From: Polytrichum commune
Taxonomy: Eukaryota > Streptophyta > Polytrichopsida > Polytrichales > Polytrichaceae
Length of the DNA: 64,000 nucleotides
Direction: 5' to 3'
Assembly (NCBI GenBank): GCA_950295325.1
Contig: OX485809.1
Location: 13,082,001-13,146,000 of the forward strand
Shown: positions 1-64,000 of the stretch, piece after piece
Layout: the number at the start of each line of letters is the position of its first letter
Numbering within the stretch: the first letter of the stretch is position 1
Notes under the pieces: generated by a model
What the model was told of the DNA's origin: nothing
Databases searched by the model: none
What the model saw: only the letters and a program-made list of their open reading frames with translations
Program-made: the position numbers and the translations under genes

Positions 1-1230
1 AGGTCCGTTTTTTCGCCATGTTGGGGTAGAATGCGATTCTTCCACCATTCTCCAGGAGGATGGTGCTTCCTCTTAGGATATCTTCTATCCTTGTTGAATC
101 CCTCAATGCGGCCATCATTCTCTGCAGGAACTTCGATTGCCTCATCAAATGCAATCAAACGATCTCCCACTTGTTCTTCGCGCTCCTCATCATCATCATA
201 TAAAGATCATTTGGAAGATTCATCCATAACAACCGTCGTAGGGCTTTCAGTTCTCCCACTTGGATGTAAATCTAAAGCGTTTTCAACACTTGTGTCATCT
301 TCTATGAATACCACGTCTCTATTTGTTATGATTTTTTAGTTTGTAAACACTTAGTCCCCTCACAATAACCCAAAAACAAACATTTTGTGTCATTTGCATC
401 GAGCTTACCCCTTTGTGCATGTGGTGCCAAAGCTCGAGAGCGCCATCTCTCATTGGAGATTGCACCAAGTTGGTTGCGTGCGCTTCATGCACCTTTACAA
501 AATTGATTTCGTGCGTTTACGTAATGCAATTGTAATGACTTCACCATTACAACATTTGACGATGCATTCGTAAATGTTGAATTAAACATTTAAACCGTTT
601 GACACAAATTTGCTCATCAAGAGCAAATTAACATGCAATTTGAATACGTGGAATAGATCTTTGATATGAAGTTGGTTGATTTTGCCTTCTAATATTGTAT
701 TCACAACAATGGATCCCATTCCAATAGCATGAACAATGTTATTATCACCCAAATGCGCATTGCGTGGAGTGATTACCTCATACATGTCAAATGCGGTCAT
801 ATGTAAAGCCATGTGCTTGGAGGTTTCCGAATTCATGATTCACTTGTCCACGCTTTTGGAATGTGCTTCATTACGGATTACAAATGCGTAATCGTGACCG
901 TCATTCGCATTGTTTGTTTATTCTCGCTCCTTGTTCTTTGCTTTGTATCAAAAACGTACAATGTAGCCCGGTTTGCCACAATAAAAACACGATTTTGAGC
1001 CTTTGTACAAAAATGGGTTCCCGCCTTTGTTTTATTGGAATACCATGGCGGTATGCTCACCTAGAGGATATTTCTCCTTGCACATGGCCATCTCGTGCAT
1101 CAAATGCGTCGTTACATAATTCATCGTAAGTTATTTCATCGGCATCATCTCCATGGTGGTAATCAAATATTCAAATGACTCCGACAAACTCTTGAGCAAC
1201 ATAATGACAGTGTGTTTGAAAGACATTCAA
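1..1230 (-). mobile_element. Decayed Ty1/copia retrotransposon (gag-protease-integrase end-RT linker), runs off the left edge
   Basis: Reading the minus strand from about 1230 down to 1 gives copia domains in order. A UBN2-type gag piece comes first (SLSESFEYLITTMEMM, then a LMHEMAMCKEKYP stretch). Next is a zinc knuckle at about 960-1000, CFYCGKPGYIVRF, with the His changed to Tyr. The aspartic protease site follows at about 800-840, reading *IMNSETSKHM where WIMDSGASKHM is expected. The GAG-pre-integrase reads NLVQSPMRDGALELWHHMH at about 430-480. Then comes the integrase C-terminal end KCLFLGYCEGTK, a shifted ITNRDVVF, and the linker KRKHHPPGEWWKNRILPQ at 1-60. The integrase core is missing between WHHMH and KCLFLGY. 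Several stops and frameshifts make it non-functional. The RT and RNase H would lie left of the window. Confidence 0.8.
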
Positions 1231-1956
1231 TTTTTTTATTTTTTTATTTTTTACATCAGATGTCTTAATTTTTCAAATCATTTGAATAAGATTTTCTACA
1301 ACTTGAAAGAACTTTAAGGACAATCAAATTATTTAAATGAGATCTCTTTAATTCAAATGTGCCTTACACTCTTAAATAAACTTCTCAAAATTCAAGTCTC
1401 TCAAGTCATGTGCTATTGAAGTCTAAACACCTTCAAAACTCTCAAAGACATTTTTGAACACTCAAAACATTCAAGTCAAATGTTTTATAGTCTAAACATC
1501 TCCAAACCTTTCAAATAAATCTCTCAACACTCAAGTCTCTCAAGTCTCTAAATACCTCCAAACCTCTCAAATAAACTTCTCAACACTCAAGAAACTCAAA
1601 TCACATGCTCTTGCATCAAACATACATTCAAGCAGAAAAACAAAAACAAATAAATGCATACAAGAACAAAATGCGCCCTTGAACACCTCCAACACTCTGA
1701 AGCGCCAACTCTTGAAAATCGACTCTGCAAATTCAAATGCAATCAAATATCTAAGCACTTCACTTGCATGTTAGGCCCATAACCTATTGGAATGAATAGG
1801 AGATAAGATTGCACAAGCATAAACACTCATACAAAGGCATATGAACAATGCTTGAAGTGAGATGGTCTCATGTTCTCTTTGCTTTGCTTTTCATTGTTTT
1901 TCTTCTCTTCATTGGTTCACAAAAACAATATGGGATAACTCTTATCCCTCTTCGGA
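1231..1956. repeat. AT-rich DNA with degenerate CTCAAGTCTCTCAA-type repeats
   Basis: From about 1370 to 1620 short variants of CTCAACACTCAAGTCTCTCAA recur at irregular spacing, alternating with AAACCTCTCAAATAAACTTC. The rest is AT-rich with no supportable gene. The pattern looks like a decayed minisatellite. Confidence 0.45.
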
Positions 1957-2362
1957 CTACACTAAATAGGTAGATTAGTGTTAGATGAAGATTAGTGTTA
2001 GAGCCAATAGTTACCCAAAACACTAAATGTCACTTGAAAGTACAATTAGTGTTACAATTTCCTTTGTCTTTATTTTGCATTGTCAAAGTTGAGTTCCATT
2101 AAGTTTAAATTTTGTAATATCAAATTCCTAGCATATTACATTTTCTATGAGGCTCACATATTCTACCTCCAATTCTTCATTTGAAGATCTACAAAAAATG
2201 TCACCTAACACTAAATGCGCTTTTGTAAATATTCAAAGTTACTAATCGGTACAAATAGTGTTAGAGTTAACATTTAGTGTTCTAACACTATGAAGACAAT
2301 TGACATTTAGCGTTTTCGTCGACTATTAGTGTTTCCAACACTAATCTACCTATTTAGTGTAG
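1957..2362. mobile_element. 406-bp MITE with 26-bp perfect terminal inverted repeats (CACTA-like ends)
   Basis: The left end CTACACTAAATAGGTAGATT (continuing to GTGTT) is matched perfectly by its inverse at the right end, 26 bp in all. Subterminal and internal copies of AACACTAA and TTAGTGTT recur in both orientations, as in CACTA-type elements that carry subterminal transposase sites. No coding capacity is seen. I could not find a clear 3-bp target duplication, so the superfamily is uncertain. A second copy lies at 16755-17159 and a partial third at 17971-18140. Confidence 0.75.
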
Positions 2363-5190
2363 CATGGTAGCCTTATTCTAACCTTATTATTTCTCATGCA
2401 TTTTCCTTAATATTTGTATTGACTATAAGCAATCTAATGCTCTACCCTCTACATAGTGGCACAAATTTTTGAATGCATGAGTTGTAGACCCATTCGTTTT
2501 ACCAATACACAATGAATAGAGTGTAGATAGGTTTTTAGATTGGGTTCCAATTAAGAAAACCACACAGGGAAGGCCAAATGAGTGTCAGGTGTTGCATCTA
2601 GGGATCACCATTGAGTTAATTGATAGATTACAAGAGAATTAAGATGTATTTAGGACAACAAACACAGGGAAAAAGACTTCTAGAATGAGTTTTAGGATTG
2701 ATTTAATTAAGGTTGAGGGTCACTCACAGCAGTACATGCAATTGATCAGTCACTCCCTCACAACCCACTCTCATCAGTAACATCACTCTTATAATGTGTT
2801 TTGCAATTCGGGGAGTCACAGCTCAGCCATAGACATTTGAGTATGCCATAGTCTCAGAAACCCAAGGCAAAAACTCCTTGAGGTGAACCATAGTCTCTTC
2901 AGTAAAGTAGCCAAGTATCGAAAGGCCACACCACAGTCAGTAAGGATATTATGTTCACAATTGACTCCTCCTATGGTTAAGTGATGGATTTAATTAAATT
3001 AGTTATAGACCACAGTAATGAATTATTTCCTTAGTCAGTTTTAGACTTAACACTATCTCAGTGGAATTGAATGCATTAAAATAAATTATTAAAATTAACA
3101 AAAGTCTAACGTGTGACAGAAACCTAGTGACCGAGTCTAAGCGAAGCGAACTGAACTGGACCGGGACCGTAAGAGTCTAATCGGTAGGACCATAGTCTGC
3201 ACGGCACGGCCATAGTCTAGTCACCAATAACAGTCACAAGTAACCAGTGTCAAGTCACGTCTCATAGAGAGGGCCATAGTCTTAGTATCCAGTAACCAGT
3301 AACAAGTAGCCAATAACTAGTAACCAATAACCAAGTCAGCGTCTTGTTCTCGGCTAAGGAGCAGGCTGCTCCTCCTTTTATGCTTGCCTTTGAGTGCTCC
3401 CCCTAACGATATGGGTTAAATACCCACGCTTCTCCCGCGACTCCTTCCTTTTCAGTCTTCACTCCCGCGCGCGCGACTTCCTCTCCGATCGGCCACATCT
3501 ACGCTTTTCGTTCCCCCTCTTCGCAATTGGCGACAAGTTTATCACAACAACACTTCTTCCTTTGAATGCATTTGAGCTTATCCACATCATTATGGTGAGT
3601 AATCACTACACCGATTCCGTGCATCAGACAAAGTGCTTCGACAGAACAATCTTCGCACTCTCTCTCAAGGTGATAATTGCTACTACCACTTAGCAAACTC
3701 CATCGCGGCAAACTTTCAGAGCCTCATTACACCTGCTCACTCGACACTTAATTCAGTAGTGATTTCCACCGACGAATCTCTACTCTGAAAACATAACGTT
3801 GTTATCCGTTAGGAGTTACATACAAACTTTGTGTGGACAGGTATTTTCCTTCACTCAAATAGCACCTTAGTTATCAAATGAGTATGTTATCTAAGGATTT
3901 GACTTCAAGATATCTTCTATACTGAATTCATCTCGAGTAATCTCCACTACTCTCTTCCCTTTGGCTGATGAGTTTTCGACACTGGATTTTCATTCTGATC
4001 GAGAGTTCGACTTCAATCATTCACGGTAAGTTAACCACGACCATCACAACCATGAAAGGAAGGGGGTTTGCTCACTGAAATAAGTTCTTGCATTCAATTA
4101 AGACACTTATCACCTCAGGCGTCCAGACACACTTCCTTATTTGGCTTGGAGTCTCCTGATTAAATTTACAGAATTAAGACATAAAGTGGCTCTCACGGAA
4201 TTTCACATTCCTCATTCCACTCATGCACATAGATAAGCCCAAAGGATATAATATGGTTAAACTGCTTCGCACAGTTTCACCTCAGACAATCACAAGACAA
4301 AGGTAAATAGAATTCACTTCTTTCACCGATGTTTGATTTCAACTTGCACCTGTATAGGAATTTCCAAAGAGAAGACAGGATGTTTCTCAAACTTCTACCC
4401 TGAATTCACATCAGATAGAGTGGGATTAATCCAATCAATTCTCATGGCCGAATACACACTGAAGGGACAAATTTCACATTCACCCGATGACGACATGATG
4501 AGTTCACAATGCGAACTTACATTTCCATTACCGGGAGTGAATCATAAGACACGATTTACAATCTTCAATAGGCTTCACGCCAAGAGTAATTAAACAAGGT
4601 AGACTCCAGCAACTGTAGAGAGATTGTCTCTCCCTTCCCGAGAGGACCACTACCAATCAGTCACGTTGGAATTTCACATTCAAACCCGGTGACTGATAGA
4701 CTTTCACCATTGAAATCACACGACAATTAATTTACTTCTTTCACAGAAGTAAGACGTCGCAACTTCACTCTGGATTCTTCCCGAAACCAGGAAATATATT
4801 CTGACTCAATTAATTCACAACGTATACCCACACAACAAATTCAATCTTCTCACATAGAATTGACAAAATAGCTTCACGCTTATATTATGTAGAGTAAAAT
4901 GTACATTTAAAAGGGCTTCACACCCAAGTTAGACTCGCTCAAAAACTGCAAGACGAGGGAGACTCTCTTTTCGAGAGGAACTAACTTCTCCCCCCCCCTC
5001 TTCTCCTCTATATCCCCTGAACTAGCTTCCTTGCCTCTTGGGGCCAGATTTCATAAGTCTCTTCGACTTGGTCACATGTCTATTGCCCTGCCCAAAAGAC
5101 TCTTCCTCTTGGAACTGTTTCATATGAACTAAATGTCTCACCCTTAGCTCATTTCGGATAATTGATCACTAATAACTTACTTTAGTGTCC
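2363..5190. other. Intergenic DNA, no supportable gene; several short dispersed motifs
   Basis: No convincing coding region. Between about 2830 and 3270 the motif CCATAGTCT recurs, followed by a run of ACCAGTAACAAGTAGCCAAT-like units up to about 3345. Between 4190 and 5200 the motif AATTTCACATTC occurs at least three times, and two related blocks (near 4600 and 4930) share TAGACTC...CTG...GAGACT...CGAGAGGA, suggesting a degenerate internal duplication. A C tract lies near 4990. This could be LTR or decayed element sequence, but I see no diagnostic domain. Confidence 0.4.
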
Positions 5191-5193
5191 ATT

Positions 5194-5640
5194 TCACATT
5201 GCAAGTGTCGATATGAATTCACATCCTATCAAAATCCTAAAATGACTATTCTGAGACCAAAAAGTTGTACCACATAGAGCAATGCCACTTTTTATCCTAA
5301 CAATGCATCCTATGAATATGTTGATGATAAGTTGTGTCCCGATGGTTACCCTCCCAAATGTAGAACATATTTTCAACAAACCTCTCATAGTCCTCGGCAT
5401 CTCTAAGTTTGTTTTTCAAATGTTTTAGTGCATAATTGCCAACACTCACCCCAAGTGTAAGAGTCATTAATATCTATTGATTTTTCATCTTTTGTCATAT
5501 GACACATACAACACTCCGTCACACTTTCAACAACCATTGACAATTTCATTTTCAAGAAGTTGCACATCAATCTCCAAGATGGGCTTGACAACATCCTTTA
5601 AAACTAATCGACAAAGTGACATAGACTCTTGATTTTGAGT
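5194..5640 (-). pseudogene. Broken second copy of the ParB-like domain of the ParB-methyltransferase family
   Basis: On the minus strand three reading frames together give SLCRLVLKDVVKPILEIDV, then QLLENEIVNG, VLYVSYDKR, TWGECWQLCTKTFEKQ, and RFVENMFYIWEGNHR followed by HQHIHRMH. This lines up with the intact gene at 19896-24054 (IPLCRLRDLPLVRPINELDV, LENEFVTG, VLYVSIYNN, TWSPLWKLESERFDAR, HFVGKMFYVWEGNHR). The spacing between the TW and EGNHR motifs is the same. At least two frameshifts and several stops break it. The methyltransferase half is not recognisable nearby. It shows that the ParB-like protein belongs to a dispersed, repeated family. Confidence 0.75.
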
Positions 5641-5647
5641 GAGATTT

Positions 5648-6189
5648 GGCATGACCCCCCCCCCCCCCGCGCTCCAATTAAATAATTGAAATTCATATTT
5701 TGCAAATTATGCATGTGACTCATAGTCTGATCCACATTTAATGACTCCAATGGAAACAAACAAACAATGCCCTCATCCAAAATTTAAAATCAATCATGCC
5801 AATCCAAGCCCAAGGGTCCAACAAATATTTTTTTGCAAACAAACCCAAAATTAATTGATGAAATCCCCCAGAATGTACTTTGGTACCTACATATTATTTA
5901 ACGTTATTTGGAACTGCCTTTAATTTTGTACTTGTCACATTTAGCACTGAGGGGGGGGGGGAATCTAAAGTGGGCAAAGGGTGGCCCTCAACTCACACCT
6001 CCCCCTCACACTCATAAGTTCAACACTTACAACATTGACATGTTGTCAGGGAGGGGAACCCCATCCCAACCCCCATCCTAATTCTTACAATCAAGTATCC
6101 AAGAGCCATGCTAAGACTTGGCTAAGGGTCCGAGAATAAACATTGTGCGAGTGAGCAACAAAAAATGGATTGAGTAAGGACGACCTTAC
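5648..6189. other. Non-coding stretch with poly(C) and poly(G) tracts
   Basis: Holds a roughly 14-base C tract at about 5657-5670 and an 11-base G tract at about 5951-5961. It may be an intron of the broken ParB-family copy, because a candidate first exon lies just upstream on the same strand. No gene is seen. Confidence 0.35.
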
Positions 6190-6469
6190 CTCTCCTCTTG
6201 CCGCTCCTTCTATGGCACCAAGTGGCGTTGGTGTTGTTGGTGTTTAAATTGTTGCCATTTTTACTATTGCGCCTACACTTGCCCTCGTCCCCACTGCCAC
6301 ACACAACCTCACTACTCCCACCTCCACATGCCTCCTCGCCACCGTTGACCTTCATCTCTGCAAGATTGACCACCTCTCTAGCTCCATCACCAACTTTCTT
6401 CCTCCCCTTCCCATCCTCCAACCCCTGCTCTTTACTTCCTTCAACATCCTCCTCCGTGAGCACCTTCAT
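6190..6469 (-). CDS. Possible first exon of the broken ParB-family copy (hypothetical, low complexity)
   Basis: An open stretch from ATG at 6469 to a consensus donor (AGAG|GTAAGG at 6189) encodes about 93 residues rich in Glu, Lys, Gly and Asn, starting MKVLTEEDVEGSKEQGLEDG and ending near a basic RRSGKRR. A TATA box lies about 75 bp upstream. The intact ParB-methyltransferase also begins with an acidic low-complexity exon, and the ParB remnant at 5194-5640 lies downstream on the same strand. I see no residue-level similarity between the two first exons, so the link rests on position only. Confidence 0.25.
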
Positions 6470-6541
6470 AAAAGAGGTTTAGTTAATAATGAGAATTTTG
6501 AGGGTTTCAAGAGGAAGGTCATTTGGTGAAAGTCTACAAAC

Positions 6542-6549
6542 TATTTATA
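6542..6549 (-). promoter_or_regulatory. TATA box TATAAATA
   Basis: A perfect TATAAATAG on the minus strand lies about 75 bp before the ATG at 6469. A start site about 30 bp downstream would leave a short 5' leader. It supports, but does not prove, that the 6469-6190 ORF was once a transcribed first exon. Confidence 0.35.
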
Positions 6550-6559
6550 CTCTCTCTTC

Positions 6560-8853
6560 CCATCCATCATGCGGACCCCACCACCACCCATGATGCTAAA
6601 TCATCACTCACAAACTCATACTTCACAAACTTAAATAAATTGCACTAAGAAAAGAAAAGAAAAGAAAAGAAACAATACATGCTTGCCTTTGTGAACGTTT
6701 GAGTAATGCTTGTGTCTTCAGTGTTTGATGACTCTCCCTCTATCAATATGGTCATCACCAAAGATTTGAGGTTGAGAGCATCCATCAACCTTTTGATAGC
6801 AATCAACCTTGTTCTTCTTTTGCATGAAAATTCAGTGGACATGTTGTGCCCTCAATAATCCTCTCCATTAATATCCACGACTAGTTTGTCCATTTTTTAC
6901 CTTGTCAATTGTTTCCTACTAGAGAAAATCCAAATCACCCTCTTTCTTGTGGATTGTGTATTGTCTTCGGAATGGTCCTATGTTTCTTTTTCAACATCCA
7001 CCTAAATAAGCATTTAAGTTTTCTTTTTCTTTGTCACCATCCTCGACGTTCTCGTATCCAACATCGACACTTAAATTATATTTCACACTCACACGTAATT
7101 ATCATTATGTGGCCCACAAATATTTTTAGTTTATCCCCAATTTATGTAAGTTTATGTTGTCATGGTCTTCCTTGCCATTAACCTACTATCCTTGAGCAAT
7201 ACAAATACAATATTTGTTTGTAATTGTGATGTGCATTTATTCCACACTTTTTTTCATTACAATTCTTGGCTAATTTTGGTTTGAAGATGTTTTGCATTGA
7301 GATGTCATGTAGTCTTTCGTCCCCATTAAGTTTGGATAATTTGCTCCAATGGATTAGACTAGCCTACTACCCAACACATGGCGAGTGAATACAAGAACCA
7401 ACAATTGGAGGGAGGACATGTTGGTGCTCATTGACACCAAATTCCAATTGTTGCAGAGGGAGGCACTTTTGCCATGTCGTTACAGACAACGTGTCAAAAT
7501 CCAACAACACCAACAATGGATCACAAAAACGGACAGTTCCAAACTCATGGATGGGTATTATATTGTTGTAGTTACTACCATTGCATATCCAAAATTTGGA
7601 TCACTTGTTAACATTGTTTTAAAGGAGTTGTTACAATTGGCAACATCCCACAATACATAAGCCTAGACCTCACCAAAAATGTCTACTTAGGCTTTAAGGA
7701 AGGGAAAAGGAATGCATAACTTTGAACACATGTATCATGTTGTGTTCAAATGTTCATACAAGGTGGACTATGATAACAAGTTCATACATGTTCCAATGTG
7801 CACCCACAATAAGGTCATGCAACCATGTGACTGTTGAAGGGTGCACTCAATGTGGCCTATACATACCCATGTGGTTGCACAAAAAGGATATTACTTGAAC
7901 CTAGGGGTTACAAAATATGCATACGGTACATGTATTCTTTATTCTAGCTTTGTAAATATATTAGGCATATTATTCTTGATACTTTAGTTGTATTTATACC
8001 TTTAATCCCATAGTCTATTAGAATTAAGTGGGTAATCTACAAGAGGTCCAAATGAAATCATTGCATTGCACTGGCTACAATGACTTATAATGTAGAACTA
8101 AATTTGCATGAGTTACATAAAATGAATGAATAAGTGCTCAATGATTTCATCAATGATAAATAAATATGTCTTGCTAAGAGTGTTTTAGCCATTTTTTCAC
8201 ATGATCTTTCTGGCACATACATATCATTGGGGTCTACATGATTTATTTATTTATTTTAGTTGTGTATATATCCAAGGGAATTTCCTAGCTACATATTTGT
8301 ATGTACATCATTTTTAAGAGAGGAAAATCTTGTATATTAGAGATATTTATTTGATGGTCATGCATGCACTTGGTTCCCGGTTCTAACAATGAGTGCACCC
8401 CCGAGATGTGACTTCAGACAAAAGTAGTGATGTTAGTGTAGTGTTCTCCCTCATGCTAGAAATCAATTATGTACATGAAATGTTTATACTCTACATGGGG
8501 TGCACACCCCAATGTTTTAGATTATTATAATAAAAACCAACAATCGATGAAAGTTTTTTCAGTGTTTCATTGCAATAGGGTTCCTTTTAGTAGTGATTTC
8601 TCAAATAATATTGTTTTATAAACACCAAATTCACCTAGTTGAGTTCCAAGTTTAGAGTATGACCCCTAAATATGTGTGTGTTTACTACATTTGTCATTAT
8701 CGCTTGCATGTTATTACTCATCGCTCATGTCTTAGCTTAGGCTATTCCCTTTGTTCAATTCTTTCATATGTTTTGAATAATCAAACCATTTACAATGGTT
8801 GTAAACTTACTCCGGTGATGTAAAGTCTTCCTCCTTCCAAGGTAATGTCTTTG
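6560..8853. other. Intergenic DNA; possible SANT/trihelix-like fragment at 7385-7660
   Basis: Mostly AT-rich DNA with an (AAAAG)n microsatellite near 6648-6672. The 91-codon ORF at 7385-7660 contains RTNNWREDMLVLIDTKFQ, which vaguely resembles the Myb/SANT-like accessory protein of Harbinger elements, but no second motif confirms it. The last ~110 bp (about 8750-8864) resemble 25500-25610 (both contain ACTC.GGT...AATCTT/GTCTTCCT...ATGTC.TTGGCAAC.TAT). They therefore belong to a host repeat into which the 16-kb element inserted. Confidence 0.35.
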
Positions 8854-8864
8854 GCAACCTATAG
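8854..8864 (+). repeat. Left 11-bp target site duplication GCAACCTATAG
   Basis: Identical to 24847-24857 in the same orientation, with the bases on either side differing. MULE-type transposases make duplications of about 8-11 bp, so this fits the element bounded by 8865-24846. Confidence 0.7.
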
Positions 8865-8945
8865 AGCGTTGCTAGGGCATGAGCGTAGAGCGCAGAGCGT
8901 AGAGCGTAGAGCGTACATTTTCTGAATTTTGAGCGGAGAGGAATT
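8865..8945. repeat. Left terminal inverted repeat with GAGCGTA subrepeats
   Basis: Contains the shared GCATGAGCGTAGAGCG core followed by four more GAGCG-type units. The right end (24795-24846) has only two such units, so the left end appears internally expanded. MULE ends often vary in this way. Confidence 0.65.
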
Positions 8946-9331
8946 ATTTTTAGTAATTCTTTTGTCCAAAAATAGAAAAATTATTTTGGAAAACGTATAT
9001 TCCTCAGAATATTCGAATATTATAGTCTTATGACCGTGGAATTCAGTACCCATAACCGTGCAAAATGGGCTTGACATGGAATAAATTTATCTGTGACCGA
9101 GTTTTGGAGGAAATAGAAGACTTCATTGAATAGAACTAAAAGGACACATGTTCACTGATCAACACAAGTGAAGGACAAGTACAAGTGATTCATAAATTTA
9201 ACATAGCAAACAAATAATATATATTTATATATACGTATTCACTAAATTGTGAAAATACATAGAGTGACGTGTGTCATACACGTTTATGAAAAAGAACATA
9301 TATATGAGACTAATAAATAAATCTGCTGAAT

Positions 9332-12300
9332 TTAAACTGTAGCATGGGCTAAGATCCCCCTTTCAAGAATTGTTTTCACCTCCTTGAAACTGAGGGTAGG
9401 CGCATGCATGAAGAGGTCATGGTCGGCCTCTAGTTTGCAGACTTGTACGTAGAGATAGTAAAGATGCTTACAAGGTCGGAATGGACACCCGCGTCTACCC
9501 AGCTTAGCCATTGTCTCTTTGAACGCCGGGCAATTGCAGTCTGGGTAGGCACTGATTGAGAGATGGTAAACTGACTCCGTGGGAGTTGGTTTAGATTGCA
9601 AAGTTACAACGCATCCAAAACCGGGTTGAGGTATCATTACTACCTTCAGAATACTTGCCTTCATTGCTCTAGCGGAATCAATGTTCTGCATGTGCTTCGA
9701 ACTGGCACAAGTGATTGAGCGGCGCATGTTCTTTGACTTTCGTGTTTTTGGATAAACGTCTGCATTATTTGGCATTGGAACCTGTGACAGATCCGGTGGC
9801 GGTGCTACATTGTTGAACGTGCGGCTCATAGGAACGCTTTGCTTTTGGGGAAGTTGAAATCCCGCATTCTCCAACGCCTCAATCTCGGAACGTGTGAGAT
9901 TGGTCCCTATCTTCACAGGCCAAACCGACGGGATGGGAGGTCGTTCCTCATAATCCGAAAATGGCTCTATCCATCGTCGACGATGCCCCTTCACACACCT
10001 CTCAATATCGTCAGCACAGAAAAAAAACTGCTCCACCACCTTCTGGTTACCTTTTTGAGGGTGGGTCCAAAGGCCAGTGTATGTGGGAGCTGGGGTGCTC
10101 TTCCCGTTTTGGACGATACGGGATGTACACTTCTTTCGAGTGACAGCCATCTGCACCCAACAAGCCTTCGCAGAAACCTTATTAAGTCGGGCAATGTGCC
10201 ATAGCTTCTCATTCACACGAGTCTCCTCCACGGCCGTCACCCGTCCAATATCTATGCCAGTTGAGGCAGGGGGCTGTGTTGGGCGTTCCACTTCCACTTG
10301 AACTTCCTCCTGGATGGTACTCAGATTTTGAGCACGAGCACGTGTCACCCTCCGACCCACTCGAGGACGTGAAAAATTAACAGTGTCTGGCCTATGAGTT
10401 TCTTCTTCGGCGCCAAGGGGAAGATCCGGCTTCCGTTTCCTTGACCCAAAAACCTCAGCTCCTTCGAGGTGTGCATCTCGAGTACAGAAATCTTCGGCTC
10501 CGGGCATGTTCAAGACGGCTGCGTTCAGGGTAGTTGGATCCCCGGTTCGGTGAGCTCGGCGTTGGGCTGTCCGAAGTCGAAGTTCTTCTCTCGAGGGTCC
10601 AGAGCCTACCGCTCCACCTTTGAGGTATTGATAGTACCCCACCACTTGCAGGAATGCTCTAACGTAATCGTCGACGGCTGCTACGTAGAGATCGCCACCC
10701 CTATTGCCGGACGCTTGCAACCATTTGTTGTGAACGGTCTCAGCAAGGTTGCAAGAGGGCATTTCAGCTAGTTCATCCGGAGAAAGTTTCTTCTCCTGTA
10801 CGAAGGCAACTGGTTAAGAAATGTTCGGAAACTCAAGTGAGCAAGGAGGAGTCGTGGTGGGCCATGCCATTTAAAAGCAAAAGATTTAATATTGTTTAGA
10901 TACTACATTAGACGCAGAGAAAAAAATGCAAACTTAAAGAATTGAATAATTTGAATGAAAGAGTGTATACTTACCAGTTCCATGAAACCACCCCACTGCC
11001 TGTATCGGAAATGCCAAAACGCAAGCCAATGGTGGAGGCCTGCGTCAGAGGTGGCACCCGAAGATGTCCACCAGGCTTTGATTGCCAAATAACGTGTTTC
11101 AACCTCTGCCACAGACTGTGCATCTTTGTACTGCATACACAATTTCTTGTGTTGATCTTGCAATTCGTGCACGATGTATTGTTTGGTGTGTTTTTATAGG
11201 GATTGCGCCCAATGGAAATAACACGTTCGCTCGCGGCCTTCCATGGGTATCTTTGGGTCTCCGGATCCGTATATGATACGCACAGCGTTCCAATTGGCTT
11301 GAGCACTATCCGCCATGAAACCTTTGAATTGTGGCTTGTGTATTCCATGCCTACCCATGACGTGGTTAAGGTTCTTCCAGAACACGAGTTGAGCATCTTT
11401 GTCCTCAGACTGGAAATCACAACAAGCAATGGTGAGTACACGTTGGTAACAGGAGTCGTACACGTGGCAGGCCATGGTGGTCCAGTTGGCAACTCGTTTG
11501 ACGTAGTCAAACATCATCCATGAGTGCTCTAAATCGCCGCTAGGTTGCATTCGGCGGACAAGGTCAACACCGCTGCCAGGTCCCACCTCGGACATCTTGA
11601 ATATGAAGACCTTGTTGGAGTCGTCACCTTGGCCTGGAAACATGTTTCGTTGCACATAGGCCCAGTTGCTAAGCCCTCTGAGCTTAGTGATGCCATCAAG
11701 AACGCCATATCTGCGTAGATACTTGAAACTGTAGACACGGTTTTTTAAGTTAGGGGAGTTGAGCTCCTTGCAGCATTGGAAGATAGGCTCTAGCTGTTCC
11801 AGAGAAAGTAAGGTGGGAGGGTCGTCTTCTTCGCGGAGCAAGACGTTACCTAAAACATCATTGCTAGTTTCCAAGACTATTTTGGAAATGGTAGCTTGCG
11901 GGTTGCGCTCAACATGTTGTTCGATCAAATCGTCTATTATCTTCCGCGTGCCCCTATAGTCTCCTACCTTGACATGATGTTTATGGTTGCCTACATGGAC
12001 GCAAGCACGCTCTTGCGTATCATCTCCAAAAACGTAGAAGATTTTTGCATCACAAGAGGCTACACAAAAAGGAGGTTCTTTACAGATCTTACAGACTATT
12101 GTTGAAGTTGGAGGTGGACCGTCTGCAACAGGGAAGGCATCTTTGGAAGAACCTTCGAACTCGACCTCGTTCAATCCAGATGCGCGTTCAGGCCGCTGCA
12201 GAAACCCACATTTGGGATTGTGGCATTGAAGATGACCTACACAGTTAGACGACCGGAATGACAGCCCCAACGTGTTACTGATGTTAGTAGTCATAGTCTT

Positions 12301-13077
12301 TGTCCACATATGGCCATCGTAACGTTTGTCCATACCTTCCATACATTTAGCATTCTTCTGGACGGCAGATGGAAGGGTGGGAGGAAGAATGAAGATTATA
12401 TCCCCATTGAACGACGGTGGCAAGAAATCTACGTACTCAATACGGATGGAATCATAGTTCAGTTTTTTAAGGATTGACTTGCTTCCAGGCATACTACCCA
12501 GGGAACGAAGGGAGGGAAGAATGTTTATCAGTTTAGTAGTTTGCGAAGGTATAAGGAAAGGAGTAGTCCTACGTGAATCTTGAGAAGAGGAGGGAGATGG
12601 ACGCTTAGCACTCGACCGGATTGATGGATGGGAAGGCCTCCCCTCATCATCAGAAGAATCGGACAAATCGATGCTAACGCGGAGACCTGGTTCGATCTTG
12701 ACACGAGACAGTAAGGGGGCTTCAGTGCACAGTGTGGAGGAATTGCGAGGAGTGAGTAGGACTGTAGAAGCGTTCATGGACTCCGACAAGCCAAAGACGC
12801 GATACCTTCCGGGCTTGAGTTTCCAAACGCGAGCATTATTCTCTAACGTTACGGGCTGGACGTATAAGGAATAAAGGACATTTCGAGTTTCTGGATCGAC
12901 AACATCTGTCTCTAACCACAAGCTATCAGCATTGAAACCATAACGAATGGATAGCCACTGGGGAGTGAGATCAGCGGTTCCATCAGGGCCAGTAGGTATG
13001 CATGTAGGGATAAGAGATCCAGGAGAAACAAGTTCGATGGCATCGAAGAGTGGAGCTTGGACAGCAGCGGAAGACAT
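9332..13077 (-). pseudogene. MULE-type transposase with SWIM zinc finger, two exons, one in-frame stop
   Basis: Exon 1 is 13077-10975 and exon 2 is 10795-9332, joined in frame by a 179-bp intron (GTAAGT...ACAG): WGGFMEL then EKKLSPDELAEMPSCNLAET. The model has 1,188 codon positions. Catalytic-type Asp lies at about residue 524 (SWMMFDYV) and a second at about 590 (FMADSAQA). The MULE Cys-His motif CYFHW is at 619-623, and a candidate Glu at about 658-660 (AEVETRY). The C terminus has a SWIM finger, CNC at 1121-1123 and CKHLYYLY at 1143-1150, which normally binds end DNA. Codon 628 is TAA (11194-11196), directly after HWAQSL; translation stays clean on both sides, so this is a single recent nonsense change or an assembly error. 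The first ATG after the TATA box gives MSSAAVQAPLFD. It would cut and insert the element's DNA in the nucleus. Confidence 0.82.
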
Positions 13078-13143
13078 TGAGAAACAATTTGACAAAGCTA
13101 TGTGAATGCAATTGCAAAAGGGGGATTGAAAAAACATAATGGG

Positions 13144-13150
13144 ATATATA
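13144..13150 (-). promoter_or_regulatory. TATA box of the transposase gene
   Basis: TGTATATATCCC on the minus strand lies about 70 bp before the ATG at 13077, leaving room for a short leader. It separates the transposase promoter from the small upstream ORF that ends at 13240. Confidence 0.4.
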
Positions 13151-13239
13151 CATGAGAGGTTGATGAAATCGTTGGACATCCCAGACATGTACAGGATGTA
13201 GTCAGAAAATGTTTGGTTAATTATGGGAAATATTAAGAA

Positions 13240-13677
13240 TCATGGAGTGCCAGACGAAAATGGGGCATTTTCCATATGGGGCCCTTTGCCATATTTCTCA
13301 CCGTCATGTTTATGACAATGGTCAATCCCTAAACTACGAACTGCAGTGCATCCTGCGCAATCGAGTTTTTGACCTTTGGCACTCCTTAATATGGATCTAG
13401 AGTAAGTGCCAGGTTTAATAACCCCTGCTCTAGAATAGGCATGAATCTTGAAAGTAGACTTGTTATGTATCAGTGTTGCATCAACTGCCCGCAAAGATGG
13501 AGTCTGTGGTTTAGGAGTGTGAACGACGACCACCGGAGTAACTGAGCAGTCAGGTGGGTTGGCAATCTTCATGTTGTTGACGTCTGCAGAACCATCGATG
13601 GACAACGTGGTGTGAAGTTGACATGAACTAGAAGCACCTAATGGAGCAAGGCTTGGGAGACGTGAGACAGTACCCAT
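13240..13677 (-). CDS. Hypothetical 145-residue protein with a Cys/His cluster, upstream of the transposase
   Basis: ATG at 13677 follows a TATA box by about 55 bp; the ORF ends TGA at 13240, 163 bp before the transposase start on the same strand. The N-terminal two thirds are Ser/Thr/Pro-rich. The C-terminal part holds CAGCTAVRSLGIDHCHKH, a CxxC...HCHKH arrangement that could bind zinc. I recognise no family. It could instead be a 5' exon of the transposase, but I see no in-frame splice to it. Conservation in other copies of the element would settle whether it is real. Confidence 0.4.
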   Translation of the reverse strand: MGTVSRLPSLAPLGASSSCQLHTTLSIDGSADVNNMKIANPPDCSVTPVVVVHTPKPQTPSLRAVDATLIHNKSTFKIHAYSRAGVIKPGTYSRSILRSAKGQKLDCAGCTAVRSLGIDHCHKHDGEKYGKGPHMENAPFSSGTP

Positions 13678-13730
13678 TGGAGAAGAATATGATGAGATGA
13701 CATGAAGGAAAGGGTACCAATAATTGGGTA

Positions 13731-13737
13731 TTATATA
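13731..13737 (-). promoter_or_regulatory. TATA box of the small Cys/His ORF
   Basis: GTGTATATAATACCC on the minus strand, about 55 bp upstream of the ATG at 13677. The plus-strand gene at 14339 points the other way, so 13740-14338 is probably a shared divergent promoter region. Confidence 0.4.
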
Positions 13738-13740
13738 CAC

Positions 13741-14338
13741 CTTGGGTAGACACCAATACCCAAATATATGACAACCTCTTAGATCAATTAATAGTCAATA
13801 TTTATTCATGTCAATTCTAGACAACCTGTTTCATGTAGGATTAGAATGTACTCCAGTAATAGTCATTATTTTTTGACCACCAAATATGATACATGTCAGT
13901 ATAGACTAATTTTCCTACGCACTAAAAAATAACTCATTCTTGATAACCTAATATATGCTATGCCGAAATGATGAAGTTAAACCCTAAAGGTGTATGTATC
14001 TTTTATGGAAAAATAATAAATTTGAAAATTTGTGGAGGCCGTCATTGTCAGGAGAGATGCGTAAATATATCGACAAATTCGAAATAGATTAGTAACTGAT
14101 GTCAGTGTTGTCAGTGATCTAATCTCGGATACCGCGTTTTATTAAACGTGGGAATATAATTCGATGACATAGCTTGATAGAAATTAAATACAAAGGAAAG
14201 GGATACGGAGGACTAGCTTGGGAGACATGAACGTACGATTAGTTCCGGGAGGAGCATCTCGTGAGAGTAGCTAGTGTGCATGAGAGTTTGTGTAGGAGCA
14301 GAGAAGTTCGGGCATTGGTGGGGCATCGAGACGCACAC
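13741..14338. other. Divergent intergenic region inside the 16-kb element
   Basis: AT-rich up to about 14220, then more GC-rich towards the plus-strand gene. No ORF or clear binding motif is seen. By position it should hold promoters for the minus-strand Cys/His ORF and the plus-strand basic protein. Confidence 0.35.
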
Positions 14339-15054
14339 ATGAAGGAAACAGGGCACACAACAGTCTCTTCAACGGAGCCGTCACGGAAGCCTAGGAAGAG
14401 GAGGGGTAGGACGAACTTCAGCAACTCGAAGCAGAAGAGGCGCGCTGCGAGGGATCTGAAGAAGAAGGACACCCCGAGCATTGAGGGTCGTGGAACTCCA
14501 TCGAACTTGAGCGACGAAGCGGAAGAGGATCAGGGAGGAACTTGGAGAGGGAGATGTAAAATACGGTCGTTACACCTAGAGTCGATAGCAGAAGCTGAGG
14601 ACGCGGGCAAGATTCACGGGACCTCAGTTGCAACAGCGATGGACGAAAGCGAATAAGAGAATGAATCGAATAGCAGAGTGAGTGATGCTAGTAAGATGGA
14701 TTCACCTCAGCAGACAAGTGATCCTCCCGCGGACGATGTAAGTGTTTTCCTTGGAGGCTTAAGTTTCTGTTGAAACCCTAATCAATGCAATAGTTTGAAC
14801 TAACGCGAGATATGTTTGTGATTCATTAGCGAGAAGATAGCCCTGATAGAGGACATATTTATAGGGACACGGATGATATAGAATTTCCAGATCACGAAGT
14901 GACAGCTTTAGAGGGAGGAGACAAGCGCGCAAATTGTATTACACCAGCTATGCGGGGAGGCGCGGGACATCTGATGGAAGCAAGAGCGCCAAACAAAGAG
15001 GCCTCGAGGGAGCAACCGAAAAAGGCTCGATCGGAGACACTCGATGATTCATAA
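14339..15054 (+). pseudogene. Hypothetical basic, NLS-rich protein, two exons, one in-frame stop
   Basis: Exon 1 (14339-14737) starts MKETGHTTVSSTEPS and exon 2 (14830-15051) ends SETLDDS*. The 92-bp intron (GTAAGT...TTAG) joins in phase 0. Residues 20-50 are strongly basic (RKPRKRRGR, KQKRRAARDLKKK), typical of nuclear localisation or nucleic-acid binding. The rest is acidic and Ser-rich with no domain I know. Codon 106 is TAA (14654-14656); the frame stays open on both sides, as with the single stop in the neighbouring transposase. Translation could otherwise end there, giving a 105-residue protein. It may be an accessory factor of the element; function is unknown. Confidence 0.5.
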
Positions 15055-15157
15055 GTAAGGCAATCATTCCATTTGCATCTAGACTTTTCATTGCTGACTG
15101 AACATGAAACTGCATTCAGCTAAATTCCCCATCTTTTGATAGAGGTGAGAAATTCAC

Positions 15158-16574
15158 CAATCCCACAGATCCGTGGGATTGGAGAATGTATTTCTTGTTG
15201 GGAACAACAATTTACTTCCGATTCGTCACATTAAATTTTGCCTACCACATCAAGCAACGATACCGACATTCATCAATCCCATGGATCCGTGGGATTGATG
15301 CATGTGCATATATTTTTACATCGGAGCTAACATTCACCAATCCCACGGATCCGTGGGATTGGCAAGTGTTTACGCAGTTGAACAAACGATGCCGACATTC
15401 ATCAATCCCACGGGTCCTTGGGATTGGCAAGTGTTTACGCAGTTGAGCAACGATGCCGACATTCACCAATCCCACGGATCCGTGGGATTAATGCATGTGC
15501 ATAAATTTTTACATCGGAGCTAACATTCACCAATCCCACGGATCCGTGGGATTGGCAAGTGTTTACGCAGTTGAGCAACGATGCCGACATTCATCAATCC
15601 CACGGGTCCTTGGGATTGGCAAGTGTTTACGCAGTTGAGCAACGATGCCGACATTCATCAATCCCACGGGTCCTTGGGATTGGCAAGTGTTTACGCAGTT
15701 GAGCAACGATGCCGACATTCATCAATCCCACGGGTCCTTGGGATTGGCAAGTGTTTACGCAGTTGAGCAACGATGCCGACATTCATCAATCCCACGGATC
15801 CGTGGGATTGATGAATGTGCATAAATTTTTACATCGGAACTAACATTCACCAATCTCATGGATCCGTGGGATTGATGCATGTGCATAAATTTTTACATCG
15901 GAGCTAACATTCACCAATCTCACGGATCCGTGGGATTGGCAAGTGTTTACGCAGTTGAGCAACGATGCCGACATTCATCAATCCCACGGATCCTTGGAAT
16001 TAATGCATGTGCATACATTTTTACATCGGAGCTAACATTCATCAATCCCACGGATCCGTGGGATTGGCAAGTGTTTACGCTGTTGAGCAACGATGCCGAC
16101 ATGCATCAATCCCACGGATCCTTGGGATTAATGCATGTACATACATTTTTACATCGGAGCTAACATTCATCAATCCCACGGATCCGTGGGATTGGCAAAT
16201 GTTTACGCTGTTGAGCAACGATGCCGATATTCCCCAATCCCACGGATCCGTGGGATTGATGTATGTGCATACATTTTTATATCGGAGCTAACATTCACCA
16301 ATCCCACGGATCCGTGGGATTGACAAGTGTTTACGCAGTTGAGCAACGATGCCGACATGCATCAATTCCACGGATCCGTGGAATTAATGCATGTGCATAC
16401 ATTTTTACATCGGAGCTAACATTCATCAATCCCACGGATCCGTGGGATTGAATAATATGCACATTGTCATGCAACAAGACAAACATTAATCACACGGATC
16501 CGTGGGATAGGAGAATGTCTACATTCATGGGCAGCGGGGCTCACGTCTTGCAATCCCACGGATCCGTGGAATTG
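15158..16574. repeat. Array of 24-bp BamHI-centred palindromes with 64-bp period (about 22 units)
   Basis: Each unit has a 24-bp palindrome (half-site CAATCCCACGGA, GGATCC at the centre) and a 40-bp spacer. From 15403 to 16427 seventeen palindromes start at exact 64-bp steps. Earlier ones start at 15158, 15274 and 15338; later degenerate ones near 16487 and 16551. Spacers are of two kinds: A (GCAAGTGTTTACGCAGTTGA then GCAACGATGCCGACATTCAT) and B (ATGCATGTGCATAMATTTTT then ACATCGGAGCTAACATTCAC). Both share a GC..ACATTCA end. The order from 15403 is A,B,A,A,A,A,B,B,A,B,A,B,A,B,A,B. A period of 64 is not a multiple of 3, so the recurring ORFs here are not protein. A solo palindrome lies at 19771-19794. 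It can fold as hairpins or serve as a dimer-binding site; its role is unknown. Confidence 0.9.
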
Positions 16575-16754
16575 ATGAATGTGCATAAAATCTCACAAAG
16601 GAGGCTATAGTCTTCAATCCTACGGGTTTTCATTTTGCCAAAAAGTGACATTTTTCATGAATTTTTCCTATTTTTTTCATGATAAGTCAGTAAACTTTAT
16701 GAATTACGAGAATCTATACACCATTTTCTTGAAAATAATCTAGTCTGTTTGGAA
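16575..16754. other. Short AT-rich junction after the palindrome array
   Basis: Starts with a last, broken half-palindrome (CAATCCTACGGG near 16614), then ordinary AT-rich DNA up to the second MITE. Confidence 0.4.
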
Positions 16755-17159
16755 CTACACTAAATAGGTTGATTAGTGTTGGATGGAGATTAGTGTTAGA
16801 GCCAATAGTTCCCAAAACACTAAATGTCACTTGAAATTACAATTAGTGTTAGAATTTCCTTTGTCTTTATTTTGCATTATCTGAGTTGGGTTCCATTAAG
16901 TTTAAATTTTTGTAATATCAAATTCCTAGCATATTACATTTTATATGAGGCTCACATATCCTACCTCCAATTCTTCATTTGAAGATCTACAAAAAAATCA
17001 TCTAACACTAAATGCGCTTATGTAAATATTCAAAGTTACTAATTGGTACAAATAGTGTTAGAGTTGACATTTGATGTTCTAACACTATGAAGACAATTGA
17101 CATTTAGCGTTTTCGTCGACTATTAGTGTTTCCAACACTAATCAACATATTTAGTGAAG
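16755..17159. mobile_element. Second copy of the CACTA-like MITE
   Basis: Left end CTACACTAAATAGGTTGATT is nearly identical to the copy at 1957. The right end reads AACACTAATCAACATATTTA followed by GTGAAG. Its right-hand 170 bp (16987-17156) are repeated almost exactly at 17971-18140. Confidence 0.75.
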
Positions 17160-17970
17160 TCCGCCGACTGGAAGGAAGGGGAATCTTTTGAGCTGCCCGA
17201 GGGTGAGAGGCGGGCAGCGGAAAAATAGGAGGCCTTGAGGGGGTCCGGGGAGAGCTGGGGCTTCTCTCTCATTTCTCTCTCTCTCCCCCTCAGGCTGGCT
17301 AAGAAACTCTGAGGGCTAAGCCCTGCCGGTTTTGGAAGCCGGGAAGAGGGTGCAGTCACGGGAGGTGAGAGGAAGGTCTGCGGGCAAGGGGGCACCAAGA
17401 GCAGTGCTGCTAGCTGCGAAGATGGGGAGTGGAGAATGAGAGGACTGTCGAATCCACAACGCTGCACAGAAAAGTTCGAGAGGAGCAAGAGGGCTTCTCA
17501 AGATAGATAGATAGATAGATAGATCAGGGGAGAGAGTCATCACACATGAGCTTCATGGTGAAGTAGCCTGCCTCCACTCAAATCACTTCACATGCTTTCC
17601 ATTTCGCCTTCCTGCTATATTTTGGATTTTTGCATTTCGCTACGACCAGGAACCTCATCTCTAATTTACCAGGACCCATCTGTTGAGCTGGTGCAGCCCT
17701 GAGCTAAATCATCTTCTTCCCGCACTCATCAACATCAGTTGGGCATGCATGCACTGATCAAATTAGGTTTTAGTGGTGTTGGGTCCGTGCGACTCAATAG
17801 ATGCAAAAATGAATTAGGTGTTTTAGCAGACGGAGTGTGCGAGCTGAATCCCTCCTCTAAGGTGCTCCAAGTTATTGGCCAACGCTCAGGGTTACATACG
17901 GCCATATGCTTAGCCTGAAGCAATGTGAAGAATCATGCTTCAGATTGGCAGACGTTGCTGCCCTTACATG
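17157..17970. other. 814-bp GC-richer segment bracketed by direct copies of the MITE right end
   Basis: It is clearly richer in G+C than its surroundings, with polypyrimidine and AGGTGAG-like splice-like strings near 17280-17370 and a (GATA)n tract at about 17503-17526. No domain is recognised in any frame. Because it sits between two 170-bp direct repeats, it may be captured host DNA or a product of a one-ended or tandem rearrangement. Confidence 0.5.
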
Positions 17971-18140
17971 CTACAAAAAAATCATCTAACACTAAATGCG
18001 CTTATGTAAATATTCAAAGTTATTAATTGGTACAAATAGTGTTAGAGTTGACATTTGATGTTCTAACACTATGAAGACAATTGACATTTAGCGTTTTCGT
18101 CGACTATTAGTGTTTCCAACACTAATCAACATATTTAGTC
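17971..18140. mobile_element. Partial third MITE copy (right-hand 170 bp only)
   Basis: Matches 16987-17156 with only about two differences (one T/C near position 18023 and the last base), so the duplication is recent compared with the 1957-2362 copy. Confidence 0.75.
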
Positions 18141-19883
18141 AGTCCATTAAGGCCGGGCTGCCTTTGGGTTAGGGAAAGGCTAGGATCTCAGATTTGACAG
18201 ATGCTCTACAACTATCATTCTGGATGAGGGCGAAGAGTCAAAAGCATAGATGGTTGGACATACGAAAGGTCATCTCTATAGGAGTAGCTTGCGTATGGAT
18301 TCATTATTCCAGTATGAAACTTGTTTATATCCTTGTGAGGTTTCAGAACCTTTGTAGCCAGTTCCAAAGAAACTCTGCTTTTGCAATTGATGCGAAATAT
18401 GGCCTCCATGCCTAGCTATGGTGGTGTAATGATTCTTGTGACTCATTTGAACTCTCCACATGCAGATTGCAATGATATGAATGACCACACTGGGGTTGTT
18501 GAAAGGACGAGTCCATGATCATCCATAGTAGATTGGGAAAGGATGATAAATTTAATGAGGACTTTGTTTATCATATCTTGTCATCTAATCATAAATTTTT
18601 GGGGTTTCTTTATCGGTTTTGATTAAAATTATTGTTATCAATTAGGTAAGGTCAGAAGGAATTACTAAATGCCAGTTCGAATTTCACTTGTAATGTGGGA
18701 GCAAGCAGGAGGCGAATTCATGAGGTGGCGTCAACAGGCGAAGAGTCGCAGAGGATGCACAGACTACAATGTCAGAGCAATAACCAATCAGCCAGGCGTC
18801 AACAGATTTCAAGGTGATTTCAGTTACCCTATCTGAGTAGATAAGGACTGCTGCTTATGGCTATGGTTTATCATCTTAGATCTTCACAAAGAGTACACAG
18901 GCGCTGGTTGTAATAGATGTACTTCATAACAGAAATAACTTATATACTATTCAGGTTGCAATACTCTCTCTAGTTTTCTGTGGAAGGAAGGTACATAAAC
19001 CTTGGTAAGGTATTAATTTCATGTAAGTACCTGACATAGGTTGTGTGCCATGTAGACATATATACTTCTTTCCCCCAGATAATGTCAGTTAGCGCTTTCT
19101 GTGAGTACAGGCCTTTATCTACATTTCTGTGATCTGAAAGACCGTCCTCGCGAAGTTGATCGATAGGGGAATGCACAGGTTTCTGATATGCAGTGGAGCG
19201 GTTGTTGGATTGGGTTCCTCGTGGTTCAATCTTGTGAATTGGCTCAAATTGGTGATGTCTTGGACTAATCCGGCTGCTGCTTGAATGACTACAGAGCTTG
19301 TTGGAAGAAGGTGAGGAGATGACTGTTGTTGGGCACGTCAAGGAGAAGAAATTCCTTCGTCTCAGGCGCTCCTTGTGAGGGCCACAGGGAAATTGCCTAG
19401 TATTATTCTAGTAATTAGGATAAGTGGTGCAAGGCTGCAGCTGCATGAAGCTTAATTCCAGTAGAATGTTACTTTAGAGATGCACATGATCATGCTTGGC
19501 TACCTGTAGAAGGGACTGCTGTCACAGTGGTATTAAAGGTGGGGATGCAAAAAACAAACTCTATGTATGAGCAAAGCATTTGTAAATGCTCTTGAGAAAG
19601 TGAAAATCAATAAAGAAAAGGTGTTTTACACACCACTTGTGATCAAGTCAGCTGAGAAATGGAGGTAAGGGGTGACCAATTGAAGTTTAGTTGGTGAGGG
19701 AGGACGCCCCCCACCCAGCAGATTTTCACTCGTCAGGCACCTCGGTTGCGGCTTCGTGGACAATTTGCTCCAATCCCACGGATCCGTGGGATTAAGAGAT
19801 ATGGTCAAATTTTCACAATTTCTTTGCTGCTTCATCTCATTTGCCTTTCATTTTGTTAATGCCATTTGTTTCTCTCTATGTAG
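18141..19883. other. No recognised gene; upstream region of the ParB-methyltransferase gene
   Basis: A 123-codon minus-strand ORF (18970-19341) has no recognisable domain. The last ~85 bp before 19884 are U-rich and end TATGTAG, a good splice acceptor, so an upstream 5' exon of the ParB-methyltransferase probably lies in this stretch; I could not place it. A solo palindrome lies at 19771-19794. Confidence 0.4.
19771..19794. repeat. Solo copy of the array palindrome, ~100 bp before the ParB-methyltransferase
   Basis: Same half-site CAATCCCACGGA and GGATCC centre as the array, with the last base changed (TTA for TTG). It has no 64-bp neighbours. Its place just ahead of the first coding exon suggests a binding or regulatory site, or a founder copy of the array. 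Confidence 0.75.
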
Positions 19884-19895
19884 GAGTTGGAGGGA

Positions 19896-22800
19896 ATGGA
19901 TCTCTCCGATGATCTTGTGGTCTTGGAGCCCTCTGTGGAGGAGGAGCAAGCGGAGGATGCTGTGGACTTGAACAACGTCGAAGAGCTGGAGGATATTGAG
20001 GAGGTCGTTCCAGAACAACTCGAGCAAGTTGACCGGGTGAACACCGACGTGCAGGAGGTAGTTGATTTAGACACTTATGTCTTCCGTTCTTGCACCTGCA
20101 CTCCTTTAGAGTCGGTGGTTGAGTTATTCTCGTGTGTACTAAATTGAATCGGATGTTTGTAGACTCCCTCTAGACTTCCCGAGGAACCTCCCGAGTCGGC
20201 TAACCCCGAGGAGAGTGAGGTCAATCTTCGAGCGAAGCAGAAACAAGATTCGACGGCAGTCATCAATCGCCTCCGCATTCGGCCTCTTGAGAAGTCTCGA
20301 CTTTGCATCCCCCTCTGCCGCTTGCGGGATTTGCCACTCGTTCGGCCCATCAACGAGTTGGATGTCCAGAGGTTGGAGAACGAATTCGTTACGGGGTACC
20401 GAGATGGTGACCGTGTTCTCTATGTTTCCATCTACAACAACAAGGACGACATCTTGGAGGTCACGGAGGACATCTCGTCCACCTGGAGTCCGTTGTGGAA
20501 GCTTGAGAGTGAAAGATTCGATGCACGGATGGCCGCCGACCCCGATCTTGTCCACTTTGTGGGCAAGATGTTCTACGTGTGGGAGGGGAACCACCGGTTG
20601 ACTGCTTGGTGGCGCCACGTGAACAGGTTCCATCCTACGGAAGAGGCGTGGCATATCTCTCCCTATTGTATTGCCTTGTATTCGCGGAAGCATAGTGGCG
20701 TTCTCATGAATGCCATGAACGACGTGAATTGGTATGTCTCTCTCTATTCTTTGCTACTTCATTCTTTGTTTGTGAGTGTCTTCTCATCTTGTCTTCTTCA
20801 ATTTTTTGTAGGTCTATCGAGAACGACCACGTCAAGTCCAGCCTCCCCTCCAAGCTTAACCGCATCCGCTACTTTGGGACCTTGGAGTTGGAGGACTTCA
20901 AGGACCTCATTTCCAAGGAGGACTACTTGGCTTGTATCAATGCCAAGAGGAAGCACAACACTTGGTACCCCTTGACCATCGACGTCTTCGTCTCCTTTCT
21001 CTACAAGGTAATCACTTCCCCACACTTTGATTTCTCTCCTTTCAATTTCCATCTTCTTCGTTGGCTTACCTTTGCTTGCAACCAGAGAGAGATCTCCGCC
21101 GCCTCCGACGCTGCAGCTAGAGCTTACAAGGATGAAACTCCGGCCGATCAGAGGACCGCTCTCGGTGTTTGGAGGGCCATGACACTTGCTGAGGAGAAGG
21201 CCAGAAAGTCCATTCGCTCCAAGAGCTTCGAGAAGTATGTGGCCGTTGCCAACTCCGAGAATACCGACGCCTTCTTTGATGAGGTGCTCCTCTTCATCTT
21301 CTCTTCTCCTTCGATTTGTCCTTCATGATTTCTTCTCGATTTTGCTAACTCACCTCCAATTTCCTCATCTAGATCAATCGGCACTTCTCGGTGAACACGG
21401 TCCCGGACATGACCATCGAGAAGCTTTCTAAGGTGGCCAACACTCATGTCCCGTGTCATTTCAAGGCGAAATGGCTCCATTGGTGGAATTCCACCATGAC
21501 TATCCGAACCGGCAACAAATTCCCTTCCATTGTGCCCCTTAAGGAGAGGGTCCTCGAATCCTGGCTTCATAAGGCCTCTTTCTGGGCTCAGGTGAATCTC
21601 TCCCCTCCTTTGGATTGATTGTTTTCTCTATGGTTGTCTATCCTCATTTCTTGTTTTTCATTCTATGACTACAGTTGGAGGACAGGGTTGATTTGGAGTT
21701 CAAGTCCTTAGAGGCTAGCCTTGGTCGCGCCATCAATTGGGATGTGCAAGGGGGTGTGTTACGTCCACCAAAGTTCGTGGATGGATGGAGGATCCTTCTC
21801 TGGGACCACGCCTTCCCGCATTACTTTGAGGAGAAGTCAAACACGAAGTTCCTCAAGGGCACGAACCTCACTGAGATTGAAGATGGTATCAAGATCATTC
21901 ACCGTGTCCTTTATAGGTATTTCTTCCTCCTCTCCACTTGTCCTTCATTTTCTTTGCAACACTCGAACTTCTCTCATTTTTTCCCATGTCTTTTGCTTTA
22001 GGTACATCTATCACGAGCTTATTCCGAAAGAAGCTTTTTATGCCTCCTTTCTACCGGTCTATGTCGAGGAGTGGGTTCTGGACTCCTCCCCGAATTTCAT
22101 GTACACTGACGAGCACGATGTTTACCCATTTGCTCACCTCAAGCATGCAGGGTGGTATTTGGACTGTTCGAAGGGGTTCGTTCCTCCCTCGGAGGTTCAT
22201 TTGTTCACCTCTTTGAATGCTGAGGCACCCGCTGATGTTGTCTTTCACGAGCCCGTGGTCCCCGAGGAGTCGGTGAAGGGTACGAAGGCATCGAAGGTTG
22301 TTAAGGAAATCAAAAGCAAGAAGGTGAAGGCGGTCTCGGGTACTCAAGCTTCCCAAGCCACTGTGTCTACTCGTTCTGCTACGAAGGCCGCCGCCGAAGC
22401 TTCCGCTGCACCTGCTGCCACCTTTGTAGGTAGCCCATCCCTCCCTCTTGCCTTGCATGCCCCCGCTCCTTCTCACAGCACAGCCACTGCCCCCTCTTTG
22501 ACTCGCAAGAGGAAGGCATTCGCAGCAGCAACGAGTGCTACATCCTCTGAGACTGCTTCTACCTACAGTCTCATTGAGAATGTAGACATCGGAGTGCTCA
22601 TGGACCACTACACGAAGACCAACTCCCATCAAGCGGCCTACCTTCGCATCGAAGAATTCCTTGTCAAGGTAGGAGTCCACTTCTTTTTTTCATTCTTGCA
22701 TTCATTTCTATGTTGTGAAGCATTCCTCTTCTCTTCTCAACCTTCTTCTTTGCTCTACAGGTTGGTGTCGGTCGGACTCGCCTTAACAGGAATCCCAAGT

Positions 22801-24054
22801 CCCATACCAGTATCGACCTTCTCCTTGTCGATGTACCGGACAATCTCCCGGTGCCCGCCATCTCGACTTCGCCATCCGACATTCCAGCGTGGAACCGCCG
22901 GGGTCCGAGTTTCTTTGATGATGTCTTTACTTTCGCAGAGGACAACCTCCATGACAACGGTGTCCTCGTCATCATGCACCCCGATGCCCCCAAGATGCAC
23001 GACAACATTCGCGATTGGGCCTTGGAATGTCACTTTACTATCGCCAGGGACTGGTGGGGCGTGAATGATCTTCACCTTACGTCCGCACAAGATCCCAAGA
23101 TGTTTGTAAGTATTTCTTCTCCTCCTCTTCATTTACTTCAAGTTGTACATTTTTCTTTTTGTCACTAACTATGCAATTTTCTTTGTAGACAAAACGCTTC
23201 TTCATCAAGGTTCTTGTGCCCCTCGGCTCCACTCTCTCCGTTTACGAGGCGGAGGACTATTCGAAGTTGGGCTTCTCATTGGAGAAGGATTCCCTTCTCC
23301 ACAATTTCACGGATGAGGAGAGCCAGCTCATGAAGGATGGCAAGGTGCCATGGAGAGGGGCTCGAGAGAAGAGCATGGAATTCTTAAGCATTGTTATCCA
23401 GACGCTCACGAGGAAGCACGACATTGTCATGGATTGGCAATGTGGCACAGGTTTCTCTTTGCCCTCCTATACTTTGTTTTTGAGTTTCATTTCTTGCTTT
23501 TGCATTTTTAATTTTTTTCTCTACCTCACTCAATTTCTTTTCATTTAGGTGCATCCATCACTGCGTGTCGTATGGCTGAGCGCCACATTGTGGCGCTCGA
23601 GCGAGACTCGGAGATCTTCGAGGCCGTCCTGCTGCCTATGCGGGACTCTGTACCTCCGGCCGAACCCGTTGTCGCACATCCGGACCCCTCTTCTACTGAA
23701 CCTCGGCAAAAGCTCCTGAGGCGTCACATAAAGTGTGCGTAAGTCTGATTTCTAACTTAGCACCTCTTTCATTGGTTTTTTTTTCATTTCTTTTCTTGCT
23801 TTAGCTTATGCATTCTAGTATGTTGCTTTGTGTGTAGAGTTCCACGGGAGAGCCCTATCCGTGTCCTCAACCCGGACATGTTTCGAAGCCCTCCGCGGGC
23901 ATTTGAACTACCTTCGTATGCTGGTGGGCTTGCCCATCAGTTCGCGGTCGCACCATCTCCACCTATTACTCGCGCTCGTCCTGTTGATAGGCGTGTGTTG
24001 GAATATTTAGATGTAGAGGCCAGGCAGGGAATGGAAAGTGATAGAGATGACTAG
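19896..24054 (+). CDS. ParB-like/amino-DNA-methyltransferase fusion protein, 1,088 aa, 11 exons, intact
   Basis: Exons: 19896-20057, 20163-20731, 20812-21007, 21086-21283, 21373-21591, 21675-21916, 22002-22668, 22761-23105, 23189-23450, 23549-23738, 23838-24054. All junctions are GT-AG and in phase, with no internal stop (3,267 nt). An acidic N terminus (1-54) precedes a ParB/sulfiredoxin-like domain at about 95-230, with RLCIPLCRLRDLPLVRP and EGNHRLTAW (195-203). An unassigned middle follows. A linker at about 585-700 has basic KSKKVKAV and TRKRKAF nuclear signals. The C-terminal fold at about 752-1005 has beta-class order: IDLLLVDVPDNLP (motif IV place; DVPD at 775-778 instead of D/S-PPY), REKSMEFL (motif X place), DWQCGTG (948-954, motif I, SAM binding) and HIVALERDSEIF (motif II). 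Such enzymes methylate N6-adenine or N4-cytosine in DNA, but the altered DPPY leaves activity uncertain. An acceptor just upstream allows an earlier 5' exon. Confidence 0.85.
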
Positions 24055-24794
24055 GCGTTTTATAAACTATGAATAGCATTATAACACAAAAAAAATATGT
24101 TTTCTTGCCTCCAAACACCCATGGGGCGTTTGGTTATGTTAAAGGGCACATGCGTCTCTAAAGTGATGCTTGGAATGGTTGGAGCTCGATGTTCTTCCTT
24201 TGTCATATAATTTCTTATATGAAGTAATAAAAGCCCTTGACATAGTAATTGTTTCCATTCCCCACACATCATATAAGCTTTATATCTAGGTGGGGGAGGG
24301 AATTATTGCATACGAACGTATCTATCACTCGTCCACCGTGAAAACCCTAGAATAGTATGTAACTTTGAGTACTATTGTTTCTTATTAATTTGACATCAAA
24401 ATTTGAGGCCAATCAACCTAAAGAATATTCACTTGTTGGATTGTATAAACTTCGCCATTTAAATTATTGTTTCGAGGATGCCCGCATCTAAATGATGAAG
24501 CCAGCCCTAATTACACCCTTAGCCTTAAACACTAAAACAAATTTGTGAATTAATTAAAACACAATTTCATTTCAACCTTGAACGGTCCTCATTTAAATCA
24601 CCCTTTCATTTAAATGATGACGTCAGCCCTAATTTCACTATATATATAATAACAAAAATTTGCAGTAGGACCCCCTTCCACGGATTTGCGGTACTCTTTT
24701 CCCTAAAAATATACATTTACAATTTTGTCCGGACAAAATTCAGTGGTAATAGGATCCTTATGTTTCAATAAATTTTTGAAAAGCGAGCGGAGAA
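24055..24794. other. 3' flank of the ParB-methyltransferase gene, no gene seen
   Basis: AT-rich. AATAAAA near 24225 could serve as a polyadenylation signal. The block near 24480-24640 contains a diverged direct repeat around ATTTAAATGATGA.GTCAGCCCTAATT (two copies about 120 bp apart). Confidence 0.4.
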
Positions 24795-24846
24795 ATTCAT
24801 GAAAACATGACGCTCACCGCTCTACGCTCATGCTGTAACTTTCCCC
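24795..24846. repeat. Right terminal inverted repeat of the 16-kb element
   Basis: Read inward on the minus strand it gives GCATGAGCGTAGAGCG, GTGAGCGT, TTTTCATGAATTT and CTCCGCTCGC, the partner of the left end at 8865-8945. Confidence 0.65.
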
Positions 24847-24857
24847 GCAACCTATAG
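24847..24857 (+). repeat. Right 11-bp target site duplication GCAACCTATAG
   Basis: Perfect match to 8854-8864 in the same orientation, directly outside the right inverted repeat. Confidence 0.7.
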
Positions 24858-26929
24858 CATGCACAAAGTAGCATTGAGCCATGTCACCCATGCAAACTCT
24901 TATGTATTATGACAATGTGTAAGAAACCTACCTAGGCTATCTAGTTAAGGTTTTTCTATCACTTAAAACTAAACCCAAGGGAAACAAACTAGGGTATTAG
25001 GTCTTAAGGAAGACTGAGTTAGTGTCCATAAGGATTGATGTTGGGTTGACCAAAGGTTTCTAATAACCATATATATGTCTTTTAAATTTTTATTCTTTCT
25101 TAATTAGGCTTAACTACACATTCTTATGGTTCCTTGGTGCTCTCTTTGTCAGGTGTGGGTCCATCCTATGTGTGGACTCCTATCACCCTAATTTCATTAT
25201 GTATGTGATTCATAAAGCTCCATAGCTTGGCGAGTGGTCAATGGCTTATAGTGTGGATAAATTCTTGGGCAATGTCTTTGAGTGCCCACAAAGTCTTTAA
25301 TTGCCATGAATTATGCTTGCAATAATCTCAAAGTCAAGTTTTCTTAATCAACATCATGCAAGTCTTTAAATATTATGGTCACCACCTTCTTCTTCAGGTG
25401 AACCTCACAACTCATCTCACTTATTACCTACATGGGTTAACACGATGACAATGCATCAACAACATAGGCCATATCCTTTGTCTACTTGGATTAGTTTGTT
25501 AAGGTTAATCAAATAGTCTACAGTTGGTTTGGACTTACTCGGGTAAGGTAAAATCTTTCCTCTCTCGAGATGATGTCCTTGGCAACATATGCTTGCTTGA
25601 TGCATCATGAAGCCTCGTTACGTTTGCATGTAGACTCTTTGTTTTTTTGTTCTTGCAAGGTGCAATAGACCTAATAGGCTATATTCTCATCACAACATCT
25701 ACCTCAAGGTGATGCTAGCACTATGTGCTCTCACGATGATTCTTTGTCATGGCTATGGCCTATCACTTTATTTAATGGCGGTCTTGTCCATCCTAGGCCC
25801 TCGATCTCTTCACTTCCACTTAGGCTATTTGCCTTGTAACCCAATGTGGGTGTTCACTTCCTCTTGATCCATCAAAGGTCATGCCATTACTCAATCTTCA
25901 TAGGGCCATTGCCTTCCCCTTGACTTTATTGATTATCCACAATTGGGTAAACAATTTGCTCTCCCGCATTCTCCAAAGGCTAACGCCCTTGGCATGGCAA
26001 TTAAAAATCACCCTCCCTCACTTGTTGAGTGGTCATGCTCATATGCTTATAGCCGATAAGTCCCCTTCCCTTCCAATAACATTCTTGCCTCTCATAGTCT
26101 TACGCTCAATCTTATTTTCTCACTCCATTGTCAAGTATCATAAATTCAATCTTATAGTATGGCTCTCAAAATCGTTATTCTTTCTTTCCCTCATTGATAC
26201 ACAACTCTTCTTATACTATATCACTCTCGTCCATCCTCGCAACTTCACTAAATTGTCATCAACCCAACATGGTTGTTGCAATATCTCACTCAACCCTCTT
26301 CTTGCTTGACTTATGATAGAGCTTTTATTTCCTTACTTACACACTCAACTTGGATTATTGCAAATCTTCAGTAAACTCACCCTTCATCCTAATGGTCTTT
26401 TTGTCCCGACTCAAGATTATAACCACTGCTCATGCACACTCAAGTTCTCTTAGTTTTTTCAAGATACACACGACCATCAATCAATATTATACTCCATAGT
26501 ATATCAAGGTATTTGTCCATCAAAATCCTTCATTTCCTGTTAATGTCATAGTTTCCAAGAAATTGAGAGTCTGAATCACCTAGCTCTCTCAAATCGGTTG
26601 TGGCTTATCAATTCCCTCTCACTAAGACTCATCTCCTCTCGGATTTCTCTCAGTCTTGTCGAATTTACTCTAGCAAACTACCTTTTTTGAATTGCACTAG
26701 CTCTTAGTCTTAGGCTATTGAACCCTCTTCTCTTTAATTTTCAAATCATAATAAGGATATAGTTTACTGCTCCAACATTTGGTGATCACTTGCATTTGCC
26801 AGAAAAAACTAAATAGGTTGTAGCAACTTTCGTTTAAGACATGCTTAACTTCAATGCACTATATTTGTAGCAATTATTTAATTTTAATATACAAAATTCA
26901 TTAAAATTTCATTATGTCATGGTCTAAGT
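24858..26929. other. Repeat-like intergenic DNA, no gene
   Basis: No coding region I can support; the 142-codon ORF at 25881-26309 has no domain and biased, leucine-rich composition. The block at 25500-25610 is a paralogue of the sequence left of the 16-kb element (ends TTGGCAACATATGC) and acts as an unfilled-site relative. Confidence 0.4.
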
Positions 26930-27350
26930 CCAAATTACATCATGTCTCGTCACCAACGATTTATAAAAGTGATGTGATTTTCTCTTGATCATGGACTTCA
27001 GACTACCGACCATGACCACAACAAATCCTAAATCATTCCATTCTTATGGCCCTTCGTCACATGTATAAAACAACCCTATATGGAGAACTTAAATAATAGG
27101 AGGGGTTCCAAGAAGTTTTGGAACGTAAGCATGATTATATGTTTTGCAACGACATTCTTTTAGTATTCAAGATCTACATCTAATTCTCAGTCCTTTGGGT
27201 CGACTCAAATACCAAGGGAGATGTGGTGCAATAGCTACGAGGCTATTATGGAATCCAATGGAAAGTTTCTTGGACTAAAATAGTTCTAGATAAGTTGATA
27301 TAGAATTGCTTGTCCCACTTTGAGTGCGATGGCATCTAGTAAGGTAGAAA
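26930..27350 (+). repeat. Dispersed repeat R1, copy 1
   Basis: Shares with 39200-39690 the ordered blocks TTCTCTTGATCA, AAATCCTAAATCATT, CATGTATAAAACAACCCTA, GATGTGGTGCAA.AGCTAC and CAATGGAAAGTTTCTTGGAC. Related 5' blocks also occur at 28420 and 40960. No coding capacity is seen. Confidence 0.55.
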
Positions 27351-28419
27351 ACTGGATAACGGTGAATGACTTCTATGTGTACTAGATTAGGAGTAGATGA
27401 TTTTTGTGTGGGCTCAAAATGGCTAATTATAAAAGTGATGACCTACAAAGGATGCAATGATTGGCTGGATAGGTGGTGTTTCACACCACTTGGGACCACT
27501 TTTGAGTATCATTGAGTTAACCTTTTTGTGTGCATTCGTATGCAAAGTAAGATATTTTCATGCTCAAATTAGGGAGACTCCACTGTTCAAATAGGGGGTT
27601 TGACTTACTTGCCTCTTTGGAGAAATGGACCTTAATATTTATATGTAACTACTTTACAATACAACTTGCATTCCTTATCGTTTCGTCTACTTCATCTCTT
27701 CACAAATTTCAAACCACTCTTTCTGGCCGAATCAATTTCTTTTCACCATTTTTTGTAATTCTACCTTATGGACCGATAGGAATGGACCAATGCCTCAAGA
27801 ACCCATCATATGTATCTATATATCTATCTATGTGTCTAATGGAGCATGAATGAATCTGCTACAAATACAAAGGAATCCATGAATTTTACAAATGTAGTTT
27901 CCATGCATTAATTTTTGTGGGTGTTATGTGGTGACTCTTCTCACTTGGACATTTGATTTTTTAATGTTATATGACAAGGCTTGCTATACAATGTGAATGG
28001 ACTATGCAATCAACTCATATTCACCATTCTAAGTTCAATAAGTAACACAATTGGCATGATTTATTATGCACTTGTTATGTGATTGTTTAGATAGATATAA
28101 AATATTCACATTGATTTCCTACGACTTTTGTATTTCAACACCGGTTTTAAATCTTGGAATTATTGTGATTTTCAATCCAATGGTCAAATTTCCTTGTTGC
28201 TAAGTTGAAAGTGCCCACAACAAGACAACACACCATATTATGATAGGATGTCATGCTTGATTGCACCATTCCTTGTACTTCAATGGAATTGGCTACAAGG
28301 TCATGTTTACACTATAATTCACCAACGACGATGTTCGAAGAAAGGCGTTTGTTTCAGATTTGCACAATCTTGTAACTATTAAATTTAAGGATTAGAAAAA
28401 TCAAATTAAAAATATTTAG
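27351..28419. other. Intergenic DNA, nothing recognised
   Basis: AT-rich, no domain in any frame. The 97-codon ORF at 27560-27853 has low information content. Confidence 0.4.
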
Positions 28420-28960
28420 TCTTGGTTGAGGTCCGCTTTACATTAATTATGTCCATGACCAAAGCTTTGAAAATGCACTTTGGATTTCTCTTGATCACGG
28501 TCTTCCAACTGCCTACCATGACCACAAAATCTCGATCATATTTCCATACGGCCTTGGTCACGTGCGCAAAATGGGCCCAAGTAAAGCCATGTCAAGCCAT
28601 GCAGTGGAGAGATGGGACAAATCAAAGGGCATTCCGTGATACTACATTATTATACAGAGACCAAAAAAAAACCCATGATAAGTTGAGCCCATTGCATTTG
28701 GTCCACTTGAGGTATGTACCTTATTTACTTGACTCCAACATCGCTACTAAAGTTAGTATAGACTAGACTTAGTTGTTTCAAGATAGTGAGCTTCTGACCT
28801 CCATATAACTAACTTATCTCATTCTCATGTCTCCCGCTACCCATACATGATAACATTGGTTATCAAAATTGGATGTTTTACGAGACAATGGTCTGAATTT
28901 CTGTAATAAGTTTTATGATTGTAGATTTGTTGATGGACGCATGTTGACAGCTGTGTATGG
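28420..28960 (+). repeat. Dispersed repeat R1, longer form, copy 2
   Basis: Aligns with 40960-41480 over about 540 bp. Shared ordered blocks are CCATGACCAA, CTACCATG, GCCATGC.GTGGAGAGA.GGG, GGCATTCCG.GATAC.ACATT, GGTATGTACCTTAT and CCTCCATATAACTAACTTAT. An A-rich tract follows the GGCATTCCG block, which hints at a retroposed unit. Confidence 0.6.
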
Positions 28961-30263
28961 CCGCCTTTCTTGATTCAATTAAACCAAGAATAGACCCATG
29001 TGTTGATGGAATTTGATTAGTTGTAAGTGTCGAAAAGTTGTCAGCATTTCCTTTAGCTTGGTCGCATTGTTATAATACAATCCTATTGCAACTTCATGGA
29101 TTTTGGGGTTTGATTCCTCTCAAACCCCTCACGTCTGTAGCAGTTGAGGACCGTGCATGATTATAACTAGACATTACTTCCACCACATGACATTGTTTCC
29201 CTTCACAAGGTCAATCGGAATGTTGGTCAAGTCATACTTCTTTCATATGGGGCAATTTAATAGCACGTAAACTTTGCTTAAACGCATATGCAATCGTGTC
29301 CAAGTTGTCCAATATACACTCCCTGTTTGTCATTTCAAGTAAACAGTTGAATGCTATGCAAGTCTTTTCCAGCGATGGATTGTTCCGGTTACGGGGAACT
29401 TCATTGAATTCTATGCCCGGGAGTTTAGAAATTAACAATTGCATATTGCAAATTACTTTGTTATTAAGCAATGCTTACTGACTATGGTGACACCAGACTA
29501 TTTTGCATTCGTCGTTCTTCTACTTATCTACAGTGGAGTTGATGTCTATTAGGATTAAGGGAAGGGAGGTTACCACATTCCAGGCTCCACCAAACCCCGT
29601 AGCGTTTAGAGTCCTTGACATCTTGTATGGACATAGTATTTGATTGCGTAGATGTACATAAGTTAAAGACGTTTATGGTTATCAAAAATTACAGCGTCTC
29701 CATATTGCCATACGACTGCACATTCCTATCTATCATGAGATTCGCCGTTTGCGTTTTTGGTCCATGTTAGAGGTTTCGTAACAAACTTCAATGCAACCAT
29801 TTAAATGAACACCCAATCCTCCTCCAAGGGAAATACATCCTAGGCTATAAACTTCACAAGTCATGTATTTTCGATACACATGTCGCACAATGTGTCCGTT
29901 TACAGTATGCCTCTAACGGTTGATGCCTGTAAAATATTTCAGTGATCTTCTCTAATTCATATTCAAGATCTGTTTTCCTCTCATGCATGATCTTTACATC
30001 GTTCTTGAACCATTTGGAGGTTACCTTTCCAACATGATGTACATTTATGAAGATCTAATAGGTCTGTGCACCTAATTTCCGGTTCCTTGCAAAACACCGG
30101 AAATTAGGAATTTTAGTCAAATTCTCGTCTGCATTTTTGGATGGAGAAAGACTTCAAAAGATGATCACATTTACTTAATACCAAGAAAAGCAAATGTCAC
30201 CTCCATTTGTGAGTTTTCCTTTCTATACAGAACCTTCAGCCTACAAATCTCTCATTTCAAAAA
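28961..30263. other. Intergenic DNA up to the 3' end of RPSA, nothing recognised
   Basis: No domain identified. A 79-codon minus-strand ORF (29232-29471) is not recognisable. The last ~150 bases should contain the RPSA 3' UTR. Confidence 0.4.
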
Positions 30264-33056
30264 TTACTGGGCAGCAGGTTCCCATCCAGCTGGTGCTGCC
30301 ACATGATCACCCTCCCATCCAGGCACTGCGGCTTGGACGGCAGGTGCATCCCACCCTGCAGGTCTGGCTACAGCGGGGGCAGCATCCCATCCAGGAGTAG
30401 CAACTGCACACAACAACCACAACATAACTCCCAATCAATGCTTGCATACAAACACCACTTCAAACACAAACTTCGCACATGCCTTCATAGAACACCACGA
30501 TTACTGCACAACAACACCCCTTATTTTCATCCATTAGCTTCTCTCAAAATTCTCAGCTTTCGCATCCAAACCATACCTGCTCCTGTCCACTCAGCACCTG
30601 GAGCTGCTGCCACTGGGATTGCAGCTGCTGTTTCAGGCTCCCATTGTGCGGCATCAGCACCCTCCGGTCCCCATTGAGCATCAGCTGCGCTCAACAAAGC
30701 AGGTGCTGCGTACTCTGGTTGGGCGAACTCATGAGCGACGCCCTCCTCATCCTCACGGTCCTTGGCTTCTTCAGGCTCCCTGTAGATGAACAGGTCAACC
30801 TGCGCCCACAATCGCATTCAGACCACCATATGCTTGCCTGCCAACATCTTTCTTCTCTACAATGCAACATCACTATATATTTCCTTTCTAAGCTGTGCAT
30901 GAACCATACAACTGCCATACAGGGCTCCCAACCTCACGGTGATTTTTACAGAATGGACTGAACTCCACGTTTTCACCATTCAAACCATTTTTTGTCACAT
31001 TCTCGTGCATTGTTCAAATATATAATCCACCCTCCCAATTTTTGTCAACCCTATCATTGACAAAGGACGACCCAAAATTCTACTGCTCAACGATTACGAC
31101 AAAACAACCCTGAATCAGCACGAATCTCTACCATGACATCCCAAGGCTGAGCAGCAGTGATGGTGCCTCTCATTTGGAGAACCATGCGAGCCAGCAACCA
31201 GAACAGAGCTCCGATGCTGTGCTTTCCCTTGTTGTTGGCAGGGATGCCGATGTCCACATGGCTCATTGGCGAGTCGGTGTCACAGAAAGCGATCACGGGG
31301 ATGTTTCCAAGAGCTGCCTCCATAATGGGCTGCACCAAAATGCCAAATTCAGCACCCAAAACAAAACTCAATCCACACACTACCCTACCACACTCATTCA
31401 TTACCGATGCATAACATCCCTCGTGCCCTTATATTCCTTCACAGTCAACACTGCGCAGCCGATTACAAGTACAACAAACACCAAGACAGGGAACGTCACA
31501 TAAAAGTGGCATGACTTGCGACCATGAAATGTGAAAAAAAAAAAATTGGACTTCCAATGCCACAGATAACCCCTCCCACATGCACACTAAATCCACCTGG
31601 TGGTCGGTACGTGGGTCAGTCAGGATCAACAAACGTGGCTCGCTGAAGGTGTTTTGAAGCTGATTGGTGAAGGTTCCGGGAGTATGCCTTCCTGCGATAG
31701 CCTGGCAGCCAGTGTACTGGGCGAACTTGAGAACGGCCCGCTGTCCGTACGGACGAGCAGACTGCACGATGATGTCCTGAGGGTTCTCGATAGCCACAAT
31801 CACTCTGGCAGCCAACATCAGCTTGTCCCAGCATTTTCCGACGTTGATGATGAAAATTCCTGCACGCCAACCGAAGCACTCCGGTTACAAAAAAATAATA
31901 GAATAACTTCTCTCTGAATTCAATAGGCCACAATGCATGGCATCATTCACGATTTTTACAAAAACATTCCGTCGAAACGGAGAACATCGCATGGTGCTCA
32001 ACACGACCTCTTTAGTTCATGCGCCCCAAGTAGACAACAAGAACGAAACCCAACCAACGAGACACACATTTATTAGAACAATCTTCTCTATTATCAGGCT
32101 TAGTGGCTCCCTCCACTGAAATTCCTCATAAGAAATGATTATTAATTAAAAGTATCCATTTATTAAACCAATTGCAGATAATATTCATGCATTAATTGGA
32201 ACTTCAACTAATCTTAGTAAGGAATTCCGTGTTGAACAAAATCATACAATTTTGAGGTTTGGGCCATGTTCCAGAACCCACTACAAGTGCAGAAAGAGAT
32301 AACCCCCAAGAAGACCTAATCGGAAGAATATATACATGTCACACTACTCCAACAACCACAGTTCTGGCAAACCTAACTTGCTCACAGACCTAGTCTACGA
32401 TCGCACGCCATACCAATAACTTAGGACACTCCGATACCAATCAATCGCTTCACATTAACTGGACTTCGATGCTCGACATACCTCTGGGGTCTACCTGCCA
32501 GTGGCCGAAACTTCTTCTATCGGAACCCTAAAGAATAGTACACTAAATGTCAAGTCCACACTAAATCGAGCAACAAAACGTCTTGACCCGCTGCAATCAT
32601 CCACCACGAGACCTAATTCTTTCTTATGGTACATTGCCAGTTTCATACATCCCGCATCTAACCTCCTCCCAAAACAACAATGTCACCAACACCTCGGCCC
32701 GCTGCAGTCATTATACACGATTAAATTTACATCTTCGCTTCATGCCCCCCGTTGCACGGCGGTGTCTGTAGAGCAACGACGTAAAGACCTAACTTTACAC
32801 AACCATCCCTATGGAGATGAAAGGCGGCCGCAAATCTCAACACATCAACTTCACCACGAGAAAGCCACAGACAACACGGAATAGAAAACGAAACCAATAA
32901 ATCCGCCACAAAACACAAGTAAAGAACGGGAAACATACCATCGGAGCGGCGCTTCCAGACGTATCGCTCCATCTGGAAGTCGCAGTTCTTCGTGCCGAGG
33001 TGTGCATCGGCAGCCAGCAGCATCTGCACATCGGATTCCTTCTGCGTGAGCACCAT
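30264..33056 (-). CDS. RPSA: 40S ribosomal protein SA (uS2 family), five exons, intact
   Basis: Exons on the minus strand: 33056-32939, 31859-31597, 31329-31132, 30799-30577, 30403-30264; all GT-AG and in phase, 313 residues. Plant-like hallmark strings: [79 protein letters not shown] and [12 protein letters not shown]. The C-terminal tail carries four TPGWD/PAGWD/PGWEG/PAGWE-type repeats, the laminin-receptor-like tail also seen in other RPSA proteins. The product is part of the small ribosomal subunit and needed for 18S rRNA maturation in this family. The start [11 protein letters not shown] matches the usual plant N terminus after its variable leader. Intron 1 is long (1,079 bp). This is the only clear housekeeping gene in the window and uses a higher GC content than its surroundings. 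Confidence 0.95.
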
Positions 33057-33178
33057 TGTGATGCTCCGGTGGGTTCGAGCCGCAGCAGCACCGAATGGAA
33101 GGGAAAGGATGGCGCGAGAGAAAGGGTGCAAGCTTCGCTGCCACACTACTTACTCCAACCCCCGACTCTCTCCCCTCC

Positions 33179-33210
33179 AACCCTAACGGACGGACGACGA
33201 CGAAACCCTA
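33179..33210. promoter_or_regulatory. Two telo-box-like motifs upstream of RPSA
   Basis: AACCCTAA (33179-33186) and AAACCCTA (33203-33210) lie about 125-155 bp upstream of the RPSA start codon. Telo boxes near the transcription start are a known feature of plant ribosomal protein and translation genes. The intervening leader is pyrimidine-rich on the coding strand. Confidence 0.5.
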
Positions 33211-33333
33211 GCCCCACTTCGTCATTGTTCGTTCGTGGACTCCGTCTCGTTCCCTGCCACAGAGGACTCTTGTGAGTCATCTCCCCCTCATTGTAAGAGC
33301 AACTCCTATCAAGGTCAAGTGTAGAATGATTAA

Positions 33334-33888
33334 GGGGCTGTTCACACCATGGACCATGAAGTCTTTTAAGGCCCTGTAAAATATGTGATTGGCTATTGGA
33401 CTCGTCCTAGGACCACTTCAGCTTACATCAAGGAAAAAACGTCAAAGTGATCATGAAGTTTGAAGTTCTCAAAAAACAAATTTCAAGGCTTACATTATTC
33501 ACTAACATTGTCCAATAGGTTTTGCGGTGGGAGAGGCAAAAGATGTGTTATGATAAACAAATGCAAGGGCCCATGATAGAGAAATGTTTTTATAGTATAG
33601 TTTTAATAAATTATTTTTGGGAAGTGAAGAGAAGTGAAGACAAGAGAAGACAATAATATGGTCAAACTTTAAATTTTTTCCAAAACTGCCCATTCTAGGC
33701 ATATATTAAGTAGTTCAGCACGTGCACTTTTTAATGCATGGTCATTCCTCTAGGTCACATTCGGTTTACACCTAGTGAGTGTAAATTGATTTTTTCATGA
33801 AAAAAGGAAAAAAAAAAAAAAAACCAGACCATGGAAGTTGGACCATGAGAAAAGGCCATCTTTCATGGTCCATTGTGTAAACCGGCCC
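33334..33888. mobile_element. Harbinger-type MITE, 555 bp, TAA target duplication
   Basis: The left end GGGGCTGTTCACACCATGGA is mirrored by the right end (read inward GGGCCGGTTTACACAATGGA, then CCATGAA in both). TAA flanks each side (33331-33333 and 33889-33891), as expected for Harbinger/Tourist insertions (TWA). Internally it shares CATGGTCATTCCTCTAGGTC-like and ACCATGGAAGTTGGACCAT blocks with 62935-63369 and 38400-38626. No ORF. Confidence 0.75.
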
Positions 33889-33891
33889 TAA

Positions 33892-36800
33892 GGTATAGTA
33901 GATTGGGATCTTGCAAGGTTGTTTTTCCCCAACTTTTCTTAGTTATGAAACATGCAATTAGTGTCCAATGGCTAGCAAGTCTAAATTGACACCGTGTTGG
34001 TGATGGTGGTGGCGGTGGTGGTGTTTCTTGTATTGTTTCAACGAGTATGATTTTAGGTGTTGTATGGATTTGTTGGTGGAAATGTTGGGCTTGATTAGTT
34101 CCAACATCCTAGGATGGGGTTGGGTGGGCAAGGCAGGTGGTAGACTAAGTGTGTGGTTGGCATTGGGTTGTGCCTAGCCTGGCAAGCTTGTTTGGTCCTT
34201 TGTTTCCAAACATGTTGTTGTGATGTTTTGATTATGTGGAGGGAGGTGGGTGCAACTAGGTGATAGATCAAGAGGACCATAAGTAGTGAGGAAACATAAG
34301 GCTTTGCCCTAACACTTGTAGCATTGATCCATGAAATTAAACAGACTTACGATGAGTGTTTTGTAGGCAATGTTGTGGTATTTGCATATTGTTGGGAGTG
34401 CAATGCTACGAGTTAGAGGCTATGAGTTAGGTTGTAATTTGTGTATTAGATCTATCCTCTTGAAGATGCAATCTAAAAATTGTGATGAAAATTAGAAGGA
34501 ACCAACCAAGATTAAACATGGTTAGGTTGTGGCCGTGGTTACAAGATAGGTTTTAAAAGACACGATCACCTAGCACATCGGTCATGGCTCCAAAAGAAAT
34601 TGTTAGATGCGGGATGGATTTGACTATACTCAAGAAATAAATGTGCAAATTTGACCATAATATTTTTGGTTGGGATTCCGAGCAAATTAGTAACCTAGAA
34701 TACGCATGACAACATGAAATGAGTTATTAACAAGGTTATGCATGGGGGCGTGGTTATGGCATCAGGCCACGAAATACATAAGAGTTAGAGATAGATTGGA
34801 ACCCATCCATTGGTCCAACCAATGAGGTACATGGTTGGGATTGAGAGTATTTTGGAAATGAACATTTGGCGCATGGCAAGAACCATAGTTGAGGAATGAT
34901 CCATGCAAAGGAGAAGCAAGGAGGGTGAGAAATCAACTTAACAAATAATAATAGTGAGTTATCTAAAATTTGTTCACGGTGGTTTCCATATTTGCTAGTG
35001 GGAGGAAGATATTTCAAGGTCAGTTTTGAGTTTTATAAAATTCATGGATTTGTGTGGGTGGGGGTATCATTGGATGAGTTAGTATAGTTTGCTAATGGAA
35101 GTACGAGTGGGTGGGTCTAGGCATTCATCGTTGTTATTGCTAGGTCAACATGTCTATGGCTTTTTTGAAGATCAATTTCGTAGTTGTGGCTTTTTGTTAG
35201 GTATACCACGTGAACGGAGGATACCAAGTAAATCATCAGTTTGTAGATATTTAAATATATAAAGGGTTTGTTTAAAGAGAGGTCTGGGAATGTCTAGCGT
35301 TTATAATTGATGGAACATGCTTTCAACCGAGCTTGATAGAAGTAACAAGATTCTTTGGGATTTTTGTTGTAATTGCTCAATCCAATTGCATCGTCCAATT
35401 TATTAAGAAATGTCTATTTGATTAGTTGTGAACATTGGTACAAGTTTTCCTACAAAAGATGTCTACATGTCACTAAAGAGAGGCAATCACACTAGTCAAA
35501 AAAACTCCCACCAACCCCAATTTTTTATAAATAATTCAAATATATATGTATAATGTTATTTAACAACCATGTTGTGTTATGTGGCCCTATGATCATGTTG
35601 TTTGATTTTCGCATATACTCCTAGTTCATCAATATAATTCAATGCCTTGCAAGTAGCTAAATAACTTGTTGTTGTTGGTACCGTTGTGGAGCCAAATTAC
35701 ATTGCATTGGCATCCTACCTTGCCAAGGATTTACACCCATCCTTGCTCATTGTTCATCTTATCAAAGGCATTGAAAACTATGTTATTTTGGATGACGTCA
35801 TTTTTTAGCTTCATACAATGGCAAATAAGTAGCCTCTCTTATCATGAACTTTTACACTAAAATGCACACGTAGCTTTGGAAAGATAATAGAACTTAGTAG
35901 TTGTATATTGTTATGTGAATAAATTGAATTAATGATGTCAAGACTATGAAGAATAAGCGTCACATGTGTCCATATCACCAACCGACACAAACAAGATTAA
36001 AATGAACATGACACAGTTAATATACATGTTACACAATAATCATACATGAGTAGGAAAGTGAGAGTATTATAATAAGTTAATAACATTCAAGTCTAAGACC
36101 GCAACCAACATAAATCCACATCACTTTCACATAGTCTTGTTCATGGGACATAGTGTGAAGCAGACTTAAACCGGGATATAGTGGGTTTGATGAAAATAGA
36201 ACATACAAATTTACTAAGAATAAATGTTTGTTGCAACTGCAAACATCTAAAATTACAATAGTCTAAAATTATATCATTATGACATAGTCACCTTATGTTC
36301 CATTTAGACAACCATTTTGTCATCCATTCCTCCCCCTTGGCATTATACTTTTACACATTTTGTAAATTTATACAAATATCCTTGAAGATAACTTATGCTA
36401 TCATTGATGTCACATAGTTTTCTACTCACACCTTATTGACCTCCCATAGATGATTTCAAGTACACTATTTTCTATTGGACAAAATGTCCATGCAATGCAA
36501 TTGAAATTCCATGTTATTTATAGTTATCACATAATATTGCTTAATTGTAGGTCTATGCACCATGGGGCCAAGAAATTTTTGAGCATTGTGTCATTTTTTA
36601 TTATAGTTTGTTTACAACATTAATTGCACTTGGCATGAGTGTTGTTCAAATTTTGACATCTAAATTGATAGTTGGCTAGCTCAATCAAATCTAGTTGGTT
36701 GCATCTTTTATCAAAATGGTATTGATAAGTTGTCAACATACTAGCTAGGTATAGCCATTAGCATGTTAACCTGGATGTCAACATGTATATTTTAGTTTAG

Positions 36801-37269
36801 CAATCCTCTCGCCTACCCCTCCACTTTTGGAAAGGGTGCAACATAAACAGGTTAAGGAACGTTGTGCAAAAAAAATCACACAATATAATATCATGTAGTT
36901 TTTTTTAACTATCATTATTGATTTTGTTAGCAGGGTTATTTTAACATCTTACAAACTTTCACCTAACACTTTTTTTTACTATAGTTGGCGCAATGTTATT
37001 GTTTATTCCTATGATGCTAGATTTTTTTCATAGCTTGTATTGGCACAAACTTTTGGCCAATCATTTATGCATCATTATGGTTCCATGAAGAATGTCATTT
37101 GCATCCTCTTTTTCTCTTTATAAAAATAATTTTGTTTCTACATCATTTGCTTCGTTTGCAATTGGAACATCTTCCCTAACTATATTTTTTTCAATTAAAA
37201 AAAAGAAGCTATTTCTCCTTGTAGTTCACTACCCTTTTTTTGTCTCACTAACTTTTCTAGATAATTTAT
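33892..37269. other. Long AT-rich intergenic stretch, no gene recognised
   Basis: No domain in any frame. A (GGTGGT)n-like stretch lies near 34000-34020. The string CATAGTGTGAAGCAGACTTA near 36148 resembles one near 45205 (CATAGTGTAGAGCACACTTA), so another diverged repeat is present. Confidence 0.4.
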
Positions 37270-38290
37270 TTCATGTTTCAACAATTCATTCACCTTCAAT
37301 ATTTTCATTGTTTATAATGCATAAATTGTACAATACATTGCAAGTTGCTACAATATTGGGCATATTTATCAAAGGTCCTTCAAATAGCTTCATTATCAAC
37401 CTCTATCTATCCTTCAAAATTTTAAATGTCTTTCCAATACATACCTGGGTTAAAGACTAAATAAAATCTCAATTTGCCTCTTTCCCATATAATGGAACAT
37501 TTTCACCCTAAAAATGGATAGTACATCTAAGGCCTCACTGGATATGCAATATCTTCTATATGTTTATACGGTTCAAACTTACATTTTATGCATCCACATC
37601 CAATTCTTGTAATTTGTAAGTCCAATTGTGAAAACTTCTTGCCCCATCAAACTCATGAATAAAAAACATACAATCTAGTTCAACAATTCCCTATGGAATT
37701 GTTGAATGAAAATACATTCTACATTAGTAGTCTTCCCCGCCAATGAGAAGAAATAAAACAAGAATATGTTACTTATGTATTGCCACTATGATGTAAGGCA
37801 TGTCATGTAATTGCTCAAACCTTGAAGTTAAAATTTTAAATTGTAATTCACTTGGTATTTTAATAAAAATTGATCGGAGATGCTTGCTTACATGTTTACA
37901 AAACTCCTTTAGACAATGTACCCCTGTGGACTCCGTACAAATCTCCTATGTTTTGCAATCCATCACCACTACCCAACCTATGCGATGATATTGCTACCCT
38001 CTCTTGCACCGGCATAGTAACCTAATAGGGTTATCATTTTTCTTCAAATAGGGGCCCAACTTCTCACACATAAATATGAATGTAATGTATTTCACTTGCG
38101 TTTGCTTTCTATATTCTTTCTCCATCCATGGACACAACAACAAGCGGTCTACAAATCCATACACTCCTCTCTTTATGGCCCATATTCTCATAAATCAAGC
38201 TCAAAATTGCAAACTTCTCCCATTCTCCTTGTAAAACCAATGCTTGAATGTCCACAACATGCTTCACAAGCATATACAAAAACATGTATA
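37270..38290 (-). pseudogene. PIF/Harbinger DDE transposase, broken
   Basis: Minus-strand translation across frames gives KERSVWI...PLVVVSMDGERI, then FMCEKLGPYLKKNDNPIR, VQERVAISSHRLGSGDG, LQNIGDLYGVHRGTLSK, FKILTSRFEQLHDMPYIIVA, IGGEDYY and YFHSTIP.GIVELDCMF. Towards the end it gives FKILKDR.RLIMKLFEGPL and INMPNIVATCNVLYNLCIIN. This is the DDE_Tnp_4 order of Harbinger nucleases (helix-turn-helix-like start, core, and the late E-containing helix). At least six stops and several frameshifts make it dead. The terminal sequence at 38400-38626 belongs to the same element. Confidence 0.75.
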
Positions 38291-38399
38291 ATCCAAAAAA
38301 CAAAATAAAATTCCTTGTTTTTTCTTCAATTACAACTATGAAGAGAGATGAAGCCAATAGAATACAAAATAATGGTCAATTTGTTTTTGTTTTTTTTTC

Positions 38400-38626
38400 A
38401 AAACTACCTTTGTTGGGCATATATTAAAAAATCAACACATCCATTTTTTGGTGCATGGTCATTCTTCTTGGTCCACACTTGGTTTACTCCTAGTGAGGGG
38501 GCTGAAGGCTATGCAAGTTGATTTTTTAAGAAATCGGACCATGGAAGTAGGACCATCAAGTCAGATCATGAAAAATGCCATCTTCCATGATCTGACTTCA
38601 TGGTCCATAGTGTAAACCGACAACCC
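38400..38626. mobile_element. Terminal region of the Harbinger element
   Basis: Same end as the two MITEs: read inward it gives GGGTTGTCGGTTTACACTAT and GGACCATGAAGTCAG, with TTA directly outside (38627-38629). It lies on the transposase's upstream side, so it is best read as the end of the autonomous parent rather than a third MITE. The opposite end was not found. Confidence 0.6.
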
Positions 38627-38629
38627 TTA

Positions 38630-39199
38630 GTGTCACGTGTGTAATAGTGTCACTAACTCTATTTTGAATCGTATGCTAGGTTACAATATTGATCAACAAC
38701 TTCTCCATCAATGCCATCACATGACACTTGGCGCTCAAGTGTGCTTATTAATATATTGGTATGAGAAAGCAAAGCAAAGAAAAAACAACCGCATATCAAT
38801 CTAACATGAATTTCATCATGTTGGTCCCCTTGGTGCGGGTGGGGTTTACTACCTTATTGTTGTAGGTCGGCTTCGTGTTTAAAAATATGTACATCGTTTA
38901 ATATCCATTTACTCGGGGGGGGGGGGGGGTACATGTTATTGTTTATGCTTGAGCTTTCACTTAACAAGTATGAGGGATGTGAGATAATTGATGGATATTT
39001 GGTGAATGGTCTTCATTATGTTTTTATTAGTAATGCATGGATATGTAGGTTTTTTAGGAGTTCTATGCTTTTTGTAATCTTGGCATATGCATGTTCAATA
39101 ATGTTATGAGTTGTAAGCCTATGTTACATAATGATCTACAAGTCAACTAAACTGTACACAAATGACACTTGGCAATATCCATAATGGATCAATGTAAGT
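38630..39199. other. Intergenic DNA with a 13-base G tract near 38920
   Basis: No gene seen. The poly(G) tract interrupts ordinary AT-rich DNA. Confidence 0.4.
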
Positions 39200-39740
39200 T
39201 TACTTTACATTGTGTCCAGTGACCAAGACATTTATAAATTGATGTGGATTTCTTTTCATCACGGTCTTTAGACTTCTGACGACAACCACGAGAAATCCTA
39301 AATCATTATTTTCTCGCAACCCTTGGTCCCATGTGTAAAACAACCCTAAGTTCGAAACATGTTTGGAGGATATAAATAATTAAAGAGGCTCACACTATGC
39401 ATCCAGCCAGTCAGGGCCCTTTGGGATGGTGTCCCTAGTGCCCAGGGCTACAACCTGGATGGCCGACCCACATTCTGGGGGGGGGGGGGGCGCACCGGCC
39501 GGGCTAGCTACCCCCCCCCCCCCCCCGCGCGCGTGTGGCACTTCTATCAAATAACAAGGGAAATGTGGTGCAAAAGCTACCATGCTTTTTGTGGAATGCA
39601 ATGGAAAGTTTCTTGGACGGAAATATTTGCAGACAAGTTGGTGTAGAAATGCTTGCCCCAACTTTTGAGTGTGATGGCATCTAGTGTGGTCCAATTGGCA
39701 TGGGCCAATACCTCAATAACCCATCAATTATATTATGTAT
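39200..39740 (+). repeat. Dispersed repeat R1, copy 3, split by poly(G)/poly(C) tracts
   Basis: Aligns with 26930-27350. Between its two halves sits a G tract (about 39477-39490), GCGCACCGGCCGGGCTAGCT, and a C tract (about 39512-39527) followed by CGCGCGCG. G and C runs of this length can form a stem or G-quadruplex. Confidence 0.55.
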
Positions 39741-39744
39741 ATAT

Positions 39745-39995
39745 TTGGTCCGAGATGACCCTACATTACCAAGTGCTAGTGGAGAGGTACCCATTTCCAA
39801 ACGGAGTGGTTGGTGGTTCGATTCCCGTTGTGACATCTTCGCTCTACTTGGTAGGAAAAAAACTAGCTAAATAAGTAGGAAGCCAAGAGCTCACCCACTG
39901 CAAGGTAGGCAATAAACCCCACCCTACACCAAGAGGATTCTTCAACAGGGTAGGGCTAGCGGGTCCAAATTCATGTTGGATTATATGACGTTGGT
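39745..39995 (+). mobile_element. tRNA-derived SINE-like repeat, copy 1
   Basis: Contains CTAGTGGAGAGGTACCC (A-box-like) and, about 45 bp later, GGTTCGATTCCC, a perfect RNA polymerase III B box. The body continues GGAAGCCAAGAGCTCACCC, AAGGTAGGCAATAAACCCCA, CACCAAGAGGATTCTTCAAC and ends near CATATAATCC (inverse). Matching copies: 53985-54235, part at 45028-45150, and the 3' end, inverted, at 47535-47615. It does not fold as an intact tRNA gene. Confidence 0.65.
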
Positions 39996-40959
39996 TATTT
40001 AATTATTTAAACTATTTATTTATCTACATGTTCATCTAAGTGTCTGATGGAGCAATGGGTAAGTTTGCTAGACATGAAAAACATGTGAAACATACCAATT
40101 TAAATTTACGCTACTTTGATAGCATGTCATGCTTGATTCCACCCTTTATTGTACTTGAGTGGAAGTGCTATAAGGGCATTGTCACTATATGCGGCGTCGA
40201 CGGCCGCACCTTATCCGTTGGGTTTCATCCATCTAGATATGGAGAGGAAGGCTCCTAAGTGAGGAGCCTCCTCCTTGGCTTGGCATTCTTGCCAAGTCAA
40301 GTCTTGTAAGTGAGTGTGTGGAGAGAGCTTGTGTGAGGTGTAAAATTGCATGATTTTGCAATAAATCTTGAGTTCTTCTCCCCCCTACTTACACTCTTGG
40401 ATTCTCCCTTGGTGGAGTGAGAGATAGCTTGACTCATTGTGTGTATTTGAAGAGAGAATTAGAGCTCTTGCAAGGGTTTGACTCTCTTCCTTCTCTGTCG
40501 AGGTGTGTTGTTTATGTGTGACTTTGCTATGTTTTAGTGTTGTTTGTTAGTGGTGGTTGGTACTCGAGCTGTAGTGACACACGATCGCTATTTACACGAC
40601 ATCATGTTTACCCCATGACCAGCATTCTCCAAACGTCTCATTGGTTGGCAAATGAGTGGTGTTCCCACTTCAGTGTACACAAGGTCACCAAAAATAAATG
40701 AAAACGATAATGTTTGAGGATCTCAAATATTGAATGAGGAAGTGACATGAAATCCCACATGTCCATAAATTGACATTGTTTGGTGGTCACCTAGATTCAT
40801 ACAACTTGCTTAAGTTGGAAATAAGGTGTCCATATCATAATAAAAACGTAGTTCTTAGTAACACACAATTTTATTGGATGCTATTTGTAACATGTTAGAT
40901 TATTCTTCTTGATTTTTATTCTTGATGTTTAATTAAATGCACTTTGTCTCAATTGAAAA
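39996..40959. other. Intergenic DNA, no gene recognised
   Basis: Only short ORFs without domains. A GC-richer spot at 40190-40220 (GGCGTCGACGGCCGCACC) is isolated. Confidence 0.4.
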
Positions 40960-41480
40960 CCGCTTCACACTAAACTCATCCCATGACCAAGGACTTAAAA
41001 AATGTGGTTTGGATTACTCTTGAGTATGGTCTTTTGGATGCCTACCATGGTCAAGAGAAAAATCTTAAATCATTTTTTCTCATAACCCTTGGTCATGTGT
41101 GTAAAATAACCCTAAGCGAAGCCATGCGGTGGAGAGACGGGACAAACCAAGAGGCATTCCGGGATACAACATTATTATACACAAAGACCGAAAAAAAATC
41201 TTAGATTTAAAAGTTAAGCCCAGTGCATTCGATCCCCTTGGGGTATGTACCTTATCTACTCGACCACAACACCGCTACTTGACGTTAGTGTAGACTAGAC
41301 TAGACTTAGCGAGCTTCCAACCTCCATATAACTAACTTATTTCATTCTCGTGTTTCCCGTTGCCCATACATGGTAACGATCGTTTATCAAGCTTGGATAT
41401 TTTATGAGGATAAGGTCCAAACCTAAGGCGACAACTTTGTGTTTATAGTAGTTTTTGTGACTGTTGATTTGTTGGTGGAC
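40960..41480 (+). repeat. Dispersed repeat R1, longer form, copy 4
   Basis: Partner of 28420-28960; also shares AAATCTTAAATCATTTTTTC and TGTGTGTAAAATAACCCTAA with the 39200 copy, so it links the two forms of the family. Confidence 0.6.
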
Positions 41481-43190
41481 ACATGTTGATATATTGTGAA
41501 TGGCTGCTTATCTCAATCCAAAACGATATCAATTACACTCTAATTTCGTGGTATCACAACATGTGGCATATCCAAGTGCACATGATATTATAGAGTTTCG
41601 TAGTGTTAACATGGATGTGTGATAACAAAGGATTAGTGTAGTGTGTGACATTATGGAATAATACAACATGTAACATTGTAATGTTGAAATTGATGATTTC
41701 ATATATGGGATAGGGATAATCTGTCAAAGTTAAACACATATGCAACAACTTATGGTACGATTGTGCAAATTACATTACAATCAAGTAGTCCAAGAAGTCA
41801 AAAAACAGTTTGTACATGACCTTGGTGCAAAACTCCAACATGGAGCAAATTGCAAAGATTGTGATGAGGGCGGTGGGGGAATGATACAATTATGGATCTA
41901 CTACACTTTGGAGATGATGAAAATTGGGCAACCATATGATCTTGATTTTGGGTGAAGTGAAGATATGGATGCTTGGGATGTAGGAGGGTGGCATTTGGGT
42001 TGCCATGTCATTCAATGCGAGCTTTATGTATGTGTATGTATGTGTCCGCATAAGTGAACCTTTTTGAGAAGTTCATATATATTTTATATATTTGCCTTCA
42101 AGCAAAACACTTCGTAGATGTCAATCTTAGTAGTAAACTACATTTGTTTTAATGATGAAAATGAACTTGCTAGCTCTAATTTATGTCATGTGTGGACCCT
42201 AATGAAGTGATGATATTGACATTTGTGCAAAAATTAGACACTGAAAATAATAAGCTCTAGGAACAATAATTCCAATTTAAGAGAGAAGATAAGGACTCTA
42301 CCTCAATCCAATCCATTTGCAGTAATTTATAGAATATGCTTCAATTTGACATATAAATTTTTTAAAGATGTCAATATGTAACCAATTGGTCTTGGAAACA
42401 CTAGGATCTTGATTGTTTATGCCCAAAATCCTCCCTAGACACTAACAACCCTATATGCAAAATGTCAAAACTCATATTGATAGGTCCCCCCTCTCTTGTA
42501 ATGAGCCTATTATTTGGCACCACATCAACCCTCATGCAAAAAGGATCCACTATTTCCACAAATTGACCAATGATTATGAAAAACATACATTCTGCACATT
42601 GAGCTCACCACAAATTCATCTCAAGAAACATACGTGGAAAATAATTATCAATACAAGGGATGTCAAATGCATATATGAATGCAACTCGCCTCGTCTGCCC
42701 TTTCAAATTTCAAAGAGATGGCGTTGCAAAGGTCAACAAATTCTTCCATGTTGATACGGAGACAACCAACACATCAAGTTCCAAACATGGAAGAAACCAT
42801 GAGCATTTGATGATGAATTCCATTGTTCACTAAGAAGATTTTTACAATATTCATAAATCGGTGTACTGAAAGAAACCTTGAAGTCACTATTGTCATGTAA
42901 TGAGTAAATATTTGCTTTTGTATCTTCATCAACAAGTGAAAGAATTGCCCTGCAACATTACCAATTTTGTGGTGCTCAATCTCAAATTCAAAACAATTCA
43001 ACTTCTAAGGATATATGGGAAGTAAAATTAATAGGGCATCCTTTTGAGATTAGCAAGCGGCAACCTTTACAACAAGTAATGCACACACCTATACAAATTC
43101 AACTCCTTGGAGAGCTTCTCACATAGAATGGCGGAGTGCGGTGGCCTCCATGGAATAGAGGTTAATGTCAACTTGATGGTCCAATTGAAA
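41481..43190. other. AT-rich intergenic DNA, no gene recognised
   Basis: Short ORFs only (for example 41740-41955 and 42455-42754), none with a recognisable domain. Confidence 0.4.
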
Positions 43191-43239
43191 TAAAGACTTT
43201 AGGCTTCCTAGAACTACATTCTCAAATAATGATGTAGAA

Positions 43240-43540
43240 CTTGTCTCTAACATGGTTATATAAGAAGACATTCCAACACAAAATGTCCTTGGTTTTTAAT
43301 TACATTATAGGAGCAAAAAAGGCACATTCCATTATATTTAGAAGTAGGGATAGTCATTCATTGTCCAATTTCAATGGCAAGTCTATGGTTTGAGATGCGG
43401 TAAGCAACAAAGAACTTGCGTTGTGGTGGTGCAACGCATGTCGATATAGATTCGTTATCCCAAATGGAATCATTTTGAGGTATGATTTCTATGACATGCC
43501 TCTCATTGTTTTGCCCCAAAAATTGCTCTATAATGTGCAT
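43240..43540 (-). pseudogene. LINE-like reverse transcriptase 3'-end remnant (zf-RVT-like)
   Basis: Minus-strand translation reads YRISNHRLAIEIGQ, a stop, MTIPTSKYNGMCLFCSYN, then VIKNQGHFVLEC and LLI*PC. The CLFC...HFVLEC spacing (CxxC, 9 residues, H, 4, C) and the preceding RL.IE.G...IP match the zinc finger that follows the reverse transcriptase in many plant non-LTR elements. No RT core is visible upstream. Stops show it is dead. Confidence 0.4.
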
Positions 43541-45027
43541 GCATCGATGGCATGAACATCTCTCTCATATGCAAAAAATCTTCCATGTTAAATATATCAC
43601 AACTAAAAACATTTGCAACTTAGTCTTCTCGTTCATACTACCAATCTCATATAAGCTTAGACCAATTCATAAATCAAGCCATTGTTGACAACATCCCACA
43701 TCATAAACTTCATGATCCACCTATTCATGGGTCGGTCCTATGATATCCATACATATAAGTAAACCCTATTTTTATACATAGTCAAAAGCAGGTGTCAAGC
43801 AAGCAAAGGTGGATTCGGACCATTGACAATCTCGTCATATTTTCCATTATAATTCCATATCATCCTCGTCATCGACAAGGTTGCAAGGAACAACTTGGAC
43901 ACCCAAATTCTTGTGTTCGTACACATACAATAGCTTGATAAAAAAGACTTTGGCCTCCACGACTAAACTATCAACAAAGGAAACATTGATTTGTTTCGAG
44001 CTAACTTTAAAAAAACGATCGCACGTAACATTTCCTTATATTGGAATGTGGGGGATTGGAATCACCATTGGCTAGAAAACTCTACACGAAGATGATCCAC
44101 GGCGAGTTTCTTAGCACCTTCATTGTGAATAGAATGGCCCAAAAAGTCATTAAAAAGTCAATTAGAACTATGACCCCAAAGGAAGTCAAGGTTGAAGCTA
44201 CACAAACATCCTTTGGTGAGCTTTATCCATAACATTGGTTGTATGTGAAGAGCTTGATTTCCCCTCAATAGTGGGGTTTTGGATGGGTGTTGCGTCTTTT
44301 CCGCACTCATTCATTATGGGAGAGGACAACTCCCGATGCGATATTCACTTTGTGGACCAACTTTTTACTTAGAGATATCTTATCACATGATATCCTTGTC
44401 GGAAAAGGTTGAACTAAAAAGACTCCTTCCGCCCACCGTTATCATTTGGACCTACACTAGACCGACCCATTTCCATTAACTTGCAATTTCACATAGGTGT
44501 AGTACGTGTGTGATACTAGAGTGAATTTTCACATGCTTGGAAATTGATGTCACAATGCTTAACAAAAAATCATAATTTATTTCCAAGTTTTGAAATCACT
44601 GTAAAATTTTAAAAGGCAAGATTCTTTCCCAAACTTATACTCATAACATAGGTCAACTTGTTTCTAATAATTGGGAGATGAAAATTTGAGTACAATCAAT
44701 GTCTTTGTCAAGGAACTCAATCTATGCCTTTTTAACTTACTTTTTTTCTTTTCTTCATGTCAGTCATGACGACAACATGTGTGAATCTTCGCAACTTTTC
44801 CCATCATGTTAGAAATGACGGTTGCATGTGTGGACCTCCACGGCTTTAGGGGGCTATGTGTACTAAGATTGGGAGGGTTATCAGAAACGAGCTTGTCTAC
44901 TATAAATGTCAATATGAGCCATCGTAGCTAGGTTCATCAAATTCAATAACACATATCCATCCACGGTGTGCATTGGTAGATGTGTATGTAGGGGATGGAC
45001 ACGGCTTCAACATGACGTGCTCCTCAA
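43541..45027. other. Intergenic DNA, no gene recognised
   Basis: Several 60-66-codon ORFs with no domain. It may include the decayed body of the LINE-like remnant, but I cannot see catalytic motifs. Confidence 0.35.
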
Positions 45028-45150
45028 CTGTGCTCGGTCTTGAGAAGACCCTAAACTACTGGATGATAGTGGCAAGGCACTCAAAACCAAATGGAGTGGT
45101 TTGTGGATTGACTCTTGGATTTGGATTTTTCTTTCTACTTGACATGAAAA
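45028..45150 (+). mobile_element. SINE-like repeat, 5' part, diverged copy
   Basis: GACCCTAAACTACTGGATGA, TAGTGGCAAGGCA and AAATGGAGTGGTTTGTGGAT align with the first 110 bp of the copies at 39745 and 53985. The B box is altered (TGGATTGACTCT). Confidence 0.5.
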
Positions 45151-45647
45151 AACTAGCAAATGGCCATGCACCTTCTTTGCTTTTTGAAAATTCTTGGTCA
45201 CATGACATAGTGTAGAGCACACTTAAACACGGATGTAGTGTTTTTAATGAAACTAAATAATGTAATATTAGAAAAATATTTCTGAAAATATTCATGCTTA
45301 AATGAGATATTTAAAACATGGTTCTATATTTAACAAATATTTCTAACATGGTAACCTTTTATTTTGTTGGGACAACCTATTTGGGTTTTCTTGCCGCAAT
45401 TTACCAAAACATTATTCATTTACAGACATGTACGATTTCATGTCAATTTTTGATCCATTTTCTGACATGCTCACCCATGAGCACTTATGTTGTTGGTGGC
45501 CTTGTGTAAAACAAACTAATACCGCCACTCATTTTGTTAATCAATGAGATGTTTTAGTAAGAGTTGGTCACGGTCATTGGTCACTGGCATAAAAATGTCT
45601 TAACTGTTTGGAGTTACACAATGGTAAAGTCCGTGTTCATGCTTGGC

Positions 45648-46209
45648 AGGTTTGGTTTCCTAACACCCACCAAGGGGCAATATTAAAAACATTACAATCC
45701 AGGTAGGTTGGTTGACAATTCACCCCAATTTAAGCTTGCTACACTAGTTTGGGATCACTAGCCTTTAAATACAGGGGCACATTAGGTTAAAATTTCAATC
45801 CCTTGACTCTAGAATAATAATAATTATTTTGACATTCCCCTCCCCTGGTTTGCCTCCCCTCTCAATAGGTGTTGTAGAGATTCACCATTGTTTAGGATGC
45901 AATGATTTACAAGTCACATATGAATTTAAATGCAAGATTAATATATAGTATTCACATTATACATCTAAATAAAGTATACATAGCAAACCTATTGAGAGGG
46001 GAGGCAAACCAAGGGAGGGGAATGTCAAAACAATTATTATTATTCTAGAGTCAAGGGATTGAAATTTTAACATGATGTGCCCCTGTATTTAAAGGCTAGT
46101 GATCCAAAACCAGTGTAGCAAGCTTAAATTGGGGTGAATTGTCAACCAACCTACAGGGATTATCATGTTTTTAATATTGCCCCTTGGTAGGTATTAGGAA
46201 ACCAAACCT
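45648..46209. mobile_element. 562-bp foldback element with ~223-bp inverted arms
   Basis: The left arm (45648-45870) starts AGGTTTGGTTTCCTAACACC and ends GCCTCCCCTCTCAATAGGT. The right arm (45987-46209) is its inverse, starting ACCTATTGAGAGGGGAGGC and ending GGTATTAGGAAACCAAACCT. The arms match along nearly their whole length with few differences. The spacer is 116 bp and AT-rich, without an ORF. No clear target duplication is seen. It would form a long hairpin in RNA or single-stranded DNA. Confidence 0.85.
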
Positions 46210-46332
46210 AACATGTTAGCAAAAACTACATTTTTTGCAAGAAGTTATAGCATTGCAATTTCTATTGGCAATCCACATTATTCAAAGGTATATGGTGGAT
46301 TTGAGAAACTTCATGGTAACGAGTTTCTAGTA

Positions 46333-46374
46333 CTAGAAGAAGAAGAAGAACTCCGATCTCCGGAGGAGGCCGGA
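46333..46374 (+). mobile_element. 42-bp insertion flanked by 8-bp direct repeat TTCTAGTA
   Basis: Insert begins CTAGAAGAAGAAGAAGAACT and ends CGGAGGAGGCCGGA; TTCTAGTA lies at 46325-46332 and 46375-46382. A near-identical core is present inverted at 62660-62697. Confidence 0.5.
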
Positions 46375-46382
46375 TTCTAGTA

Positions 46383-47534
46383 ATAAACAAAACCACACGT
46401 CGTCAACCCCACACGAGCCCACATCCTTACTCCCAAGACTTTCAAGCTCCAACACAACCATCGATGTATCAAACCCCAGTCATACATTTTTTAAAATAAA
46501 AATAAAGTATTGAAAAATAATAATTTTATAGAATTTCAAGAAATTTTATGCCTTCCCACTTATTTGTAAATTGGCACTCTTAAAATCAAATTTTATGTGC
46601 ATGATGTCCAATCATGCTAAAGGAAACAATATAGGAACAGAGGGGGCAAATCATTTTTAAAGAAGGGGAAAGTGAAAGACACCACAAAAATAGAAAAATG
46701 TGAAAATTTGTTCTAATAAACCTTGATGATAAATAAGCTAGTATAAATGAATGCCTTCCACACTTATGGTTAGGATATAAATTCATGAATAATATTGCAT
46801 TTAACCCCTAGAAGCATGGGGGGGGGGGGGGTTTAGCTTGAATCAAATAGGTACTATAAAGTATGAATTATGAAACTTTGTTTTCAGTTGCCATACAAGA
46901 GAAAGTTCTAGGAGGTATTTTAAATCACATCGGTGCGGTTGGAATATGGATCTTTATTTTTCAATATAATTTTATTTTAAAATCACATTGTATCGAAATC
47001 ACTAGATCTACTAGCTAAAAGTTTGAGCTACGGAATTTGGTGGGAAAAACCAAAAACATTGATGTCATTGACATTGTTGCTTTCCCAAAATAACTACTTT
47101 TGGAACAAAGAACAAATCAAGGGTTCCAACCACTTCAAGGTCCGTATCTCATAGTCATTGATATTAAAAAAATTATCCATTATGTTGTAGATGGTATGCA
47201 TCTCAATTATGTCAAGGTGCAAGAAAAGAACAAGAAGAAGAGGAAAATTTTCCTTGAGAGATATATCTTTGAAAAACACTCGCAACCACTTCTTGGCTTC
47301 TTGCACATTTAGGGATGAAGGTGTCTTGCCTCGCCTCCCATTTTTGAGGAACCGCTTTCAACGAGGTCTTTTTGAGAACGAGGCACGTGAGCATATCTCT
47401 AGTACCCTTATCTTCCCAAGGATGTCACGAATGTTCTACCTCCAAATATATAATGACGAAAATGAATGACATGATATGTACTTCACCATCTTCCATAAGT
47501 CATCGAGGTGGATGACTACATAAAAATTTGAAAG
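46383..47534. other. Intergenic DNA with a poly(G) tract near 46819
   Basis: AT-rich; short overlapping ORFs on both strands at 47094-47469 with no recognised domain. Confidence 0.35.
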
Positions 47535-47615
47535 AAATAAAAACCAACATCAGACAGTCCGACGTGAATTTGAGCCCTTTGGCCCTACCCTGCTCAAGAA
47601 TCCCCTTGGTACTAC
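47535..47615 (-). mobile_element. SINE-like repeat, 3' end, inverted
   Basis: CCGACGTGAATTTGAGCCC and GGCCCTACCCTGCTCAAGAA are the inverse of the 3' region of copies at 39745-39995 and 53985-54235. Confidence 0.5.
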
Positions 47616-48325
47616 CACATTGGACTACCACATCATAATCCAATTAATGGGTACAATGAAAACTACTTCAACTAAACCATAATTGGAATAGTAGAGTCTA
47701 GGCTCAAATGGACGATCGTTGCTTTTGGAACACAAATCAAACAAACTATGATTATTGATTGTCATTGAGTGACTACATTTTTCCAGGAGGATCAACATCT
47801 AGTTCATAAAACAAAATTCACGTCTAACAAATGTTGCTTTATCTTCAATCTTGATAATAATTGTCATTTTTCTAGTAAAGTAGGCGGAAAAAAACCATGA
47901 CCGTGATGCCTCAAGTCAATCCTATACTAAAATTGTACACCCTTCCATGAACAAAAAAAGAAGAAGTGGAAGGGCAAGCTCTCATGGGGTCTATCATTAT
48001 TGCATATACTAGAAAGTATTCACATATTTCACCAACCTTGCCGGCATTTTTGTTTGTCTCGAATGCGCTCATTCTAAGTATGTCATAGTTGTAGAAAGCT
48101 CCTCCCTCCAACACTATATCACGTGCAACTTCCGTGGCTAGAGTGGGAAAAAACAAAACCTTTGACCGTGTTTGCCGCTTTAGTGAGTGTAAAGAACCAA
48201 TGCGTCAATCCCTCATAGTGATTGTTTTGGACAAGTGAACCGTTTGAGCAAATTCCAATAGTGTAGTTCGAGGAAGCCAACCTAGTTACAAGTCATCGAA
48301 TCGAGCCTTCCGTCCAAACCTTGAT
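47616..48325. other. Intergenic DNA, no gene recognised
   Basis: No domain in any frame; an 81-codon minus-strand ORF (47911-48156) is unidentified. Confidence 0.35.
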
Positions 48326-50580
48326 ACATGTATTCGTCGTCTCGTTGGGTGGAAGTGAGAAGCCACCCGGGGTTTGTCAAGCTAGGTTCACACGGGTCCC
48401 AAGTCACTCAAACGTCGATCCGTGCAATCTCAACCGTCAAGAGCACGAAAGCTGGGACCCCTCACCACTTCACACGGGGCTCCCAAGTCCTGAGTGCCAA
48501 GTATGACATGGACGCCCTACATGACAACGCTTTATAGAGGCGAGCCTCGAGACTTGTGTCGAGCGTGGGTCGACCCAAAAACTAGACCCAACTCTCACCA
48601 GAAGTCCCACAAACCACGACGTTTGGGCATGGAGTACTCAAGATCCGACTTCAATGCTAACTAACCACGTTCCAATGGTTTCTCGAGGCTCCAAAGTTGG
48701 CACCTCACCTCCACCTCGGGACTTGGGACCCCATGTGAAGCGGCCCTTAGACTTAAGAAGCTCCGGTTGGCTACGTTTTGTCTTTGCGTGGTGTGTCACC
48801 AACGGATAGGGATGAAGCAACCCCCCCCCCTCACATGGATGAACGTGTGGGCCCCGCATGCCACAATACCCCCCCCCCCAACCCACCCATTTGGCCACAT
48901 CATACCGTGGCCCTCGAGCACGGAAGGAGCCTGACACTTGCCATTGAACTTGGGGGCTTTCGCAGACTTTTACATACGTCATAGCTCGGGCGCATACGCC
49001 TCTCTCTCGGAGTCACATTCCATGAGGAGTAAAGTAGGGCTATCTTTATCTCGTTTGGTTTGGAGTCTAGTCTACCCCCGACTCCCTCCTAGTCATCACT
49101 CCGTGAATGCCACCTACACGATGAGGTGCCCCACTTATCCGCTCCCCCTTCCTTATTATTCATTCTTTACGGACCCCCCCCCCCCTCCCTTCTCACGATA
49201 CCGGGTCCACGTACCCAAATCCGCCCTAACTTAAACCTTTGCCGGACCTACTATCTATACGGATGATACACCAACATCATATGTGGAGTTAGGGCCAGTG
49301 GTTGTTCACATGGGTGCCGAGTCCCAAGGGCCACTCACACACGAGGCTAAGGGCCACTTCACACATGAGCCAAGAGCCGTGACCTTGTAATGGTGAGAAC
49401 CCTTGACTCTCATCCAAAGGCCATACCATGGGTGTTGGGAAAGCCATTTTATGTAGTCTTTGGCACTCAAGCATAGTGTGAAGTGAGAATGAACCATGTT
49501 GGGGGACCATTGCATATTTTGTTGGCGGAAAAAGAGGGGAGGATTTGGTTTAATATAATATGTCTCCAAGTTTATTAATTTAAGATAACTACTTGGTGGT
49601 GTTTGTCTGTCTTGGAATATGTCTTGGAATCTGCCATGCAGTCTGTCCTGAAATATGTCCTGAAATATGTCCTGCTGGAATTTTTTTTTAAAAGTCATGG
49701 TCTCCCAGAATTTGCGTCAAGCCCACCTCTTGGAGGTGGGTCTGACGCAAATTCCGGTAGACCATGCACCCTTATCCACAACTAGCCATGTAGGACTCCA
49801 TGTAGACTTTTCATCCATGAACTTTTCTTTGGGCCTTTAGGCTTTCACCTCCTAGTGTGAAGTGAACTTGGACGGTCTCCGCCTTTTCGACCAATGAGAG
49901 CTCTTACATTGCCATGGTCAAGGGCCTTCAGCCTTGTGTGTGAAGTGGCCCTAAGAGCCCGTGACCATTGCACTTCAAGCACTCTTGTTGGTGGAGAAGG
50001 AGGAGGAGCCGCCGGTCTAAGTTCGTTACTTCACACTCCGCTTGAGGGACCAACGAATCCAACTTGGCATCAAGTGGATCATGTTTCATGGTTACTTGGA
50101 CTATTTTCGAAAACCATCTCTCGGAGGCATGCCTAACACAAAACCGGGAGACCATGGCACTTTTCAACTGTTGGTTTATTTGATTTTGTCATGTGGGAGG
50201 ACCATCATGAATAGAAATTCGTTGAAATAGCATTTGGTTGAGGGTCCGGTCACATATGGCTTCACACTACACTGAAGGGTCCGTGACCACACTACATGAT
50301 TTTGGAGGTGTCTTGGGACGGCCTTTGGACACTTTCGTTTGGGCTCTCACAATTTCATGGTCACAGCTCGTGTGTGAAGCTGCCCTAAGACCCAAGTCGC
50401 CTTAGTTCAATGTGTGCAATCTCAAACATTGAGAGCACGGAAGCTGGGACTTACCATTTCACATGGGTCCTAGTCCTAAGTCCCAAGCATGGATGCTTAC
50501 GTGACAATGCTTTCTAGAGGTGAGGCTTGGGACTTATGTTGGGAGTTGGGTTGAGCAAAATGCTATAGGGTTCCAAGTCT
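48326..50580. repeat. Cluster of R2 repeats (GTGTGAAGTGGCCCTAAG family)
   Basis: Blocks such as GAGAGCACGAAAGCTGGGAC, CCAAGTCCTGAGTGCCAAGT, GAGGCGAGCCTCGAGACTTG (48400-48600) recur at 50400-50540 and, inverted, at 60230-60460. GTGTGAAGTGGCCCTAA occurs near 49940, 50370 and 60840. Tracts of C lie at about 48820, 48870 and 49177. A 15-bp tandem repeat (GTCTTGGAATAT / GTCCTGAAATAT units) lies at 49612-49680. Nothing here looks protein-coding. Confidence 0.6.
49695..49766. repeat. Hairpin: ~34-bp inverted arms with 3-bp loop
   Basis: CATGGTCTCCCAGAATTTGC then GTCAAGCCCACCTC pairs with GAGGTGGGTCTGAC then GCAAATTCCGGTAGACCATG, loop TTG, about five mismatches. A more decayed relative lies near 50108-50157 (CATCTCTCGGAGG...CCGGGAGACCATGG). 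It could be a tiny foldback element or a small-RNA hairpin. Confidence 0.65.
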
Positions 50581-51087
50581 AATTCACACTATACACATTT
50601 CCATAATAATTACCTTAAGTAGTGTAGTGAGGATAGCCTTGACGATCGACGAGGAATCCACATCACATTCCAAAAGCCTCGTTCATGAGACAAAATGTAA
50701 AATGAACATTCACCTTCAATTTTTTGTCAAGATAACCTATCGTAGGCAGGCTACTAACCGTGCACATTTGACTTTGATGTTTTATTTTTTGAGGTGGGTA
50801 GCAAAATTTTCCAAATTTGATATTTGAATTAAATTAATGGCTCACTTAATATTAGTGTTGAAAAGTAAAATGGAAAATTTTATTGAAAAATCATGACCTT
50901 TTCATAGTTCTTTATACAACTGTATTGGGCATTGGAAATTAACTACCTTAACCACTCACCGTGCACTATCAATGTTCATTCAACTTTTGCTAGAGGCGTT
51001 ACAAAAGAAGCTTTTTTTTTTGGCAAACACGATTGTTGGACGTTATTGGCTTTTAAGCCTCATTTCTTGTTTTTTCTCAACCTTATT
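50581..51087. other. AT-rich 3' flank of the coiled-coil gene
   Basis: No gene seen. It should include the 3' UTR of the minus-strand gene that ends at 51088. Confidence 0.35.
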
Positions 51088-51682
51088 TTATGTTGGGCAT
51101 TCTTGTTTTTCTTTCTTCTTCAGTTCTGCTACCTTCTCCTTTTCAAGCTGCTTCCAGATTTTTTCATCATTCTTCGCTTTTGCAAGGTTTGCTCTTCTTT
51201 GCTTCTTCTCTTCTTGCTTGTTAAACTCATCTTCCAACTCGTTTGCAACTCTTTGCCTTTCCAAAGTATATGTTTGTGAAGTTAAGCATTTTCCACGAGG
51301 ATTCAATCTTTTAGGATTCTTAGGTTTTCTTCTAGAAGCTTTAGGGAATGAAGGAATCTTCAAGATGTTGGAAAGGTCTTCTTGTTGATGGACATTGTTC
51401 CTGTAACAACATACAAAATCGAATATTTGAAAATCAATAATGCTTGTAAAAATTGAGAGGTTGACATACTAACATACATGACATACAATGAAGCAAAAAT
51501 CAAGTTTACATAATCACATTGAAAATATTGTCTTACTTGTCATTGGAATTTGACGAGAAAATTGATCCACCTTGGAGCATCAATATTGTTTGTTTGATGC
51601 TCATTCTCTTTGCATTTGCTTCTAAATCTTGAAATGTAACATTTTTGAGCTCCCACTTCAATTTCCTTAATTGTTCAATCAT
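51088..51682 (-). CDS. Hypothetical basic coiled-coil protein, two exons
   Basis: Exon 1 is 51682-51537 (MIEQLRKLKWELKNVTFQDL...), exon 2 is 51400-51088; the 136-bp intron (GTAAGA...TTACAG) joins in phase to give SNSNDK-NNVHQQEDLSNIL. The product has about 152 residues. The middle has a proline- and lysine-rich stretch (SRRKPKNPKRLNPRGK). The last 55 residues are a Lys/Glu/Gln coiled coil (VANELEDEFNKQEEKKQRR, then KQLEKEKVAELKKKEKQE). I do not recognise a family. It may be the 3' part of a larger gene or the tail of a transposon protein; an in-frame ATG 24 bp further up (51706) is also possible. The clean splice and frame favour a real coding unit. Confidence 0.45.
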
Positions 51683-51706
51683 AAAAAGAATCAAAATTAA
51701 CATGGA

Positions 51707-52911
51707 AGCACGGAGATTGGACGGTTGAGATTAAAAGTGAACGGTGAAGTGCACGGTAAAGTGCACGGTTAGTGGTTGTGAGCGGTAAGTGACCTATGTA
51801 CGACTATGTGGATGGTCTCGCCGCAATATCCAGGTCACCACCAAACATCATCGGTCCATTTTTACTCTCATAGTTGTGCAAAATGAAATGCAATGCCTCC
51901 AAGAATGAGCCCGTTCAAGTTTCGAGATGGAGAGGGGGTGTAGTGGGGGGGGGGGGGGGACTAGTCTAGAAAATCCAGCCTTTAGTTACACCTTGGCCAT
52001 GCATTCATGGTGTATGCATCAACGATATATGGTTCATATTGTTTCATCCATGCCCACAAAAAAATCCCAATCACATGACATACATGACATGTGGTTTTGG
52101 AGTGGGGCAGGTTGCAAAAATGTGTTTGAGGCCAAGCATTTTTCTAGTAACTTTTGACCTTACCGATGGGAGTTATCTCAAACTATCCCAACTTAACTGG
52201 GCTTTTGGGTAGTTAGCATATAAGTCTATTAACAACATGGTTTCATTTGTGATATAATCTCAACCCAATTCATTGGATACTATGTTGATTTCCACAAAAC
52301 ATGACCTATCATCCTTAGACATCTTTCCACAAATCATCTCGGGGGGGTAGTCATTGGTTGGAGTAGCAATATACGTGCGAACAAATGATAGGGTATTTTA
52401 AAAACATGGGAGCAAAAAATTATAATTGGGCTTAAGAGTAATATAGGGTATCAAAAATGGCACTGGACATCTTTAAAGTACTATAGGATATGGAATAAAA
52501 GGTAATTTGAAATTATAAGTAATGCAAGCCATTTTTCTATTGACCCAAAGTATAAATTTACATAATGATAGCATGTGAAAAAAAGAAGAGAATTGAAAGT
52601 AATACCCTCCTATAAAATAATGGTTGTTCGCACCTATATCCTTAACTTTTTAACACACTGCCCCCCCCCCCCCCGAGCAAATCATCCATAACATCACACA
52701 CGCTATCCAAGTCCAACATGGGGTCATAGTCCACATCCTCCTCACCAAACTCGCTACCCACAAAAACTAACATCATCTCAATTTCATCTAGTTCTATTAT
52801 TTAACATTTTGTGTGCTTCCACTGTACTCAAGATCTTATATAGCAAGTCCATTGGTAGGATGTGAACTTTGACTTTGTATAAACAAATTTACCTTATGAA
52901 TGATTCATAAA
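51707..52911. other. Intergenic DNA with poly(G) near 51940 and poly(C) near 52665
   Basis: No gene seen. Just upstream of the coiled-coil gene, AAGTGCACGGT / AACGGTGAAGTGCACGG is repeated (51738-51790). Confidence 0.35.
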
Positions 52912-53048
52912 CATAACATTATTCATATTCATAACAATGTTTTGTTGGACTAACATTATTATGAGGAATATCTAGTATGAATGTGGGAATATTCTACATA
53001 ATATTGTCAATTCCACGAAACATTGTTATGGATCTGAATAATGTTATG
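52912..53048. mobile_element. 137-bp MITE with 30-bp inverted ends, copy 1
   Basis: Left end CATAACATTATTCATATTCA (continuing TAACAATGTT) pairs with the right end, 28 of 30 matched. Internal AATATTC-rich sequence. Copy 2 is at 53690-53846. Confidence 0.7.
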
Positions 53049-53689
53049 AAACAAACTTCCACATCTCATTTTATATTAAAGTTTGAATACACCTACACGA
53101 TTTCATACATTAAACTAAGTTCTATGTGGACGAAACTAAGTCAACTTTAGTTAAACCAATGATCTATCGAAATTTTTTGATAGAATTGTCTTTGACCTAT
53201 GTTCACTACTATTGTTATGTCTTGATTACACCAAACTTTCCGCTTAGTTTTAGCCGTGAAATTGTTGGGGATTCTCTTGAGAAATAGATGTTGGCCCAAC
53301 ACTTTTCACACCATTACAACCGTAGATGTTGACCGGATGGTGTCAGAAGTGGACGGTGTGATCATCCCCTCAATATAGGGTGTGTCAGGATATATAGACA
53401 ACTAGAGATCAAACCCAAAACATCTAGTGAACATGTGTTGAACCATGTAATGGTGATATTGCATTGTAACACATGTTTTACTTCTAGCAACGATGGTAAA
53501 TGACAATTGCCGTCCAATATAGGACCTATACACAAACCTCCAAAACACTTTATTATTATTATTGGTTTTGACCTCGTAATATTTGACATTACCAATTGTT
53601 GTGTACGAAAGAACATCCACAAAATGTAGTTAGAGTCTACATTCCCTATTACTACGTTAGATTCACAATACGTGTTCTCTAAAATTTAT
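53049..53689. other. Interval between two MITE copies, no gene recognised
   Basis: Two overlapping ORFs at 53362-53622 carry no domain. Confidence 0.35.
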
Positions 53690-53846
53690 CATGACATTAT
53701 TCAGATCCATAACAATGTTATGTAGGACTGTCAATATTCCATAGAATATTCATGGCTATTCAGTATGAATATGGGAATATCTAGGAATATTTTGTGGAAT
53801 ACCGTCAATGCCACAGAACATTATTATGGATTTGAATAATGTTATG
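53690..53846. mobile_element. 157-bp MITE, copy 2
   Basis: Same 30-bp ends as 52912-53048 and same orientation; one terminal base differs (CATGACATT). Together they bracket about 640 bp. Confidence 0.7.
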
Positions 53847-53984
53847 GTTTCCACTATGTTCTATACATCTCAAATTTGTCTACGCTGATACACACAACTA
53901 GGTTGCTTTCAAGTATAGGTTGCCTCTTGACCCACGATTGGGTCAAAAGCATATCAGACAACCATCTGACTTATATAATATGTA

Positions 53985-54235
53985 TAGTAATTGGTCCGAG
54001 ATAACCCTAAACTACTGGGTGATAGTGGAGAGGTAAACCATTTCCGAATGGTTCGATTTCCATTGTGAAATCTTCTCTCTACTTGACGGAAAAACCTAGT
54101 TAGGTAGGTAGGAAGCCAAGAGCCCACCCCTCACAAGGTAGGCAGTAAACCCCACCTTGCACCAAGAATATTCTCAAGCAAGATAAGACCAATGAGCTCA
54201 AATTCACATCAGATTGCCCGACGTTCAAAATATTG
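53985..54235 (+). mobile_element. tRNA-derived SINE-like repeat, copy 2
   Basis: GTCCGAGATAACCCTAAACT, GATAGTGGAGAGGTAAACC, then TGGTTCGATTTCC (B box, one change) and GTAGGAAGCCAAGAGCCCAC align with 39745-39995 across the full length. Confidence 0.65.
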
Positions 54236-57200
54236 TGGAAGGTCACTAGTTTAGCATGGGGCAACCTAATTGCACATATCTATATGATATATTAACAAAT
54301 GCACGAGCTTCACTTGTGCTATCATGTGCCAACCCTCACTCGCCCAGTCTACAAGAGAAGGCACAAAATAGTGGGTTTTAAAGACACGGTCTAATTTCTT
54401 CTTAAAACGTGTTGTTATCAATGTATATATTAATGAATGCACGAGCTTCATTTGTGCTATCATGTGGCAACCCATCACTCGCCCAACATGCAAGAAAGGA
54501 CATAAAATTTGTGGGTTAATTTAAAAGACAATGGTCTAATCCCTTTCTTAAAATAGAATCCTTAACGGTGTACCTTCTGAGATCCTCAACCTAACCCCAC
54601 ATCATTCAAATGTAGTTGTCTGACTAAGAAAAGTAATTGAATAAGAACGGCGTGCCTCAAGCACTTGAGAGGCCCTATCTTGGTCTTGACATGCACAAAA
54701 ATAGTGTTATATGGAGTCACACATGTTAATTGCTAGTTAATAGTGGTGCCCAAGAATGATCCTATCAAAAGGTACCTCATCTTCACGCCCACTCCTTAAA
54801 TTGGCTGACTATCTCAATTTTATTGTATATACAAGTTCAAATCCCATTGAGATACACAACACGTGTGTCTTTGGATGCAAACACATAGCTAGTATATTGA
54901 TTGTCAAATGTCACACATGACTATATACTCTTTGTCCTTGACATGATATAATTTACTACCCCCCCCCCACACACACATTTAGTTGTGTAACTTAATGAAG
55001 ATTCTTGATACTTGTGTATACAAGTTGTGAATCTTGAGCCCCTCGGACCTTCATGCCCAAAAAATCAAGAAAGATGGTTTTGTCTAGACAAATCACCTTT
55101 GCCCAACCATGCCAACATTCACATTTACGTCATAATCTTATGTTTGGGACACACATGGACGGCTCAAATTTTGTGTGAACGATTTTATCTTTACAATTAT
55201 GCCATTTGTACCATTAGATCCATCATGAAAAGGTACAAACTTTGTTCGATAAGGCGATTTTGGGATCCATGCTTTAAGAATCATGGATTAACAATACATA
55301 AATACCTCATCTTGAAATTTCAGCCTAATATTGAAGCTATTTCTATGACCGAATGATGATTACGCTAAATAGTTCTATTAGTTTGGGTGAGAATTTTATG
55401 TGATAATAATCAGTGTGTGCCACACTTACTTTCCGATCAAGGTGGAGTTGTTGTGTGTCCAAGACCCCGGGTCTTCCCCCTAAGTCTTCATGAAGACTTT
55501 ATGACGAACGCATTGAATATTAGTTATAAGACAAAAGTAGCACGAAATTAAATAATCACCCCACATTTATCATATAAAATACAATTAATGTGACACACGT
55601 TAAGCTTTTACTATGGATTTAGCGGGGGCCACGTAATTCTCGTTGTAAATAGTAGCATAGGCTCTAGAAAAATTGCCATGGCCCACAGTACTAGGACTAA
55701 TTAGTACATTGTCCATATAAATGGTCAAGTACCGTAAAAGCACCATATCAAAAGTTATAGCATAAGGCATCCGCAACACGCTGTTCATATAGGCTCACTC
55801 TTATGCCTAATAGGCCGTCTTTTGATGGGTTGAACCAATGAGACAATGACACGTGGACAATTCACCTGCACCTTGTCCAACCCGCATGTAGTGTAGTTTC
55901 ATTGGACCTAATTGAATCCATCATATCCTTAAAGGATTTGAGCTTTTGATGGACCCATTTTCTCCGTCCATCGTGGTAAGAGGTGGCTTCTTATGAAGCT
56001 CTAGCCTAGGTAGGGGCAAGTATAACTTTAGATTTGGAGTCTAATACCATGCCCACACTAGAACCAACGTTTGGTCCACACCAGTGGGAGGGTTTCCATT
56101 TGATAAGGGTTATTGTCTTGTATGCACTGGCAAAATTGGAGTACGTTACATCCGTCGAGTTTACCGTGAGTAGGATGAAATTTCCTTATTAGTAGTAACA
56201 TTTTTTGGAAAGAAATACACTTCCTTTATCAAAAGGGGCTCCTCTTGTTGCTCATCGCCTATGATTGGTCCTGGTGTGGGCATAGTATAAATGCCATGAC
56301 AACCTCATGTTCATTGTAGCATGTACTAAGAAGCCTTGGGCCACTTGTGATTTGTATTCTGATACAATTTAGCTTGTTTCTTTCATATATAAAGTAGAAT
56401 TTGGTGTCTAATTTGGTTGCTTATCTTATTTTGACATACATGTTTGAGTAGCATGTGATTTGGTAACATCAAGAATGGATACGGAAAATACATGTGTCTA
56501 AAAGACATTAAACTACATGCTCAAAACACAATAGCCATTCCATGCTCAATAGTCAACAAAATTGCCCCACATGGGGGGGGGGGGGACTATATGTCTATAT
56601 GATGAGCATGAGAATCTTCACTTTGATTATGAATGAGGCATTCATGCGAGCTCCAAAAACCACGACGAAAGTTGCTATGGCCTCAATTTGGGTTTGTTAA
56701 CCGCCTCGTGCTAATTGCATGGTTTGTATCCTATGAGAAGCGAGCTAGTGAGAAAATAACCATTTAAGACTCATCTACCTAGTAGGGGTTTATTTGGGAC
56801 CATAAAAATGAAGACAACTTGACGGTTGAGGAAGACATATCAAGTAAGTACTTATATCACGTGATATGTCATTGCATTGTCCTGTGAATAAAATGGCTTT
56901 GAGAAAATTGATTTATTTTTGGAACACATGAGGCGCTTGCCCACCTGGCTAGTTTTTCTGTTAAGTAGGCTTTGAGAAAGTTTCAAATGTGATGCAAAAT
57001 TCTTTAGAGAGGGCCAGTAGAAGCGGAGAAAAGAAAAAAACAACCTTTTGTTGGTCTTTGGTTCGTTGACTCGTGTAACCACAAGGAGGTAGCTTGAAAT
57101 GACATGTGGATAGTTATCCGTAGTGAGTATGAGAAATCATTTTCAAGTAGATTAGTCATGGCAACACCTAGCCTTGCATGAGGATGGAAGGTGTCTATCA

Positions 57201-57600
57201 AGTAGGACAGTCATTGCAACACTTAGACACTCTAAAACGGAAAGGTGGTTGCGTGCCCACATATAAGAGAGCAACCTTCTTAAAGAGGACTAATTCTTTA
57301 CATTTTTGCGATCACAAGGTTGCTCTGGAGCCATGTGGCCGGGGAGCACTACGCTTTTGTCATGAAGTGGATCTCTTGGTGTATTGGTATTTCCCACCCC
57401 TCTCACATTATTTATGTTTCATTGTTATGTCACGGGCAAGGGTAATATGTCATGCTAATTATAAGTTGTACATTATTGTAGAACCCTACAACGTTGCACT
57501 ATATATACATGTTGATTGTAAAACTATTCGTTGCCTTAATATTTGACTCCGTGTTGGTCTTGAGTTATCTATTAATAAGTATTTGAACCATTACAACTTA
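54236..57600. other. Intergenic DNA, no gene recognised; short direct repeat and homopolymers
   Basis: A ~100-bp direct repeat (ATTAA.AAATGCACGAGCTTCA...TGCTATCATGTG.CAACC) lies at 54290-54390 and 54428-54530. C tract near 54959 and G tract near 56574. ORFs at 55012-55356 and 57178-57546 (114 and 122 codons) have no domain I recognise. Confidence 0.4.
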
Positions 57601-59121
57601 CATAAACAAAAATACTTAAATAATGAATAATTGGGTGAATTGAAATCCCCTCTCAATTGTTAACAATTTCACCAATGGAATAATAGAGTATACTTACACT
57701 ACATGCTTTAAAGTGATGATTTGAGCACCATATTCCTTACTTTGCAATTGTGCATTAGTATGTTGGAAAAATCAACACTCAAGGGGCAGTTAACGAGGGT
57801 CCATGTCCAAAGAAACTACAAACTTGAACGATCCCAAGGCGCGTACACTAGGGTCCAAGTGATACCTATGTGACACCGTTTTGGCAAGAAATTTCCATGT
57901 TCCTAATTGAAGAAAACAATCCACCTGGTTTCGGAAACCAAACTCCAAGGTTGGGTCCAATGCACACTTGAATACAATGCATTGTTTTCCAAGCAATCCT
58001 ATTGGGCAACCTTGCACCTCCACTCCTTCATTGTCCTCTCACGAGCACTCTCCACATTTGCTTCCTTCTTCCGCCATAGCTCACTCCCTCCATGGTGTCA
58101 CTTTCTCTTATCACGGATTTGGTGACAAACGTCAGGGCTTGTTTGCACCAACATCATTAGGTGGCAGCTTTAAACGACTATGCTACCCAACTTTTTGGAC
58201 GAGAGCATAAAGAAGTTCATTGACATAGATGAAGAACACAAAGTCACTTGGATGGCTCCAACCCTTAGCGTAAACTGAAATTCCCCCGCAAATTCCGTCA
58301 AACCTATCTTCGAGAGTCGTGATGAAGAAGTTCCCTACAAACCCTGCCACATTATCCATACTTGTCATGTGAGATCCCATGCAATTTTTTCATCCATTGA
58401 ATATGATATGGACTTTGGTCCAAAATTGCCCTCCTGTAAACCTAAAATGGAATCATGTGACACTCTCAACCAATGAGAATTTAAGGACTCTCTAGAACCA
58501 TGGCCTAATGGCTTTTGTGTAAACATGCCCTAAGCTTATATGTATATGCAAACCCAAGACGAAAGTTGGTTGTCTTGAGCCCGAAGTTGGTTGATTGCTC
58601 GCATTAACCTACTACTAGGATCCATGCTAAGGATTTATGCAATTATCGGCTCAGTCTCGATTCGATCTGGAGAAAATGTGGATCCCAGCTTCTGTGAGAA
58701 TTAGGGTTCAAACGCTCAATAAATTTTCCTTGAGGGTCACAAGTTAGGGTTTCAAGGTCATAGAGTTCGGAAGGCTCAATAATTTTTCCTTTGAGTTCAA
58801 TGAGGGGTCACAAGTTAGGGTTTCAAGGTCTTTTTTCCACTTTACTTTCCTCGAGGTTTAATTTTGGTGATTGAATGTTTCCTTTACAAAATGTGTCAAC
58901 TTCCAGCTTTGAGGATTAGATAACCTACAAAGGAGGATTTAGCTCGACTAGCCTCCATGTATGTAGTTGAGGAAATCCAAGGGCGAGTTGAGTCTCTTTC
59001 TCCAGCTCCTCTTCTAATCCGTGTACATTAGCTTATACAAGCCTCATGCCCCCTCCCCACCTGACTTTAGCTAAGCTTAAAAGTTGGTTCTAGAAATACG
59101 GCATTCACATCATCGACATTA
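57601..59121. other. Intergenic DNA, no gene recognised
   Basis: The block at 57780-57960 (ACTAGGGTCCAAG, AAGAAATTTCCATG, CTCCAAGGTTGGGTCC) resembles 61290-61480, a further dispersed repeat. Two AAGTTAGGGTTTCAAGG strings (58740 and 58812) mark a short local duplication with AATAATTTTTCCT. Confidence 0.4.
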
Positions 59122-59519
59122 GGGGTTGTCACACCTCTTTCTTCCCATTCTCGGAGAATGGAGAATGGGGACGTGGCACGCACTCCTTGAATGGCGAAGG
59201 GCCCATTCTCGGAGAATGGAGAATGGAGAATGAAGAAAACTTCTTCTCCTCCACAAGTGAAGAATGGAGAATAGATAAAACTTCTTGTGCGAAGGTTTTA
59301 CTATTTTTCACCTGGGGTCGCTTCTTTTAAGCGTGTGAATAGAGCGTGTGAGTAGAGCACAAATTCTTATCACATGCGGGTGGCAATGGTAATTCCCATT
59401 CTCCATTCTCCACGGGCCACAAAGGGGTGTCACACCTTTCTTTGTGGAGAAGCTATCCTATTGGCTCCTCTTTTTCCTCATTCTCCATTCTCCATACTCC
59501 GAGGAGGTGTGACAACCCC
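59122..59519. mobile_element. 398-bp MITE with TA flanks and internal ATTCTCCATTCTC repeats
   Basis: Left end GGGGTTGTCACACCTC pairs with the right end GAGGTGTGACAACCCC; TA flanks both ends (59120-59121 and 59520-59521), as in mariner-type insertions. Inside, GAGAATGGAGAATGG and its inverse ATTCTCCATTCTCC recur at least four times each way, twice as the palindrome CCATTCTCGGAGAATGG. GGGGTGTCACACC is also repeated internally near 59425. Confidence 0.7.
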
Positions 59520-59521
59520 TA

Positions 59522-60182
59522 TTATCTAGCTAGTGCCGAGCCTGGTTGGCAAATGATGTTGCATGGCTTAACAGTAGAGGTTTTAAGCTTTAGGCACTGA
59601 CCCTCCCATCGGTACCTAGACATGAGGCATGAATGTAGGAGCTTTAAAAGTGTCACTTCCCGCCCTTGTCATTGGTTGTTTTTAGTCTTATTAACTATGA
59701 GGGCACAAGGAGCTCCATTAACAAAAACCGATGGTAAGATAGATGAGTAGCAAGGCAGTTGGGGATGGGACAAAAATTATCCAGCAATCGTTGCTTGATA
59801 GATAAAACAATGACCATGTGTGAAAGCTACTTAACTAAAACCTACTCGACAATCTTTGGAGCAAGTTCTTGTAGGTGCATTGGGATAGCCGGATGCCTCC
59901 GCTATAACCGAGGGAGCTTTAACCAAGTTTTAGGAAAAACTTTGGTTATTTGGTAAAGTCAGGTGGGGAGGGGGCATCATGAAGATGGTGCTAAAACCAT
60001 CACTTTAAGAACTGAGCATGGATTGGAGAACTTTAGAGGAAATATGTTAGTAATTAGCAATTAACATGGGACTTCAACACACCAAAATATGTCTCATTTG
60101 ATTTATATATGCATAAGTTATAAGGGTTCAATTTTCCGTTGGTAGAAGATCCAAAACAAACACACAACTTCAAGTGATGTAT
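59522..60182. other. Intergenic DNA, no gene recognised
   Basis: No domain; one 65-codon ORF at 59759-59956. Confidence 0.35.
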
Positions 60183-60208
60183 TAGGGTTTAGGGTTTAGG
60201 GTTTAGGG
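60183..60208 (+). repeat. Interstitial telomere-type repeat (TTTAGGG)n
   Basis: About 3.5 units of TTTAGGG, the plant (Arabidopsis-type) telomere repeat. It directly adjoins the inverted R2 repeat. Confidence 0.8.
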
Positions 60209-60219
60209 GTGTAGGGTGT

Positions 60220-60850
60220 TGCGGCGTCACAAAACTTGTGTTGAGAGGTGGGTCGACCAAAAAGCTAGGCCCAACTTTCAACACAAGTCCCAAGCCTTGC
60301 CTTCAAAAAGTGTTGCCATGTACGATCCAATTCCTACTTGGGACTTAAAGACTTGGGACCCCATTTGAAGTGGTAAGTCCCAACTTCCGTGCTCTCAACA
60401 ATTGAGATTGCACGGATCGAAATCAAGTGACCTCGGACTTAGGACTTGGAACCCCATGTGAAGTGGCACTAAGTTGAGAGCTACTTCACACATGAGCCAA
60501 GAGCCGTGGCCATGAAATCATGAGAGCCCAACAAAGACCGTCCCAAGACACTTCCAAAATTGTGTAATGTAGTGTGAAGTCATACGTGACCGGGCCCTCA
60601 ACCGAATGCCATACCTACCTCCAAGAGATGATTTTTGAAGATAATCCAAGTGACCATGAAACATGATCCATTTAATTCCACGTAGGAATCCACGTAAAGT
60701 TTACATCCATCTTGCATTCGCTCACTCCGTTGGTCCCTCAAGCACAGTGTGGAGCGAACTTGGACCGGCACCACATTTTTCACCAATGGGAGTGCTAGAA
60801 TGAAGTGCAATAGTCACGGGCCCTCAGTCTCATGTGTGAAGTGGCCCTTA
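60220..60850 (-). repeat. R2 repeat, inverted copy
   Basis: Inverse of blocks at 48390-48600 and 50270-50560, including GTCCCAACTTCCGTGCTCTC, CAATTGAGATTGCACGGATC and the GTGTGAAGTGGCCCT signature near 60835. Confidence 0.6.
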
Positions 60851-62931
60851 GTCACATTAGACACATGGTGGGGTGTTTTAAATGGGAGGGGCTATTACTA
60901 GAGAGCCAACTGCAATGCTGGATTGGGACTTAAACATATATATGTGGGAATGACAAGGAACTGTCTCTCTAAATTTGTGATTGACCCATGACTAACTAAA
61001 TTGGACATTTAAATCGGTTTGGCCATCACAAACAATTGCCAGGCGGGCTACCGGATGGGTTTCTTTTTGTATTTAAAAATACATCCTACTTGCGGCAAAG
61101 TGCAATTGGATTCCAAGTAAGTTATATATGGGCTCGGTGGCTTGGCCGGGTGCGTGATGGTGGTGCTTTGCTACTATTAAACTTGGACAGAACCATGGAT
61201 GAAGTCACTGTAGATGTGGCCCCATACTATACATTTTCCGTCCAAAAGTTTAGGATAACAAAAATCTCTGTTTAAAAACCAAGGCATGGTGAACGTGGCT
61301 TTACACTAGGATCCAAGGCCAAAGAAACCACACAATCATATTGGCCGATAGCAAAACTATGGACCCAAGGAGTTTAAACTAGGGTCTTGGTTCAAAGTAT
61401 AATTAAAATGAAGTGGCTCTATTGTGGTAACATTTTCCCATGAAATTTTGGTGTCTCAACTCAAGAAAATATTCCAGTCGATATGAGAAGCTTGGATGTA
61501 ATCCTAGGCCTACACGTAGGGTTTATGATGGGGTTATTTTTGGAACCCAAGTTTCATGGACCTTGACCCTAATATAAACCCACACTCACTTGAATATGAA
61601 CCTTTAACGCACTAAATGTTCCAAGACGAGACTTTCAATTCCACGTGAGCAAAAATTGTTAATAAAAAAGTATATTAATCAATTGTCTTTTCAATGTAGG
61701 TATTGAAGTGTTCATTGGTTCCAAAATCGCAATACACATCATTATCCAATTTAACTATTGCATGTCTAATCAAACTCCGAACGGGACAGTACATGGGCCA
61801 CGCCTGGAAGCAACTCTTCTTTGGTAGAGAAGCTTACCCATAAAAAACGTGACCCATTTGCAACTCATGAGATGCAGATACATGGTTACATGTACTACTC
61901 AAATGCAAATAACAACACATTCATGCACTTATAACAAAACGATATAACAAAGATGTATGGGAAGTACGTAGACTAATTATGTCAAATAAAGTATCTAGAC
62001 ACTATACACTTATGAATGCGGGAACGTACAATGAACGACCTCGAGAAAATACCGTGCCAACATGGCTATTGCCATGCACATGTGGTACCCAAAGATGCCA
62101 TTGCAACGCCAGGTTTAAACCGGACATATTGTAATGACAATTTTGCCGCATAAACCCTTGATAGGAAAACCACAAAATACCAACCGCTCATCAATAACAT
62201 CATAACAAGGGGATGGAATGTAGCCCCACTCATGGTACTAGTCGCAGGCGCAAGAGCCACTACACACATCCCATCGATGAAAAACCTGGAAACAAAACTC
62301 AAAATCCCTCTCATAAAAACAAAAAAAAATTCCAACAAATTAACATAATCACACACAATGTGCACACTCAATACTAGTTCATAAACGAAGACTAGAAAAC
62401 TGACAATTTGTCATAGACCTTCAAGACCTAGCATAACTAAATAAACAAACATATACCCCAATATACTTTACCTTGTAAAACATTGCAACTATACTAACTA
62501 AACCCCACTACAATGGTCACATGCTACCGGTTACCGTTTAACCAACTATCAGTTTCTAATATAGTGTCTACTCCCTGCAAAGGGTGAAGTAGTCTTACAT
62601 CTAATGCCATTGCCCTAGGGAGTGGCCAAGGATGTTTTACGAACATATACTCTATTCACTCCGGCCTCCTCCAGAGACTGGAGTTCTTCTTCTTCTTAAT
62701 TGGGTGGTTATGTTGGGAAGATGATCATCTGAATGGTTATGAACGAGGTAGATGTTGTTGAGGCTATTTGTGAAGAGGTGTATGTTGTGGTCAATTGCTT
62801 GTGTGTTGGCTAGTGCGAGCCCATATGGGAGACCCATCTACCTTATTCTCGGCAAGATGAAACTCTTGGAAATTTGTGAATGGTACACACCACATCTTCA
62901 TAATTGGAGTGGGCCGAAGGGGCAACTTAAA
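60851..62931. other. Intergenic DNA, no gene recognised
   Basis: The 101-codon minus-strand ORF at 62066-62371 is unidentified. 61290-61480 resembles 57780-57960. 62660-62697 is the inverted relative of the 42-bp insert at 46333. Confidence 0.35.
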
Positions 62932-62934
62932 TTA

Positions 62935-63369
62935 GGGGTTGTTTACACCATGGACCATGAAGTTGTCCCAAGGCCTTGTAAAATATGATTGGTTGTTGAA
63001 CTCGTCCCAAGACCACTTCAATTTACATCAAGGAAAAAATGTCAAGAGTGACCATGGAGTTCGAGGTCTCCAACATACATATTTTAAGGCCTACATTATC
63101 TACTGACATGGTCCAACGGGTTTTGCGGTGGGACATGCAAAAGAAGTGCTTTGGTAGAAACATGCTCACTTTTTTTTAGCACACTCACTTTTGGGTGCAT
63201 GGTCATTCCTCTCAGTTCACATTCGGTTTACACCTAGCGAGGGGCCCAAAGGATTTGTAAACTGATTTTTTAAAGAAATTAGACCATGGAAGTTGGACCA
63301 TCAAGTCAGACCATGGGAAAATACCATATTCCATGGCCCAACTTCACGGTCTATGATGTAAACGGACCC
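62935..63369. mobile_element. Harbinger-type MITE, 435 bp, TTA target duplication
   Basis: Left end GGGGTTGTTTACACCATGGA; right end read inward GGGTCCGTTTACATCATAGA. TTA flanks both sides (62932-62934 and 63370-63372). Shares internal blocks with 33334-33888 and the Harbinger terminus at 38626. Confidence 0.8.
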
Positions 63370-64000
63370 TTACTTATTGGTACCCACTCACTCTTATCAA
63401 ACATTGTATTTCGTGTCACCGATCCTATTTATCATGCACAATACTAATTGTAAACCGCCCATGTAGTGTCACCGACACTAAATGTCCACCAAACAAGTAT
63501 TTTTCATCTGTTGTTAAATTTTTTTTGGACATCATAAAATTTACAAACGTTACAACCATTGTCATTTACTAAGCGATTTTTCATTCAAATTTGAACGATC
63601 CAAGACAAAAATAAAATAAAATAAAAATATAGAAAAGGTTGGAAGGCATAAAAAATGGATGAACTAGAGTACGTTAGGATGACAATATTCGTGAGCTTTA
63701 TTCATGAGGAGTGTTCATTTAAGAAAAGAGCTACCACAGGGACATAAAAGTTACCATAGAGCACGAAACGCACATTACTCCCGCGTAGTTACTACACCGC
63801 TCCGATTCCCCCGCCGCGTAACTTACTACCCACCTACCCACCCACCCACCTACCTGCCTACCTACCGACCGACCGTGTACATCCATCCCTTGGCGCCTGT
63901 AAAGGTCCGCGGAAGGACACCCACGTCCCGATAACCGGATGTCGCATTCCGGGTATGGAGGGCAAAAGGCCGCCCGAGGAAGCGCCGGGTGGGGGCGGCC
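63370..64000. other. AT-rich DNA changing to a GC-rich right edge
   Basis: From about 63750 the composition shifts sharply to GC-rich. A CCTACC/CCACC/CCGACC microsatellite lies at about 63827-63875. The final 100 bp (CGGAAGGACACCCACGTCCC, GGGTGGGGGCGGCC) could be the start of a gene or a GC-rich repeat that continues outside; nothing can be named. Confidence 0.35.

Follow-up and report, generated by a model that had tools for sequence, protein, structure and literature searches.

The transposon and its genes

The window, by which we mean the whole stretch of 64,000 nucleotides from Polytrichum commune analysed here, contains a DNA transposon of about 15,980 bp. Within it lies an 11-exon gene for a protein that combines a ParB-fold domain with a methyltransferase-like domain (ParB-MTase gene). 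For the coordinates of all features see Table 1. The location of this gene inside a transposon, as proposed in an earlier note on this DNA, was confirmed by terminal inverted repeats and target-site duplications on both sides of the element. Alignments with other copies stop at 8862–8864 in four of the six copies that reach the left end (the remaining two at 8881 and 8895) and at 24846–24847 in four out of five copies at the right end (one at 24851). Target-site duplications of 10 bp flank the window element and three other copies, i.e. the four that aligned fully at both ends; a fifth copy (L027/L028), for which no alignment to the right end was obtained, is outside this count. Mutator-like elements (MULEs) generate target-site duplications of 9–11 bp, and the 10 bp observed in the four copies are consistent with this type.

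Table 1. Features of the window with positions, strand and basis of assignment.
Feature	Position	Strand	Basis
Left 10-bp target-site duplication, GCAACCTATA	8854..8863	+	identical to 24847-24856
Whole transposon, about 15,980 bp	8864..24846	.	copy alignments; ends uncertain by 1-2 bases
Left terminal repeat motif GAGCGTAGAGCG, repeated	8881..8913	+	terminal repeat comparison
Transposase-like gene, second exon	9332..10795	-	SWIM-like CxC...CxH cluster by eye
Transposase-like gene, first long exon	10975..13239	-	D..D..C(2)H pattern, Cys/His clusters by eye
ORF upstream of transposase, possible first exon, Cys/His cluster	13240..13794	-	copy alignment
Small basic ORF, family-conserved (93-99% identity)	14243..14656	+	in 10/10 other array loci fetched
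Array of the 22-bp palindrome AATCCCACGGATCCGTGGGATT, 22 copies with at most 3 mismatches, pitch mostly 64 bp	15159..16573	.	
Isolated palindrome without mismatch, 102 bp upstream of the ParB-MTase ATG	19772..19793	.	copy alignment
ParB-MTase exon 1	19896..20057	+	spliced gene model
ParB-MTase exon 2, ParB/Srx-fold domain with EGNHR motif	20163..20731	+	gene model, fold, family search
ParB-MTase exons 3-7, middle region	20812..22668	+	gene model
ParB-MTase exon 3	20812..21007	+	gene model
ParB-MTase exon 4	21086..21283	+	gene model
ParB-MTase exon 5	21373..21591	+	gene model
ParB-MTase exon 6	21675..21916	+	gene model
ParB-MTase exon 7	22002..22668	+	gene model
ParB-MTase exon 8, methyltransferase-like domain, motif IV position DVPDN	22761..23105	+	gene model, relatives
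ParB-MTase exon 9, motif X (PWRGAREK) and start of motif I (DWQCGTG)	23189..23450	+	gene model, Pfam
ParB-MTase exon 10, remainder of motif I and motif II (RHIVALERD)	23549..23738	+	gene model, Pfam
ParB-MTase exon 11 and stop	23838..24054	+	gene model
Right terminal repeat motif, inverted	24811..24829	-	terminal repeat comparison
Right 10-bp target-site duplication	24847..24856	+	identical to left duplication

The D..D..C(2)H pattern and the SWIM-like clusters of the transposase-like gene were read by eye only. A comparison of the spliced transposase with Pfam gave no match and hence no match to a MULE transposase profile. According to the earlier note every other gene of the element contains a stop. 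This detail needs correction: of the two apparent stops in the transposase of the window, one is intronic and the other is private to the window copy among seven aligned. The possible first exon is open in five of the seven copies aligned and interrupted by an early stop in L014 and L026.

The ten introns of the ParB-MTase gene all have GT-AG borders. Joining the exons yields 3,267 nt encoding 1,088 amino acids and a stop codon with no internal stop, in agreement with the intact gene that had been claimed. We aligned nine other copies to it, eight over their full length and L015 in part. The same 11-exon model is intact in three of them (L013, L021 and L025). L017 has one stop, four copies (L011, L019, L023 and L027) contain frameshifts or an insertion, and the partial stretch of L015 has stops. 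The splice dinucleotides are preserved in all eight full-length copies, except for one acceptor in L023. The gene model is not due to chance. Within the family, private changes amount to 123 nonsynonymous and 49 synonymous as compared to 14 and 14 for shared changes (Fisher p = 0.029); four private stops and a shared one are outside these counts. This contrast was given little weight as an indication of selection, because shared C-to-T changes may be parallel.

Domains and relatives of the ParB-MTase protein

The expected ParB/Srx domain was found, near the N-terminus, at the level of the fold: the domain encoded by exon 2 has the three-dimensional fold of the ParB/sulfiredoxin (ParB-CTPase) type. 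The predicted match to PF02195, in contrast, was observed neither for the window protein (E up to 10) nor in 72 family members (E up to 1). The domain is therefore classified by its fold and not as a member of the Pfam ParBc family. A Foldseek search of the PDB returned nothing at E ≤ 0.001 (best E = 0.057), and a single-sequence fold prediction of exon 2 was not usable (pLDDT 34.8). The canonical nucleotide motif of ParB proteins is of the GERR type. At the position where it is expected, as judged by eye, the family has an EGNHR motif with 92–99% conservation per position.

The C-terminal domain shows the motif order IV-X-I-II with conserved motifs X, I and II, and to this extent the beta-class amino-methyltransferase assigned in the earlier note was recovered. 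The canonical catalytic motif IV is (D/S)PP(Y/F/W), for example DPPY or SPPY. In all four readable sequences, however, this position reads D[VI]P[DEK]N (DVPDN in the window, DVPKN in P0121, DVPEN in L033 and DIPEN in L034). Furthermore, the expected match to PF01555 reached a best score of 23.8 bits, which is below the curated cut-off of 26.7 bits. An ordinary beta-class methyltransferase is thus not supported, and because of the non-canonical motif IV we named the domain methyltransferase-like; we infer that it is no ordinary methylase. When the intron inside motif I was left in place, six relatives gave no methyltransferase match in Pfam, and two out of five gave weak methyltransferase matches in PHROG. 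The middle region had no Pfam match and has no assigned fold.

From 384 candidates, a 250-residue query around exon 2 retrieved 121 proteins at E ≤ 10; all of the 120 homologues listed have E ≤ 3.0e-21, with identities of 45–74%. The copy number in the 408-Mb genome is striking: there are 1,276 candidate places for the ParB exon, and the best 150 of these all have E ≤ 1.6e-63, corresponding to at least 150 places at this level. Two diverged relatives from the same genome, L033 and L034, are 38–62% identical by stretch; L034 was covered over nearly the whole gene and L033 as far as motif IV at the end of the stretch. Where the tblastn stretches of diverged copies are interrupted, the positions in the protein roughly coincide, which would be expected if the introns are shared. 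None of the 7,991 candidates scored in a full-length search of 5.8 billion proteins reached E ≤ 0.001, probably because that database has the exons as separate entries; relatives were retrieved when queries of exon size were used. Seven contigs contain about 406 of the 408 Mb of the genome. Transitions in CHG context and TTTAGGG repeats point to a land plant as the host.

Palindrome arrays in three groups of the gene

The palindrome arrays, absent from the earlier note, are in our judgement the more important feature of this locus. The window contains 23 sites of the 22-bp palindrome, versus none in 100 shuffled sequences. The array is internal to the element, 6.3 kb away from one end and 8.3 kb from the other, and the number of sites per array varies between elements from 7 to 23. 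The spacing of 102 bp between the single upstream palindrome and the start codon is kept in all ten copies aligned, one of which has ATA for ATG. This palindrome is exact in eight of the ten, a conservation not clearly above that of its surroundings.

Two diverged groups of the ParB-MTase gene (L033 type and L034 type) carry arrays of different palindromes, and all three palindromes have the core CGGNNCCG in common. In the window 13 of these cores are located in the 1.45-kb array as compared to five in the other 62.5 kb. GGATCC, and with it GATC, is at the centre of palindromes 1 and 3, whereas palindrome 2 has no GATC. Of the 15 sites in L033, 14 are located between two ParB-MTase exons. Among close relatives one palindrome is embedded in unrelated repeat units (L036 versus L033, L035 and L037). 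A search for array-2 clusters, with 39 of 92 candidates scored, yielded at least eight; three of the eight listed lack a ParB exon among the best 150 of the 1,276 candidates. No protection of palindrome CG sites in the arrays was seen (41 transitions at 740 CG positions, 5.5%, uncorrected for amplification). The link between gene and array holds in three groups.

Proposed self-recognition and its alternatives

Based on these observations, we think that the ParB-MTase gene is probably an accessory gene by which the transposon recognizes its own copies via the palindromes, with an anti-silencing effect. The protein, alone or together with the small basic protein of the element, would bind palindromes that elements of its own group carry in non-coding DNA, i.e. 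the array and, in the window element, the site before its own start codon. Recognition would involve the group-specific arms in addition to the shared CGGNNCCG core. Coating or marking of the element at these sites would let the protein regulate its own gene and counter host silencing by cytosine methylation, in the manner of the VANC proteins of Arabidopsis VANDAL transposons. Both palindrome binding and the anti-silencing effect are inferred here. Several observations count against self-recognition: the CG sites of the array palindromes show no protection, the palindrome upstream of the start codon is not clearly better conserved than its surroundings, three of the eight array-2 clusters listed lack a ParB exon among the 150 scored, PF02195 and the PDB gave no match at the limits used, and in the frame-intact copy L013 a glutamine replaces the arginine of EGNHR. 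A more specific version, which we regard as possible but tentative, is a eukaryotic self-identity system resembling ParB-parS: a ParB-fold clamp would load at palindromic iterons carried by its own group alone, spread along the element and, with the methyltransferase-like domain, keep host CG/CHG methylation off. Groups would diversify by altered arms around the fixed CGGNNCCG core, and many such systems could therefore coexist in one genome without cross-talk.

The palindromes might instead be bound by the transposase or by the small basic protein. They would then be iterons that transposition or its control requires, with the ParB-MTase protein acting elsewhere, an explanation we consider rather doubtful. 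Pieces of the transposase and of the small ORF do accompany the array in all ten other loci fetched, but the array is not subterminal, nearly all L033 sites lie between ParB-MTase exons, and the window family places a palindrome directly upstream of this gene. Moreover, the window transposase has no match below E 0.1 in the fetched parts of the elements L033 and L034. Passive minisatellites, bound by no protein and propagated along with the element through unequal exchange and replication slippage, are a quite improbable explanation of the arrays: their variable number of sites is typical of minisatellites, but neither the occurrence of one palindrome in unrelated repeat units nor the common core and its concentration in the array fits such an origin.

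The authors of a study on Ectocarpus (PMC12477816) suggest that the ParB-MTase protein described there writes marks of bacterial type on its element. The same role for the protein studied here, as an active methyltransferase acting on N6-adenine or N4-cytosine, would agree with the motif order, the conserved motifs X, I and II and the GATC in palindromes 1 and 3. The altered motif IV in four sequences, the sub-threshold PF01555 score and palindrome 2 make it unlikely. Recent capture of a bacterial or phage gene with subsequent gain of introns, as envisaged in the earlier note, has hardly any likelihood left. Fusions of ParB and N6_N4-methyltransferase domains are common in phages (PMC12704722), and among the matches listed in a structure search against viral proteins are phage proteins with the names DNA methylase and modification methylase. 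However, the full protein has no relative among the 7,991 scored candidates, searches of viral and prokaryotic genome collections with short peptide patterns (4, 16 and 39 matching stretches) gave no confirmed relative, and the multi-copy family is diverged with breaks suggestive of shared introns. Three phage ParB records at E 2–3 were judged to be chance matches; the one checked overlaps an ORF resembling a complex I subunit.

The self-recognition that we favour can be compared with known systems. The 21.5-kb Sola1-1_Ec32 transposon of the brown alga Ectocarpus carries an accessory gene for a 1,104-residue protein with ParB and N4/N6-methyltransferase domains (PMC12477816); for cases from green and red algae that paper refers to Iyer 2011 and Petroll 2025. 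The algal genes weaken the earlier view that such an enzyme would be unexpected in plants. As far as that description goes, the moss gene is similar in the length of its product (about 1,100 residues), in carrying both domain types in one long protein, in its giant DNA transposon and in its position on the strand opposite to the transposase. It differs in the transposon type (10-bp duplications here), the plant host and the non-canonical motif IV, and a palindrome array is unmentioned in the available part of the Ectocarpus description. Our searches of the open-access literature found no other description of this gene type in a transposon and no plant host for it. New relative to the literature searched are the plant host, the non-canonical motif IV and the group-specific palindrome arrays. 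Phage and prophage fusions (PMC12704722) share the domain pair in one protein on a mobile element; the moss gene differs by its long middle region and ten introns, and no sequence-level relative was found in the searches described above.

By analogy, the self-recognition logic appears VANC-like and its form ParB-parS-like. VANC proteins are anti-silencing proteins with DUF1985/DUF287 domains encoded by VANDAL (MULE) transposons; they target tandem arrays that lie outside the coding sequence of their own element, also in introns and upstream regions, and that differ between copies and related families (PMC5735166). The arrays described here resemble these in position and variation. The ParB-MTase protein, also an accessory protein encoded by a transposon, has no DUF1985/DUF287 match in Pfam, its putative sites are palindromes that have a core in common, and its anti-silencing role is putative as well. 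With bacterial ParB, Noc and KorB it shares the fold and palindromic, iterated sites near the gene; neither CTP use nor a ParA partner is indicated, no HTH domain was identified, and EGNHR is present instead of a GERR-type motif.

VANC provides a plant precedent for a transposon that escapes silencing sequence-specifically, and the ParB-MTase protein has a different architecture of prokaryotic type. Its gene comes together with its likely target sites, palindrome arrays with a constant core and with arms that differ from group to group. If our interpretation is true, self-recognition by transposons would have originated here independently, and the family would offer DNA-binding proteins whose specificity can be changed.

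Gene, methyltransferase-like domain and transposon

The gene model proposed in the earlier note for ParB-MTase, which joins a ParB/Srx-fold exon 2 (EGNHR) to a C-terminal domain, is correct: 11 exons and 10 GT-AG introns encode 1,088 aa without a stop. Motif I is interrupted by intron 9. The C-terminal METHYLTRANSFERASE-like part gave an N6/N4 methyltransferase match spanning motifs X, I and II. PF01555 scored 23.8 bits (E 4.8e-5), below its cut-off of 26.7, and further matches were to a PHROG (8.6e-6) and to DpnA (0.0023). A relative at 44% identity, with the intron omitted, returned the identical top PHROG (7.1e-5) and PF01555 at 0.092. The motif IV position reads DVPDN in the window, DVPKN in the homologous protein P0121, and DVPEN and DIPEN in the diverged relatives L033 and L034; we therefore name the domain methyltransferase-like. 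The proposed beta-class assignment holds for motifs X, I and II, and fails at the non-canonical motif IV and the Pfam cut-off. This motif IV argues for binding over standard methylation.

ParB-MTase sits within a transposon of ~15,980 bp, with GAGCGTAGAGCG motifs in inverted orientation at its ends. The bordering repeat is part of an 11-bp word, the sole word of at least 7 bp common to both flanks examined. Alignments of other copies stop at 8862-8864 on the left in 4/6 cases (the remaining two at 8881 and 8895) and at 24846-24847 on the right in 4/5 (the remaining one at 24851). Complete alignments at both ends were obtained for four copies, which show the 10-bp duplications GCAACCTATA, TCTTTGAGGG, CATCCCATTA and GTCCACTTGA; the alignment of a fifth stops short of its right end. 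A transposase-like gene lies on the strand opposite ParB-MTase. Every other gene of the element had been said to carry a stop; of the two stops that the transposase seemed to carry here, one proved intronic and the other is private to this copy among seven aligned. In six other copies the gene is open to its end once and has a stop or frameshift five times. Because the transposase has no Pfam match, the label MULE-like, taken from the duplication length and motifs seen by eye, is only tentative.

Features in the window and, where marked, in L038, the 3 kb directly upstream of L034
Feature	Position	Strand	Remark
Transposon	8864-24846		bordered on both sides by 10-bp repeat GCAACCTATA
ParB-MTase gene	19896-24054		
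Small ORF	14243-14656, maybe on to ~15054	+	lysine/arginine-rich, conserved across family
Repeat pieces	16749-17155, 17971-18139		nested in transposon, between array and ParB-MTase; ~400-bp repeat, CACTAAATA / TATTTAGTG-type ends
Third copy of same repeat	1951-2358		outside transposon
ParB-exon relative	5270-5622	-	decayed; two stretches at 45-56% identity, stops present
Inverted repeat	45648-46209		~560 bp, 86% to own reverse complement; possible foldback element
Telomere repeat	60182-60217		short, interstitial, plant-type TTTAGGG
Further palindrome (L038)	1754-1775, 2148-2169		C(C/T)CACGGGTGAACACCCGTG(G/A)G, two copies inside third array; CCCACGG arm similar to palindrome 1

Copies in the genome

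In the 408-Mb genome the array query matched at least 11 loci by our own grouping among the matches listed (12 candidates at first look). Both 10-kb flanks were fetched for the ten non-window loci. Transposase and small-ORF pieces were present at all ten and ParB-MTase at nine; the tenth has a ParB exon, 98% identical, ~23 kb off the array. Nine other ParB-MTase copies were aligned: three are frame-intact (one of them, L013, with Q replacing R in EGNHR), a single stop interrupts one more, four show frameshifts or an insertion, and the ninth, a partial fetch, contains stops.

The ParB exon query gave 1,276 candidates. Among the best 150 of these (every E <= 1.6e-63), hand counts found 11 of the window family (>= 87% identity) and a stop-free exon in ~115. 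The L034 gene spans ParB to motif II inclusive and has a stop inside motif I; that of L033 was read from ParB to motif IV, the limit of the fetched stretch. The decayed relative means that a second group of the gene is also present in the window.

Palindrome arrays

Between the transposase and ParB-MTase genes lie 22 copies of AATCCCACGGATCCGTGGGATT (palindrome 1), mostly at a 64-bp pitch, and one further copy is found 102 bp upstream of the ParB-MTase ATG. These 23 are all the window sites at up to 3 mismatches; 100 shuffles gave 0. Arrays of the eleven elements hold 7 to 23 sites. The 102-bp spacing recurs in 10/10 copies (palindrome exact in 8/10), which alone says little since the copies are ~98% identical.

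Diverged copies are more telling. L033 contains 15 copies of CACCCTCTCGG-NN-CCGAGAGGGTG (palindrome 2), of which 14 lie between two of the gene's exons and the remaining one upstream. Loci L035 and L037 have 10 and 4 copies in repeat units similar to those of L033, and L036 has 7 in 139-bp units without blastn similarity to the other three once palindromes are masked. Over 65 aa the L033, L035 and L036 proteins share 85-92% identity among themselves, against 58-71% with the window and 52-60% with L034. Since these proteins are close and the L036 units unrelated, the common palindrome tracks a protein group while the repeat unit around it was replaced. L038 holds 20 copies of GAGGCCTCGGATCCGAGGCCTC (palindrome 3). 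At up to 4 mismatches, no palindrome was found in the other groups' fetched stretches, nor palindromes 2 and 3 in the window or 198 kb of loci of its family. All three share the core CGGNNCCG.

A genome search with array-2 unit DNA (39 of 92 candidates scored) gave at least 8 clusters by our own grouping among the matches listed. Five of the eight have a ParB exon (C7:31.636, C5:50.441, C4:5.037, C2:24.000 and C6:24.762 Mb); C6:19.10, C1:24.59 and C6:33.14 Mb have none among the best 150 of 1,276 and could represent non-autonomous elements, or copies that went unscored.

Proposed self-recognition and probable host silencing

VANDAL transposons encode VANC proteins, which bind arrays of motifs in non-coding regions of the element they come from and cause it to lose methylation; tandem-repeat turnover shifts these targets between related families (PMC5735166). 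The anatomy here follows the same logic, but a ParB-fold protein takes the place of VANC and palindromes that of its motifs. We infer that the ParB-MTase protein would bind the palindromes. The transposase may instead be the binder, as may the small basic protein, a possible DNA-binding partner. ParB-MTase accessory genes of transposons are already published for algae, and the authors of the Ectocarpus study propose that proteins of this kind bind to the transposon encoding them and modify it (PMC12477816); for a plant host or associated palindrome arrays our searches of an open-access library found no description.

Transitions among copies amount to 2.0-2.7% at CG and 1.8-2.4% at CHG, against 0.6-0.7% at CHH and 0.27-0.29% at A/T. 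Summed over the family arrays, the palindromes show no protection of their own from such changes. The raised CG and CHG values, which together with the TTTAGGG repeats point to a land plant, are the trace expected of plant-type methylation; host silencing of these transposons is therefore probable.
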